A stretch of 64,000 nt of DNA from the NCBI RefSeq assembly GCF_009389715.1, contig NC_052395.1:19317528-19381527 (forward strand), written 5' to 3'. Positions 1-64,000 of the stretch are shown here, piece after piece. Position 1 is the first letter of the stretch. Each line of letters starts with the position of its first letter. A model generated the notes under the pieces. It was given only the letters and a program-made list of their open reading frames with translations, did not search any database and was not told the DNA's origin. The position numbers were made by a program, and so were the translations under genes. Source of the stretch: Phoenix dactylifera (lineage: Eukaryota > Streptophyta > Magnoliopsida > Arecales > Arecaceae).

Positions 1-1247
1 ACATAAAAATTCTAGCCATCACTAACCTACTACTTACACTTGCACATACTACAAAATCTTATAAAACTCTAATATCCCCAACATGTTATCGATATCGATA
101 AGAATAATACTGCTGCCTCCAAAAGCCCATAATTTCTTTCACATGTCTTCCCCTACCATATCTAAACACCTATCAACAAACAAAAAAAAAGCATGCAAAC
201 AAAAAGGAAAAAAAAGACCTAGAGAACCAAAACAGCGAACCCTATCCAGATTCAACGAAAAAAATACACATTACAACTTCAAAGAAGTGCAAAACAACTT
301 AAACCATATTAAAAAAATTAAACACAAAACAGAGAGGGAAACGAAAATGAAAGGAAAACCATTGAGCAGAAACATACCATCTCCCAAATCTCGGAGTTCT
401 GGCGCGCAAGAAGTGTTCCAAAGAAGAGGAAGAGCCCAACGCCCAAAACAAGAAAGAAGAGTACGGATTCAAGAACCAAGAAAACAAACACAAAAGGAGC
501 GAACAGAAGGTATCAAAAGAAATGAAGATATCTGATTTCAGTACGTCTCCATGAAGAAAAAAGTCTCATTAACCAACGAAGAAAATCAAAGGAAACAAAA
601 TGCAAGAGAGCTCAAAATAACCGAAAAGAAGGGAAGAATGGCCCGGGGAGGGGGTGAGAAACAAAACCAAAGAGAGCTCCATGACAAAGAGAGAGAGGAA
701 ACGAAGGCAGAAAGACGAGAAGCCGGTGATCACTGAGAAATCCATCAATACCCTCACGGCCTATTTATAAGACGCCATCGAGCGCGACAGGGGAAACGCA
801 AGAAAGGGAAACGGGTCCCCTAACTTACCATTCAAGGAGAAGGAGAGGAGCTTGCCGTCGGACGTCGCTCGGCGCCGGAGAGGACAAGGGCCGGCCGCTC
901 GTCGTCGGAGAGAAGGGAGGAGGAGGACCTAGGGCTTGATCGATCGGGATGCCAAATGAGGAAGAGGGGGCCGGCCGCTTGGTTTTGTTATTAATTTGAC
1001 TTTTGACGACGCGTATACGCGTCGTCTTAGGATGCAATTACGGCGACGCTAATAAGTGTCGTCTGTTCTTAAAAAGCGTCGGCTGTTCCTGTAACATTAC
1101 GCCAACGCTCAAGAGCGTCGTCTGTTCTGGAGAATTACCGACGCTTATTTAAAGCATCGGCAAATCTTGGCCTCATTCAATTTTTTCCCGACGCTTATAC
1201 CTAGCGTCGGGAAAAATGCGTCGGGAAAGGCCATTTTTCCTGTAGTG
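1..1247 (-). mobile_element. CACTA (En/Spm) transposon, one terminal part
   Basis: The right end reads as the reverse complement of CACTACAGGAAAAATGG, the usual CACTA terminus, and is followed by a likely 3-bp target copy (CAT) before copia sequence resumes. From about 980 to 1235 there is a subterminal array of GACGC/GCGTC motifs in both orientations. The GC-rich stretch at about 825-1037 closely matches 18700-18960 of the CACTA element at 18483, so the two are one family in opposite orientation. Bases 1-780 are A-rich on this strand, hold no recognisable gene, and include a minus-strand TATAAATAG at 761-770. The other end lies left of the window. No transposase is visible. Confidence 0.8.
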
Positions 1248-1250
1248 CAT

Positions 1251-4200
1251 GTCAGAATCCACGAAACCATATAGGTAAACATCAAAACCACCATAGCATA
1301 GTTCTAAGTCTCTGGTTCTTTCCAGATACCGCAATATCCACTTCACAGCTCTCCAATGTTTCTGGCCTGGATCGCTCATGTATTTGCTCACCACTCCCAC
1401 TGCATGGGCAATATCCAGTCTCGTGCAAACCATGGCATACATAAGGCTTCCGACCGCTGATGAGTAGGGTACATATTTCATCTCATCTCGATCATCCTGC
1501 GTAGTAGGACACTTCTGCTTGAATAACTTGAAGTGTGCACCCAGCGGAGTACTCACAGCTTTAGCCTCGTCCATATTGAACCGCTTCAGCACCTTATCAA
1601 TGTACTCTGTTTGAGACAACTTCAACATTTTAAGCTTTCTGTCCCAGCTGATACGCATCCTAAGAACTTTCTTGGTTTCACCCAAGTCCTTCATTGAAAA
1701 CTTCTGGGACAATTATTCTTTTAGTTTCACAATCTCTCCCATGTTGGCGCTTGCCACCAACATATCATCTACATACAGAAGTAGAATGACATATGAGCTC
1801 TTCAATCCCTTGAAGTAGCAGCAATGATCACCATTACACCTCTGAAAATCATTCTTCAGCATAAATTGATCAAACTTCAAGTACCACTGACGGGGTGCTT
1901 GTTTCAAACCGTACAGACTTTTCTGAAGTCGGCACACCCAATATTTCTTTCCTTCACTACATATCCTTCTGGCTGCTTCATGTAGATTTTCTCTTCAAGA
2001 TCGCCATATAAAAATGCAGTCTTGATGTCAAGCTGCTCAAGATGTAAGTCTTTGGCTGCCACTATACTCAACACCATCCGGATAGTAGACATCTTCACAA
2101 CTGGAGAAAAGATCTCGTCAAAATTAATGCCCTCCTTATGCTGAAAGTCCTTGACCACAAGTCTCGCTTTGAACCTCTCAGAACCATCTAGTTCAAGCTT
2201 CAGTCTGTATACCCACTTATTGTGCAAAGCTCTCTTCCCCTTCGGAAGTGGAACCAAATCTCATGTCCTGTTGGATGATAGGGAATCCATTTCATCATCC
2301 ATGACAAGCTTCCACTACTTGTCACTGGCTTCGACCTGCAAAGCCTCCTTGTAACTTTTTGGCTCACCACCATCCGTAAACAACAAGTACTGTAGGAAGT
2401 CAGCATACCTAGACGGAGCTTTTCTGTTTTTTTTACCCTTGCGCAAAGCAATCGGGATATCAGCTAGCGGTTCTTCTTCTTGTTGTGCTTCTTCCACTGG
2501 CTCAGCAACTTCTTCATCGTCTCGAGACATTGTTTCATCATCCAGCTCTGCGTATTCCGATTTTATAGCTTTAACGCCTTGGCCCGTCTGTTGCTGCAGG
2601 TCCTTGTACATAACCTCTTCATTGAATACAACATTTCTGCTCCTGATGACTTTCTGATCTGTCGCATCCCAGAACCGGTCCAAAGTCATCACCACCGTAC
2701 CCAATGAATGTGCACTTCTTTAACTTTGCATCTAGCTTGGTTCAATTGTCTGCAGTATCAAGCACGTAAGAGATGCAACCAAAAGTACGCAAGTGAGATA
2801 GTTTCACCTCTTTCCCAGTCCATGCTTCCTCCGGCAGTCCAAGCTCCAATGCAACTGAAGGCCCTCTGTTGATCAGATACACTGCTGTACTGACCGCTTC
2901 CGTCTAAAAAATCTTCGGCAACCCTGCATGAAGCCTCATGCACCGTGCCCGCTCGTTGATGGTGCGGTTCATGCGTTCTGCGATGCCATTTTGCTGTGGC
3001 GTTCCTGGAACCGTCTTTAGTCTTCGAATTCCAGCTGAGGTACAATAAGCCTCAAACTCATCACTGCAGTATTCACCCTCATTGTCAGGCTTGAGATACT
3101 TCAATCTCTAACCTGTCTTATTCTCCACTAAAGCCTTCCACCTCTTGAACTTCTCAAATACATCGGATTTGTGCTTCAAGAAGTAGACCCATAGCTTTCG
3201 GGTAGCGTCGTCTATGAACGTGATATAGTACCTTGCTCCTCCATGAGAAGCCACTTGAGTTGGTTCCCACACGTCAGTATGTATGAGTTCAAACTTAGAA
3301 TTTTTTTTGGTACTACCTTCTTTTGAAAAACTGACCTTCTTCTACTTTGACAATACACAATCTTCACAGAATTCCAAATCCACAGATTTTAGATCTCCCA
3401 GTTTTTCTTTGGACATCATCACCTTCATCCCTTTCTGACTCATGTGACCGAGTCTCATGTGCCATGTCCTTGCATCAACAATCGGATTTGCAGCACTGAT
3501 GTTGGAATCAGTATCAGCTGTCATGTATAGTGTTCCCAACCTTGCACCTCGAGCGATCACCAAGGCTCCCTTAGTGATCTTCCAAGTATCATCATTGAAA
3601 GTGGTCAGAAACCCCAAATCCGACAACTAACTTACCGAAATCAGATTTCGAGCCAGTTTGGGTACATGTCGCACATCTCTTAGAGTTAAAGTCATCCTAC
3701 TTGATGTCTTTATCTGAGCATCTCCCTTTCTTACGATGTTGCAACTGTTTCCATCACCAAGATACACCTTGCCGTGATCACCGGCAACATAGTTTGAGAT
3801 GATTGTCTTGTTCCTAGTGGTGTGGAATGAGGCACCTAAGTCGACTATCCACGACTTCGGATGAACATCATAGAACAGTATCAGGGCATTGTCTTCACTT
3901 GCAGTTTCGGCTAGATTAGCACTTGCTTTAGTGTCAGAACCATCGTTGTTCTTTGGCACTTTGCAGTCTTTTCTCAAGTGACCCTTCTGCCCATAATTCC
4001 AGCACTTTCCAAGAGGTCTAGACTTGTTTTTAGACTTGGATCGTCCACCCCTGTTTCTGTCTCCCTTCTTTGAAGTCCTTCCACGTTCTTCAAAAGCCAG
4101 CGCATTTCCAGATGAACTCGCTGATGGATCCAGAATTTTTCTTCGAGCCTCTTCACTCAGAAAAAGAGCCACCACTTCATCAAACCTTGCTGTAGTCTTT

Positions 4201-5524
4201 TCCGAAGAATTACTAACAGCCGTGATGAAGCCTTTCCAACTTTCAGGCATCTGATCTAGAAGAGCTCACGCTTTTACCTCATCAGTGAACGTGATATTCA
4301 CATATTCCAATTGGGCACATAAGGTATTGAATTCACTCAGATGTGAATGAACACTCCCACTGTCTCTCATCTTCAAAGTGAATAACCGTCGAATCAGGAA
4401 TACCTTGTTCGCTCCTGTTAGCTCATTATACATGGAAGCCAGTGTGTCCATCAAATCTTTTGCAGTCTTTACTTTGGATATATTGGCGAGGATCTCTGAT
4501 GCTAAGGACAAACGGATAGCGGCGAGTGCCTTCTTATCAAGACGCTCCCACTTCTCTGATGGCATATCTATCGGCTTTGCTTTTTTTCTCCGCCTAGTGG
4601 TAGATTCAGATCCTTTGAGAGCAAGTAATCCTCCATCTGCATCTATCACACACCAAAGTTCTGTCCGTTGAATTTCTCTATCCTCAATATTCCTTCATCA
4701 GCCATTGGAACATAGGAAACGTAGCTCTAATACCAGTTGTTGCGGATGAAAGCACTCGCCCTCCGATCGTACTATTTTCTTTCCTAGATCCAAACTGCGG
4801 AAAGACGGATCGAGAAGAAGAAGTAGTAGAGAATAAAATCAAGCAATCACAAAGACAATAATTTTACATGGTTCACCCCAATACGGGTTACGTCCATAGA
4901 GGCCATACACAGAGATCAATATATTCAGCAAGGGTTACAACGATCTCTCTTCCTCATTGGAGATTGCACAACTAGGGCATACAAGAGAGATAGAACTCAA
5001 AAGGAACTCACTGCAGTCGCTCTAATCTCCCCTGGGGTTCACAAAAAAAATTCTATTTATAGGTTTTCAACACATAAGGAAACTTTCCTACAAAACCCTA
5101 AGTTAAAAGGCCCATCTTGCCACCATTTCAATCAATCCCGTGATCAGGAGTCGACTCTTCACTTTCAGGGATCGACTCCTGATAAGCTCGAGTCGACTCG
5201 GACATCCTCGGAACGACTTCAATTATTAGCACCGAAGACTGGCACGCTCTGTCTTTCTGAGAGAGTCGACTCCTACAGGGCTGGAGTTGACTCCTACAGG
5301 GCTGGAGTCGACTCCTGCAAGCGACCCCAAAAATAGCTCTCTGTTTCTTCACTGTGGCAAGATGCGAGTTGACCCTCTCATCCCTAGGGTCGACTCAAGC
5401 TTCACATGAGTTGACTCCTAGATGCTAGGGGTCGACTCCATTCAGTTGACACAAACTTTTTCAAGCAAACTCGAGCCAAATTCAATTGCAGTTATTTCGA
5501 GTTTCGATGCATATTTTCTCAACA
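1251..5524 (-). mobile_element. Ty1/copia element, Tork-like, broken fossil
   Basis: Read on the minus strand the order is LTR, primer-binding site, gag with a CCHC knuckle, protease, integrase and reverse transcriptase, which is copia order. Recognisable pieces are gag (about 3630-4650), the protease and GAG-pre-integrase region (about 3340-3900), integrase (about 2760-3330) and RT (about 1260-2260). The RT wording resembles the Tork/Tnt1 lineage. It is broken in roughly ten places. It was cut on the left by a CACTA insertion and continues, if at all, beyond that element. It is itself inserted in the LINE, since LINE sequence resumes right after its LTR. Confidence 0.85.
4738..5524 (-). repeat. 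5' LTR of the Tork-like copia element
   Basis: The LTR is about 787 bp, bounded by TG and CA. On the minus strand it is followed at once by a sequence close to the initiator-methionine tRNA primer site (TGGTATTAGAGC, about 4724-4735). A TATAAATAG box reads on the minus strand at about 5053-5061. Upstream of it, at 5147-5445, is a cluster of the palindrome GAGTCGACTC and variants. The base run just beyond (CGACC at 5525-5529) belongs to the LINE and is the likely target-site copy; its partner is outside the window. Confidence 0.75.
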
Positions 5525-6190
5525 CGACCAATAAGAATCCCCCGTGCTATCCCAGCTGCATATATCCCAGGATATCCAAGAATTAATTTGAACAATGTAG
5601 ATGCTTCTCAAAATAGATGGAGGAGGATCTTCCAACTTCAAGTCCTGGAGACCGATGACACAATAACCATCGTAACACAAAAAGTCTCTTACAATCCTTC
5701 TTCTGATAGGATCACCCAAGCCCTGTACATTCCAAAAAATCAAAGACACGCTAGTGAAGAAACACAATCATAAGATAGGAGATCCATGAAGATTTTCGAT
5801 ACACATACAACAGTAGAGGTAAAAAACACCAACACTTCAACAAAGAAGCATAAAGACCGCATCTTATAAGGATTAATTATGCAATCATAAAAAAAAAAAG
5901 ACCCAAAGACTTGCCGATGGGAACACAAAGTTAAGAAGACAGAACACCTAAAATCATCAACAAGACACTTAGAGGGATTGAAAGATTAAACCTTGAACAG
6001 ACAAGTTTGCACGGAGGGATCAAGCACTGCTAACCTCCACCCTCTCTTTCTCCATGGTGAGCAAGATTTTTGTGAACCTTGAAACATCATCCCCTAAAAT
6101 TTTGACCCCATTTCTTCGAGCCCAATTGAACAACGTATTAGCTGAAAAAGATTGGAAAACAAGCCTTTTATTCTTTGAGGGACAACAGGC
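5525..6190 (-). mobile_element. LINE (L1-type) fragment, unit 1
   Basis: The minus-strand reading at 5767 downward gives the start of an L1 endonuclease (IFWNVQGLGDP, then RRRIVRDFL), matching the LINE copies ending near 25380 and 59187. Farther right, about 6013-6180, another minus-strand frame reads as the tail of a LINE ORF1 (NWARRNGVKILGDD) ending in a stop, so the piece spans the ORF1-ORF2 junction of a two-ORF plant L1. The rest of ORF2 was displaced leftward by the copia insertion. It lies directly downstream of the ABCG gene in both units, so it was part of the segment before duplication. Confidence 0.75.
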
Positions 6191-6295
6191 ATCAGGAAGG
6201 CCTGGTGAGTTACAAACCCTTTTATGTTAAAATCTTCATATTACGAGTTACAAACCCTTAGTTTTGAGTTACAAAATTTCCTTTTTTCTGGAGAG
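6190..6295. other. ABCG copy 1 downstream spacer with short repeats
   Basis: This AT-rich spacer between the ABCG stop codon and the LINE probably includes the 3' UTR. It holds three spaced copies of GAGTTACAAA (about 6207, 6244 and 6268), two of them followed by CCCTT. Copy 2 keeps the same arrangement near 25830-25885. No clear poly(A) signal could be singled out. Confidence 0.4.
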
Positions 6296-9200
6296 TTAAT
6301 GTATGCAAGAACTATTGCCCGACTTGATCCTTCCGACCCTTATCAAGGCAACATAAGCCACCACCCTAAAAAAGATGAACATTATGAACAAGGCCGCAAT
6401 TGCTAGACTTTGATGGCTAAAGCCGACTACAGCAATTGCAGGAACACTTTCAACAGGACATCTCTGGCCACCGGAGCACTCGTAGGTGTCGCCGGACGAG
6501 TACTGAGCGGATATCTGGATCTTGAAGGTGTAGTAGATGTAGGAGATGTACTTGATCCAGGCAATGAAAGGGGGCACATGTTGGACGTAGTACCCCCCAG
6601 CGAGCATGAAGGAAAGCAAGATCACGGACGCAAGCGTGGTAGAAGCCTTGAGGTCCATGACCAAGGCCCCGAGTGCAAACCCGAGGCCTTGGGCGATAAG
6701 AACCTGCAGGAGCATGATAGACAGGGTAATGAGGAAGCTCCACAAGCTATGCTTCAGACCTCCCAACCAGTACGTGATGGTGAGGAACACAATGGGGAGG
6801 ATAAGCTCCATGGGCAAATCACCAACCATCCTAGCCGTGAAGTAGGAGGAGAGCCTGTACATTCCCGAAACTCTCTCTTTAGTCAGCATCGTGCGTTCCT
6901 GTGGGAAAGTGAATAAGGCTTCGAAGACGGGGTAGAAACTCCAGAATCCCAGGATAAAGTAAAGGAGGCCCATCTGGAAGCATTGACAAAGGGCGAAGCA
7001 ACAATGATCAAACAACCAAGTGGTGAACTGAAGGAAGAAATAATAATAAGGTGGAGAATTGAGAGAAGAGCCAAACCTGGTCTTGAACATGTCCTCTGGA
7101 TCCATACCACATAAACCCTCCAAGAAAAGCCACTATAATAATCTGTGCAACCTGGAATCCAGAGAAGGCCTGGTGCTTCCTTTCTTTCATGCCTCTCTGG
7201 AGCAACACTGAGAATTGTTCCCACCAGGTTGTAGACCACTCGTTTCTAGTTTTATGGAGCTCAGATTCTTTAAATTCTCCTCCTACTTCTCGGAGCTCCT
7301 CAACTATCTGATTATGCAAGCGGTGAGAGTAGGCAGAGGACAAAGTCTCCTTAAGAGCTTCTTGGCTCTGCAGTGTTTCATCGGGAGCCAAACCTGCATC
7401 CAATACACAGATTGCGAAGAACCGAGGGAGGATTTATGATATGACAGTCTTCTATTTTACCTCCATTTTTGTTTTGTTGATTCAATTGAATATTGAATTT
7501 TGTAGCTATTAAAAAATGCCACGTTCAATATTAATTACAAAGTATACTTTTGAGTCCTTCCAGTAACAAAAGTCAACCGACTTGAAACAACATAATCTTC
7601 AACAATCCAAACTAAACCTGAGCCACATCATGGAGTTAGAAACTCAAGTGTCAAAGACTATCCCTCGAATAAAATCAAAGTAGGAGATTCCACAATGAAT
7701 TCGAGTGGAGAAGTAAAAGGCTTTGCACTCGAGCAATACATGAAAGCGGAAAAAGCATAGCTGTGTACGTGAAGATATAAAGTGAGCATGCTCGGCCATA
7801 TATGGTGGATAGAAATTTAATTACTATAGATGGAGATTATTCCCACATGAATGATACGGGTCACTTAGTTGTTTTTATTCAAGTAATTGAAAAAAAAAAT
7901 TACTGTGGAGATCAAAGGAATTAGGCCTACCATACCAAAAAAAAAAAAAAAAAAGGAAAGAGAAAGTAGAGCAAGTAGCCTGAGCCAGAGCCTACCTGTG
8001 GAAATGAAATGCAAAATACATCATGGCAAGGCATGCTTTGGATGTCTCGTGAAAATTTGACCGTGCACTAAATATGGCCAAACATTGCCTGGCACGTGTT
8101 CGGATGCTAAAGATTTTCCAAGAGTTGACATTAAATTCGGATAGGGAAAAGGAAGGAGCTTTTTTTTTTTTTGCTAAAAATAGGAAGGAGCTTTTGACCA
8201 AAGAAAAAAAAAAAGAAAGAGCCAGTGCAGGAATGCAGCTGAGAACGTCGGCCGATAGGCCAAAGTTATTGCATCATTCCAAGAAAGGTACCCTTTTATG
8301 AGGTATATTGTACTTGTTTGAACGAGGAAGAGAACGTTAATGAGGGAAATAAAGGCATACCGTTGGCAAGGTCGAGAAGGAAGTCGGCGGGATTCATGGC
8401 CACGGCGGGGGCGTAGCCGATGCTGGCGAAATAGTTCATGGCGTCGGAGCCCTTGCCGAAGTAAAGGGTGTGGCCGTCGGAGAGCAGCAGGATCTTGTGG
8501 AACATGTAGAAGATCCGGCTGGAGGGCTGGTGGATGGTCATCACCACGGTCCTGCCCCCCCGGGCGAGGTCGGCGATGGTGGTCACGATCCGGCCGGCGA
8601 TGGTGGAGTCGAGGCCGGAGGTAGGCTCGTCGAGGAACAACAGGCTGGGGTTGATGAGCAGCTCCTGGCCGATGCTGACCCGCTTGCGCTCCCCACCGGA
8701 GATCCCGCGCACGAGGGACCCGCCGATCATGCTGTTGCAGCAGCCGAGGAGGCCGAGCTCGACCATGACCTGCTCGGCCTGGGCCGCCTTCTCGGTGCGG
8801 GAGAGGGTGCGCGGGAGGCGGAGGAGGGCGGTGTAGAGGAGGGTCTCGGAGACGGTGAGGTGGGGGTAGAGGATGTCGTCCTGGGAGACGAAGCCCATAT
8901 TGCGCCGGAGCTGGTTGGAGAAGGGCCGACCGTTGTAGGTGATGCTACCGGAGAGGCGGCGGCCGGGGCGGGCAAGGCGACCAGCCAGGGCCGTAAGCAA
9001 GGTGGTCTTCCCGCTCCCCGAGGGTCCCATCATCGCCAGCATCTCCCCCGGGAGCACGGCCCCGGACACCCCCTTCAGTATCGTCTTCTCGCCCTTCCTG
9101 GAGCCGTCTGCCTTCACCTCGATCTTGTACACCACATCCTCGAACTGCATCGATCCGATCCCGTTCCACCACAGAGAATAAGAGAAAAAAATAATAATAA

Positions 9201-9434
9201 GAATTAATTTGAGAAAATGAGAATTTATTTATTCATTTTTAAAAGGAGAGAAAACGGCACAGAAGGTGGGGAAGGGAGGACATGAGAGAAGAAAAAAAAG
9301 TAAATGAAGCCATCTGATCGATTTCACACCTTGAGAGTAACCGGATGGCGGGCCGTGGCGAAGATGGGACGACGACCGGCACCTTCCTCGTCTGCTTCCA
9401 GCTGCGATCGGGGTTGCATCTCCATCTCCGTCAT
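6296..9434 (-). CDS. ABCG (WBC) half-size ABC transporter, copy 1, intact
   Basis: The product is a plasma-membrane half-transporter that must pair to work; the closest remembered relatives are Arabidopsis ABCG14 and ABCG21. Coding exons are complement(9330-9434), (8361-9144), (7077-7393) and (6296-6973), 1884 bp in total, 627 codons plus stop, all with GT-AG introns and matching phases. Exon 1 starts MTEMEMQPR and ends VTLK, joining FEDVVYK of exon 2. The ATG is the first one after an in-frame stop. The nucleotide-binding domain has Walker [10 protein letters not shown] (residues about 75-83), signature ISGGERKR (about 183-190), Walker B LLFLDE with SGLDS, and H-loop TIHQPS (about 240). LDLANG spans the exon 2/3 junction. 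Exons 3-4 encode about six membrane helices with FTFPQER and GMYRLSSYF between them, then a conserved YEC...C loop. The substrate cannot be told from sequence. Confidence 0.92.
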
Positions 9435-9703
9435 CCTTCCCGTCTCCCTCTTCCAAATGTTCCCTTCCGCTTCAACGTAAAATCACGCTGCAGAATCTTT
9501 CTCTCTCTCACACACACCCCCACACCCACACACCCGTCGGAATTTTGCTGTAGGAGGAGCTTGTCTGGCCTCTCTCTCGTTCCTGTCTCGTGTCACTCGC
9601 TCCCTGGTTCACAAGACCTTCAGGACTGTGTTGTGCATGGGGAGGAGGAGTCGAGAAGAGGAGGATGGGGACAATTTGGGAGGAAGAGGTCTGCCCGCAC
9701 CCT

Positions 9704-9716
9704 TGATATATAAGCG
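9704..9716 (-). promoter_or_regulatory. TATA box of ABCG copy 1
   Basis: On the minus strand CTTATATATCAAGG lies about 270 bp before the ABCG start codon, in an otherwise GC-rich stretch, which fits a core promoter. The intervening leader holds a CT/CA-rich run (about 9500-9533). The core TATATA is at 9707-9712. The transcription start is inferred at about 30 bp downstream, near 9675. Confidence 0.6.
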
Positions 9717-9739
9717 CGGGGGAGTTCGAGGGGTTCAAG

Positions 9740-12659
9740 CATGGTAACCTCGACCCATCGCATCCCACCCTACGCGTGGATTCATCTCGCCTAAACCAGG
9801 TTTTGTTTTAGGAAAGGTGTTATCAGCGGTTCACGACGGTATATCCCAGTTCACAGCCCGTTCCGCTAGATAACGCCAGTCGATGGTGCTAGGCTGCACA
9901 ACATTTATTAACGGCTATAAAGAGGCGCAACACAATTAAGGGTTATATTCACATTACCCGCTTTTTGTCCTTTCCGATGAGGTTAATCTACTATGACTTT
10001 AATTGACATGCCATATGGAAATTAATGATATATATGAATTGGGCAGAAAACTGATCAGATAAATATCGATATGTTTATATTTATATTTAATATTAAAAAA
10101 TATTAAAATTAATATCTATATTTGTTCTAAACAAATTTAAATTAGACATTATGCATATCCATACTTGACATCAATGGATATAGATATGAGTTGGGTATTA
10201 AACATATACATTTTTTTAATCCAAATACAGGTATAAATCGGATACTTTTTTGGATATTAATCAAATTCGAACAAAATTCAATGATGAAAACTAGCAATAC
10301 ACATATGAACGTAAAAAAAGAATTCAGTAAAAAAATAAAATTTTAACAAGTATTTATTAATAATAAAAACTAACAATTTTATAAAGGATGTACCAATCGA
10401 GATTGCTTGTTACCAAAGTAGACGGAATCTATGGCACCTCAAAGATGTCTCTCGACTTCCAATTGCCGGGTGGAAACTAAGAAGTGGATGGAATAATCGA
10501 AACTCTAGTTGCTTGAAGACGACGAAGAGAAAAGAGGGACGAAATGGACGAACAAGAGGTTTCCGCCTTTCAGGCATGTAGGATAATTCAAAGAATTTTA
10601 TTTAAATCGAGTTTTTCGTATTCTAGTTACTGTCTTAAGTGACAGCCATCTGATATCTAGATTCTTTTTAGTTTAGATTTGGTTAATCACTTAATTGGTT
10701 TTCTAATTAAGCTTAACTTACACTTCTTCTTTTTACTTACCCTTGTTATACTGATATCTAAATCTAGATCTAGATTCAAATTCGAAAAAATCATGTGTAT
10801 CCGTATCCGAGAGATTTTTGAACTGATTATCCGAATCTGTATCGGGATCTAACCAGGTCAAAAAAATAGTATCTGAATCTAACCCGAATCAGATACGGAA
10901 ATAGATACGATCGGATATAATCCGACCTGCTTGTAGCCCAATGTGTGGTTCATAAATAAGTTAACCCTTCTGCTTCGATGGTTAAGTATGAAATATATGC
11001 TTTATACAAATGCCTTGGGAAGCCGCTACATTATTGATTTACCAAAAAAGGGAAACGAAAATGTTATGCGAAAGAAAATGATCCAAACATTCAAAATTAT
11101 TTTTAATAGCAAACAGTGTCTTGTATTAGCAAAATATACACTTTCTTTACATAAAATCAATGATAACGAATGGAGAATACAACACTTCAGCATATAAGTA
11201 GTAAGTCTAGAGAACATACTTGGAGGTCCATCGGGTGCAGTTTTTATAGAAAAAGATCAGCGCCAGTTGCCGAGCAAGACAGGCATGCACCCTAATTGCT
11301 CGATAATACCCTACTTATAACACGTCTCGCCCACATGGATTAATCGTGCACAATCATGGACCAAGATATAACAAACAATAGCTGTAGAGAATTAAATATC
11401 TTTATGCGCCTTTAATGCTAGCCATGTGGCGAACTCCTATTGGTCGACCAGCTATACTAGTTAGGGTTGTTACCGAGGCATATCACTGACCATGAGTAGA
11501 TAGATGTTTTATTGAATTATACAAAATATATATCGAATAGCTGATGAAAAATAACTATGGTAAGAAAAGAAAAGATACATAAGTAGATAAAATTGCATCA
11601 AAGTGTTTATTACTTGATGCTTTACCGAAAAATTATTTGTGTAATTACCTACATTGCATGTTTTAGGTACTATCATCATTCTTTTCTTCAAATAATTATT
11701 CAAACCTTGCCTCTTGATTTTTCTAAAAACTGTACTAATTGAAGGTTTCGTATATATCCTTCCTAGATGCTTCGTAGCATCCTCTCCTCCATTTGGAAAT
11801 TGAATAGATCAATTAGTTTGAATTAAATTTATTATTTGTTTTAGTGCCTAGACGTGTTTTATAGTGAACCAAGTTGCTGAGGAAGCATTTGCGACAAAAA
11901 TAAATTTGATAAGTGTTCAGTGCAACCCAAGATATAGCTTAGACTAGATCTGACAAGTATTTATGCAAATCATGTGGAAATTTATCTGATTTGAGCCCAT
12001 CTAGATAAGGCCCACACTAACACACATTTTGATTTGTTTTAGTTGTTTTAAATTGATCTCGACTCTGATTCAAAATAAGTCTCCGGTACGGTGATGGGAT
12101 ATATTTTATGGTGGTTGCAATAAAGTTAAATTCTATAAAACTATAGTAGAGATAACAACCATCTTAGTCTCTAAAACTGATGCTGCTTTCAATGGATGAG
12201 GCACATTATAAAAGAACACAACTATGGACTTGGTCCCCAACTCAATTGAGAGTGCTTGCAAGGTCTTCCCCATTAGAATGCTTGGAGATAGATTTGGAAA
12301 ATCAAGGTGCTGCTCATGGGTGGTGAGGAGCACATCCGAAACTTCTTGTGACTACAGTTAAGCTAGTTTCAAAGATCAAGATGTCAATTGCTTGACCTTC
12401 ATGTAAGTTTTATTGCCCTATACAGTTATTAAGTCATGCCAAGGCTAAAATGTGTTTATCCAAGTAAAATCAGTTTGTGTTTTTGGATTGGGAAACCCAT
12501 AGGATCCTTTGTCTAAGCTTCAATGTTAATTAAGGATCCAAACTCAACTCAATATGAACTTTTTTTGAGATAACAAATCTAAAAATGACCTAAATTATTG
12601 TTTCGACTTATAATTGAAGTCCTATCAAAATACAATCTTGAATTATATCTAAATTCTTA
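9740..12659. other. AT-rich intergenic DNA upstream of ABCG copy 1
   Basis: No credible gene was found here on either strand. Two stretches, about 10040-10300 and 10740-10930, are rich in GATATC/ATCCGAATCTG-type words typical of degraded plant repeats. The whole region is almost base-for-base the same in unit 2 (29358-32277), which is notable for non-coding DNA between diverged flanks. Confidence 0.5.
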
Positions 12660-14234
12660 GGGTTCATTTTGGTTGAGGTATGTCAGATTATAGGATAATC
12701 TAACAATTTCTGAGAATTATTTAGCTAGAAAAATTATTGCATGAGAAAATAAATTTTACCATATTTAGTCGATAGAAAATTACTCCATGAAATAGTACCA
12801 AAAAAAGATTACTATATTTGGTTGGAGAGATAATCTTATATAAAAATATTGCCAAATTCCCAACGATGCTTTTGAATAAACAATTCAAAAAATATTTTTT
12901 TTTTGTTCACTTTTTTTTTTGGCCATTTATGGTCCACTTACATGAAGGCCATCAATATTGGCCATTTTAAATATTGAAACATTGATGCAGGATAGAAGAA
13001 GAAGAAAGAAGAGGAGGAGGAAGAAGAAGAGGATGGAAGAAAATATAAGAAGGAGGAGAAGATAAAGGAAGAAGACAACTCAATATTCTCAAATCTCATA
13101 TCTTAATAATACAAACTTATGTTCTCAATTGCATGGCAATCGATTTATTTAAATCCAAAACTCTAATAAGAGTTCATATAGAAAAGAATACTAGAGTTTC
13201 ATAAAATTTAAGTCCTAAAGTCCAAATAAAAATAAAATTCCCTAATTTTTAAATAAAATATATTTTTTAATTTCTATATTTGCACTAATGGAAGTGTGGC
13301 TAAATTTCTTATTAGACAATCCTCCGTCAAATATATTTATTAGAGCTAAAAAATATTTATAAATTAACTATATAAATATTATCAAATATATTTTTTATTA
13401 TGAATAAATTTTAATATCATTTATGCATATAAATAATTATATTTATTAGAAATTTTATAAATATATATATTGGTAAATAAATATACTAATGGTTAATAAA
13501 TCCCATGTTATATTTATTAATTTATAACAAATATTTATTAATCATTTAATAATAAATAATGCTTATCAATAAATATATTAATATATTACTATCTTAATTA
13601 TATTACTCATAAATAATAATATTAATATTTTAATATAATAATGACTATAGATAAATTTATATATTATTTATAATAGATAACTAATAAACATATTAATTAT
13701 AAAAATTGTATATATAATAAGTATATTTATTATAATTAGTATATTTATTAGTATATTAATAATGAATATATTTATTAATATTTTATAATTAAATATTAGT
13801 TATAATAACAAATAAATAATATAGTATAAATATGTAGTGACAATATATTATTTATATATTATAAATGTACGTTATATTAGTATTAAATAATAAATATATT
13901 TATTATATATTTTTGATACATTAATCTAATATTAATAATATATAAATATAATTAATATTAACTATATAATATGGTTAATATAATATTAATATAACATGAG
14001 TGGAGGTATTTCCATCAAGAAATGATCGTTTTAAATTTTCTTCTCTTGATAATATAACGTCGAAAAAAAATACTATCTTATAGTGGTATTTGTTTTATCT
14101 TCTCTCTTAGTAAGATATGCATAGGATCCACCATTTATTTTACCATTTTATTCATCTTTTTTTTCGTACCAAATATGGTTAACTTACATTGAATTTATTT
14201 TTCCATGCCAGGTTATTTCCATCCTAACAAACCC
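12660..14234. mobile_element. Non-autonomous PIF/Harbinger-like DNA element, unit 1
   Basis: The element starts GGGTTCATTTTGG and ends with the complement of GGGTTTGTTAGG, flanked by TTA on both sides, the target size and sequence of PIF/Harbinger transposons. Similarity between the ends continues imperfectly inward (AAAATAAATTT and ACCATATTT words recur inverted). The centre, about 13300-14000, is very AT-rich TAATAAATAT-type sequence with no reading frame. At about 1.6 kb it is long for a MITE, but no transposase is present. It was in place before the duplication because unit 2 has it at the same site. Confidence 0.6.
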
Positions 14235-14777
14235 TTACTTTTAAATCAACTTCACATTCCGATGGTGCAATTCACGGTAATGTTAGTTATTTGCTGGTGA
14301 AGCTGGATCTAAATTGTTCATTTGCTTTCCCAACCTTCCCAAGCTGCATTCTATAAACTACATATTCTCATGCAAAAAGCTACTGCTTTTATCAAAACAA
14401 AGATGAAAGCTAATATACCTAGATATTAATATATCAATTATTGGTAATCATATATTTGACACTGTGCTTAAATGTCATAAAAGACGAGATCATTATGACT
14501 TTGATAGATAAAGAAGCAAGTTGGATGACTGATACAACCCCAACTAAATTGTTCCTTGAGATGAGCAACTAATAGCATGACAAAGTAAAAAGTTTGGTGC
14601 TTCTGCAACTCTTTCCAATTCAAAGAGATCTTGATAGTAGCAAGAGTGATGCTATAGCGACCCCAAAGTTACATTCATCAACTTCACCAAAGAATTTAGA
14701 ATTTTCTAGCAGCCCATTCCTCACAGGGTAGACAAGAAGGGGGTTCGCACTATGATGAAGAATACGCCACATTTGTT
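14235..14777. other. Spacer between Harbinger-like and CACTA elements
   Basis: This is unique-looking AT-rich DNA shared with unit 2. No gene, RNA or repeat structure was recognised. Confidence 0.4.
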
Positions 14778-16613
14778 CACTACAGAAAAAGTTGGCTATC
14801 CAAAGATTTACATGCCGACGCCAGGTAGAAGTGTCGGTAATTTTAGCTGCAACGCCAAATTTTGCTAATGCTTTAAAATAGCGTCGATAGTTATAATATT
14901 ATGACGATGCTAAATAGCGTTGTGCAAAGAACAATGCATATTAGCGTCGTCAGAGACCAAATGAAAAAGAGAAAAGTAATTAGACGACGCTTTAGAAAGC
15001 GTCGTCGGAGACCAATTGCACCTCCATTTCTTACGACGCTTTAAAAAATGTCGTCGGAGGCTAGTTCCCCTCGGAGGCCATTCCCCCTAACTAAAACCAG
15101 AAAAGAGACAAATTCTAATCCCCCTCTCCCGATTCCTAAACCCTGTAGCCGCCCACCAACCCCCCCACCCCCATCCCTAACCCCTACAGCCGCTCCCCAA
15201 CCCTCCCCCCCTCTTGATCCCTAACCCCTCTAGTTGCCCCCCTCCTCCTCCTCCCTAACCCAAATCCAACAAATCCTTTTAGAAATCACGAGATGCTTAA
15301 CCGGAAGGCCATCGATGGTAGGAATGACCGTGAAGTCAAGGATATCTAGCTCGGACTGGTCCTGGAGCCCTTCGGCGGCGGCGGGGAGTGGGGGGTTACG
15401 GTTCCAACGGTGGGGTGGAGGATTGAGGTCGAGATCAGAGGGGAAGTCAAGGAGGAGTAGCTCAGCAGCAGCGAGGCAACCCTCCAGCGTCTCTTCGAGG
15501 GGCTCCACCATCGCTATTTCCAAGAGGACCCAGGTTTCTCTTCTATCTTCTTTCCTTTCTCTGTTTTATTTTTTTTTTCCTTTTCCCTCCTAAGTTTTGG
15601 AATCTATCTTTAGGTGGTTAAATTAGATGCTCCCATGGCGAGGCCGCCTCCCTCACCTCTTCCTCTTCTTCTTCCTCGCCTCCGAACGATCAAGGACCGC
15701 CTCATGCCCACCGCCTTTTTCGTTGCCTACCGTACATTCCACCTCTGCCTCCTCCACAGCCTTGTCGACCTCCTCATCAATGGCTACGCTGCATCCGACG
15801 TTGTCAAAGCAAGGCCTCTAAACCTCCTCCTTTGGATGCACACCAAGTGTTCGATGGTTGACTGAGCCCTCCAACCCCTTCTCCCCCAAGGCCATCTCCG
15901 ATGAGTCCCCCCACCCCTTCTCCCCCACCTCCATTTTTTTGCTGGTATTGGTTGCAAAAGTGGAGAGGGTTGAAGGGAATGGAGAGCATGGACAGTGATT
16001 CAGAATAGTGATGGAGATGAAGAAAATTAAGAATCTGAAGCCAGGGATGAAGAGAGAAAATAAAAGGAAAAAGAAAAAGCAAAGATTGGGTGGTGGAGCA
16101 TTTGCGATGCTTTTGTTTTGAGTTGTTCTCCTCCAAGATGCCCTAAGCTTGGCATCTTGTTATTTTTGTCTTGTTTTTCTTTCTTAAATCTTTGCCTTTC
16201 CTTTTTTTATTTGATTTATGTAATCTTTTTGATTGTTCTCTCAAGTGGATGATGGAGCGGTGTGGCCCTTCCAATCCTCGAGCTCTCTTGTACAGATCTC
16301 CAGTTCCCATTTTAATGAGAAGAAATTATCGAATGAATTATAACGATGTTTCAATCCTAAGGTTAGAATTTTTAAATATTTTTTTAAAAAAATAATTATA
16401 ACGACGCTTATAAGCGTCGGCAAAGGCCCAACGCTTATAAGCGTCCGCAAAGGCCCGAGCTAGCCCAATGCTTGAAAGCATTGGTAAAACTTTAATTGGT
16501 TCATGCAGGGTTGATGAACTGGAGAGAGCATAAAATTTTGTTGTATCTTGCCGTTCATATCTGATGACCAGCAATTCATTCATGCAATACAGATATGGTG
16601 GCCAGTGATTTAA
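14778..16613 (+). mobile_element. CACTA transposon, unit 1 copy, right end lost
   Basis: The left end is CACTACAGAAAAAGTTGG at 14778, followed to about 15060 by a GACGCT/AGCGTC subterminal array. A second array of the same motifs sits at about 16400-16500 (CGACGCTTATAAGCGTCG and variants). The expected right terminus is not seen before the junction at 16613. Between the arrays is a gene-like filling (about 15060-16350): a C-rich leader, GC-rich open frames on both strands near 15230-15600, a Pro/Leu-rich stretch at 15635-15860, and a T-rich tail. I do not recognise a protein in it, and the frames are not well kept between the two units. Confidence 0.7.
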
Positions 16614-17058
16614 CTAGACCTTGCAATTCCAATCATAAATTGGAGAGGATCCATAAGTGGAGATACCATGAGAAATCCACCTTGAAGGAAATTTTCTGAC
16701 CAGAAATAGGTTGAGCAAAAATTTAGGATTGAAACAAAATTTTATTGACATGGAAGATATTATCCATAATTGACTTTTATTTAATGTAAGTTGTCTGCGC
16801 CAGGTCAATAAGCTCATTCATGAACGGTTGCAAGCAGCCCGCCAACACTTAGGTCACAATCTTGATGCAGCTATGTATAACATTGATGGGGCGAAAATCA
16901 TTCGGATCTGTAGCAACTTCTTTCTTTAGAATTAATTATATGATTGAGCTAAGAAAGGTCAATGTTAGTGTCATAAAGTTGTTGAAAGAGAAAGAAGAGG
17001 TTACCAAAAATTTCATCCCAATTTTGGATGAAATTTTGGAAGAAACAGAAAATGAAGC

Positions 17059-17845
17059 TGTTGGCGAAAAAATGGATTGCCCCGCAACACGTGGACGCAT
17101 CGCCGGCACGTGATGACAGTCGTCCGATTTCAAAGGCGCCCGACCAAGAGGCGCCCGACCTTAGAGGTGCCCGATCTCAGAGGCGCCCGACCATGAGAAG
17201 CCCGACCTCAGAGGCGCCCGACCTCGGCATCCCTGACCTCAGATTTCACAGCCTCGCGGCCTTGATCTCGGCTAAGCTGAGCGGGATCAACCCCAAGTCT
17301 GAAGAGGACCCAATCCAAGGATGAAGCGGATCTCTCCACTCCACCGAAAATCAAGCTCCTCTCCTCCTCATCCGGAATCCCATCCAGCGATCTCCGCCTG
17401 AGCGGCTGTCAATAATTAATGCGCACGGTCTCCACGGATCCCCAGCTTACTCAAAATCTCAAGCCGTCCACGGTAACTCATTGACTCACTCAACTCCGTC
17501 TAGTCACCTACGGCAACTCATTAATTCGCACGATCACGCCCAATCATGACAGTAACTCATTAATTCGCCTGGTGACGTCACATGTAACACTGGCGCCCCT
17601 CTTATAAAAAGAGAACTTCTTCCTCTGGGGGGATTCTGATTTCTGGCTGTGACTTTTACTTACAAATTATCTTCTTTTCCCACAAAAGCCCCCCTCTGAC
17701 TTAAGCATCGGAGGGCCGGCGCCGGAAACTCCGACCACCGGCTTTTTGCAGCTTCTCCGGAGGACGCAGCCCGCCGACGTACCGCCCGCATCGTAGCTCC
17801 CCCTTCTCAGCCAATGGTCACCCTCGGATCCAATTTCCAGCAACA
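17059..17845 (+). repeat. Solo LTR inside the LINE, superfamily uncertain
   Basis: The element runs from TGTTGGCG to CAGCAACA, about 787 bp, and is flanked by a perfect 5-bp copy GAAGC (17054-17058 and 17846-17850). Removing it makes LINE RT reading continuous, which confirms the borders. A TATAAAAA box at about 17602 sets the orientation. The first 180 bp hold a run of near-identical units built on GGCGCCCGACC. No internal domain remains, so gypsy versus copia cannot be decided; gypsy is my guess. Confidence 0.8.
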
Positions 17846-20019
17846 GAAGCCATCAGGACCAGTACTTTTCTCTCCTTTGAAATTGAATACGACATCTTTA
17901 ATCTCTTCTAATATGAATGGAGATTCAAGAATGCTGAGATTGTGATTTTGCTGCCCATAGATGAAGTTCCAATCTAGGTTAAACATCAAAAATGCTCTTA
18001 AAGTAGGTTGCAAATGGTTTCTTGATTTCCTCTCCATATGTGACTTCAAATCCATTCCATTCTACCTTATCAATCCAATTATCCATTCTCCAAAGGTTGG
18101 CAGTTTTGTGTAAGAATGCAGTATTGTCATCACCTTCCTTCAATGATTTAATTTTTGCTCTCTGCTTTCAATAAATCTCCTCCACCTTATAGTTTTGTGA
18201 ATCTGATTTTTATAATTTTCATTAAGCTCTTTTTCTACCAATGAAAGTGCATCATGTTCCTCCTTTCTATCAAAATGTTGAATTTGTTTAAGCAGCTTAT
18301 CTTTTCTGCTCTAGTTGACAATCTTACCATTGAAGACCAACTTCTCAATGCACTCCTTGTTGCTCTTAATTTGAGCACGAGGTTAATTACTGCATCACAA
18401 GTAGAACCGATGGACTTCCAGACCTTTGATACCACATCATTGATTTCGTCACAAGTCAACCAACTTCTATCAAACCTGAATATACTACAGGAAAATCGGC
18501 CTTTTCCGACGCTTTTTTCCCGACGCTAGAGAGAAGCGTCGGAAAAAAAGCGAATACCACTAAGATTTGCCGACGCTTTAACTAAGCATCGGTAATTCTC
18601 AAGAATAGATGACGCACAAGGGCGTTGTCGTAAAGTTATAGAAAAGCCGATGCTTTTTTAAATATCATAGGAATAGACGACGCTTATTAACGTCGTTGTA
18701 CTCACATCCTAAGACGGCGCGTATAAGCGCCGTCAAAAGTCAAATTAATAACAAAACCAAGCGGCCAGCTCCCTCCTCCTCATTTTGTATCCCGATCGAT
18801 CAAGCTCTAGGTCCTCTCCTCCTCCCTTCTCTCCGACGACGAGCGGCGTCCGACGGAAAGCTTCTCTCCTCCTCCCTCCTCTCCAGCACCGAGCGTCCGT
18901 CCACATCCTCCTCTCCTCCTCCCTTCTCTGCGGCGCCGACCGGCCGACCCCATCTTCCGCCACCTGAGAAAAAGGTAATTCAAAAGATTTTAGAGGCAAA
19001 GATAGGTTACAAAAATGAAGCCTTACATTTTAATGATTCGTATGTTGAATGCTTATTTTAGAAGAAATTTGTAGTGTGTTTATGAAATTAACAGTTTTGG
19101 CGACAATTTCTATTTGTTTCTACCAGGTATTACTGCATTTCTTAAATTTGAGTAATGCTAATGGAAGTATGCTAGCAAAGACAATCAAATGTCACAAAAG
19201 TTTGGGATTAGAAACAAAAGCAAGGTTAGATGCATGTTAGGCTATGTTTTTCTTTTCGTCGTGTTCTTAGGTTCTTTGGCAGCTGTGTCTTTAATCTGGT
19301 ATTCTTTTTTGTACTTTGGTGGTGTCGCCCTGAGTAGCAAGTACATTGGTATTTGGTAGCGAGCTCATTAAAGAGATCAAAGCTCTTTATACCGTTTCTT
19401 CCCTTTTTCGTTTAAGGATGCTGTTCAGGCCCAGAAGATATGTCAATGCACTTGCAACCATTAAAAACAAAAATGTATTAAATATGCATTATATGATTTT
19501 AATTCTCCCTTCATCCCATTTCTTTAAGTGCTATGCTAGCTATTCAGATGGATTAAAGAGTTTTTATTTCCCGTTATTTATTCTTCTTTTATAGTCTTGT
19601 TCCTCTTGGTTCATAGGGTTGTAATATACTTTTAACTTTAAGACATGTAACTTTACAAAATGCCAATTCATGTAACTTCTTTTGTGATGTTTTGGAGATC
19701 TTACACTTGCTTAAAATGTCCTGAGAATGCTTCACTCGTGTATGATTGGGGCAGCGCTTGCAATCCCTAATATGATATAAACGCTTAGAACTATATCAAT
19801 TTTTATGATATCTCCATATTTATGCACTTATCTCTTTAATTCTTTGACATTTTGTTTCTTGAGGAGAATGGGGGAGGCAGCCATTGGAAAGCCAACTGAA
19901 CAACAGGTGAAAGTTTATTAAGTGCATATCATTGAATTAAAAATATTTAGTCTGTTGTAAAAATATTTTCAGTCTCCAAGGGGATGTCTAATTATTTAAA
20001 AAATTTAACTATACTATGG

Positions 20020-21573
20020 CTTTAGGGTACAATTGATCTAAAATTAACTTATAGTTGTATGATCAATTTTAATCTATGTGAATGGTAAGAATGGAGTGGA
20101 AGCTAAGCAAGTTCTAAACAATCACTTATAAATCATTAGGAAAGAAAGCTAGAGATATTACACAATCAAGTATGAATGTAAGGCATGAAACACAAAAGAT
20201 AAGGCATCACAAACATAAAGATGTATAGTCGTTCAGTGTACCCCAGCACCTACATCCACTCCCCAAGATCTCTTGAAAATTTCACTATAATCCCTCAGAT
20301 TACAGTCGGTTGTTTTACAAGCTCACAACCTAACTTGTTATTTTCACGAGATCAAAACGAACTCGGTCGGTTTTCACAGGCTCACCGACTAGAACCAATC
20401 CGACTGTTTTCACGGGCTCACAATCCAACCCAGTTGGTTTTTTCGGGATTACCAACTACAACCTACAACGTTGGTTTTCACTAGCTCACCAGTAACCCTT
20501 AACTCCTTGATTGAATCCCTTGATTGAATCAAGTTACAAGATGTCAGAATAGGAGTTTAAAACAAATACAAGCTTCTCAAACAAGCAGATATAACAAATA
20601 TAAACAAATAGAGTAAAGAAAAGAAACCCTCAAATAAGTTTTGTAGATGAAGGAACTCGGTTTCTTCTTTACTTGACCCTCTTCTGATTTCGCACGAGGT
20701 AGAGAATTACTGAGGCAGCACACAGTTAGAGAGGAAGCTTTGGGATTCACTCGGATGCTTTTCTTCTCTCTCTTTTGCTTTGAATGACCCTTTTGTGCTT
20801 TTGGAAGGTTTCTCTTAAAATCTATTTGAAATCTCTTCTCTATGTGTTATCTCCCACTTTCTTAACTTCTCCCCTAGCTCTTCCTTTGATTTTATAGCTT
20901 TGGATGGCGTGGGAACAAAGATCTAGCCGTTAGAGACAAAAATAGAGCCGTTGAAGTTGAAAAAAAACTAGCCGTTATGTCTCCCAGCGTGCTCGAGTCA
21001 ACTCGGCTGAAGCAGGAGTCGACTCGTGAATAAGAGTCTGTCCGGCACTGTAGCTGGGAATCGACTCGACTGTAGCTGGAGTCGACTCGAGAACTGTAGC
21101 GCTGACAACTACTTTCTGTCCCGACTGAAAGAGACAGCTCGAATGAAGTAGGAGTCGACTCGGCACTGTAGCTGGAGTCGGCTCGTGAATAGTAGGAGTC
21201 GGCTCAAGCACTGTAGCGCTGAAAATCAACTCTCTGTCTTTTTTTGTGGGAGTCGGCTCGTGAACAGTAGGAGTTGACTTGAGCACTGTTCCTTGAAACT
21301 CCAGAGTGCCAGAGTCGACTCTAAACTTCCAGGAGTCGACTCAAGGACGGTTCTTTTGAATTTTTCTTGGAGTTTGCTCTTACAACTTGAATTCTTTGAA
21401 CTTGAACCTTGGGCCAATGAAGTGTGGCTTTCTTCCAACTTTTCTTGAAAGCTTTTGAGGCCTTCTTGTATTTTTCCAACTTGCAAAACAAATTATCTTT
21501 CTTCTTGCAACACAAACATTAGTAATTATTCTTCAAGATTTTGTAATCATCAAAATCAATCTTTAGATCAGCA
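20020..21573 (-). repeat. SIRE-type copia LTR, old, left border unclear
   Basis: The right end (minus-strand start TGCTGATCTAAAG) and much of the interior match the reverse complement of the LTR at 55198-56851, including the repeated words around GGCTCACCAAC and a TATAAAATC box near 20889-20898. The left border is not sharp and is given to within about 50 bp. A cluster of GAGTCGACTC palindromes lies at 20993-21345, upstream of the TATA box. It looks like a solo LTR or remnant, clearly older than the other SIRE-type LTRs here. Confidence 0.65.
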
Positions 21574-22285
21574 ACATTCTTTTTATAAATAAAGTTTTAA
21601 TATTTTTAGAGGTTTTTGGTTATTAAAAAAATTGTCAAAATGAGAAATCGTAAATCATATCCTTGTAAGTTTTGTTAAAATAAAGAAAATTAAATTTTCT
21701 TAGATTAAATTGAAGGTATTATATCTGCTAACATCTGTTTGGATAGGGATCGGCTAGTCATTATTATATCAGCCGATATAAGCATATATAACTTAGTATG
21801 TTGGTCAGTATAATATCAAAATATCAGCCAATATTTTCTATTTTATTTCTTAAGATTTCAATCGATATTTGAATTATCAATTAGTCAAATTAGCAGTTCA
21901 TTCCGGAAATTAATAGTGTCTGGTTTCATTTCATTTTAGCCTCAAGAGAAGTCCATCTACATTCTTTTGGTACAGCTCATCTCCTAAGCCCAAATAATTT
22001 ATGACATGGAGTTCTAACTTTCTATCAACTTTGGTTGAAGGATCTTTCAGATACTTAATAATAGGATAGTATCAATCATTCTAACTAGCATATAAAGCAC
22101 CTACCCTCATTTTGTCCATGTTTATGCTTACAAAAAGACAAGGAGAATTAATAAAAACAAGTGCCAATCTTGTTAACACTATGAATTATGCCAATCTCTC
22201 TTTGTGCTATTTGCCATATGCCATGTTGGCGATAGAAAGGTTCTTTGTAATTATAGGATTGCTACGATCTCTTTGTGTATGCTAG

Positions 22286-24115
22286 TAACAATGCGAGGAA
22301 AACGATTCAGAGATGTTGAGTTTCAGCACATATCCGTAGGATCTTCTTCCGATCAATTCCTGTGGTCCCAGCAGCACGAGTCCCATTCTCAGCATGAGTC
22401 CCATACTCAGCACAAGTCTCAGTCTGAGCACGTGCTACCTGCTGATTGTCCAGACATGGATGACGTGCACATCTAGGGTAATTTGATTTACATTTTATAT
22501 ATTAATTTTTCTTACAATCTAATTATATTAAATTATTTACCTTTAATATTATAATTAATGGATATTTATTTTATTTTTATAGATGGACTAAGGAGAGTGA
22601 GGAGGACACGAGGACCCACTCGAGCACAGGACGTGTGGAGCCTACATGAGGATGAGAAGATCGTGGTACATTGCAATGAACTGGGGCATCCCATCAAAAG
22701 GGCAGCAAGCATTTTATCGACTTTTCTAAGATCAGTTGCGCAGAAGGGTCAATTGTGTCCACTCAACTATACGAAATGAAATGAAATGCTTCCTTCGTAT
22801 AAGTTTGAGCTTCTTAAAATTATTGAGGTAAAGAATTGAATTTGCTTACTATCACAATTTTATTTTTTGATTTAACATTGTTATAACATTCTTTAATTAC
22901 TTTGGTGTAGAAAAAGTTTTTGCTCCCTAAAGAGAGCCATGATTGGGTGCTAAAGTCCGTCAACCGCAAGTGGAAAGAATATAGAGCCAAGTTAAAGGCG
23001 GACTGGAAGCACGATGGTATGACAGAAGAGGAGGTTGCCCGTGTTTGTCCTCCTGATGTAATCCTTCATCAGTGGAGGGAGCTTGTCCACTATTGATTTC
23101 CCGAGAAAGCTCAGGTTGTGTATATTTTTCAATACCTTAGATTGTATTTACTAATAATTTAGATTACAAATTTATATTGTTTATTCTTTTTTTGGGAAGA
23201 CATATTCCAACATTGGTAGAGTTGCACGAGCCTCTCAGACTATTTCTCATACTTCAGGCTCGATGAGTTATGCTCGATGTAGAGCTGAATTCGTAAGTTT
23301 TTTTGAAACTCTTTGAAACTATTTTTAACTGTTCTATCATATAGCATGTATCATAATAACTAGCTTGCCAATATACCTTTTGTTGTAGATGGATGATAAT
23401 GGGAGGGAGCTTGGTAAGGTGGAGTTTTATAATATGACTCACACCCACCGAGATGGCAGTTTTGTTCGGAAAGAGTCGAGAGATATAGTTGTATGTATTC
23501 ATCTTTGAATTTTCAACGATATTTTTATTAGTTCTATTATTGGCATATATTAATATGACTTTTTTTTTGAGAGATATAGGACAGGGCAACAACTCTTATT
23601 TCAGAGCACGTCGGAGAGTCATCATCATTCGACGCGACCAGTCATGTCGAAGCTCAGGTGCTCGCTGAATTATTGGGCCCAGAGCGTTATGGTAGAGCGT
23701 TATGGTAGAGTGAGGGGTTATGGCGTTGGAGTTACCCCCACTCAGTTGTCTGCAATGGGTATGTATACAAGAAATGCTGGAAAAGGCAGTAGCAATGCAG
23801 AAGTTAGTAGACTTCGGACAACAATTGAAGATATGAAAAATCGCCATCAGACAGAGTTGTCGGAGTTGAAGTAGAACCAACAAACTTTGTAGTCTCAGCT
23901 TGAGCATATTTCATCTATGTTATAGTGATTTCTCCCTCCTCAGGTAAATAACTATATGTATTTGATGGCTTTACATAATTATCACTTATTTTGCATAAGT
24001 TAATAATTTTCATATTCCTAACTTCTAAAGTTTCTTTTTTTTTTGTAGATTCCTGATACTTCAACAGCTCGTAGAGATGATGATGGCGTTAATCCGGTCC
24101 GTGATACTTTTTAGA
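22286..24115 (+). pseudogene. CACTA TNP1/Transposase_24-type (Ptta/En/Spm) gene, decayed
   Basis: Several exons, separated by AT-rich introns with AG and GT borders, read like the plant Transposase_24 family (second ORF of CACTA elements, thought to be the DNA-binding partner of the transposase). Pieces are MRGKRFRD to DMDDVHI (22286-22475), GLRRVRRTRGPTRAQ to LCPLNYTK (22582-22776) with an in-frame TGA in place of a family Trp, FLLPKESHDWVLKSVNRKWK to LVHYW (22919-23095), GSMSYARCRAEF and FYNMTHTHRDGSF (23260-23490), then GVTPTQL and a short coiled-coil tail (to 23875). A stop also ends the first exon. It is therefore broken, though the conserved Trp-rich core is clear. Confidence 0.75.
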
Positions 24116-25906
24116 CTGTTATTAAGGAGTTTTCTATGTAACTTTCTTATATTTTTCAAAATACATTGTAATTCTAAACTTATTAATCATATATGACAAT
24201 ATGAATGTTTTGAATGATCTGAATATTTGTGTTCATGTAAATGTAAGGCAGGTTCATATTGATGTAAATGTTGATTTATGATATGCATGTGTTTTTCTAA
24301 TATTTTTTTTAAAAAAAATTCCACGCCTGACGCTTTAAAGCATCGTTAAAAACCAGGTTTGGCACGACCAGAAACTCTTTCGCCGATGCTTATAAGCGTG
24401 GGCAAAAACCCCTCCAACTATAGCGGCACGCCCGAGTTATAGTCTATGCGGACGCTAATTTGCGTCGGAAAAAAAATATACACCGATGCTTTAATAAACG
24501 TCGGCAAATCCTTGGTTTTGCCAACGCTTTCCTTTTGCATCGGCAAAAATCTTTCCCACTCAGGTATCGCCGACGCGTCTACGACGCTTGCTGTTGTTGT
24601 GTCGGGGAGACTTTTGTCGACGCTAATAAGCGTCGGTAAAGGTTATAAAAAATATCGGTAAAAGTTACTATTCCTGCAGTGATATGCTTCGAGGCTCAGA
24701 AGGGCCAACAAAGGAAAGAATGACAAGTGCATGGTCCGAACATATATTTGCATAGACAACTTGATTTGATTGAGGGCATACGTCATCCCATTCCAATGAG
24801 ATAAGGGACCAATCCAATTTAGCCGTACTTGGAGTCTTTATGATCACTCCAGGTGAAATCTTGGCCATTTAGGGGGAGGTCCAAAAGCTGAGATGTCCTG
24901 ATGAACGAAAGAAAGGCGCAAGAAATCTTTTGAGCTTGAGGGTTCCCATTTCTTTCATAAATTTTGTACGTAGCAATAAAGTCAGGTCCCAGCATCCGAG
25001 GCCCATGAAATATAGAACTAATCTGTCTCAACTACCTCCAAAAATCCCTTTTCAAATCATGATCCACGACCCATAAACCACTGTAAACGTCTAGCAAAAA
25101 TTTGGAATCTTCGAACTTCCTTTCTTTGCACATTGAATAATTCCGACCAATAGGAATCCCCCGTGCTATCCCAGCTGCATCCCGGGATATCCAAGAATTA
25201 ATTTGACCAACGTAGATGCTTCTCAAAATAGATGGAGGAGGATCTTCCAACTTTAAGTCTTGGAGACCGATGACACAATAACCATCGTAATACAAAAAGT
25301 CTCTTACAATCCTTCTTCTGATAGGATCACCCAGGCCCGTACATTCCAAAAAATCAAAGACACACTAGTGAAGAAACACAATCATAAGATAGGAGATCCA
25401 TGAAGATTTTCGTTACACATACAGCAGTAGAGATAAAAAACACCAGCACTTCAACAGAGAAGCATAAAGACCGCATCTTATAAGGATTAATTATGCAATC
25501 ATAAAAAAAAAAGACCCCAAGACTTGCCGATGGGAACACAAAGTTAAGAAGACAGAACACCTAAAATCATCAATAAGACACTTAGAGGGATTGAAAGATT
25601 AAACCTTGAACAGACAATTTTGCACGGAGGGATCAAGCACTGCTAACCTCCACCCTCTCTTTCTCCATGGTGAGCAAGATTTTTGTGAACCTTGAAACAT
25701 CATCCCCTAAAATTTTGACCCCATTTCTTCGAGCCCAATTGACCAACGTATTAGCTGAAAAAGATTGGAAAACTAGCCTTTTATTCTTTGAGGGACAACA
25801 GGCATGAGGAAGGCCTAGTGAGTTACAAACCCTTTTATGTTAAAATCTTCATATTACGAGTTACAAACCCTTAGTTTGAGTTACAAAATTTTCTTTTTCT
25901 AGAGAG

Positions 25907-28900
25907 TTAATGCATGCAAGAACTATTGCCCGACTTGATCCTTCCGACCCTCATCAAGGCAACATAAGCCACCACCCTAAAAAAGATGAACATTATGAAC
26001 AAGGCCGCAATTGCTAGACTCTGATGGCTAAAGCCGACTACAGCAATTGCAGGAACACTTTCAACAGGACATCTCTGGCCACTGGAGCACTCGTAGGTGT
26101 CGCCGGGCGAGTATTGAGCGGATATCTGGATCTTGAAGGTGTAGTAGATGTAGGAGATGTACTTGATCCAGGCAATGAAAGGGGGCACATGTTGGACGTA
26201 GTACCCCCCAGCGAGCATGAAGGAAAGCAAGATCACGGACGCAAGCGTGGTAGAAGCCTTGAGGTCCATGACCAAAGCCCCGAGCGCAAACCCGAGGCCT
26301 TGGGCGATAAGAACCTGTAGGAGCATGACAGACAGGGTAATGAGGAAGCTCCACAGGCTACGCTTCAGACCTCCCAACCAGTACGTGATGGTGAGGAACA
26401 CAATGGGGAGGATAAGCTCCATGGGCAGATCACCGACCATCCTAGCCGTGAAGTAAGAGGAGAGCCTGTACATTCCCGAAACTCTCTCTTTAGTCAGCAT
26501 CGTGCGTTCCTGTGGGAAAGTGAATAAGGCTTCGAAGACGGGGTAGAAACTCCAAAATCCTAGGATAAAGTAAAGGAGGCCCATCTGCAAGCATTGATAA
26601 AGGGCGAAGCAACAACGATCAAACAACCAAGTGGTGAACTGAAGGAAGAAATAATAATAAGGTGGAGAATTGAGAGAAGAGCCAAACCTGGTCTTGAACA
26701 TGTCCTCTGGATCCATACCACATAAACCCTCCAAGAAAAGCTGCTATAATAATCTGTGCAATCTGGAATCCAGAGAAGGCCTGGTGCTTCCTTTCTTTCA
26801 TGCCTCTCTGGAGCAACACTGAGAATTGTTCCCACCAGGTTGTAGACCACTCGTTTCTAGTTTTATGGAGCTCAGATTCTTTAAATTCTCCTCCTACTTC
26901 TCGGAGCTCCTCAACTATCTGATTATGCAAGCGGTGAGAGTAGGCAGAGGACAAAGTCTCCTTAAGAGCTTCTCGGCTCTCCAGTGTTTCGTCGGGAGCC
27001 AAACCTGCATTCAATACACAGATTACAAAGAACCGAGGGAGGATTTATGATATGACAGTCTTCTATTTTACCTCCATTTTTGTTTTGTTGATTCAATTGA
27101 ATATTGAATTTTGTAGCTATTAAAAAATGCCACATTCAATATTAATTACAAAGTATACTTTTGAGTCCTTTTCAGGAAAAAAAAAGTCAACCGACTTGAA
27201 ACAACATAATCTTCAACAATCCAAACTAAACCTGAGCCATATCATGGAGTTAGAAACTCAAGTTTCAAAGACTATCCCTCGGATAAAATCAAAGTAGGAG
27301 ATTCCACAATGAATTCGGGAGAAGGAGAAGCAAAAGGCTTTGCACTCGAGCAATACATGAAAGCGGAAAAAGCATAGCTGTGTATGTGAAGATATAAAGT
27401 GAGCATGCTCGGCCATATATGGTGGATAGAAATTTAATTACTATAGATGGAGATTATTCCCACATGAATGAAACGGGTCACTTAGTTGTTTTTATTCAAG
27501 TAATTGAAAAAAAAAAAAATTACTGTGGAGATCAAAGGAATTAGCCCTACCATACCAAAAAAAAAAAAAAAAAGGAAAGAGAAAGTAGAGCAAGTAGCCT
27601 GAGCCGGAGCCTACCTGTGGAAATGAAATGCAAAATACATCATGGCAAGGCATGCTTTGGATGTCTCGTGAAAATTTGACCGTGCACTAAATATGGCCAA
27701 ACATTGCCTGGCACGTGTTCGGATGCTAAAGATTTTCCAAGAGTTGACATTAAATTCGGATAGGGAAAAGGAAGGAGCTTTTTTTTTTTTTGCTAAAAAT
27801 AGGAAGGAGCTTTTGACCAAAGAAAAAAAAAAAGAAAGAGCCAGTGCAGGAATGCAGCTGAGAACGTCGGCCGATAGGCCAAAGTTATTGCATCATTCCA
27901 AGAAAGGTACCCTTTTATGAGGTATATTGTACTTGTTTGAACGAGGAAGAGAACGTTAATGAGGGAAATAAAGGCATACCGTTGGCAAGGTCGAGAAGGA
28001 AGTCGGCGGGATTCATGGCCACGGCGGGGCGTAGCCGACGCTGGCGAAATAGTTCATGGCGTCGGAGCCCTTGCCGAAGTAAAGGGTGTGGCCGTCGGAG
28101 AGCAGCAGGATCTTGTGGAACATGTAGAAGATCCGGCTGGAGGGCTGGTGGATGGTCATCACCACGGTCCTGCCCCCCCGGGCGAGGTCGGCGATGGTGG
28201 TCACGATCCGGCCGGCGATGGTGGAGTCGAGGCCGGAGGTAGGCTCGTCGAGGAACAACAGGCTGGGGTTGATGAGCAGCTCCTGGCCGATGCTGACCCG
28301 CTTGCGCTCCCCACCGGAGATCCCGCGCACGAGGGACCCGCCGATCATGCTGTTGCAGCAGCCGAGGAGGCCGAGCTCGACCATGACCTGCTCGGCCTGG
28401 GCCGCCTTCTCGGTGCGGGAGAGGGTGCGCGGGAGGCGGAGGAGGGCGGTGTAGAGGAGGGTCTCGGAGACGGTGAGGTGGGGGTAGAGGATGTCGTCCT
28501 GGGAGACGAAGCCCATATTGCGCCGGAGCTGGTTGGAGAAGGGCCGACCGTTGTAGGTGATGCTACCGGAGAGGCGGCGGCCGGGGCGGGCAAGGCGACC
28601 AGCCAGGGCCGTAAGCAAGGTGGTCTTCCCGCTCCCCGAGGGTCCCATCATCGCCAGCATCTCCCCCGGGAGCACGGCCCCGGACACCCCCTTCAGTATC
28701 GTCTTCTCGCCCTTCCTGGAGCCGTCTGCCTTCACCTCGATCTTGTACACCACATCCTCGAACTGCATCGATCCGATCCCGTTCCACCACAGAGAATAAG
28801 AGAAAAAAATAATAATAAGAATTAATTTGAGAAAATGAGAATTTATTTATTCATTTTTAAAAGGAGAGAAAACGGCACAGAAGGTGGGGAAGGGAGGACA

Positions 28901-29052
28901 TGAGAGAAGAAAAAAAAGTAAATGAAGCCATCTGATCGATTTCACACCTTGAGAGTAACCGGATGGCGGGCCGTGGCGAAGATGGGACGACGACCGGCAC
29001 CTTCCTCGTCTGCTTCCAGCTGCGATCGGGGTTGCATCTCCATCTCCGTCAT
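25907..29052 (-). pseudogene. ABCG (WBC) half-transporter, copy 2, frameshifted
   Basis: The exons mirror copy 1: complement(28948-29052), (27980-28762), (26688-27004) and (25907-26584), with all splice borders kept. Exon 2 is 783 bp instead of 784: a run of five G on this strand is four G at 28026-28029, so the reading runs GYAPPWP and stops before exon 3 and the membrane domain. The nucleotide-binding domain up to the H-loop is unchanged. Exons 3-4 remain open and differ from copy 1 by a handful of residues (for instance DH to DR, LKH to LKR, YSS to YSP), so the membrane half had stayed under some constraint or the break is recent. A sequencing error in the G run is a real alternative. Confidence 0.85.
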
Positions 29053-29321
29053 CCTTCCCGTCTCCCTCTTCCAAATGTTCCCTTCCGCTTCAACGTAAAA
29101 TCACGCTGCAGAATCTTTCTCTCTCTCACACACACCCCCACACCCACACACCCGTCGGAATTTTGCTGTAGGAGGAGCTTGTCTGGCCTCTCTCTCGTTC
29201 CTGTCTCGTGTCACTCGCTCCCTGGTTCACAAGACCTTCAGGACTGTGTTGTGCATGGGGAGGAGGAGTCGAGAAGAGGAGGATGGGGACAATTTGGGAG
29301 GAAGAGGTCTGCCCGCACCCT

Positions 29322-29334
29322 TGATATATAAGCG
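29322..29334 (-). promoter_or_regulatory. TATA box of ABCG copy 2
   Basis: The sequence and position are the same as in copy 1 (core TATATA at 29325-29330). The whole leader and upstream region are identical, so any difference in expression between copies would not come from the proximal promoter. Confidence 0.55.
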
Positions 29335-29357
29335 CGGGGGAGTTCGAGGGGTTCAAG

Positions 29358-32277
29358 CATGGTAACCTCGACCCATCGCATCCCACCCTACGCGTGGATT
29401 CATCTCGCCTAAACCAGGTTTTGTTTTAGGAAAGGTGTTATCAGCGGTTCACGACGGTATATCCCAGTTCACAGCCCGTTCCGCTAGATAACGCCAGTCG
29501 ATGGTGCTAGGCTGCACAACATTTATTAACGGCTATAAAGAGGCGCAACACAATTAAGGGTTATATTCACATTACCCGCTTTTTGTCCTTTCCGATGAGG
29601 TTAATCTACTATGACTTTAATTGACATGCCATATGGAAATTAATGATATATATGAATTGGGCAGAAAACTGATCAGATAAATATCGATATGTTTATATTT
29701 ATATTTAATATTAAAAAATATTAAAATTAATATCTATATTTGTTCTAAACAAATTTAAATTAGACATTATGCATATCCATATTTGACATCAATGGATATA
29801 GATATGAGTTGGGTATTAAACATATACATTTTTTTAATCCAAATACAGGTATAAATCGGATACTTTTTTGGATATTAATCAAATTCGAACAAAATTCAAT
29901 GATGAAAACTAGCAATACACATATGAACGTAAAAAAAGAATTCAGTAAAAAAATAAAATTTTAACAAGTATTTATTAATAATAAAAACTAACAATTTTAT
30001 AAAGGATGTACCAATCGAGATTGCTTGTTACCAAAGTAGACGGAATCTATGGCACCTCAAAGATGTCTCTCGACTTCCAATTGCCGGGTGGAAACTAAGA
30101 AGTGGATGGAATAATCGAAACTCTAGTTGCTTGAAGACGACGAAGAGAAAAGAGGGACGAAATGGACGAACAAGAGGTTTCCGCCTTTCAGGCATGTAGG
30201 ATAATTCAAAGAATTTTATTTAAATCGAGTTTTTCGTATTCTAGTTACTGTCTTAAGTGACAGCCATCTGATATCTAGATTCTTTTTAGTTTAGATTTGG
30301 TTAATCACTTAATTGGTTTTCTAATTAAGCTTAACTTACACTTCTTCTTTTTACTTACCCTTGTTATACTGATATCTAAATCTAGATCTAGATTCAAATT
30401 CGAAAAAATCATGTGTATCCGTATCCGAGAGATTTTTGAACTGATTATCCGAATCTGTATCGGGATCTAACCAGGTCAAAAAAATAGTATCTGAATCTAA
30501 CCCGAATCAGATACGGAAATAGATACGATCGGATATAATCCGACCTGCTTGTAGCCCAATGTGTGGTTCATAAATAAGTTAACCCTTCTGCTTCGATGGT
30601 TAAGTATGAAATATATGCTTTATACAAATGCCTTGGGAAGCCGCTACATTATTGATTTACCAAAAAAGGGAAACGAAAATGTTATGCGAAAGAAAATGAT
30701 CCAAACATTCAAAATTATTTTTAATAGCAAACAGTGTCTTGTATTAGCAAAATATACACTTTCTTTACATAAAATCAATGATAACGAATGGAGAATACAA
30801 CACTTCAGCATATAAGTAGTAAGTCTAGAGAACATACTTGGAGGTCCATCGGGTGCAGTTTTTATAGAAAAAGATCAGCGCCAGTTGCCGAGCAAGACAG
30901 GCATGCACCCTAATTGCTCGATAATACCCTACTTATAACACGTCTCGCCCACATGGATTAATCGTGCACAATCATGGACCAAGATATAACAAACAATAGC
31001 TGTAGAGAATTAAATATCTTTATGCGCCTTTAATGCTGGCCATGTGGCGAACTCCTATTGGTCGACCAGCTATACTAGTTAGGGTTGTTACCGAGGCATA
31101 TCACTGACCATGAGTAGATAGATGTTTTATTGAATTATACAAAATATATATCGAATAGCTGATGAAAAATAACTATGGTAAGAAAAGAAAAGATACATAA
31201 GTAGATAAAATTGCATCAAAGTGTTTATTACTTGATGCTTTACCGAAAAATTATTTGTGTAATTACCTACATTGCATGTTTTAGGTACTATCATCATTCT
31301 TTTCTTCAAATAATTATTCAAACCTTGCCTCTTGATTTTTCTAAAAACTGTACTAATTGAAGGTTTCGTATATATCCTTCCTAGATTCTTCGTAGCATCC
31401 TCTCCTCCATTTGGAAATTGAATAGATCAATTAGTTTGAATTAAATTTATTATTTGTTTTAGTGCCTAGACGTGTTTTATAGTGAACCAAGTTGCTGAGG
31501 AAGCATTTGCGACAAAAATAAATTTGATAAGTGTTCAGTGCAACCCAAGATATAGCTTAGACTAGATCTGACAAGTATTTATGCAAATCATGTGGAAATT
31601 TATCTGATTTGAGCCCATCTAGATAAGGCCCACACTAACACACATTTTGATTTGTTTTAGTTGTTTTAAATTGATCTCGACTCTGATTCAAAATAAGTCT
31701 CCGGTACGGTGATGGGATATATTTTATGGTGGTTGCAATAAAGTTAAATTCTATAAAACTATAGTAGAGATAACATCCATCTTAGTCTCTAAAACTGATG
31801 CTGCTTTCAATGGATGAGGCACATTATAAAAGAACACAACTATGGACTTGGTCCCCAACTCAATTGAGAGTGCTTGCAAGGTCTTCCCCATTAGAATGCT
31901 TGGAGATAGATTTGGAAAATCAAGGTGCTGCTCATGGGTGGTGAGGAGCACATCCGAAACTTCTTGTGACTACAGTTAAGCTAGTTTCAAAGATCAAGAC
32001 GTCAATTGCTTGACCTTCATGTAAGTTTTATTGCCCTATACAGTTATTAAGTCATGCCAAGGCTAAAATGTGTTTATCCAAGTAAAATCAGTTTGTGTTT
32101 TTGGATTGGGAAACCCATAGGATCCTTTGTCTAAGCTTCAATGTTAATTAAGGATCCAAACTCAACTCAATATGAACTTTTTTTGAGATAACAAATCTAA
32201 AAATGACCTAAATTATTGTTTCGACTTATAATTGAAGTCCTATCAAAATACAATCTTGAATTATATCTAAATTCTTA
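29358..32277. other. AT-rich intergenic DNA upstream of ABCG copy 2
   Basis: It holds no gene. It differs from 9740-12659 by only about half a dozen bases, far fewer than the DNA on either side. Confidence 0.5.
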
Positions 32278-33870
32278 GGGTTCATTTTGGTTGAGGTATG
32301 TCAGATTATAGGATAATCTAACAATTTCTGAGAATTATTTAGCTAGAAAAATTATTGCATGAGAAAATAAATTTTACCATATTTAGTCGATAGAAAATTA
32401 CTCCATGAAATAGTACCAAAAAAAGATTACTATATTTGGTTGAAGAGATAATCTTATATAAAAATATTGCCGACTTCCCAACGATGCTTTTGAATAAACA
32501 ATTCAGAAAATAATTTTTTTTTGTTCACTTTTTTTTTGGCCATTTATGGTCCACTTACATGAAGGCCATCAATATTGGCCATTTCAAATATTGAAACATT
32601 GATGCAGGATAGAAGAAGAAGAAAGAAGAGGAGGAGGAGGAAGAAGAGGATGGAAGAAAATATAAGAAGAAGGAGGAGAAGATAATGGAAGAAGACAACT
32701 CAATATTCTCAAATCTCAAATCTTAATAATACAAACTTATGTTCTCAATTGCATGGCAATCAATTTATTTAAATCCAAAACTCTAATAAGAGTCCATATA
32801 GAAAAGAATACTTGAGTTTTCATAAAATTTAAGTCCTAAAGTCCAAATAAAAATAAAATTATCTAATTTTTAAATAAAATATTTTTTTTAATTTCTATAT
32901 TTGCACTAATGGAAGTGCGGCTAAATTTCTTATTAGACAATCCTCCGTCAAATATATTTATATGAGCTAAAAAATATTTATAAATTAACTATATAAATTT
33001 TATCAAATATATTTTTTTATTATGAATAAATTTTAATATCATTTTTACATATAAATAATTATATTTATTAGAAATTTTATAAATATATTTATTGGTAAAT
33101 AAATATACTAATGGTTAATAAATCCTATGTTATATTTATTAATTTCTAACAAATGTTGATTAATCATTTAATAATAAATAATGCTTATCAATAAATATAT
33201 TAATATATTACTATCTTAATTATATTCCTCATAAATAATATTATTAATATTTTAATATAATAATGAATATAGATAAATTTATTATATTATTTATAATAGA
33301 TAAAATAAACATATTAATTATAAAAATAGTATATATAATAAATATATTTATTATAATTAGTATATTTATTAGTATATTAATAATGAATATATTTATTAAT
33401 ATTTTATAATTAAAATATTAGTTATAATTACAGATAAATAATATAGTATAAATATGTAGTGACAATATATTAATTATATATTATAAATGTACGTTATATT
33501 AGTATTAAATAATAAATATATTTATTATATGCTTCTAATACATTAATCTAATATTAATAATATATAAATATAATTATATAATATTAATATAATTATATAA
33601 TATGGTTAATATAATATTAATATAACATGAGTGGAGGTATTTCTATCAAGAAATGATCGTTTTAAATTTTCTTCTCTTGATAATATAACATCGAAAAAAA
33701 ATACTATCTTATAATGGTATTTATTTTATCTTCTCTCTCAGTAAGATATGCACAGGATCCACCATTTATTTTACCATTTTCTTCATCTTTTTTTCTTTTT
33801 CGTACCAAAAATGGTTAACTTACGTTGAATTTATTTTTCCATGCCAGGTTATTTCCATCCAAACAAACCC
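32278..33870. mobile_element. Non-autonomous PIF/Harbinger-like element, unit 2
   Basis: This is the copy of the element at 12660. It is flanked by TTA on both sides, and its right terminus reads as the complement of GGGTTTGTTTGGATGG, a more typical Harbinger end than in unit 1. It differs from unit 1 by several percent plus small indels, mainly in the AT-rich core. Confidence 0.6.
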
Positions 33871-34476
33871 TTAGTTTTAAATCAGCTTCACATTCCGATG
33901 GTGCAATTCACGATAACGTTAGTTATTTGCTGGTGAAGCTGGATCTAGATTGTTCATTTGCTTTCCTAACCTTCCCAAGCTGCATTCTATAAACTACATA
34001 TTCTCATACAAAAAGCTACTACTTTTATCAAAACAAAGATGAAAGCTAATGTACCTAGATATAAATATATCCATTATTGGTAATCATATATTTGACACTG
34101 TGCTTTAATATCATAAAAGACGAGATCATTACGACTTTGATAGATAAAGAAGCAAGTTGGATGACTGATACAACCCCAACTAAATTGTTCCTTGAGATGA
34201 GCAACTAATAGCATGACAAAGTAAAAAGTTTGGTATATCTGTAGCTCTTTCCGATTCAGAGAGATCTTGATAGCAACAAAAGTGATGCTATAGTGACCCC
34301 AAAGTTACATCATCAACTTCAGCAAAGAATCCAGAATTTTTCTAGCAGCCCATTCCTCACAGGGTAGACAAGAAGAGGGTTCGCACTATGATGAAGAATA
34401 TGCCACATTTGTTCACTACAGAAAAAGTTGGCTATCTCGAGATTTACATGCCGACTCTAAGTAGAAATGTCGGTAA

Positions 34477-34785
34477 TTTTAGCTCCAACGCCAAATTTTG
34501 CTAACGCTTTAAAACAGCATCAGTAGTTATGATATTATGACGATACTAAATAGCGTCGTTCAAACAACAATGCTTATTAGCATCGTCGGAGGCCAAATGA
34601 AAAAGAGAAAAGTAATTAGACGACGCTTTTTATAGCTCCAACGCCAAATTTTGCTAACGCTTTAAAACAGCATCGATAGTTATGATATTATGACGATACT
34701 AAATAGCGTCGTTCAAAGAACAATGCTTATTAGCGTCGTCGGAGGCCAAATGAAAAAGAGAAAAGTAATTAGACGATGCTTTAGA
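34477..34785 (+). repeat. Tandem duplication of about 155 bp within the CACTA array
   Basis: The block from AGCTCCAACGCCAAATTTTG through AAAGTAATTAGACGA occurs twice in a row (about 34480-34625 and 34635-34780). Unit 1 has it once (about 14846-14990). It accounts for most of the change of offset between units, from about 19.62 to 19.79 kb. Confidence 0.8.
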
Positions 34786-35576
34786 AAGCATCGTCGGAGA
34801 CCAATTGCACCTCCATTTCTTATGATGCTTTAAAAAATGTCGTCGGAGGCTAGTTCCCCTCGGAGGCCATTCCCCCCAACTAAAACAAGAAAAGAGACAA
34901 ATTCTAATCCCCCTCTCCCGATTCCTAGACCGTGCAACCGCCCACCAACCCCCCCACCCCCATCCCTAACCCCTATAGCCGCTCCCCAACCCACCACCCT
35001 CTTGATCCCTAACCCCTCTAGCTGCCCCTCTCCTCCTCCTCCCTAACCCAAATCCAACAAATCCCTTTAGAAAGCACGAGATGCTTAACCGGAAAGCCGT
35101 TGATGGTAGAAAAGACCGTGAAGTCAAGGATATCTAGCTCGGACTGGTCCTAGAGCCCTTCAACGGCGGCGGGGAGTGGGGGGTTATGGTTCCGGCGATG
35201 CGGTGGAGGATTGAGGTCGAGATCAGAGGGAAAGTCAAGGAGGAGTAACTCGGCAGCGGCGAGGCAACCCTCCAGCAACTCTTCGAGGGGCTCCACCATC
35301 GCTGCCTCCAAGAGGACCTAGATTTCTCTATTATCTTCTTTCCTTTCTCTGTTCTATTTTTTTTCCTTTTCCCTCCTAAGTTTTGGAATCTATCTTTGGG
35401 TGGTTAAATTAGATGCTCCCATGGCGAGGCCGCCTCCCTCGCCTCTTCCTCTTCTTCTTCCTCGCCTCCAAACGACCAGGGACCGCCTCATGCCCACCGC
35501 CTTCTCCGTCGCCTACCGCACATTCCTCCTCTGCCTCCTCCACAGCCTCGTCGACCTCCTCATCAATGGCCACGCT

Positions 35577-38198
35577 AAAAATGCATCCTAGTTTCTTCGA
35601 TGTTTAGCATGCTGAATTTTTTTTTTTTTTGAAAACCATGGCTGAACCTGATCGGGTTGCCTACGTACCCCTTCATAAGAAGGATCAAGCCATACGTAGT
35701 TCTTTTTAAGTTTTAAAAAATGCAGTGAAAAAATCAAATCAAACAATTTAATTCATGAATGCTTACAAGATCAAATTTAGAAATCAGCACCTTAAGAACA
35801 TATAGGATTATGCCGGAATCGTTTAAACAATTATGCTAAAACTTTCATGCATGATTAACTATCAGATCTGAAACTTAAGAACTCTATTCCAATTAATCTC
35901 CGAATATCCATCGAATGGATTCTGGAGATATCTCCGTGAGGAGCCCCAAAAGAGGGTAAAACCTCGGAGAATCGGACCAAGATCTTGACACCATAATAAA
36001 TGATTAATGCTAGATTAATACCTTTTATGATGGATGAAAGTTGTGGATCTGATCGTTGACTTCGCAGCCACGCACACGAATGGCCTCTACGAGAAGTACA
36101 CGCGAAGTTTCTGAAGAGATCCAATCCTGCGGAAGTGCTAGCTTGCGCAGAATTTCTTGAAGCTGAAATTTAATCTTCCCAACGCTATCAACTTTTGATC
36201 CGCCTTCTTGGAAGAACTTCGAGGAAAGGTTTATAGGGATTGAAGATAACTTAGATCTGATCTAAAGACTCTTATCAGGGACCCCTAACACTAATGGCAC
36301 GATGGACTTAGAGGAGGAAGAAGTCAGCTAGATTGAATGCAGAATTTTTCCATGCATGAACTAGGGTTCCTCTCTTTTCTTTTTTCTTTTTTTTTCTTCT
36401 TTTTCTCTCTTTTTTCCTTGAAATCGACCACCAGCTGATGGAGGTCCTTTTAATGTTGCTATCCCCTCTAACTTCATGCCAACCATCCCATATTTGTGGA
36501 GGATTTTGTGGGATTTTGAATTTTGAATTCAAAATTCAAGTTCATGTGCCATTACATGATGAAGCTTGATCTAATCTAAGCCATTCATCATGTTGCCACT
36601 TGCCTCTTTCAATTTCGAAATTCCTATGCCCCCAATCACATTAGAGGGTCAAGTGATGATTTTGTGGTGATTAAATTCGAAATTCAACCTTAATTAGAAG
36701 TGAGATAAAGATAAGGATGACATATGCCATGAAGAGAGAGAATTTGATCTTATCCAATTCTTTTCATGAATTTATCTCTCCATTTCGACCCATCTAATGA
36801 TGAAAGAGGTCTCTGATGTTGCCAAGTATCCCATGGCACCATTAAATAAATTAAATTAATTTTTAATCATATTAAAAATTAATTTATGGCGCCATGCATG
36901 GATATGTGACAAGTGGATTTCAAGATCCGAACAGTTTCATATCAAACCCATTTAATTTAATTAAATCCTAACAATTAGAATGATCCAATTACCATTGGTT
37001 GAACCTAATCCAATTAGGTCAATCTTTAATTAAGCACAAATTTAATCTAATTTAATTTGGTCAACCTAAGTCCTCCTAATCCAATCAGGTCAAAAATCCT
37101 GATTGAGCCCAGAATTAAATCTAATTCAATTTGGCTCATCCTTAGTCTAATTACTCAATCCAATTGAGTTCATTAGCAATCTAATTACTAATTAATCCTC
37201 CGATAATTACTTTAATTATTTTATAAGATAAGTTGCCAATCGAATTGACCAAATTACTTCTGAATGATTCTTAATCATTCATCAGCCTTCTTGATCAATC
37301 AGAAATCTTCTATGCGTGTGACCTCATAGGTTCGAACCTAAGCCGGTAGTATAGGAACGACTTCCTACACTAATCGATGTGACCATCTAGCAATGGTACC
37401 CGATATCCGGATAGGCCGAATATATGCGAAGCAAATATTCTGAAATCCTGAACTATGGTTGCTGTATAATTCAATCCCTTTGACTCCTAATGCCAGGATG
37501 ACTTAGAGCTCACTGTCAACCCATTAATTAGTACATCCATTATGTGATTAACTTTAGATATCCTGTGACTCCTCACTGGGATTACCCTGGCCAAGGTTTT
37601 GCTAAATTAATCACAAGACATTATCTCCTATTTTCAGGAGGGGTCAATTCCATCTCGACTCATAATTGACTACGCAAGTACTTGACTGCACCCAGTGACC
37701 TTCCGTCACTGAATTAGAAATTCAGGTAGTCCGGTACTAAAGTACAATGAGTTGCTTGCTAGTCACATATTGCGGTCTCAGGTCAGAGGGCCAAACTTAT
37801 ACCCATATCTACTCGGAACATCTCTTGACAGTAGAGTGTTTCGGAATTGGTCACGTTCAGTAAAATGTACTCCTACACTTCATCTGTGTGGCATACCAGT
37901 GTCTCCATACTCCTTGGTTAAGAGGACAACCAACGTATATGTCACACAACGACTTAATCTCGATAATGCTGTCGTCCTTGTAACAACATATCATTTGGTC
38001 GCGAACTAGTTTAAGGATTCAAAGATAAATCCTCCTTTATCATTAATAAGTCCTAAGGACTTCATCATATAAGAGTTCATTTGAAGATATAAAATGATGA
38101 ATAATGCCAAAAAAAAGACTTTATTGATTTGTCAATTCATTTACAAAATTCAATCATCAACATGCTGACGATTGACATTTAGGATACAATTTCCAACA
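35577..38198 (-). repeat. 3' LTR of the Angela-like element
   Basis: About 2.6 kb, starting (plus strand) near TGCATCCTAG and ending TTTCCAACA. It is collinear with the LTR at 43288-45906 with a few percent difference. The purine-rich AAGTGGGAGT just inside its border (minus strand) fits a polypurine tract. Confidence 0.85.
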
Positions 38199-41100
38199 AC
38201 TCCCACTTAGCCTAAAGCCAATCGGCACAGTATCTAATACCCATCTTCGACTTGTGTTCGTTGAACTCTTTGATGCCGAGGACTTTGGTAAATGGGTCAG
38301 CCAGATTTTCTTTTGTGTCGATCTTCTGAAGATCAATATCACCTCGTTCGACGATCTCTCGAACCAAATAGTAGTGACGTAGAATATGCTTGGTCCGCGG
38401 ATGTGCTTTGGGTTCTCTTGCTTGAGCTATGGCTCCAGTATTGTCATAAAATATAGACACTGGACCATCAATGGAGAGTGTCACTCCAAGCTCGGTGATG
38501 AACTTTCGCAACCATACAGCTTTCTTGGCGGCATCAGATGCTGCGATATATTCTGCTTCACATGTAGAATCTGCCACTGTATGCTGCTTGGAACTCTTCC
38601 AGCAGATGGCCCCACCCTTAAGAGTAAAAATATATCCCGACACACTCTTGCTATCATCTTGATTTGACTGAAAACTTGAGTCGGTGTATCCCTCAAGTTT
38701 TAAGTCAGAATCACCGTAGACCAGCCATTGATCTTTAGTATTTCTCAAATACTTAAGGATGGTTTTTACAACCTTCCAGTGGTTGCTACCTGGATCAGAC
38801 TGGTATCTGCTCACTACTCCTAGTGAGTATGCCACGTCTGGTCTAGTACATGTCATGCCATACATTATAAATCCCACTGCCGAAGAATATTGAATTCTAG
38901 CCATACTCTCTCTTTTTTGAGGGGTTGTCGGACAATTCCTTTTAGAAAGGTTAATTCCATGGTCCATCGGAAGATAGCCTTTCTTGGAATTAATCATACT
39001 GAACCTCTTCAGTATAGTATCAATGTATGTGGATTGAGATAATCCAAGCAATATTCTAGATCTATCTCTATAGATCTTCATTCCTAGGATGTAAGATGCT
39101 TCTCCCAAATCATTCATGGCAAATTGAGATGATAGCCAAACCTTTATTCCTTGTAATGCTGGAATGTCATTTCCGATTAAAAGAATGTCATCCACATACA
39201 AAACAAGAAATATGATAATTGAATTATTTGCCTATTTATAAATGCAAGGTTCCTCTTCATTCTTAATGAAGCCATACAATTTGATCACCTTATCAAATCG
39301 TATGTTTCAACTCCGTGAAGCTTGCTTTAATCCATAAATGAATTTTCGAAGCTTGCACACCTTAGACTCATCTGCAGATATAAAACCTTCAAGTTGCATC
39401 ATATACACCTCCTCTTCTAAATCTCCATTTAGAAAAGTGGTCTTTACATCCATTTGCCAGATTTCATAATCTAAGTGTGCTGCTATCGCAGCATAGTCCG
39501 AATGGATTTGAGTATTGCCACAGAAGAAAACGTTTCGTCATAGTCAATACCATAATGCCGACAATATCCTTTGGCAACTAGACGGGCTTTATAGGTCTCT
39601 ACCTTTCCGTCTGCGCCCCGTTTCCTTTTGAATATCCACTTACATCCTATGGGTTTAATCCCTTCGGGTGGGTCAACTAATATCCATACATCATTGACCT
39701 TCATGAATTTCATTTTGGATTGCATGGCTCCAAGCCATTTATCAAAGTCATACCTCTGCATCGCATCCATGTAGGTGATCGGATCCTCATCATTTTCATC
39801 AAGTTCGACACCCCGTCCCGGACCAAGAAACCGTAGTATCTATCCGGCTGACGTTGTACTCTACCTGATCGCCTTAATGGTGCATCTAAGATGGGTTCTG
39901 GATCTGATCTAATCAAATCCGACTCAATTGGTTCAGTGGATGGTGTTGGGTCTTCTACATGTTGAACTTTCCTAAGCTCAACATTAGAGCTTTTGGTTTC
40001 TTCACTAAGGAATTCTTTCTCTAAGAAAACAGCTCTATTGCTTATGAACAATTTTTGTTCTTCAGCAAAGTAGAAGTAATATCCTTTAGTTTCTTTAGGA
40101 TAACCAATAAAGAAACATCTGTCAAACTTGGGTTCAAGTTTGTCTGTTTTCAAACGTTTGACATATACTGGACACCCCCAAATCCTAAAGTGAGAGAGCA
40201 TTGGCTTACGTCTAGTCCACATCTCATGTGGTGTTTTATTTACAGACTTACTTGGAACCTTATTTAGAATGTAGCAGGCTGACTCAAGTGCATATCTCCA
40301 AAAGGATATGGGCAGACTCGCAAACCCCATCATGGATCGAACCATGTCTAACAGAGTTCGATTTCTCCTTTCTGATACACTGTTATATTGTGGTGTACTA
40401 GGAGAAGTCCATTGAAAGAGAATCCCATTCTTTCCTAGATATGTCAAAAACTCACTGGAGAGGTATTCACCTCCTCGATCTGATCGAAGAGTTTTAATAC
40501 TCTTTTCAGTTTATTTTTCTACTTTATTACGATATAATTTGAACATTTCAAATGATTCAGATTTATGTCTCATTAAATAGACATAACCATACCTAGAAAA
40601 GTCGTCTGTAAACGTAATAAAATATGAATACCCACCTCTAGCATCTGTGCTCATTGGCCCACATACATCAGAATGTACAAGTGTCAATAAATCACTGGCT
40701 CGTTCACCTTTTCCTGTAAAAGGTGATTTGGTCATTTTACCAAGAAGACATGATTCACAAGTTGTCAATGATTCACAATCATTAATATTGAGAATTTTCT
40801 CTTTACTTAACCTGTTCATCCTGTTTTTGTTAATATGACCTAACCTATGATGCCAAAGGTAGACATCCGTGACATTATCTATTCTAGGATGCTTACTTGA
40901 CGTGTACATTACATTAACAGGTTGTGATAACAAGTAGATGCCATTGCTCAATCGTCCATTCATTACAGTAACACCATTCATAATGATATCATAAGAACAT
41001 TTCTTTATTGAAATTTCATAACCGTTCATGGCTTAAAGGCCTACGGAAATTACATTCAATAAGAACGTAGGACAATAGTGACAATCACTCAAGACAACTA

Positions 41101-43287
41101 TATGAGAATTGAAAATAAGTTTGAGATTTCCTAAAGCTAGAACTAGAACAGATCTTCCATCTCCAACATTCAGAAATCTCTTGCTGTTTTCAAATCTCTC
41201 ATTGGCCTGAAGTCCTTGCAACGAATTACATATATTAAACGGACTTTCAGTATCTAATATCCAGGTCGAATTATCACATATAGAGAAATTACAAGATATT
41301 ATCATATAAATACCTTGATCAGCAACTGATTGCCCTTTTCTCTTGCTTGGCCTGTTCGGGTCAAGTGAGGTAAGGTACTGAGGATAATTTCTCTTCCAAT
41401 GCCCCTGCTTCTTACAATAGAAGCATTCTACCTGACTTTGGTCATCCTTAATCTTTTTGGTCTGACTATGCTGAGTTTTCAGCTTTCTATGTCAATTATT
41501 GAAGTTGAGACCAGTCAACTTGTCATTATCCAATAATGAGCGAAGTGACAAACTTGTAGCCATTTCTACATAAAAGAAAATTTGGCTATTAGTATATGAA
41601 TTGACTAAACACAATAGACTTGGACTTTAGTCTAAAGATACTCCCACTATTTTATACAAATTGGTAGCCTCTACCTCCAATTCGAAAAATTACTCCTAAT
41701 TCTTTAGTGGGCACTAGAACCCAATAGATCGCATATAGGCCTAAGTGTGACTCGGCTAACCCATATGCATCTATTGGTAGGTTCTAAACCAGTTGCTTCA
41801 CCAAGCAACTTCTAGTGATAATTTTGCCCTAGGTTCTTCGGCAGGCGTGTGGCGCCTCCACCGAATATCCTAGTCAGGTCCAACCATTAAATGATAGAGT
41901 TAAGTCTAATCAACTAATAAACGACCAAGCCCGAGTGTGGCTCGGCTCACCTGACCGCCTATTGAAGGTACACTTAACTCATCATATATTGAATGACAAT
42001 TCCAATGCTTGATAAGTACCAGGCGTGTCGCGCCTTCAATAATTATCAAAATATTGGACCCATTATCTTCCAACTTAATGGGAGGCTATGATCTAGTTAT
42101 CCCCATAACCATTTCATTTTAAAAATCTAATAATTTTAGAGGATTTCTTGGTTAGGATAGATAAGAAGATCCGGTTAGTCTAATTTCTCCCACTGACTTC
42201 ACCAAATCAGATTAGACTCAAACCGGTTAAGGAGGCACCTAAATCAGTCAAACTGATTTTTTTTATAGGCATGGGCTAAACCGAATCATTAAGTGATCCA
42301 ATCAAAATGTGATTGACTATGTCGGCCAAGTAAGTAAGATCGGTGGAAGGGATATGCCATTAACTCGACAAAGATGAATCAGTGCGAGTAGCTCCCAATT
42401 AAAAACCACCGGTCAAAACTGCCAAACTTACCTTAGACACCGACTGGTTAATCAATTTCGATTTGATTACTCAAATGACTTGGGCTACACCTCTGAGCCT
42501 AAATCAAGTTCCATCTTGGTCTAATCAAAGACATGGACTTGATCCATCTACAACTATTGTAAATTGACCTAGAATTTTCTTGACCTAATATAGTTACTAC
42601 TTAATTAGATTTGATCAATTAATTCTATTTATCCATGTAAGATTCTAACCTTAGGTCTAACCCAATCCTAGAAATTTGATTCAAGCTAACCCATATGCCC
42701 AAAGAATTATGCAATGTCAATTAGTTGAGTTACAATTCTATTTCATAACACTTAATTCTCAATTAAGTATAGACTTATGAAAGTTTTGATCATTGCATAT
42801 TTTTTTTTAATTACATATTAATTACAATCTTTCAGATCTTAAAACATATTTTTAGATCTGAGTTTTTGTAATTAATCACATTTAATCAGATTTAATTCAT
42901 GTTTAAGTCATTATATTTAATGTTCATGCATCACATATACAAAACAACATGAATTAATACAAACAACATACATCTTATGTATTTATTTTTTTTCTTTTAT
43001 TTTTAGATCTGATTTGTTCATTAAAATCAGAGATCATATGAATCATAAATTTTATTTAGATCAAATCTAAACAATATTATGATTTCAGATTTATTTATGC
43101 TACAAATCTTAACACAAACATGCATCATATGCATCCAAAATTTCAGATCTAGTTAATAATGCATAATCAGCAATTAAATCAATCATAAAAATACTTTAGA
43201 TCTAATCTAACCATGCTCATAAGTTTAGATTTAATTGTAAAAATTAAAACATAAAAGTTTAAACATGAACCTGGCTCTGATACCACC

Positions 43288-45906
43288 GAAAGTGCATCCT
43301 AGTTTCTTCGGTGTTTAGAATGCTGAATTTTTTTTTTTTGAAAACCATGACTGAACCTGATCGGGTTGCCTACGTACCCCTTCATAAGGGGGATCAAGCC
43401 ATACGTAGTCCCTTTTAAGTTTTAAAAAATGCAGCAAAAAAATCAAATCAAACAATTTAATTCATGAATACTTACAAGATCAAATCTAGAAATCAGCACC
43501 TTAAGAACATATAGGATTATGCCGGAATCGTTTAAACAATTATGCTAAAACTTTCATACATGATTAACTATCAGATCTGAAACTTAAGAACTCTATTCCA
43601 ATTACTCTCCGAATATCCATCGAATGGATTCTGGAGATATCTTCGAGAGGAGCCCCAAAAGAGGGTAAAACCTCGGAAAATCGGACCTAGATCTTGACAC
43701 CATAATAAATGATTAATGCTAGATTAATACCTTTTATGATGGATGAAAGTTGTGGATCTGATCCTTGACTTCGCAGCCACGCACATGAATGGCCTCTACG
43801 AGAAGTACACGCGAAGTTTCTGAAGAGATCCAATCCTACGGAAGTGCTAGCTTGCGCAGAATTTCTTGAAGCTGAAATTTCATCTTCCCAACGCTATCAA
43901 CTTTTGATCCGCCTTCTTGGAAGAACTTGGAGGAAAGGTTTATAGCGATTGAAGAGAACTTAGATCTGATCTAAAGACTCTTATCAGGGACCCCTAACAC
44001 TAATGGCGCGATGGACTTAGAGGAGGAAGAAGTCAGCTAGATTGAATGCAGAATTTTTCCATGCATGAACTAGGGTTCCTCTCTTTTCTTTTCCCTTTTT
44101 TTTCTTCTTTTTCTCTCTTTTTTCCTTGAATTCGACCACCAGCTGATGGAGATCCTTTTAATGTTGCTATCCCCTCTAACTTCATGCCAACCATCCCATA
44201 TTTGTGGAGGATTTTGTGGAGTTTTGAATTTTGAATTCAAAATTCAAGTTCATGTGCCATTACATGATGAAGCTTGATCTAATCTAAACCATTCATCATG
44301 TTGCCACTTTCCTCTTTCAATTTCGAAATTCCTATGCCCCCAATCAGATTAGAGGGTCAAGTGGTGATTTTGTGGTGATTAAATTTGAAATTCAACATTA
44401 ATTAGAAGTGAGATAAAGATAAGGATGACATATGCCATGAAGAGAGAGAATTTGATCTTATCCAATTCTTTTCATGAATTTATCTCTCCATTTCGACCCA
44501 TCTAATGATGAAAGAGGTCTCTGATGTTGCCAAGTGTCCCATGGCACCATTAAATAAATTAAATTAATTTTTAATCATATTAAAAATCAATTTATGGCGC
44601 CATGCATGGATATGTGACAAGTGGATTTCAAGATCCGAACAGTTTCAGATCAAACCCATTTAATTTAATTAAATCCTAACAATTAGAATGATCCAATTAC
44701 CATGGATTGAACCTAATCCAATTAGGTCAATTCCTAATTAAGCACAAATTTAATCTAATTTAATTTGGTCAACCTAAGTCCTCCTAATCCAATCAGGTCA
44801 AAAATCCTGATTAAGCCCAGAATTAAATCTAATTCAATTTGGCTCATCCTTAGTCTAATTACTAAATTCAATTGAGTTCATTAGCAATCTAATTACTAAT
44901 TAATCCTCCGATAATTACTATAATTATTTTATAAGATAATTTGTCAATCGAATTGACCAAATTATTTCTGAATGATTTTTAATCATTCATCAGCCTTCTT
45001 GATCAATCAGGAATCTTCTATGCGTGTGACCTCATAGGTTCGAACCTAAGCCGGTAGTATAGGAACGACTTCCTACACTAATCGATGTGACCATCTAGCA
45101 ATGGTACGCAACGTCTGGATAGGCCGAATATATGCGAAACAAATATTCTGAAATTCTGAACTATGGTTACTGTATAATTCAATCCCTTTGACTCCTAATG
45201 CTAGGATGACTTAGAGCTCACTATCAACCCTATAATTAGTACATCCATTATGTGATTAACTTTAGATATCCTGTGACTGCTCACTGGGATTACCCTGGCC
45301 AAGGTTTTGCTAAATTAATCACAAGACATTATCTCCTATTTTCAGGAGGGGTCAATTCCATCTCGACTCACAACTGACTACGCTAGTACTTGACTGCACC
45401 TAGTGACCTTCCGTCACTGAATTAAAAATTCAGGTAGTCCGGTACCAAAGTACAATGAGTTGCTTGCTAGTCACATGTTGCGGTCTCCAGTCAGAGGGCC
45501 AAACTTATACCCATATCCACTCGGAATACCTCTTGACAGTAGAGCATTCCGGAATTGGTCACGTTCAGTGAAATGTACTCCTACACTTCACCTGTGTGGC
45601 ATACCAATATTTCCACACTCCTTGGTTAAGAGGACCACCAATGTATATATCACACAATGACCTAATCTCGATAATGCTGTCGTCCTTGTAACAACATATC
45701 ATTTGGTCACGAACTAGTTTAAAGATTCGAAGATAAATCCTCCTTTATCATTAATAAGTCCTAAGGACTTCATCATATAAGAGTTCATTTGAAGATGTAA
45801 AATGATAAATAATGCCAAAAAAAAGACTTTATTGATTTGTCAATTCATATACAAAATTCAATCATCAACATGCTGACGATTGACATTTAGGATACAATTT
45901 CCAACG
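43288..45906 (-). repeat. 5' LTR of the Angela-like element
   Basis: This is the partner of 35577-38198, next to the primer-binding site. Both LTRs hold many AATCCAATTNGGTCAA-like words between about 1.3 and 1.6 kb in. The LTRs carry no obvious long reading frame. Confidence 0.85.
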
Positions 45907-46668
45907 CACGCTGCATCGGACGTCGTCAAAGCAAGGCCTCTAAACCTCCTCCTTTGGACGCGCACCAAGTGTTCGATGGTTGACTGAGCCCTCCAACCCC
46001 TTTACCCCCAAGGCCATCTCCGATAAGTCCCCCCACCCCTTCTCCCCCAGCTCTGTTTTTTTGCTGGTTTTGGTTGCAAAAGTGGAGAGGGTTGAAGGGA
46101 ATGGAGAGCATGGACAGTGATTCAGAATAGAGATGGCGATGAAGAAAATTAAGAATCTGAAGCTAGGGATGAAGAGAGAAAATAAAAGGAAAAAAAGAAA
46201 GCAAAGATCAGGTGGTGCAGCGTTTGCGATGCTTCTGTTTTGAGCTGTTCTCCTCCAAGATGCCCTAAGCTTGGCATCTTGTTATTTCTGTCTTATTTTT
46301 CTTTCTTAAATCTTTTCCTTTCCTTTTTTTTTGATTTATGTAATCTTTTTGGTTGTTCTCTCAAGTAGATGGTGGAGCGGTGTGGCCCTTATAATCCTCG
46401 AGCTCTTGTACAGATCTCTAGTTCCCATTTTAATGAGAAGAAATTTATCGAATGAATTATAATGATGTTTCAATCCTAAGGTTAGGATTTTTAAATATTT
46501 TTTTTAAAAAATAATTATAACGACGCTTATAAGCGCCAGCAAAGGCCCGATGCTTATAAGCGTCGGCAAAGGCCCGATGCTTATAAGCGTCGGCAAAGGC
46601 CCGAGCTAGCACAACGCTTGAAAGCATTGGTAAAACTTTGGCTCATGCAGGGTTGATGAATCGGAGAG

Positions 46669-48856
46669 TGAAGGGAAAAGCCGGTTTTTGCATGCATATA
46701 ATTTTAAAAAATTTTAGAAAAATGCAGCGGAAAGATAGAATTAAACTCTTTAATTCCAAGCATGCAAGGAAGATCATATCTCAAAAATAAATTACAGGAA
46801 CGTTTAAACTATTTATGTAAAAATAACTATAAGCATGATTAATCATTGAATTAGAAAATCAGCAATCCTTGTTAAGTTCTAAACCTAACTAAGATAAAAT
46901 AAATCTTATACCTTATGATGAAGAGGTTGGATTTGAAGATCTGAAAGTCGAGCCTCGTAGCCACACACGTGTCTAGCCTCTACGGATGATCCACGCGAAG
47001 CTCTGGGTTGATCTGATCCTACGGAAGTGCTAGCTTGCGCGGAACCCTGCTGTGGCTGATTTTGTTCTTCCTAAAATCAATCAACCTTTGATTGATCTTA
47101 TGAGATGAAGAAAGAAGATGAAGAAGGAGAAGAGAAGTAATGAAGTGACCCTTTTCTGAATTTTTCAGAACTCTAAGTTTTTAAAAAAATCATAATCACT
47201 AAACCCTTGGCGTGGAGAGGAAGAGGAGAGAATTAATTCATAATGTCTCTCTTGCTACCCTTTTATAGATTGGGTTTAGGGCTTTTCCTAATCTTATTAG
47301 GAGTATGGGACTATAACCCACCCTTGGATTAATGCCAAATGTCCAATCCTTGTGCTCATAGATGCATGATATGTGTCCACTTAATCAATTGATTAATTTT
47401 CTAATCACATTAGGATTCCTAATCTCATTAGAGGAATTAATTGATTTGGGAGCATGCATCCTACGACGCCATGTGGACTTTAAAGTCCACATAGTGTGAA
47501 CATGACTTAAGTCATATTCATCCTACGACGATATGTGGTCTTTAAAATCCGCACAAATCTTAGTTTAATCAAATTGACCCAATCATGAACCCAAATTAAT
47601 TTGGGTCGAACCCAATTTGATTTGGCTCATTAAATCAGCCCAATTGCAATCCAATTGCAATTAATTCTACTTAATTCTTCATAATAATGACTCTTAGTTG
47701 ACTAGAGTCAATCCCAATCCAATTGGGTCAAGTCCGATCAATTAGGTTATGCCCAATCGGCTCGGATCGAACCCGATCGAATTAAGTCAAACCCTATTTT
47801 AGCCCAAATTGAATCTAATTCAATTTGGCTTAATTAAAGTCCAATAATTCAATCAAATTGAATTTATTAGTAATCCAATTACTAATTAACCCTCCAGTAA
47901 TTCAATAATTATTTTAATGCAACTTTTGCTTAGGATAATTTGTCAATCGAATTGACCAAATTACCCCTGAATGATTCTTAATCATTAATTAGCCATTTGA
48001 TCAACCTAGAAACTTCTATGCATGTGACCCCATAGGTTCGAACCTAAGCCGGTAGCACAAGAACTTCTTGTACTAATCGAAATGACCATCTAGCAACGGT
48101 ACCCGACGTCCGGATAGGCCGAATGATCATAAAGCAACATTCAAGAACCCTTGGACTATGGTTACCGTATAATTTATCCCTATGACTCCTAAATGCCAGG
48201 ATGATTTCAGAGTTCTGTCAACTCTGTAATAAGTGCATCCATGATGTGATTCAACTTTAGCAATCCTGTGACTTCTCACAAGAATTACCTTGGCCAAGAT
48301 TTTGCTAAATTGAACACAAGGCATTATCTCCTATTTTCAGGAGGGATCAATTCCATCTTGACTCACAACTGACTATGCAAGTACTTGACTATACCCAGTG
48401 ACCTTCCATCACTGAATTAGAAATTCAGGTAGTCTGGTACCAAAGTACAGTGAGTTGCTTGCTAGTTACAAGTTGCGATCTTAGGTCAGAGGGCTAAACT
48501 TATACCCATATCCACTCGGAACATCTCTTGACAGTAGAGCGTTCCAGAATTGGTCACAATCAGTGAAATGTACTCCTACACTTCCAACGTATATGTCACA
48601 CAACGATCTAATCTCGATAATGCTGTCGTCCTAGTAACAGCATATCATTTGATCGCGAACAGTTTTAAGGACTTGAAGATAAATCCTCCTTTATCATAAA
48701 ACAAGTTCTATGGACTTCATCATATAAGAGTTCATTTGAAGATGTACAATGAAATGATGAACAATGCCAAATAATATTTTATTAATTTATCAATTCATTT
48801 ACAAAATTTAATCATCAGCGCACTGACGATTGACTCTTAGGATACAATTCCCAACA
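46669..48856 (-). repeat. Solo LTR related to the Angela-like element
   Basis: About 2.19 kb from TGAAGGG to CCCAACA, flanked by a perfect GAGAG copy (46664-46668 and 48857-48861). Unit 1 has the empty site (near 16530). Large parts, such as the stretch with TCCTATTTTCAGGAGGG and the final GATACAATTCCCAACA, match the Angela-like LTRs, so it is a relative in the same orientation. No internal region remains. Confidence 0.88.
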
Positions 48857-50409
48857 GAGAGAGCATAAAATTTGTTGTATCTTGCCGTTCATATCTGATG
48901 ACCAGCAATTCGTTCATGCAATACTGTTGCCCAAGGTGGCAACCTAAGAGGGGAGGGGGTGAATTGGGTTTTTCTAAATTTTTAGTGCTTTAAAAACTTT
49001 CTTAGTTGAGTGCAGTGGATGCTTTCTTAAATTACTTCAATGAATTAAACTATAGCAAAGATGAAAGATAATGCAAGAATAATCACAAGTGAAGCCACAG
49101 CACAAACACCACGATGTATAGTGGTTCGGTGCACCCCAAGGCACCTATGTCCACTCCCCAAGCATCCCCTTGGAAATTTTACTATAATTCCTCAAATTAC
49201 AGTAGGATTGTTTTTCAGGCTCACAATCCAAAACCTTTACAATTTGGTTTTTCGGGATCACCAATAACCTACGTTGGTTTTGCGGGCTCACCAACAACCT
49301 AACGTTGGTTTTGCGGGCTCACCAACAACCTACACCGTTGGTTTTTGCGGGGTCACCAACAAACCTTACAATGAATAATAGAAAAGAAGTTTAAAGCTCT
49401 TAAATGAGCAAATATAACAAATATGCATAAAAAGAAGAAAGTAGAAAATAAGTATCGGTTTGTAGATTGCTCTTCTCTTCTTTCCCAAGGTTGCTTCACT
49501 CTTCAATGAATTGGTTGAGCTCTTGAAGGCACTTGAATTCTGCTCAATACACTTCTTTTGGATTTGAACTTGAAACAATAACCTTAACTTTCTTAAATTT
49601 CCTCTTTCTCTTGAATGCACACTTAGATTCCTACCAAGATTATTTTCTTTGATGAATAGTGGCTCTTAAATACTTCTCCAACCTCCAAAGATCACTTTAC
49701 TACCGTTGAAATGGAGAAAGCAGCCGTTTATAGTCGTTGGGGACTTAAAAAGTACATCTGTAGAACTAGCTGTTGGGTTGTTACCCGTGCTGGGGTTGAC
49801 CCAAGCTTTTCTGGGGTCGGCTCAAGTCATTGTTCATTAATCTGGGGTCGGCTCAAACTTTTCTGGGGTCGGCCCCTGCTATAGTGGGGTCGGCCCATGC
49901 TACAGTGGGGTCGGCCCTCTCAGAAAATCCAAAAGCTTGTTTTTCTGACTCTTCACGCTAGGGTCGACTCATGCTTTCTTGGGGTCGACCCATGCTACAG
50001 TAGGGTCGACCCAAGCTACAGTGGGCACTACAGAAAAAGTCAGTTTTACCGATGCTTTTTTGCCGACGCTTTTTACAAGCATCGGCAATTTTCGGTCTAG
50101 CGTCAAAATTTGCCGACACTTGTAAAAAGCGTCGGTATAGTCTCGAACCTAAGACGACGCTAAAAAGCATCGTCAGAAGCCAACGCACCAGGCTAAATCC
50201 CAACCCTCTTCTGACCACCCCCGTCGGAAGCCACCCTCACACACCAGTCTCTCTCTACCCTCGAGCCTCATCTCTCTCATCCCTCCTCCCTCCTCTCTCC
50301 GGGTTTTCGTTTTTCCGGCCACCGCCCTCCTCTCTCTATTTAACTAGTAGTATTACCCACATCTCTCTCGCCCATTCCTCGTCTTCTCTCTCTCTCTAAC
50401 CCATCAAAG

Positions 50410-50771
50410 GTGCCTTCTCATCATCATCGCCCCCCCTCCCTAACCCCCTCCGGATTCAAGAAGCAGAACGGCTCCGGCGATGATGACTTCGCCCGCCTCT
50501 TCGCCGCCTCCTTGGATCCCGACTCCGCCCCTCTCTCCCCCGAACTGTGGATCCTCAAGTCCCGCCTCGTCGCCGGCGAGACCCTCTACGGCCTCTTCCT
50601 CCTGCGCTCCTCCCCGACCCTCGCCGAGATCGCCAGCCTCGCCGGCTACGACTACGTGGTCGTCGACATAGAGCACGGCTCTGGCGGCATCGCCGAGGCC
50701 CTCCCCTGCCTCCGCGCCCTCGCCGCCGCCCTCACCCCAGCCATCCTCTGCCTTCTGCAGCTCTCCGCCGC
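50410..50771 (+). pseudogene. Captured HpcH/HpaI aldolase family fragment
   Basis: The open frame beginning MPSHHHRPP contains [57 protein letters not shown] and TPAILCL, which I recognise as the start of the plant HpcH/HpaI aldolase (2-keto-3-deoxy acid aldolase) domain. Only about the first 100 residues are present. The catalytic metal-site region farther down the family is missing, so no enzyme can be made. The stretch is strongly GC-rich, unlike the surrounding transposon, as expected for a first exon copied from a monocot gene. Confidence 0.75.
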
Positions 50772-50870
50772 CAGTCAGGAGAAGGCCCGGCGTCCGTAAG
50801 GGCTTCGAGGGTGGACAGTTGCCCCTCTACCGTCGAATCCCCAAGCTCCGTGGAATTGCTGGAGGTATCA
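50772..50870 (+). pseudogene. Captured plastid ribosomal protein L15 (uL15c) fragment
   Basis: In the frame one step off the aldolase frame the bases read [10 protein letters not shown] then [16 protein letters not shown], a hallmark stretch of bacterial-type L15 as found in plant plastid RPL15. It follows the aldolase piece without any intron, then changes to unrelated sequence and reaches a splice donor (GTAAGT, about 50932). Only about 30 residues remain. The source gene is not in the window. Confidence 0.75.
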
Positions 50871-51201
50871 TTTTCTTCTGTACCACATTTGAACCTGAAT
50901 CTGCTCCCACACCTGCACTTTTGGTAAGTAAAGAGGGAATTGAATCCTAACATTTTAACCTCTCTCCCTTGGCTTCACTACTCATAGAGTGGTCAAGAGT
51001 ATTCCTAGGAACTTAACGCAAGATTTGTTACTTTCAGTATGGAGATTTGTGTTCATTTAATGCTTCCTAAAGAGATCTCGCTTGTTACTTGCCCTCCAGA
51101 TTTTGCATATGATAAGTTTACAAGATCAATTTTCTAAACCAATTGGCTATCTTGGTTTCTGAACAAAACACTTGAAAATACTAATGAGATTTCATGAACA
51201 G

Positions 51202-51271
51202 GCTTTCTAGTGTTCCTGAAGGAGCTTATGTTCAGTGGGAAATTGAGCTACTTGGCTTTGAAATGCCTAAG
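51202..51271 (+). pseudogene. Captured PAS1/FKBP-type prolyl isomerase exon fragment
   Basis: Between an acceptor (GAACAG) and a donor (GTAATG) a short exon reads LSSVPEGAYVQWEIELLGFE, then MPK. This resembles the end of an FKBP domain just before the TPR region in plant PAS1/FKBP72-like proteins. The assignment comes from memory of the WEIELLGFE-PK motif and is moderate, because the exon is only about 23 codons. Confidence 0.55.
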
Positions 51272-52488
51272 GTAATGAAGCTTCTTAAGTGCTCCAAACA
51301 TCTGGAACTCTTATGTATTGTGGTCCTTCCCTCTGTTTTGCTAAAAAAAGGGGGGATTCTTGTGAATTTTGAATTGATTGTTTTAAATTGCTTAGAACCT
51401 CTAATATGTGCCATTTTATTGTAGATGTATACCATCCATTTATTTGGAGATCATTACCAAAACATCTGAAGGACTCCAAGTAAATGTTTTGCTTGTCTCA
51501 GTAACTGTGGTTGATGTAATAAAATACTGTGTAAATTCTAGACAATGATGCCCAAATATGTTTTCCAATCAAGCTATAGATAGTTTTTGTGTAGGGCAAT
51601 TTATTTTATTCAATATGAACTCATTTTCTTATAAATTTCCTGCAAACCGGTTAAAGAGTTTTTTAGAGCTTGCTCGAATGAATGATTGGTCCTATATAAA
51701 TGTTACTTTTATTGACTCATTCATTGGAAATCTGATTTAGACCATGCCAGTACAAACTACAATGATGGAAATGTGATTGTGTTGCTAATATAATTCGGAG
51801 AAAATTATGATTGATGAATTGGACATGACCATTTGTATTTTAGTTTGCTGGCTGGCACCTCTGTCTTGATCTGGTGTTGAGGCTCGAGAAGTAAACTATC
51901 CCATCATTTATTTATTTATAATTGCATTACATTTATTATCACTATTTTTATTTCCAGATTTGAGAGAAGATGGTGTTTGTATGGTAAAAAAGATTATGCA
52001 GCAAGTGCCAGGTGGTATGGTGGATTCTTGATTAGATTTGTAGAAGAGCTTGCAGTTTCGGATGGAATAACATTTACATGAAAATTAGGCATGTTTGGTG
52101 GAAGAGAATGGTAAGCATATTTAGAAAACAATTACATGCTGCATCTAGGAAAACAATCCAGCATTCAGCAATTGCTCTTCCTAATTTTTGCTTGTTTGTT
52201 AAAGAACAAATCTCACAAGTTAATAAGCACAGAAATGGTGCAGACGTAGAGCTCCAATGTTCTGATCAGTTCTCTGCACAGAAATGGTGCTTTCCCTTCT
52301 CACTTCTTTGAGCTTTGATGAAGCTGGTAGCTTGTGTAGATGGGACATCCGTGTGAGGATGGTTTAGTAAGACATCCCTTTTGGGGTTGTTGACTTCTAT
52401 TATCTTGTCATTTGATGTTTTTCCCAGTGGATTTGTAGTGATAGAAATGGGTTTTCTTAGTCTGCTTTGGGTTTGTTGTGAGTTTTAG

Positions 52489-53424
52489 GACAAGAAGGAA
52501 GGGCAGGTTGCAAAGGAAGCTGGGACCAATGAAATCGATGTCCATGGTGATGCTGGGAGGGAAGAAGACGATGTGGTGGTGGAGATCCTTGCAGGGTTCA
52601 AGCCGGTAGATCACCCGCTCGAGCCTTCGGACGAGGACCCACCTGCGAAATGGCCAATGCCCGATTCTTCCCTTCTGAATGTAAGTGGCTAACGTGTCCT
52701 AATAGAGACCTTTTTCTTGCTATGTGTGACTGTATTTATAAAATTCCCTGATTAGTGGTATGATGACATGTTGTTTGCCCGTATGCATGAGATATTGGAA
52801 TTTTTAAATTTTTTTTAATAGACTTGGATTATGGCGACTTCAAATGATACTAGGACTCGTATATGTTCATCTGGAAGTGATAAAAATGAGACTGTCAAAT
52901 AAATTTCTCCATATTTAATAGAATATAAAGGGTACTCAAATAGGAAAGTCTTTGCCTTGGGCTTTTTATTTTCGAAATAAATTTCTAGACTTGTATATGT
53001 TTCTTATTTTGCAAAGTACATTGTAATTCTAAGATATGACAATTTAAATATTTCGAATGATTTGAATGTTTGTGTCAATGTAAATGTAATACAGGTTCAT
53101 ATTGTACATTTTGCACCAAATTTAACAGTTAGTTATTTTGTAGGTTCGAAGTCCTCTGATGGTTCTGCAAGGCAGATGAGGGAAGTTGCATGTCCCACCT
53201 GCACAGTCCATCTTCAGGTCAGGCACCTAGGGCCCTAGGTTCCCCCCCCACCCCTTCTCTTCCCCTTCTCTCATTCTCTTGATTATTTTGCGCACTGTTT
53301 CCGCATGCTGTTTGGCCCGAATTATATGATACAAGTTGTTTTGCAGGTTCAAGTTCCAGCCTCGGGATCTGAAACAATAGAATGTGGTGTGTGCCAGCAC
53401 CCATTCCTGGTTGATGCTCATTGA
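52489..53424 (+). pseudogene. Captured three-exon fragment of a zinc-ribbon protein
   Basis: Exons 52489-52680, 53144-53217 and 53347-53424 are bordered by AG and GT. The first reads from KKEGQVAKEAG to KWPMPDSSLLN and is acidic. The second includes REVACPTCTVHLQ. The third reads VQVPASGSETIECGVCQHPF and ends LVDAH with a stop. Together CPTC and CGVC form a likely four-cysteine zinc ribbon at a natural C-terminus. I believe this is the tail of a conserved plant nuclear or DNA-binding type protein but cannot name it. It has no start codon region here. Confidence 0.55.
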
Positions 53425-55197
53425 TGTCTTCTGATTTTATCACATCGTGGTAATGCATCCGACTGAGCTTCAGGAAATTTTCTGTGTCACAGCTAATAGG
53501 CGCGGTTACCGGCTTTGTATATTCATTAATATGGTCATGTTTTACTCATTAGACTTGGTGGTTCTTTGTATATGAATCTTCTTTGAGCAGGCATATTTGG
53601 GATCGTCAAGTGTGTTAAGTGGGTTCGGATGACTGGAAACTAATTTAAAATGCTTGGATGGTTTTATTTGTTGATGCTTGTCTAGTCTGGCATTAGCAAT
53701 TTACTCAATAAATTAGTTGGAGCTGCTTTGCTTCCTTTATGTTTATAATCTTCCTGAGTTTCTTCCTTTTTGTGTATGAATGAGGGTTGTATCATGTTCT
53801 TACCACTCCTTGCCCCGTGGCGATGCTTGCCACTTGTGGATCTATAACTATCTCTGCTTGGGCTTTTCCTTGTGGACCATGTATTCTTTAGTTTTTTCTA
53901 TATCTTCTTGAGTTTAAGAAATGTATTCATTGCTGGCTGTCATGTCATTTGCATGATGAGTCATTAGTTGTTCAAAACTTTTATTTGCCAGATGCTGGTT
54001 ATGACTGCATGTACATGTAGATTTGCATGTACATGTAGGTTCATATTATAATTTACATTCGTATTTTTATTTTTTTTAAAAAAATAGCAATCCTGATGTT
54101 TTAAAGCGTTGGTAAATAAAAGTTGTGGCACGCCTATGCCGACGCTTTAAAAATACATTTGCCGACGCTTTAAAGCGTCGGCGTTTACTAGGCATGCTTT
54201 GGGCTTTCCGGACGCTTTAAAGCGTCGGCGAATGTGGTTTTTGCCGACGCTTTTATTAGCATCGGAAAAGCCCTGTTTTTGCCGACGCTTTCTCATAGCG
54301 TCGGCAAAAACTTTTGCCACTCCGGTATCGCCGACGCTTTTGCGACGCTTCTGTTTGCGTCGCGGGAACTTTAGCCGACGCTTATAAGCGTCGGTAAAGA
54401 TTCTAAAAAGCGTCGGAAAAGATGAATTTTCTTGTAGTGGGGGTCAACCCTATCAGGGATTCCAGAGACATATTTTTGAGTTCTTAACCTGGGGTCGGCT
54501 CATGGTCTCTTGGGGTCAGCTCCACTGGGGTCGGCTCAAGGTTTCTTGGGGTCGGCTCCACCTGGGGTCGGCTCAAAGAAACTTGGGGTTGGCCCTCTCA
54601 GTAAATTCCAAAAGGTTATATTTTCAGATGGCTGAAGTTGGGGCCGGCCCGAGCTTTTCTGGGATCGATCCGAGATCTGTGCCATTTATGCCATTGTGCC
54701 AGAATATGCCAAAGTGTGCCAAATTGCGCCAGGGTCGACTCCATCTCTTCTGGGGTCAACTCTAACCCTATTTTTCTGCATCTTTAGGTTAGATTTGCAT
54801 ATAAAACATATAAAAGAAGTAACAACATTACAAATCATTTTTTTCTCCTAATGATGCTTGGCACATTAAAGTTTAAGCTCATTAAGCATGTAAATGACAG
54901 AGTTAAGCTTCAATCAAAAGAACTTGACTCTAAGATATATTAAACTCTAAATTAGTTCTTTCCTTAAGTTCTTCCAATATAATTTGTTTTAGATGTGTTC
55001 TTGAAAGTTCTTTTAAATATATCAAGCAAAGCATATCAAGAATGTATCGAATCTTTCCTCCTTACTTACTTATGTATTAGATCAATTGAATTGAAAGCAT
55101 TAGTATTTCCATTTGACCTCAATGGCTTTGTAAACATCAAAATCACACTAGGATCCTCAAATACAAATATGGTGGCTAGTGATTTAACTAGACCTTG

Positions 55198-56851
55198 TGC
55201 TGACCCAAAGATTGATTTTGATGATTACAAAACCTTGAAGTATAATTACTAATGGTTGTGTTGCAAGAAGAAAGATAAATTGTTTTGCAAGGAATATACA
55301 AGTTGGAAGAGTGCAAGAAGGCCTCAAAAGTTCTCAAGAAAAATTGAAAGAAAGCCACACTTCATTGGCTCAAGTTTCAAGTACAAAAAAATCAAGTTGG
55401 AGGGACAATTCTAAAAAAAAACTCAAAAGAACAGTCCTCGAGTCGACTCCTGAAAGCTTAGAGTTGACTCTGGCACTTTGAAGTACCATGGCACAAAAAG
55501 TAGTTTTTAGGGCTACAATGCTCGAGCCGACAATGCTCGAGCCGACTCCTACTATTCACAAGTCGACTCCTACTTCATTCGAGCCGTCTCTGTCAGTCAA
55601 GCAGAAAGTAGTTTCCAGCACTACAGTTCTCGAGCCGACTCCAGCTACAATGCCAAACAGACTTCTATTCACGAGTCGACTCCTGCTTCAGCCGAGTCGA
55701 CTCGAGCATGCTGGGAGGCATAACGGCTAGTTTTTTTCTTAACTCCAACGGCTCTATTTTTGTCTCTAACGGCTAGATCTTTGTTTCCACGCCATCCAAA
55801 GCTATAAAATCAAGGGAAGAAGTAGCGTAGTGGGAGAGAACATATAGGAAAGAGATTGCAAAGGGATTTTAAGAAAAACTTTCCAAAAGCACAAAAGGAT
55901 CATTAAAAGCAAAAGTGAGAGAAGAAGAGCATCTGAGTGAATCCCAAAGCATCCTCCAACTGTGTGCTGCCTCTGTGATCCTCTACCTCGTGCGAAATCT
56001 AAAGAGGGTTTAGTAAAGAAAAAGCCAAGTTCTTTCATCTGCAAAACTTGTTTGAGGGCTTATTCTCTTTATTCTATTTGTTTATATTGTTATATCTACT
56101 TGTTTGAGAAGTTTGTATTTGTTTTAAACTCTTATTCTGATATCTTGTAACTTGATTTAATCAAGGGATTGAATCATGGGGTTTAGGTTTGTTAGTGAGC
56201 CAGTGAAAATCAACGTTGTAAGATTTTGGTTGGTGAGCCTTTGGAAAAATCAATTGGGTTGATTGTGAACCTGAAAAATAATCGGAATAGGTTTTGGGTT
56301 GGTGAGCCTGGAAAAACCAACTTGGGTTCGTTGTGATCCTGGAAAAATAACAAGTTAGGTTGTGAGCTTGTAAAATAACTAGATTGTAGTCTTAGGATTA
56401 TAGTGGAATTTCCAAGAGAGCTTGAGGAGTGGATGTAGGTGCAATTGGCACCGAACCACTATACTTTTGTTGTGTTTGTGATGCTTCTTTGTTTAATTTC
56501 CACACTTACTTACTTAGATAATTGTCTAATTAAATTGCTTGCTTAACTCTTATCTGCGCATCCTTTAGTTGCAAGTATATTCAAGTTGTTTTAATCAAGT
56601 TTCATTTAATAAAACTACATTAAGGTTCGTTGTATTGAAATGCATGCTTGGAAAACTTAGACTAATTGTTTATTGAGTCTGCAGCTTAATAGTTTCAATG
56701 TTGATCAGATTAGAATCAAACTGTTGTTAAGTTTAAATTCCACTGTGCATCCATACAACTTAGCTTAATTAACTGAAAAGTTTAGAAGTAGTTGAAAAGT
56801 TTTTAAAAGACCCAATCCTCCCCCTTCTTGGGCTGTATCTACTGGGCAACA
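55198..56851 (+). repeat. 5' LTR of the SIRE-like element
   Basis: It runs from TGCTGACCC to GGGCAACA, about 1.65 kb. A TATAAAATC box lies at 55803-55811. Upstream of it, at 55438-55712, is a cluster of GAGTCGACTC and one-base variants. Downstream is a series of GGTGAGCC-centred repeats (56190-56370). The homologous LTR at 20020-21573 has the same layout in the opposite orientation. Confidence 0.8.
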
Positions 56852-57978
56852 AGTGATATCAGAGTAGGTGCTCTTTTATTATTTATAGTCTTAACCGACT
56901 AGAGCCAAAGATTATGACAGCCCCACATAATATATTATTTGCTGAGGAACTTTCCATAAACAGACCTCCACTGTTTGATGGAACTAACTATATTCAATGA
57001 AAAGCTAGAATGAAAATCTTTGTTCAATCATAAAACTATGAGTTATGGAACATCATTAAAAATGGCTCTCACACACTCTCTCAAGCTGTTAATAAAAAAG
57101 AACTAGTATAATTGAATGCTAATACTATGAACATACTATATTGTGCTATCCATGAAACTGTATTTAATAAAATCTCTGCATGCTTATCTACTAAAGAGAT
57201 CTGGAATACTTTGGAAAATATTTATGATAAATCCCATATTAGCTCACATGTGCTTCAATTACATACTAACAATGAGACTGCAAGAAAAGCTTTTGAATCT
57301 CTCAATCAGGAAGAAAGAGCAACAAATGAGGAATTCGATGATGAAAACAAGGATCCATCCTCAAACACCGAAAAATTCAAAAACTTCTTAAAGATAAAGA
57401 AGAAGAGGAAGCAAGAAGAAAGAAAGAAAGAATTTAAAAGCAAGAAAACCTCGACCAAGAGACAGTCAAGCAAAAAATTAAAAGCTAGGAGCAATAAAGA
57501 TAACATCAGCTCCAAAGAACTCCAAGAAGTAACTAACTTATGCTTTATGGCACAAGAAGATGAGGTAAAATTTGAATCTAATTTTACTTTAAGTGAATTT
57601 CAAGAAGAATTTTCTTTTGATGAACTACTGGATGCTTTTCATGATTTGTATAGTAAACTTGGAAAACTATCTATAAAGAATAAAAATCTTAAAAAGTTAA
57701 ATCTGAAAATATCAGAAGAAAGAAATTCTACTGTTGAAATGAAAGACAAATTAAAATCTGAGAATGAAAGTTTATGGTTAGTTTCAAAAGAATTGATTCA
57801 AAAAAATCAGAACTTATTTAAAGAAAATCAAAACTTAAGTAAAGAAGTTAACAAATCGAAAACTTTTATTAACAAATTCATTGTAAGTTCAGAAAGATTA
57901 AAAATGATGTTTGAAAGCCAACATGCTGTTTTTGATAATTCAAGACTTGGCTTGACTCCTTTGCTTTGCAAAGCCACT
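55198..57978 (+). mobile_element. Ty1/copia element, SIRE-like, partial fossil
   Basis: The parts visible are a 5' LTR (55198-56851), a primer-binding site (TGATATCAGAGTAGG, 56854-56868) and gag (about 56910-57978). Gag has the copia UBN2-type start followed by a lysine-rich then coiled-coil region, the pattern of the SIRE/Maximus lineage. The visible element ends where LINE sequence begins; its other domains and 3' LTR are not in the window. It is broken, with at least a few breaks. It sits at the right end of unit 2, so it is younger than the duplication. Confidence 0.75.
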
Positions 57979-59267
57979 GAAACATTAAAAATGCTCTTAA
58001 AATAGGTTGTAAATGGTTTCTTGATTTCCTCCCCATATGTGACTTCAAATCCGTTCCATTCTACCTTATCAATCCAATTAGCCTTTCTCCAGAGGTTTGC
58101 AGTTTTGTGTAAGAATGCAGTATTGTCATCACCTTCCTTCAATGATTTAATTTTTGCCCTATGCTTTTAGTAAATCTCCTCCGCCTTATAGATTTTGTGA
58201 ATCTGATTTTGATAATTTTCATGAAGCTCTTTTTCTACCAATGAAAGTGCATCATGTTCCTCCTTTCTATTAAAATGTTGAATTTGTTTAAGCAGCTTAT
58301 CTTTTCTGCTCTAGTTGACAATCTTACCATTGAAGACCAACTTCTCAATGCACTCACTTGTTGCTCTTAATTTGAGCACAAGGTTAATTGCTGCATCACA
58401 AGTAGAACCGATGGACTTCCAGACCTTTGATACCACATCATTGATTCCGTCACAAGTCAACCAACTTCTATCAAACCTGAATATGCTCCGAGGCTTAGAA
58501 GGGCCAACAAAGGAAAGAATGGCAAGTGCATGGTCCGAACATGGATTTGGATAGACAAGTTGATTTGATTGAGGGCATAGGTCATCCCATTCCAATGAGA
58601 TAAGGGACCAGTCCAATTTAGCCGTACTTGGAGTCTTTATGATCACTCCAGGTGAAATCTTGGCCATTTAGGGGGAGGTCCAAAAGCTGAGATGTCCTGA
58701 GAAACGAAAGAAAGGCGCACGAAATCTTTTGAGCTTGAGGGTTCCCATTTCTTTCATAAATTTTGTACGTAGCAATAAAGTCACCTCCCACCATCCAAGG
58801 CCCATGAAATATAGAACTAATCTGTCTCAACTCCCTCCAAAAATCCCTTTTCAAATCATGATCCACGACCCATAAACCACTGTAAACGTCTAGCAAAAAT
58901 TTGGAATCTTCGAACTTCCTTTCTTTGCACATCGAATAATTCCGACCAATAGGAATCCCCCGTGCTATCCCAGCTGCATCCCGGGATATCCAAGAATTAA
59001 TTTGACCAACGTAGATGCTTCTCAAAATAGATGGAGGAGGATCTTCCAACTTCAAGTCCTGGAGACGGATGACACAATAACCATCGTAATACAAAAAGTC
59101 TCTTACAATCCTTCTTCTGATAGGATCACCCAAGCCCCGTACATTCCAAAAAATCAAAGACATCCTAGTGAAGAAACACAATCATAAGATAGGAGATCCA
59201 TGAAGATTTTCAATACACATACAACAGTAGAGATAAAAAACACCAACACTTCAACAGAGAAGCATAA
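57979..59267 (-). mobile_element. LINE (L1-type) fragment, start of a probable unit 3
   Basis: This is the minus-strand L1 endonuclease region, the cleanest of the three copies: IFWNVRGLGDP, RRRIVRDFLYYDGYCVI, DFIATYKIYERNG and LLDLPLNGQDFTWSDHKDS read in one frame from 59181 to 58618. It matches 17980-18482 joined to 24682-25470 of unit 2, with the site of that CACTA insertion empty near 58480. At 59267 it is cut by another CACTA element; unit 1 sequence (5850 on) shows what should follow on the right. Confidence 0.85.
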
Positions 59268-62200
59268 CACTACAGGAAATGTGGGTTTTGCCGACTATGT
59301 TTTCCCGACGCTAGGGGAAAGCGTCGGGAAAGGTCGGCTCAGCGCCAACCTTTGCCGACGCTTTGATGTAGCGTCGGTAAATCTGGAACAATAACGACGC
59401 TTTATAGCGTCGTTAAAACTTTGACAAACAACGACGCTTTTAAGCGTCGTTATAAAGCATAAAACCCCACCCCGTCGCCAGGCCCCCTCTCCTCATTTTG
59501 TATCAGTCGATGCCCTAGCTACGCGCCGTCGACCTCCTCCTCCTCCTCCTCTTTGTTTTTAACGCTCGCTCGGCCCCCTCTCCTCATACTCTCTCGGTTG
59601 AGCCCCATCCCTAGCCCCGATCGGCGATCGACGATTCCGCTTCTCCGCCGCCGTCTGAAATAATTAGTCGCTGGGACTATTATACCCTGGCACAAACTCT
59701 AAACAGTAACTGGCACGGCAACTTAAGTCTGAATCATATTTGTGAGGGAGGAAGAGAAGAGGAGGTGATGAAGAAGATAGTCACCATTCATTTCATCTTA
59801 TTCATCCACAACAAGAGAGGAGAAGGCGGAGGTTTTATAATCCTCCTGAGAACCTTCTGGATATGAAGGTTTGTTACAGTTTGTTAGGGAGAAACTAACT
59901 TCATGTGCTGGTGCTTCCGTGAGTGGTCTGGTGGGAATTGAGTGGAGTTAACATCCCCCGGCAAGGTGATGATGGGGTTTTCAGCATCAGCTTGTGGCAG
60001 AGAGTGCGATGTCGTTGGGATGACAGAGCCTTTGTGAAAATATCAGCTGGCTGATCCTCAGATGCTATGTGAGCTGCGCGGATTTCACCGGAGTTGATTT
60101 TCTCCCGGACGAAGTGATAATCAACTTCAATGTGCTTGGTCCGAGCATGGAATACGGGATTGGATGCCAAAGCTAAGGCTGAGATGTTATCACAGTGTAA
60201 TGGAGTGGGTGTGTTAGGTGGTATTTGGAGTTCTGATAACAGACGACGAAGCCAGATGATCTCGGAGGCAGTGACTGCGAGAGCTCTATATTCAGCTTCG
60301 GTGGAGGAGCGGGCTACCGTCGGCTGCTTCTTTGCATGCCAAGAAATTAGGTTGGGACCAAGGTAGATGCAGTAACCTGTAGTGGAGCGCCGATCATTGG
60401 AATCGCCTGCCCAGTCGGAGTCGGAAAAAGCAGAGAGCCGGAGAGGTCCAGGTTTGAATGAGAGACCGAGATTGGAGGTACCTTTGATGTAGCGAAATAC
60501 TCGCTTAAGAAGCTGAAAATGTATTTGTAGAGGATTATGCATAAATTGGCAAAGATAATTGACTGCAAAGGAGAGGTCTGGTCTTGTGATTGTCAGATAT
60601 TGAAGGGAGCCGGTGAGGCATCTGTAATGTGTAGGATCAGAATATAGAAGAGACCCGTTGGGGAAGACAGGCTGTTTCAATGGAAGGGGTGATGCCACTG
60701 GTTTACAGTCCTGCATGCCTGCTTTTTGAAGAAGTTTCAGGGCATAGGATGTTTGATTGAGTGTGACTCCATGGTTAGAGAATGAAGCATGGATGTCGAG
60801 GAAATGAGATAGTTGGCCCAGGTCCTTCATCTGAAACTCACTTTGGAGTAGAAGAAATAATTTTGTTAAGGAGTCAGAACAATTTCCGGTGAGCAAGATG
60901 TCATCCACGTAGATTAGTATATATGTTGAGACCGGTCCTTGATGTGAATAGAAGAGAGACGGATCAGCTGTACTGGATTTGAAGCCATTGCGAAGGAGAA
61001 AATTGGAGAAGGTTGCAAACCATTGTCTGGGACTCTGTTTGAGGCCATAGATGGCTTTCCGAAGACGGCAGACATGGTCTAGATACTGAGGGTTGCTGAA
61101 GCCTTGTGGCTGCTCCATGTAGACCAGCTCCTCTAAATTCCCGTGAAGGAATGCATTAGAGACATCCAATTGGCGAACGTGCCACTGTTTGGTAATTGAG
61201 AGAGCGAGGAGAAGTCTGATTGTTGGAAACTTAGCGACTGGGCTGAAAGTTTCGGAGTAGTCAACGCCAAATTGTTGTTTGAATCCCTGTGCTACTAATC
61301 TTGCTTTATACCGAGCTATGGAACCGTCTGAGTTCCTCTTAATTCTGTATGTCCACCGACAGCCAAGAACTTGTTGAGAGGGGGGCCGAGGTACCAACTC
61401 CCAGGTTTGTTGTTTGAGCAGAGCATCAAACTCGGTGGACATGGCGTTTCTCCACTGTGGATCAGTGACAGCCTTAGTGTAGCATGTAGGTTCAGAGTTT
61501 TCGGGTGAGGTACTGAGAAGGGAGAATATATGTCTGGGTTTAAGGGAACCAGTTTGTAGTCTGGTGACCATGTGATGACGAGTGGGTGGTGACGGTGGGG
61601 TAGTTGAGGTGGACGAAGAGTCTATTGGCTCCAGGTGTTGTGAGACAGGAGGAGACTGGTCTGTAGAGGGTGGAGGTGATGTATGGAGAGGGGAAGTGGG
61701 AGTATTTGATGGAGTTCTGGGTAGTAAGGAGGGTGGAACAAGACAGGGAAATGGTAGAAGAGGTGGTTGTGATGAGTTTGTAGAGGAAGAAGAAGAGTGG
61801 GGAAATTTAGTTTCATCAAAGCGAACGTGCCGGGAGATTATCACTGTTCCAGTAGCTGGGTTGTAGCACTTATAAGCCTTGTGATTTGGGGAGTAACCAA
61901 TGAAGATGCAAGGTGTGGAACGAGGAGAAAGTTTGCTAGTAGACTGAGGACGTAGCCAGGGGTAGCACTGACAGCCAAATGCTCTGAGAGATGTATAGTC
62001 TGGTGTTTGGTGATACAATACTTCGAAGGGAGATTTAAAATTGAGAATGGATGTGGGTAGCCTGTTTATGAGATAGGTAGCGGTGAGCAGAGCATCGATC
62101 CAGAATTTGGTAGGAAGAGAAGAGTGAATTAGAAGACTGCGTGTGATTTCAAGCAAGTGACGATGCTTCCTTTCGGCTACCCCATTTTGCTCTGGGGTGT

Positions 62201-64000
62201 ATGGCGCTGAGAATTGATGGACAATGCCAAGGGAGGAGAAGAGGGAGTGAAAACGATGATTAGCAAATTCTCCCCCGCCGTCGGAGCGAAAACGTTTAAT
62301 AGAATATGTGAATTGCCGTTCAACAAGGGATTTGAAATGTAGAAATGTATCGAATACATCTGATTTACGAGCTATGGGATAGACCCATGAGTAACGAGTA
62401 AAATCATCTACAAACAGTACATAGAATCGAGCAACAATGTCGGAGCTTGGAGGAGAGGGGCCCCAAACGTCGGAGTGGATGAGTTCAAGAGGAGACTGTG
62501 TAGTCCTGGAGTGTAAACCGAAAGGAAGTCGACTGCTTTTGGCTAGGCAGCATGACTGGCAGAGAGTTGATAATGAAGTTGGCTGGCGAAAACGGAGGGT
62601 GTTGGAGAGGCGTTGTAATATGTTGTTGGCTGGATGACCTAAGCGAAGATGCCAGAGTGAAGAAGATGTGGACGCTGTGTAGGCTTTGGGGAATGCTGAG
62701 GAGGAAGACGACTGATGAAAGATGAATGGGATTTTGTAGAGACCATCAGAGCAGCTTCCCTGAAAAAGAATGTTGTTCGATATCTTGTCCTTGATAACGC
62801 AACCAGAGGAGTCAAAAATGAGGATACAATTGTTGTCCGAAGCCAGTTTATGGACTGAAAGAAGGTTGTGGGAGATGTGTGGAGTATGTAATAATGTAGA
62901 GAGTTGAAATGTGTGTGAGGGAGTGTGAAGGATACCTGAACCAGTATGACTGATATCAGTTGAGGAGCCATCACCGAGTAGGACTTTATCTGAGCCAGAG
63001 TAAGAACATGGTTGATGAACCAAAGATGAATCGGGTGTCATATGTGATGATGCCCCGCTGTCGATGACCCAGTCTCCAGAGGAAGATCCAGTAGATGAGT
63101 GAGCTATGTGTGCTTGAGGTCGAGGAAATGAGGGAGCATTTCCTTGATAGTTAGGATCCAGTCGAAACCAGCAGCGGGCTGTGGAATGACCCTGCTTGTG
63201 ACAAATCTGACATTCAATGGGAGATTTGGACTCCCTGCTTTGAGAGGATGGAAACCAGCCTCCTGGTCTTGTGCGACCCCGTCCTCGAGATGAAGAGAAG
63301 AAGCGACCACGACCGCGTCCTCGGGCTGCCATGAGAGCAAAGGAGCTATCAAATGCAGAGTGTTGCCTGTCTTTGGAGTTCATGATGATTTCTTCACTGC
63401 AGAGGAGAGCATACAGTTCATCAAGAGATATGGTGGAAGACCGAATGCGAATAGCTGTGGCGAAGGAATCGTAACAGGTTGGTAAGCCATTGAGGATGTA
63501 GAGAATTATATCCTCAGTGTCTGGACTGGAACCAGTAGCTGCCAGTGCATCGATCTTGGACCGGACCTCATTGAGATACTGTTGCATAGACAGATTATTC
63601 TTCCGAATATTATGGAGCTCATTTTTCAGTTGAATGATGTGAGTCCGAGTAGCTGAATTCAGCCGAGTATCTAGAGTCCTCCAGATCTGGTGACAGTGTT
63701 CTAAATTGACCACAAAAGGGAGAAGAGATGGAGAGATGGTGGAATATAGTGCAGTGGATAGAAATTGGTCTGTGAGTGACGAATTTTCGAATTCTTCTGG
63801 ATCAATGGTGGTTGCTGAGGGAGCTTTGTCATCAAGAAAACTCAGGAAACCACTTGCCTTGAAGATGCGAGTGATTTGAGAGCGCTAGGTAAGGTAATTT
63901 TCGGCAGTAAGCTGGGTCGGAACCAGAGATTGGATCCGGGTAATGAGGAATTTCAGGTTTGGGGAGATAGCGAAGTTGGAAAAGCTTCCACAGGCTTCGT
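59268..64000 (+). mobile_element. CACTA transposon, left end, runs past the window
   Basis: It starts CACTACAGGAAATGTGGG with TAA just before it as the likely target copy. The subterminal array CGACGCTTT...AGCGTCG fills 59290-59460, and a GC-rich leader similar to those near 825-1037 and 18750 follows to 59650. From 59656 the element is occupied by a copia insertion. The right end and any transposase lie outside. Confidence 0.75.
59656..64000 (-). mobile_element. Ty1/copia element, Ale/Retrofit-like, nearly whole in view
   Basis: A short 3' LTR (about 59656-59878, TG to CA) is followed on the minus strand by one continuous frame of about 1270 codons (59901-63713) holding, in gag-to-RNase H order, the gag end with a CCHC knuckle (CQICHKQGHSTARC), protease (WVIDSGASSHM), integrase, RT (YILIYVDDILLTG) and RNase H (ARSSTEAEYRAL). 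The gag start continues to the window edge; the 5' LTR is outside. Short LTRs and the gag wording suggest Ale/Retrofit, tentatively. It looks almost whole in the visible part, with about one apparent break, and it is nested in a CACTA, so it is among the youngest insertions here. Confidence 0.85.

Follow-up and report, generated by a model that had tools for sequence, protein, structure and literature searches.

Positions 50026-54439 of the window (the whole 64,000-nucleotide stretch of Phoenix dactylifera DNA that was analysed) are occupied by a 4.4 kb non-autonomous Pack-CACTA element carrying fragments of unrelated host genes. An initial annotation had proposed such an element with the remains of about four genes, a count that is too low, as a PP2C piece had been missed and at least six host genes are represented. 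It is very probable that the cargo was gathered stepwise, that two lineages of elements fused, that the pieces entered by a repair-based process and that the element was mobilised in trans. The element is an example of a known way of plant gene shuffling, with an unusually legible history. The route by which class II elements capture unrelated genes is still argued, and because one assembly preserves the parents together with intermediate elements and an unfilled site, the capture steps can be examined here base by base.

The terminal inverted repeats (CACTACAGAAAAA/CACTACAAGAAAA) lie at 50026-50038 and, read as TTTTCTTGTAGTG on the + strand, at 54427-54439, and agree at 11 of 13 bases. Inspection of the ends confirmed the GGG target copy reported earlier, at 50023-50025 and 54440-54442. 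When the window was scanned for such ends (at most one mismatch, spacing of 300-15,000 bp), this was the sole pair with an equal 3-bp target-site duplication (TSD). Joining the flanks gives AGCTACAGTGGGGTCAACCC, which resembles a single unit of the surrounding TGGGGTCGGCCC minisatellite, so that the empty site can be read. Subterminal GCCGACGCTT-type repeats occupy 50061-50177 on the left and 54048-54426 on the right, the latter region having its nearest relatives in L011, L012 and L023-L025; with at most one mismatch allowed, the motif is found 15 times, in both orientations, every site lying either no more than 111 bp from the left end or no more than 302 bp from the right end. Terminal repeats beginning CACTA/CACTG, which the excerpt of PMC4423477 gives as a criterion for CACTA (DTC) transposons, are thus found together with a 3-bp TSD and subterminal repeats, and capture by an LTR element or a Helitron was dropped on the strength of the terminal repeats and TSD.

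The assignment to the Pack-CACTA (Pack-TYPE) class is based on the lack of any transposase found inside, host-gene DNA with parents elsewhere, and transposition as a multi-copy unit. A Pfam search of the 10 longest of the 33 ORFs of at least 55 codons found no transposase family in the element, and HpcH_HpaI was the only family detected. Genome-wide, 150 of 534 candidates for Transposase_21 (PF02992) were scored and all 150 match; none of the matches listed falls within the element, and none is linked to its ends. One match, at C5:18042276, has aldolase matches on either side of it.

Source loci were sought in the same 773 Mb genome, as the initial annotation had suggested, with DNA searches that scored the best 40 candidates, so that copy numbers are lower bounds. 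Five parent genes and one unnamed locus were placed, and the pieces have sharp ends against these separate loci, which lie on six contigs, none of them the element's own. A single host gene as the source of all pieces was dropped, since the pieces map to different contigs; as host homologues also exist, neither outcome that had been named as fatal to the proposal was obtained. Beginning at the left (all features are on the + strand), the left interior (50181-50502) contains 72-73 bp beside the aldolase piece that are also present in the aldolase-only elements L043 and L044. The HpcH/HpaI aldolase fragment (50503-50788; PF03328, E=1.2e-7) derives from an intronless gene with a 369-codon frame at C17:3.742M, to which it is 91.3% identical (K2P 0.074 over 270 aligned bases). 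It is followed by an exon piece and intron start of plastid ribosomal protein L15 (50784-50885; parent C9:15261786-15261887, 99.0% identity), and by a neighbour segment (50885-51029) that is 98.6% identical to C1:2467500-2467645, where no gene was recognised. Both the aldolase and the L15 pieces had been identified correctly from the start.

The next piece, at 51048-51411, comes from an FKBP gene at C3:23.684M (97.8% identity), presumably PAS1-like as originally named, although it comprises two exons (one to about 51124, the other 51202-51271) and not one; its FKBP_C match (E=0.0012) is under the Pfam cut-off. Positions 51416-52279 hold the end of what we take to be the last exon of a PP2C gene with its 3' flank (parent C14:6999489-7000353, 98.3% identity). 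Module VII (52288-52966), common to the CACTA elements L023-L025, has no Pfam match and contains a small-gene exon (52489-52680) that is recognised only through a paralogue at C2:5292550. Module VIIb (52983-53105) is right-interior sequence of the L023-L025 lineage. Finally, 53101-54022 contains the 3' exons (53144-53217 and 53347-53424) and 3' region of a FYVE zinc-finger gene at C18:5.207M, with 91.4% identity when gaps are counted; the FYVE and zinc-ribbon exons are assumed to belong to one gene. What had been read as a three-exon zinc-ribbon tail is therefore the end of a zinc-finger gene, but with two exons, 52489-52680 belonging to another gene. Divergence from the parents descends from aldolase (0.074) through FYVE (K2P 0.035 without gaps), PAS1 (0.022), PP2C (0.016) and L15 (0.010) to the neighbour segment (0.007), the dates from the 102-bp and 145-bp pieces being weak on account of their short length.

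Several other loci were considered as sources. The L15 parent was located by DNA search and not by the PF00828 profile, which gave six matches; two of these lie near L15 DNA matches, and two were fetched (L051 and L052) and are presumably cytosolic L27a. A module VII stretch on C350 (L022, 1.9 kb shared) is flanked by two LTR-like repeats of a copia-like element (the LINE-like and copia-like frames are named partly on our assumption), and no parent is claimed there because the locus is inside that element and the block is common to CACTA elements. Another on C11 (L026, 1.3 kb shared) was first read as a parent, a claim since dropped. The locus at C1:35.278M (L054) likewise bears a CACTA end.

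Matching 3-bp TSDs were found at 13 of the 19 element loci read, the focal one included (six by script, seven by eye), and represent 12 distinct insertions because L009 and L010 share flanks. Identical internal junctions recur on other contigs, with TSDs of their own. Judged against the six parent loci, L043 and L044 contain the aldolase piece only and L059 contains aldolase and PAS1, while L013-L016 have aldolase, L15 (up to 524 bp), the segment (640 bp), PAS1 and PP2C (1.1 kb). Module VII and FYVE are added in the focal element and in L009-L011, of which L012 and L017-L019 represent deletion forms. Phylogenetic trees built on the shared pieces provide a single well-supported group (L011 and L012, 100/99) and are otherwise mostly unresolved, so that the order of the copies, including a basal position of the focal copy, is not settled.

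A comparison of the two halves reveals a two-lineage make-up. The right end of the focal element is 84-96% identical to L023-L025 (L024 over 172 bp), versus 74-85% to L013-L016 over parts only. Conversely, the left interior (element positions 156-478) is 93-95% identical to L013-L016 and has no match in L023-L025. The outermost left end (element positions 1-155) is 74-85% identical to both lineages and does not separate them. By these comparisons the focal element is a fusion of two Pack-CACTA lineages, with the lineage of module VII and the right end giving the right half. The first lineage very probably acquired the aldolase fragment, then PAS1, then PP2C and L15 with the neighbour segment, the order of PP2C and L15 being conjectural. 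In the second, which had module VII, the FYVE gene end was very probably added internally, possibly before and possibly after the fusion. The two were probably joined at 52280-52287, and the composite then moved as one unit, a CACTA transposase presumably acting on it in trans.

The junctions bear on how the pieces entered. Together with the bases on either side, an 8-bp filler (52280-52287) makes up a 15-bp stretch (52276-52290) that duplicates 52227-52241, and a 16-bp filler (52967-52982) includes, with its flank, 12 bp repeated 78 bp upstream. The FYVE right junction (54006-54047) has a 15-bp tandem copy, TGCATGTACATGTAG, at 54006 and 54024, followed by the 11-bp AGGTTCATATT at 54037-54047; the latter is a copy of 53093-53103, so that the FYVE insert is bracketed by an 11-bp duplication. 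L025 has AGGTTCATATTGTTATAATGTGTTTTTATAATTTACATTCG where the focal element carries the FYVE piece between two AGGTTCATATT copies, and the site is also unfilled in L023 and L024, and hence in all three second-lineage elements read. A 15-bp repeat lying no more than 100 bp away occurs at two of eight junctions as against one of 300 random interior positions, and one of at least 12 bp at three of eight as against 19 of 300, which is weak against the control. Microhomology is present at some junctions; the aldolase-L15 junction can be read either as 5-bp microhomology or as an 11-bp filler, and no clear microhomology was found at the segment-PAS1 and PAS1-PP2C junctions. Microhomology with copies of nearby sequence is the pattern expected of template-switching repair. 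The microhomology, the templated fillers and the duplication that brackets the FYVE insert make it most likely that new pieces were taken up when breaks within elements were repaired and the template switched to unrelated loci, although the chemistry is conjectural.

It is possible, if rather unlikely, that assembly instead followed the tandem-insertion route of Arabidopsis Pack-CACTA elements, in which, as described in excerpts of PMC8903248 and PMC13317346, the facing ends of two adjacent elements are lost and the intervening DNA moves with them as a hybrid. The composite nature of the focal element would fit, as would L028, which has two tandem left halves, both bordered by an identical 12-bp flank. 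In L059 the 13-bp CACTA terminus CACTACAAGAAAA is retained at the very point where aldolase gives way to PAS1, which favours, for this step, an element-in-element or tandem-element fusion over plain gap repair. However, this route requires chromosomal DNA between two insertions, whereas the FYVE site is empty in the sisters and bears an 11-bp duplication; no GCCGACGCTT motif (at most one mismatch) is left between 50137 and 54137; and all six parent loci are on contigs other than the element's own. The chances are about even that this one genome keeps a ladder of Pack-CACTA growth, starting with a single captured gene and reaching at least six, with filled and empty versions of one element, templated fillers and a two-lineage fusion, in which break repair and template switching inside an element, and not only re-mobilisation of tandem insertions, are directly legible as a capture route.

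Expression of the element as a selected chimeric protein, or as a regulatory RNA against the parent genes, is improbable. The coding pieces do all share one strand, as originally observed, several splice sites are kept, and chimeric splicing has a precedent in soybean Tgm-Express1 (PMC1947982, in excerpt). The claim that splice borders are kept does not extend to the first PAS1 exon, however, whose donor is AT in the focal copy and GT in the parent and in seven other element copies read. Moreover, the aldolase frame ends at a TAA just beyond the L15 junction, deletions differ among copies, and dN/dS of the aldolase piece versus its parent is 0.77 (98 codons, including a few junction codons). 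For the aldolase frames that elements carry, the values of 0.31 and 0.52 versus the gene, and of 0.42 for L043 versus L044, are not taken as selection because base composition and methylation can bias dN/dS. Most likely the focal element has no coding function; this set of genes as such is probably of no importance for the host, and any effect on it could only be presumed. An ordinary pseudogene cluster or assembly artefact between CACTA-like ends, for which nothing was found to speak beyond the shortness of the pieces, has a negligible probability and is already refuted by the recurrence of the same junctions on other contigs with their own TSDs.

No report of Pack-CACTA in palms was found in the literature surveyed at summary level; the consulted text of PMC8903248 does not contain "palm" or "Phoenix", and that of PMC13317346 has "palm" only inside an author's name. 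Among the closest described systems is Tgm-Express1, a 5.7 kb soybean CACTA element with five unrelated host gene fragments (PMC1947982, in excerpt). Gene identities aside, both have CACTA-type ends and unrelated fragments with exons and introns retained. Chimeric splicing of Tgm-Express1 was detected by RT-PCR, whereas the focal element is known here from DNA alone; for the latter, unlike Tgm-Express1 as there described, the history of assembly can be traced through relatives and parents. The Pack-CACTA elements of Arabidopsis, rice and maize are, according to the excerpts of PMC8903248, likewise non-autonomous, with coding DNA from several loci and fusion of smaller elements, but unfilled sisters and templated fillers point here to at least one piece having been inserted by repair within the element. 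Animal Pack-TIRs (gap filling/FoSTeST), as described in part of PMC8277862, similarly have breakpoint microhomology and short insertions, with capture inside an existing element. Their captures are 59.8% intrachromosomal in that account, whereas the six parent loci of the focal element are all on other contigs and several captures are combined in one element.

The Pack-CACTA element at 50026-54439 is 4,414 bp long, begins with CACTACAGAAAAA, ends with TTTTCTTGTAGTG and, as the initial annotation had stated, is flanked on either side by GGG. It lies in a minisatellite with the unit TGGGGTCGGCCC, and joining the flanks minus one GGG yields an ordinary minisatellite unit. Repeats of the GCCGACGCTT type are confined to the neighbourhood of the element's two ends, and a scan of the window detected no other end pair with a matching target site duplication (TSD). 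Further CACTA-like ends, accompanied by this subterminal motif, are present at 1074-1247, 18483-18569 and 59268-59354, with no TSD-matched partner within the window.

Source loci were sought in the window's own assembly (773,078,369 bases, 2,391 contigs). A whole-element DNA search gave at least 117 matches, from the best 40 of 1,734 candidates, and a locus was classed as a parent if the match had abrupt limits at either end and the sequence beyond it continued as a host gene. Parents were found on contigs C17, C9, C3, C14 and C18, along with a segment locus on C1; the first three supply the aldolase, plastid L15 and PAS1-like FKBP pieces already named. The aldolase parent is an intronless 369-codon frame (C17:3.742M), and a second aldolase gene lies at C18:9.697M. 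The frame of the L15 parent (C9:15261786-15261887) matches chloroplastic L15 chains (6eri, E 1.7e-26), with an L15/L27A-domain match containing one stop (E 6.9e-6) 3.7 kb downstream. The PAS1-like parent (C3:23.684M) is followed 4-5 kb downstream by two matches to a TPR segment of Arabidopsis PAS1. Upstream of the PP2C parent on C14 lie two exons of that gene family (E 3.2e-14 and 4e-10), and the element's match begins in the final codons of what is presumably the last PP2C exon. At the FYVE parent (C18:5.207M), the zinc-ribbon exons follow a FYVE domain (E 7.4e-13) at a distance of about 2 kb, on the same strand, and probably belong to one gene with it; a LINE-like frame lies beyond them. No gene was recognised at the locus matching the segment, C1:2.4675M. 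Pfam gave no match for the exon at 52489-52680, and a protein search of the genome found no parent for it, only 12 copies 83-95% identical (excluding the element itself) and a 47% match at C2:5292550 with the same exon end, followed by a GTAAGT donor. This exon is taken as a sixth gene. The loci are indeed unrelated, as first described, but the original count of about four rises to at least six with PP2C and this exon.

Among the 10 longest of the element's 33 open frames of at least 55 codons, the aldolase piece gave the sole Pfam match at E 0.01, and its frame is terminated by TAA just past the L15 junction; the joined PAS1 exons match FKBP_C at E 0.0012, which falls just short of the Pfam cut-off. 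Splice borders had been described as kept, but the PAS1 first-exon donor is AT, as opposed to GT in the parent and in all seven other element copies read. Nothing seen in the sequence points to selection for a chimeric protein.

Comparison with related elements (loci with L-numbers) shows that the left and right halves belong to two distinct Pack-CACTA lineages, which meet at 52280-52287, since the left interior resembles L013-L016, and the right end and modules VII (52288-52966) and VIIb (52983-53105) resemble L023-L025. At element positions 156-478, counted from its left end, identity to L013-L016 is 93-95%, and L023-L025 have no match. At the right end, identity to L023-L025 is 84-96% (for L024 across just 172 bp); to L013-L016, whose right end is of another type, it is 74-85% and limited to parts of the region. 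Both modules are shared with L023-L025, and the two lineages cannot be told apart by the outermost left end. Together with its flanks, the filler at 52280-52287 repeats 15 bp that lie 49 bp upstream in the PP2C piece. In L022:1-9001, module VII lies between two 0.92-kb repeats (91% identical) of a copia-like element, and a matching CACTA right end occurs 11-12 kb beyond (C350:141329-141670).

Matching 3-bp repeats flank 13 of 19 element loci read (6 by script, 7 by eye); in the other six, the right end was not located (L014, L018, L027) or the triplets are unlike (L017, L023, L024), as they also are in L059, read beyond the 19. Two of the 13, L009 on C292 and L010 on C1, have the same flanks and are one insertion, probably in two haplotypes, so copy counts are inflated.

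The compositions form a ladder. Of the six parents, L043 and L044 represent only aldolase (about 0.87 kb), and L059 carries aldolase and PAS1. L013-L016 contain aldolase, 524 bp of L15 (part of it lost from L015), 640 bp of the C1 segment, PAS1 and 1.1 kb of PP2C. In the element studied here, L009, L010 and L011, the L15 and segment pieces are shortened identically (L15 end 1015, segment start 1256), and these copies also have PAS1 (in reduced form in L011), PP2C truncated at 4512, module VII and FYVE; L012, L017, L018 and L019 are deletion forms. K2P distances to the parents are consistent with this ladder: aldolase 0.074, FYVE 0.035, PAS1 0.022, PP2C 0.016, L15 0.010 (1 change in 102) and segment 0.007 (1 in 145). 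Trees of shared pieces are mostly without resolution.

Long open frames occur in the aldolase-insert elements L043 (350-1666, 329 codons) and L044 (94-1544, 365 codons; PF03328, E=1.3e-40). Their aldolase activity is doubtful because the His of the VDMEHG motif, which has a recognised role in the enzyme, is replaced (VDMDDG in L043, VDMEDG in L044). In L028:3345-5068 the left half of the element is duplicated locally in tandem, and both copies have the same TCTTGGATGGAG flank in front of them. L046:1-1501 shares part of the PAS1 piece, and what we take to be a cyclophilin-like first exon upstream would be a further gene captured by, or adjoining, this family.

In L025, VIIb runs directly into the right end (ACAGGTTCATATTGTTATAATGTGTTTTTATAATTTACATTCG), and L023 and L024 are alike save for a few changes. 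Here the order is AGGTTCATATTGT, the FYVE piece, a 15-bp tandem copy, a second AGGTTCATATT and then ATAATTTACATTCG, so that this copy has the filled FYVE site and L025 the unfilled one. Element positions 2776-3068 are missing from L009-L012 and L017, and the sequence of L018 and L019 picks up again at 3072, so this element is the only FYVE-bearing copy read in which the insert's left border survives.

Comparison with the parents covered eight internal junctions. Aldolase/L15 has a shared GGCCC or an 11-bp filler, L15/segment 1 bp, segment/PAS1 12-18 bp assigned to neither parent, PAS1/PP2C 4 bp, PP2C/VII 8 bp (templated), VII/VIIb 16 bp (partly templated) and VIIb/FYVE a shared ATTGT; FYVE/right end is templated. 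Direct repeats of 15 bp within 100 bp are found at 2 of the 8 junctions versus 1 of 300 random interior positions; repeats of at least 12 bp (3/8 versus 19/300) are weak alone. We propose template switching, in the course of break repair within elements, as the explanation for the fillers and short overlaps at the junctions and for the unfilled site. A tandem-insertion model better explains both the fusion of lineages and the perfect internal 13-bp CACTA terminus (CACTACAAGAAAA, L059:982-994) that sits precisely where aldolase gives way to PAS1, a trace of element fusion. Template switching and tandem insertion may both have acted.

The element was presumably moved in trans by a CACTA transposase, and the genome is rich in Transposase_21 matches. 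One of them, interrupted by two TAG stops and flanked by aldolase matches at C5:18036309-18046801, may be related to the autonomous partner. The element is a real, well-preserved Pack-CACTA of known kind, and its value lies in its legible assembly history.
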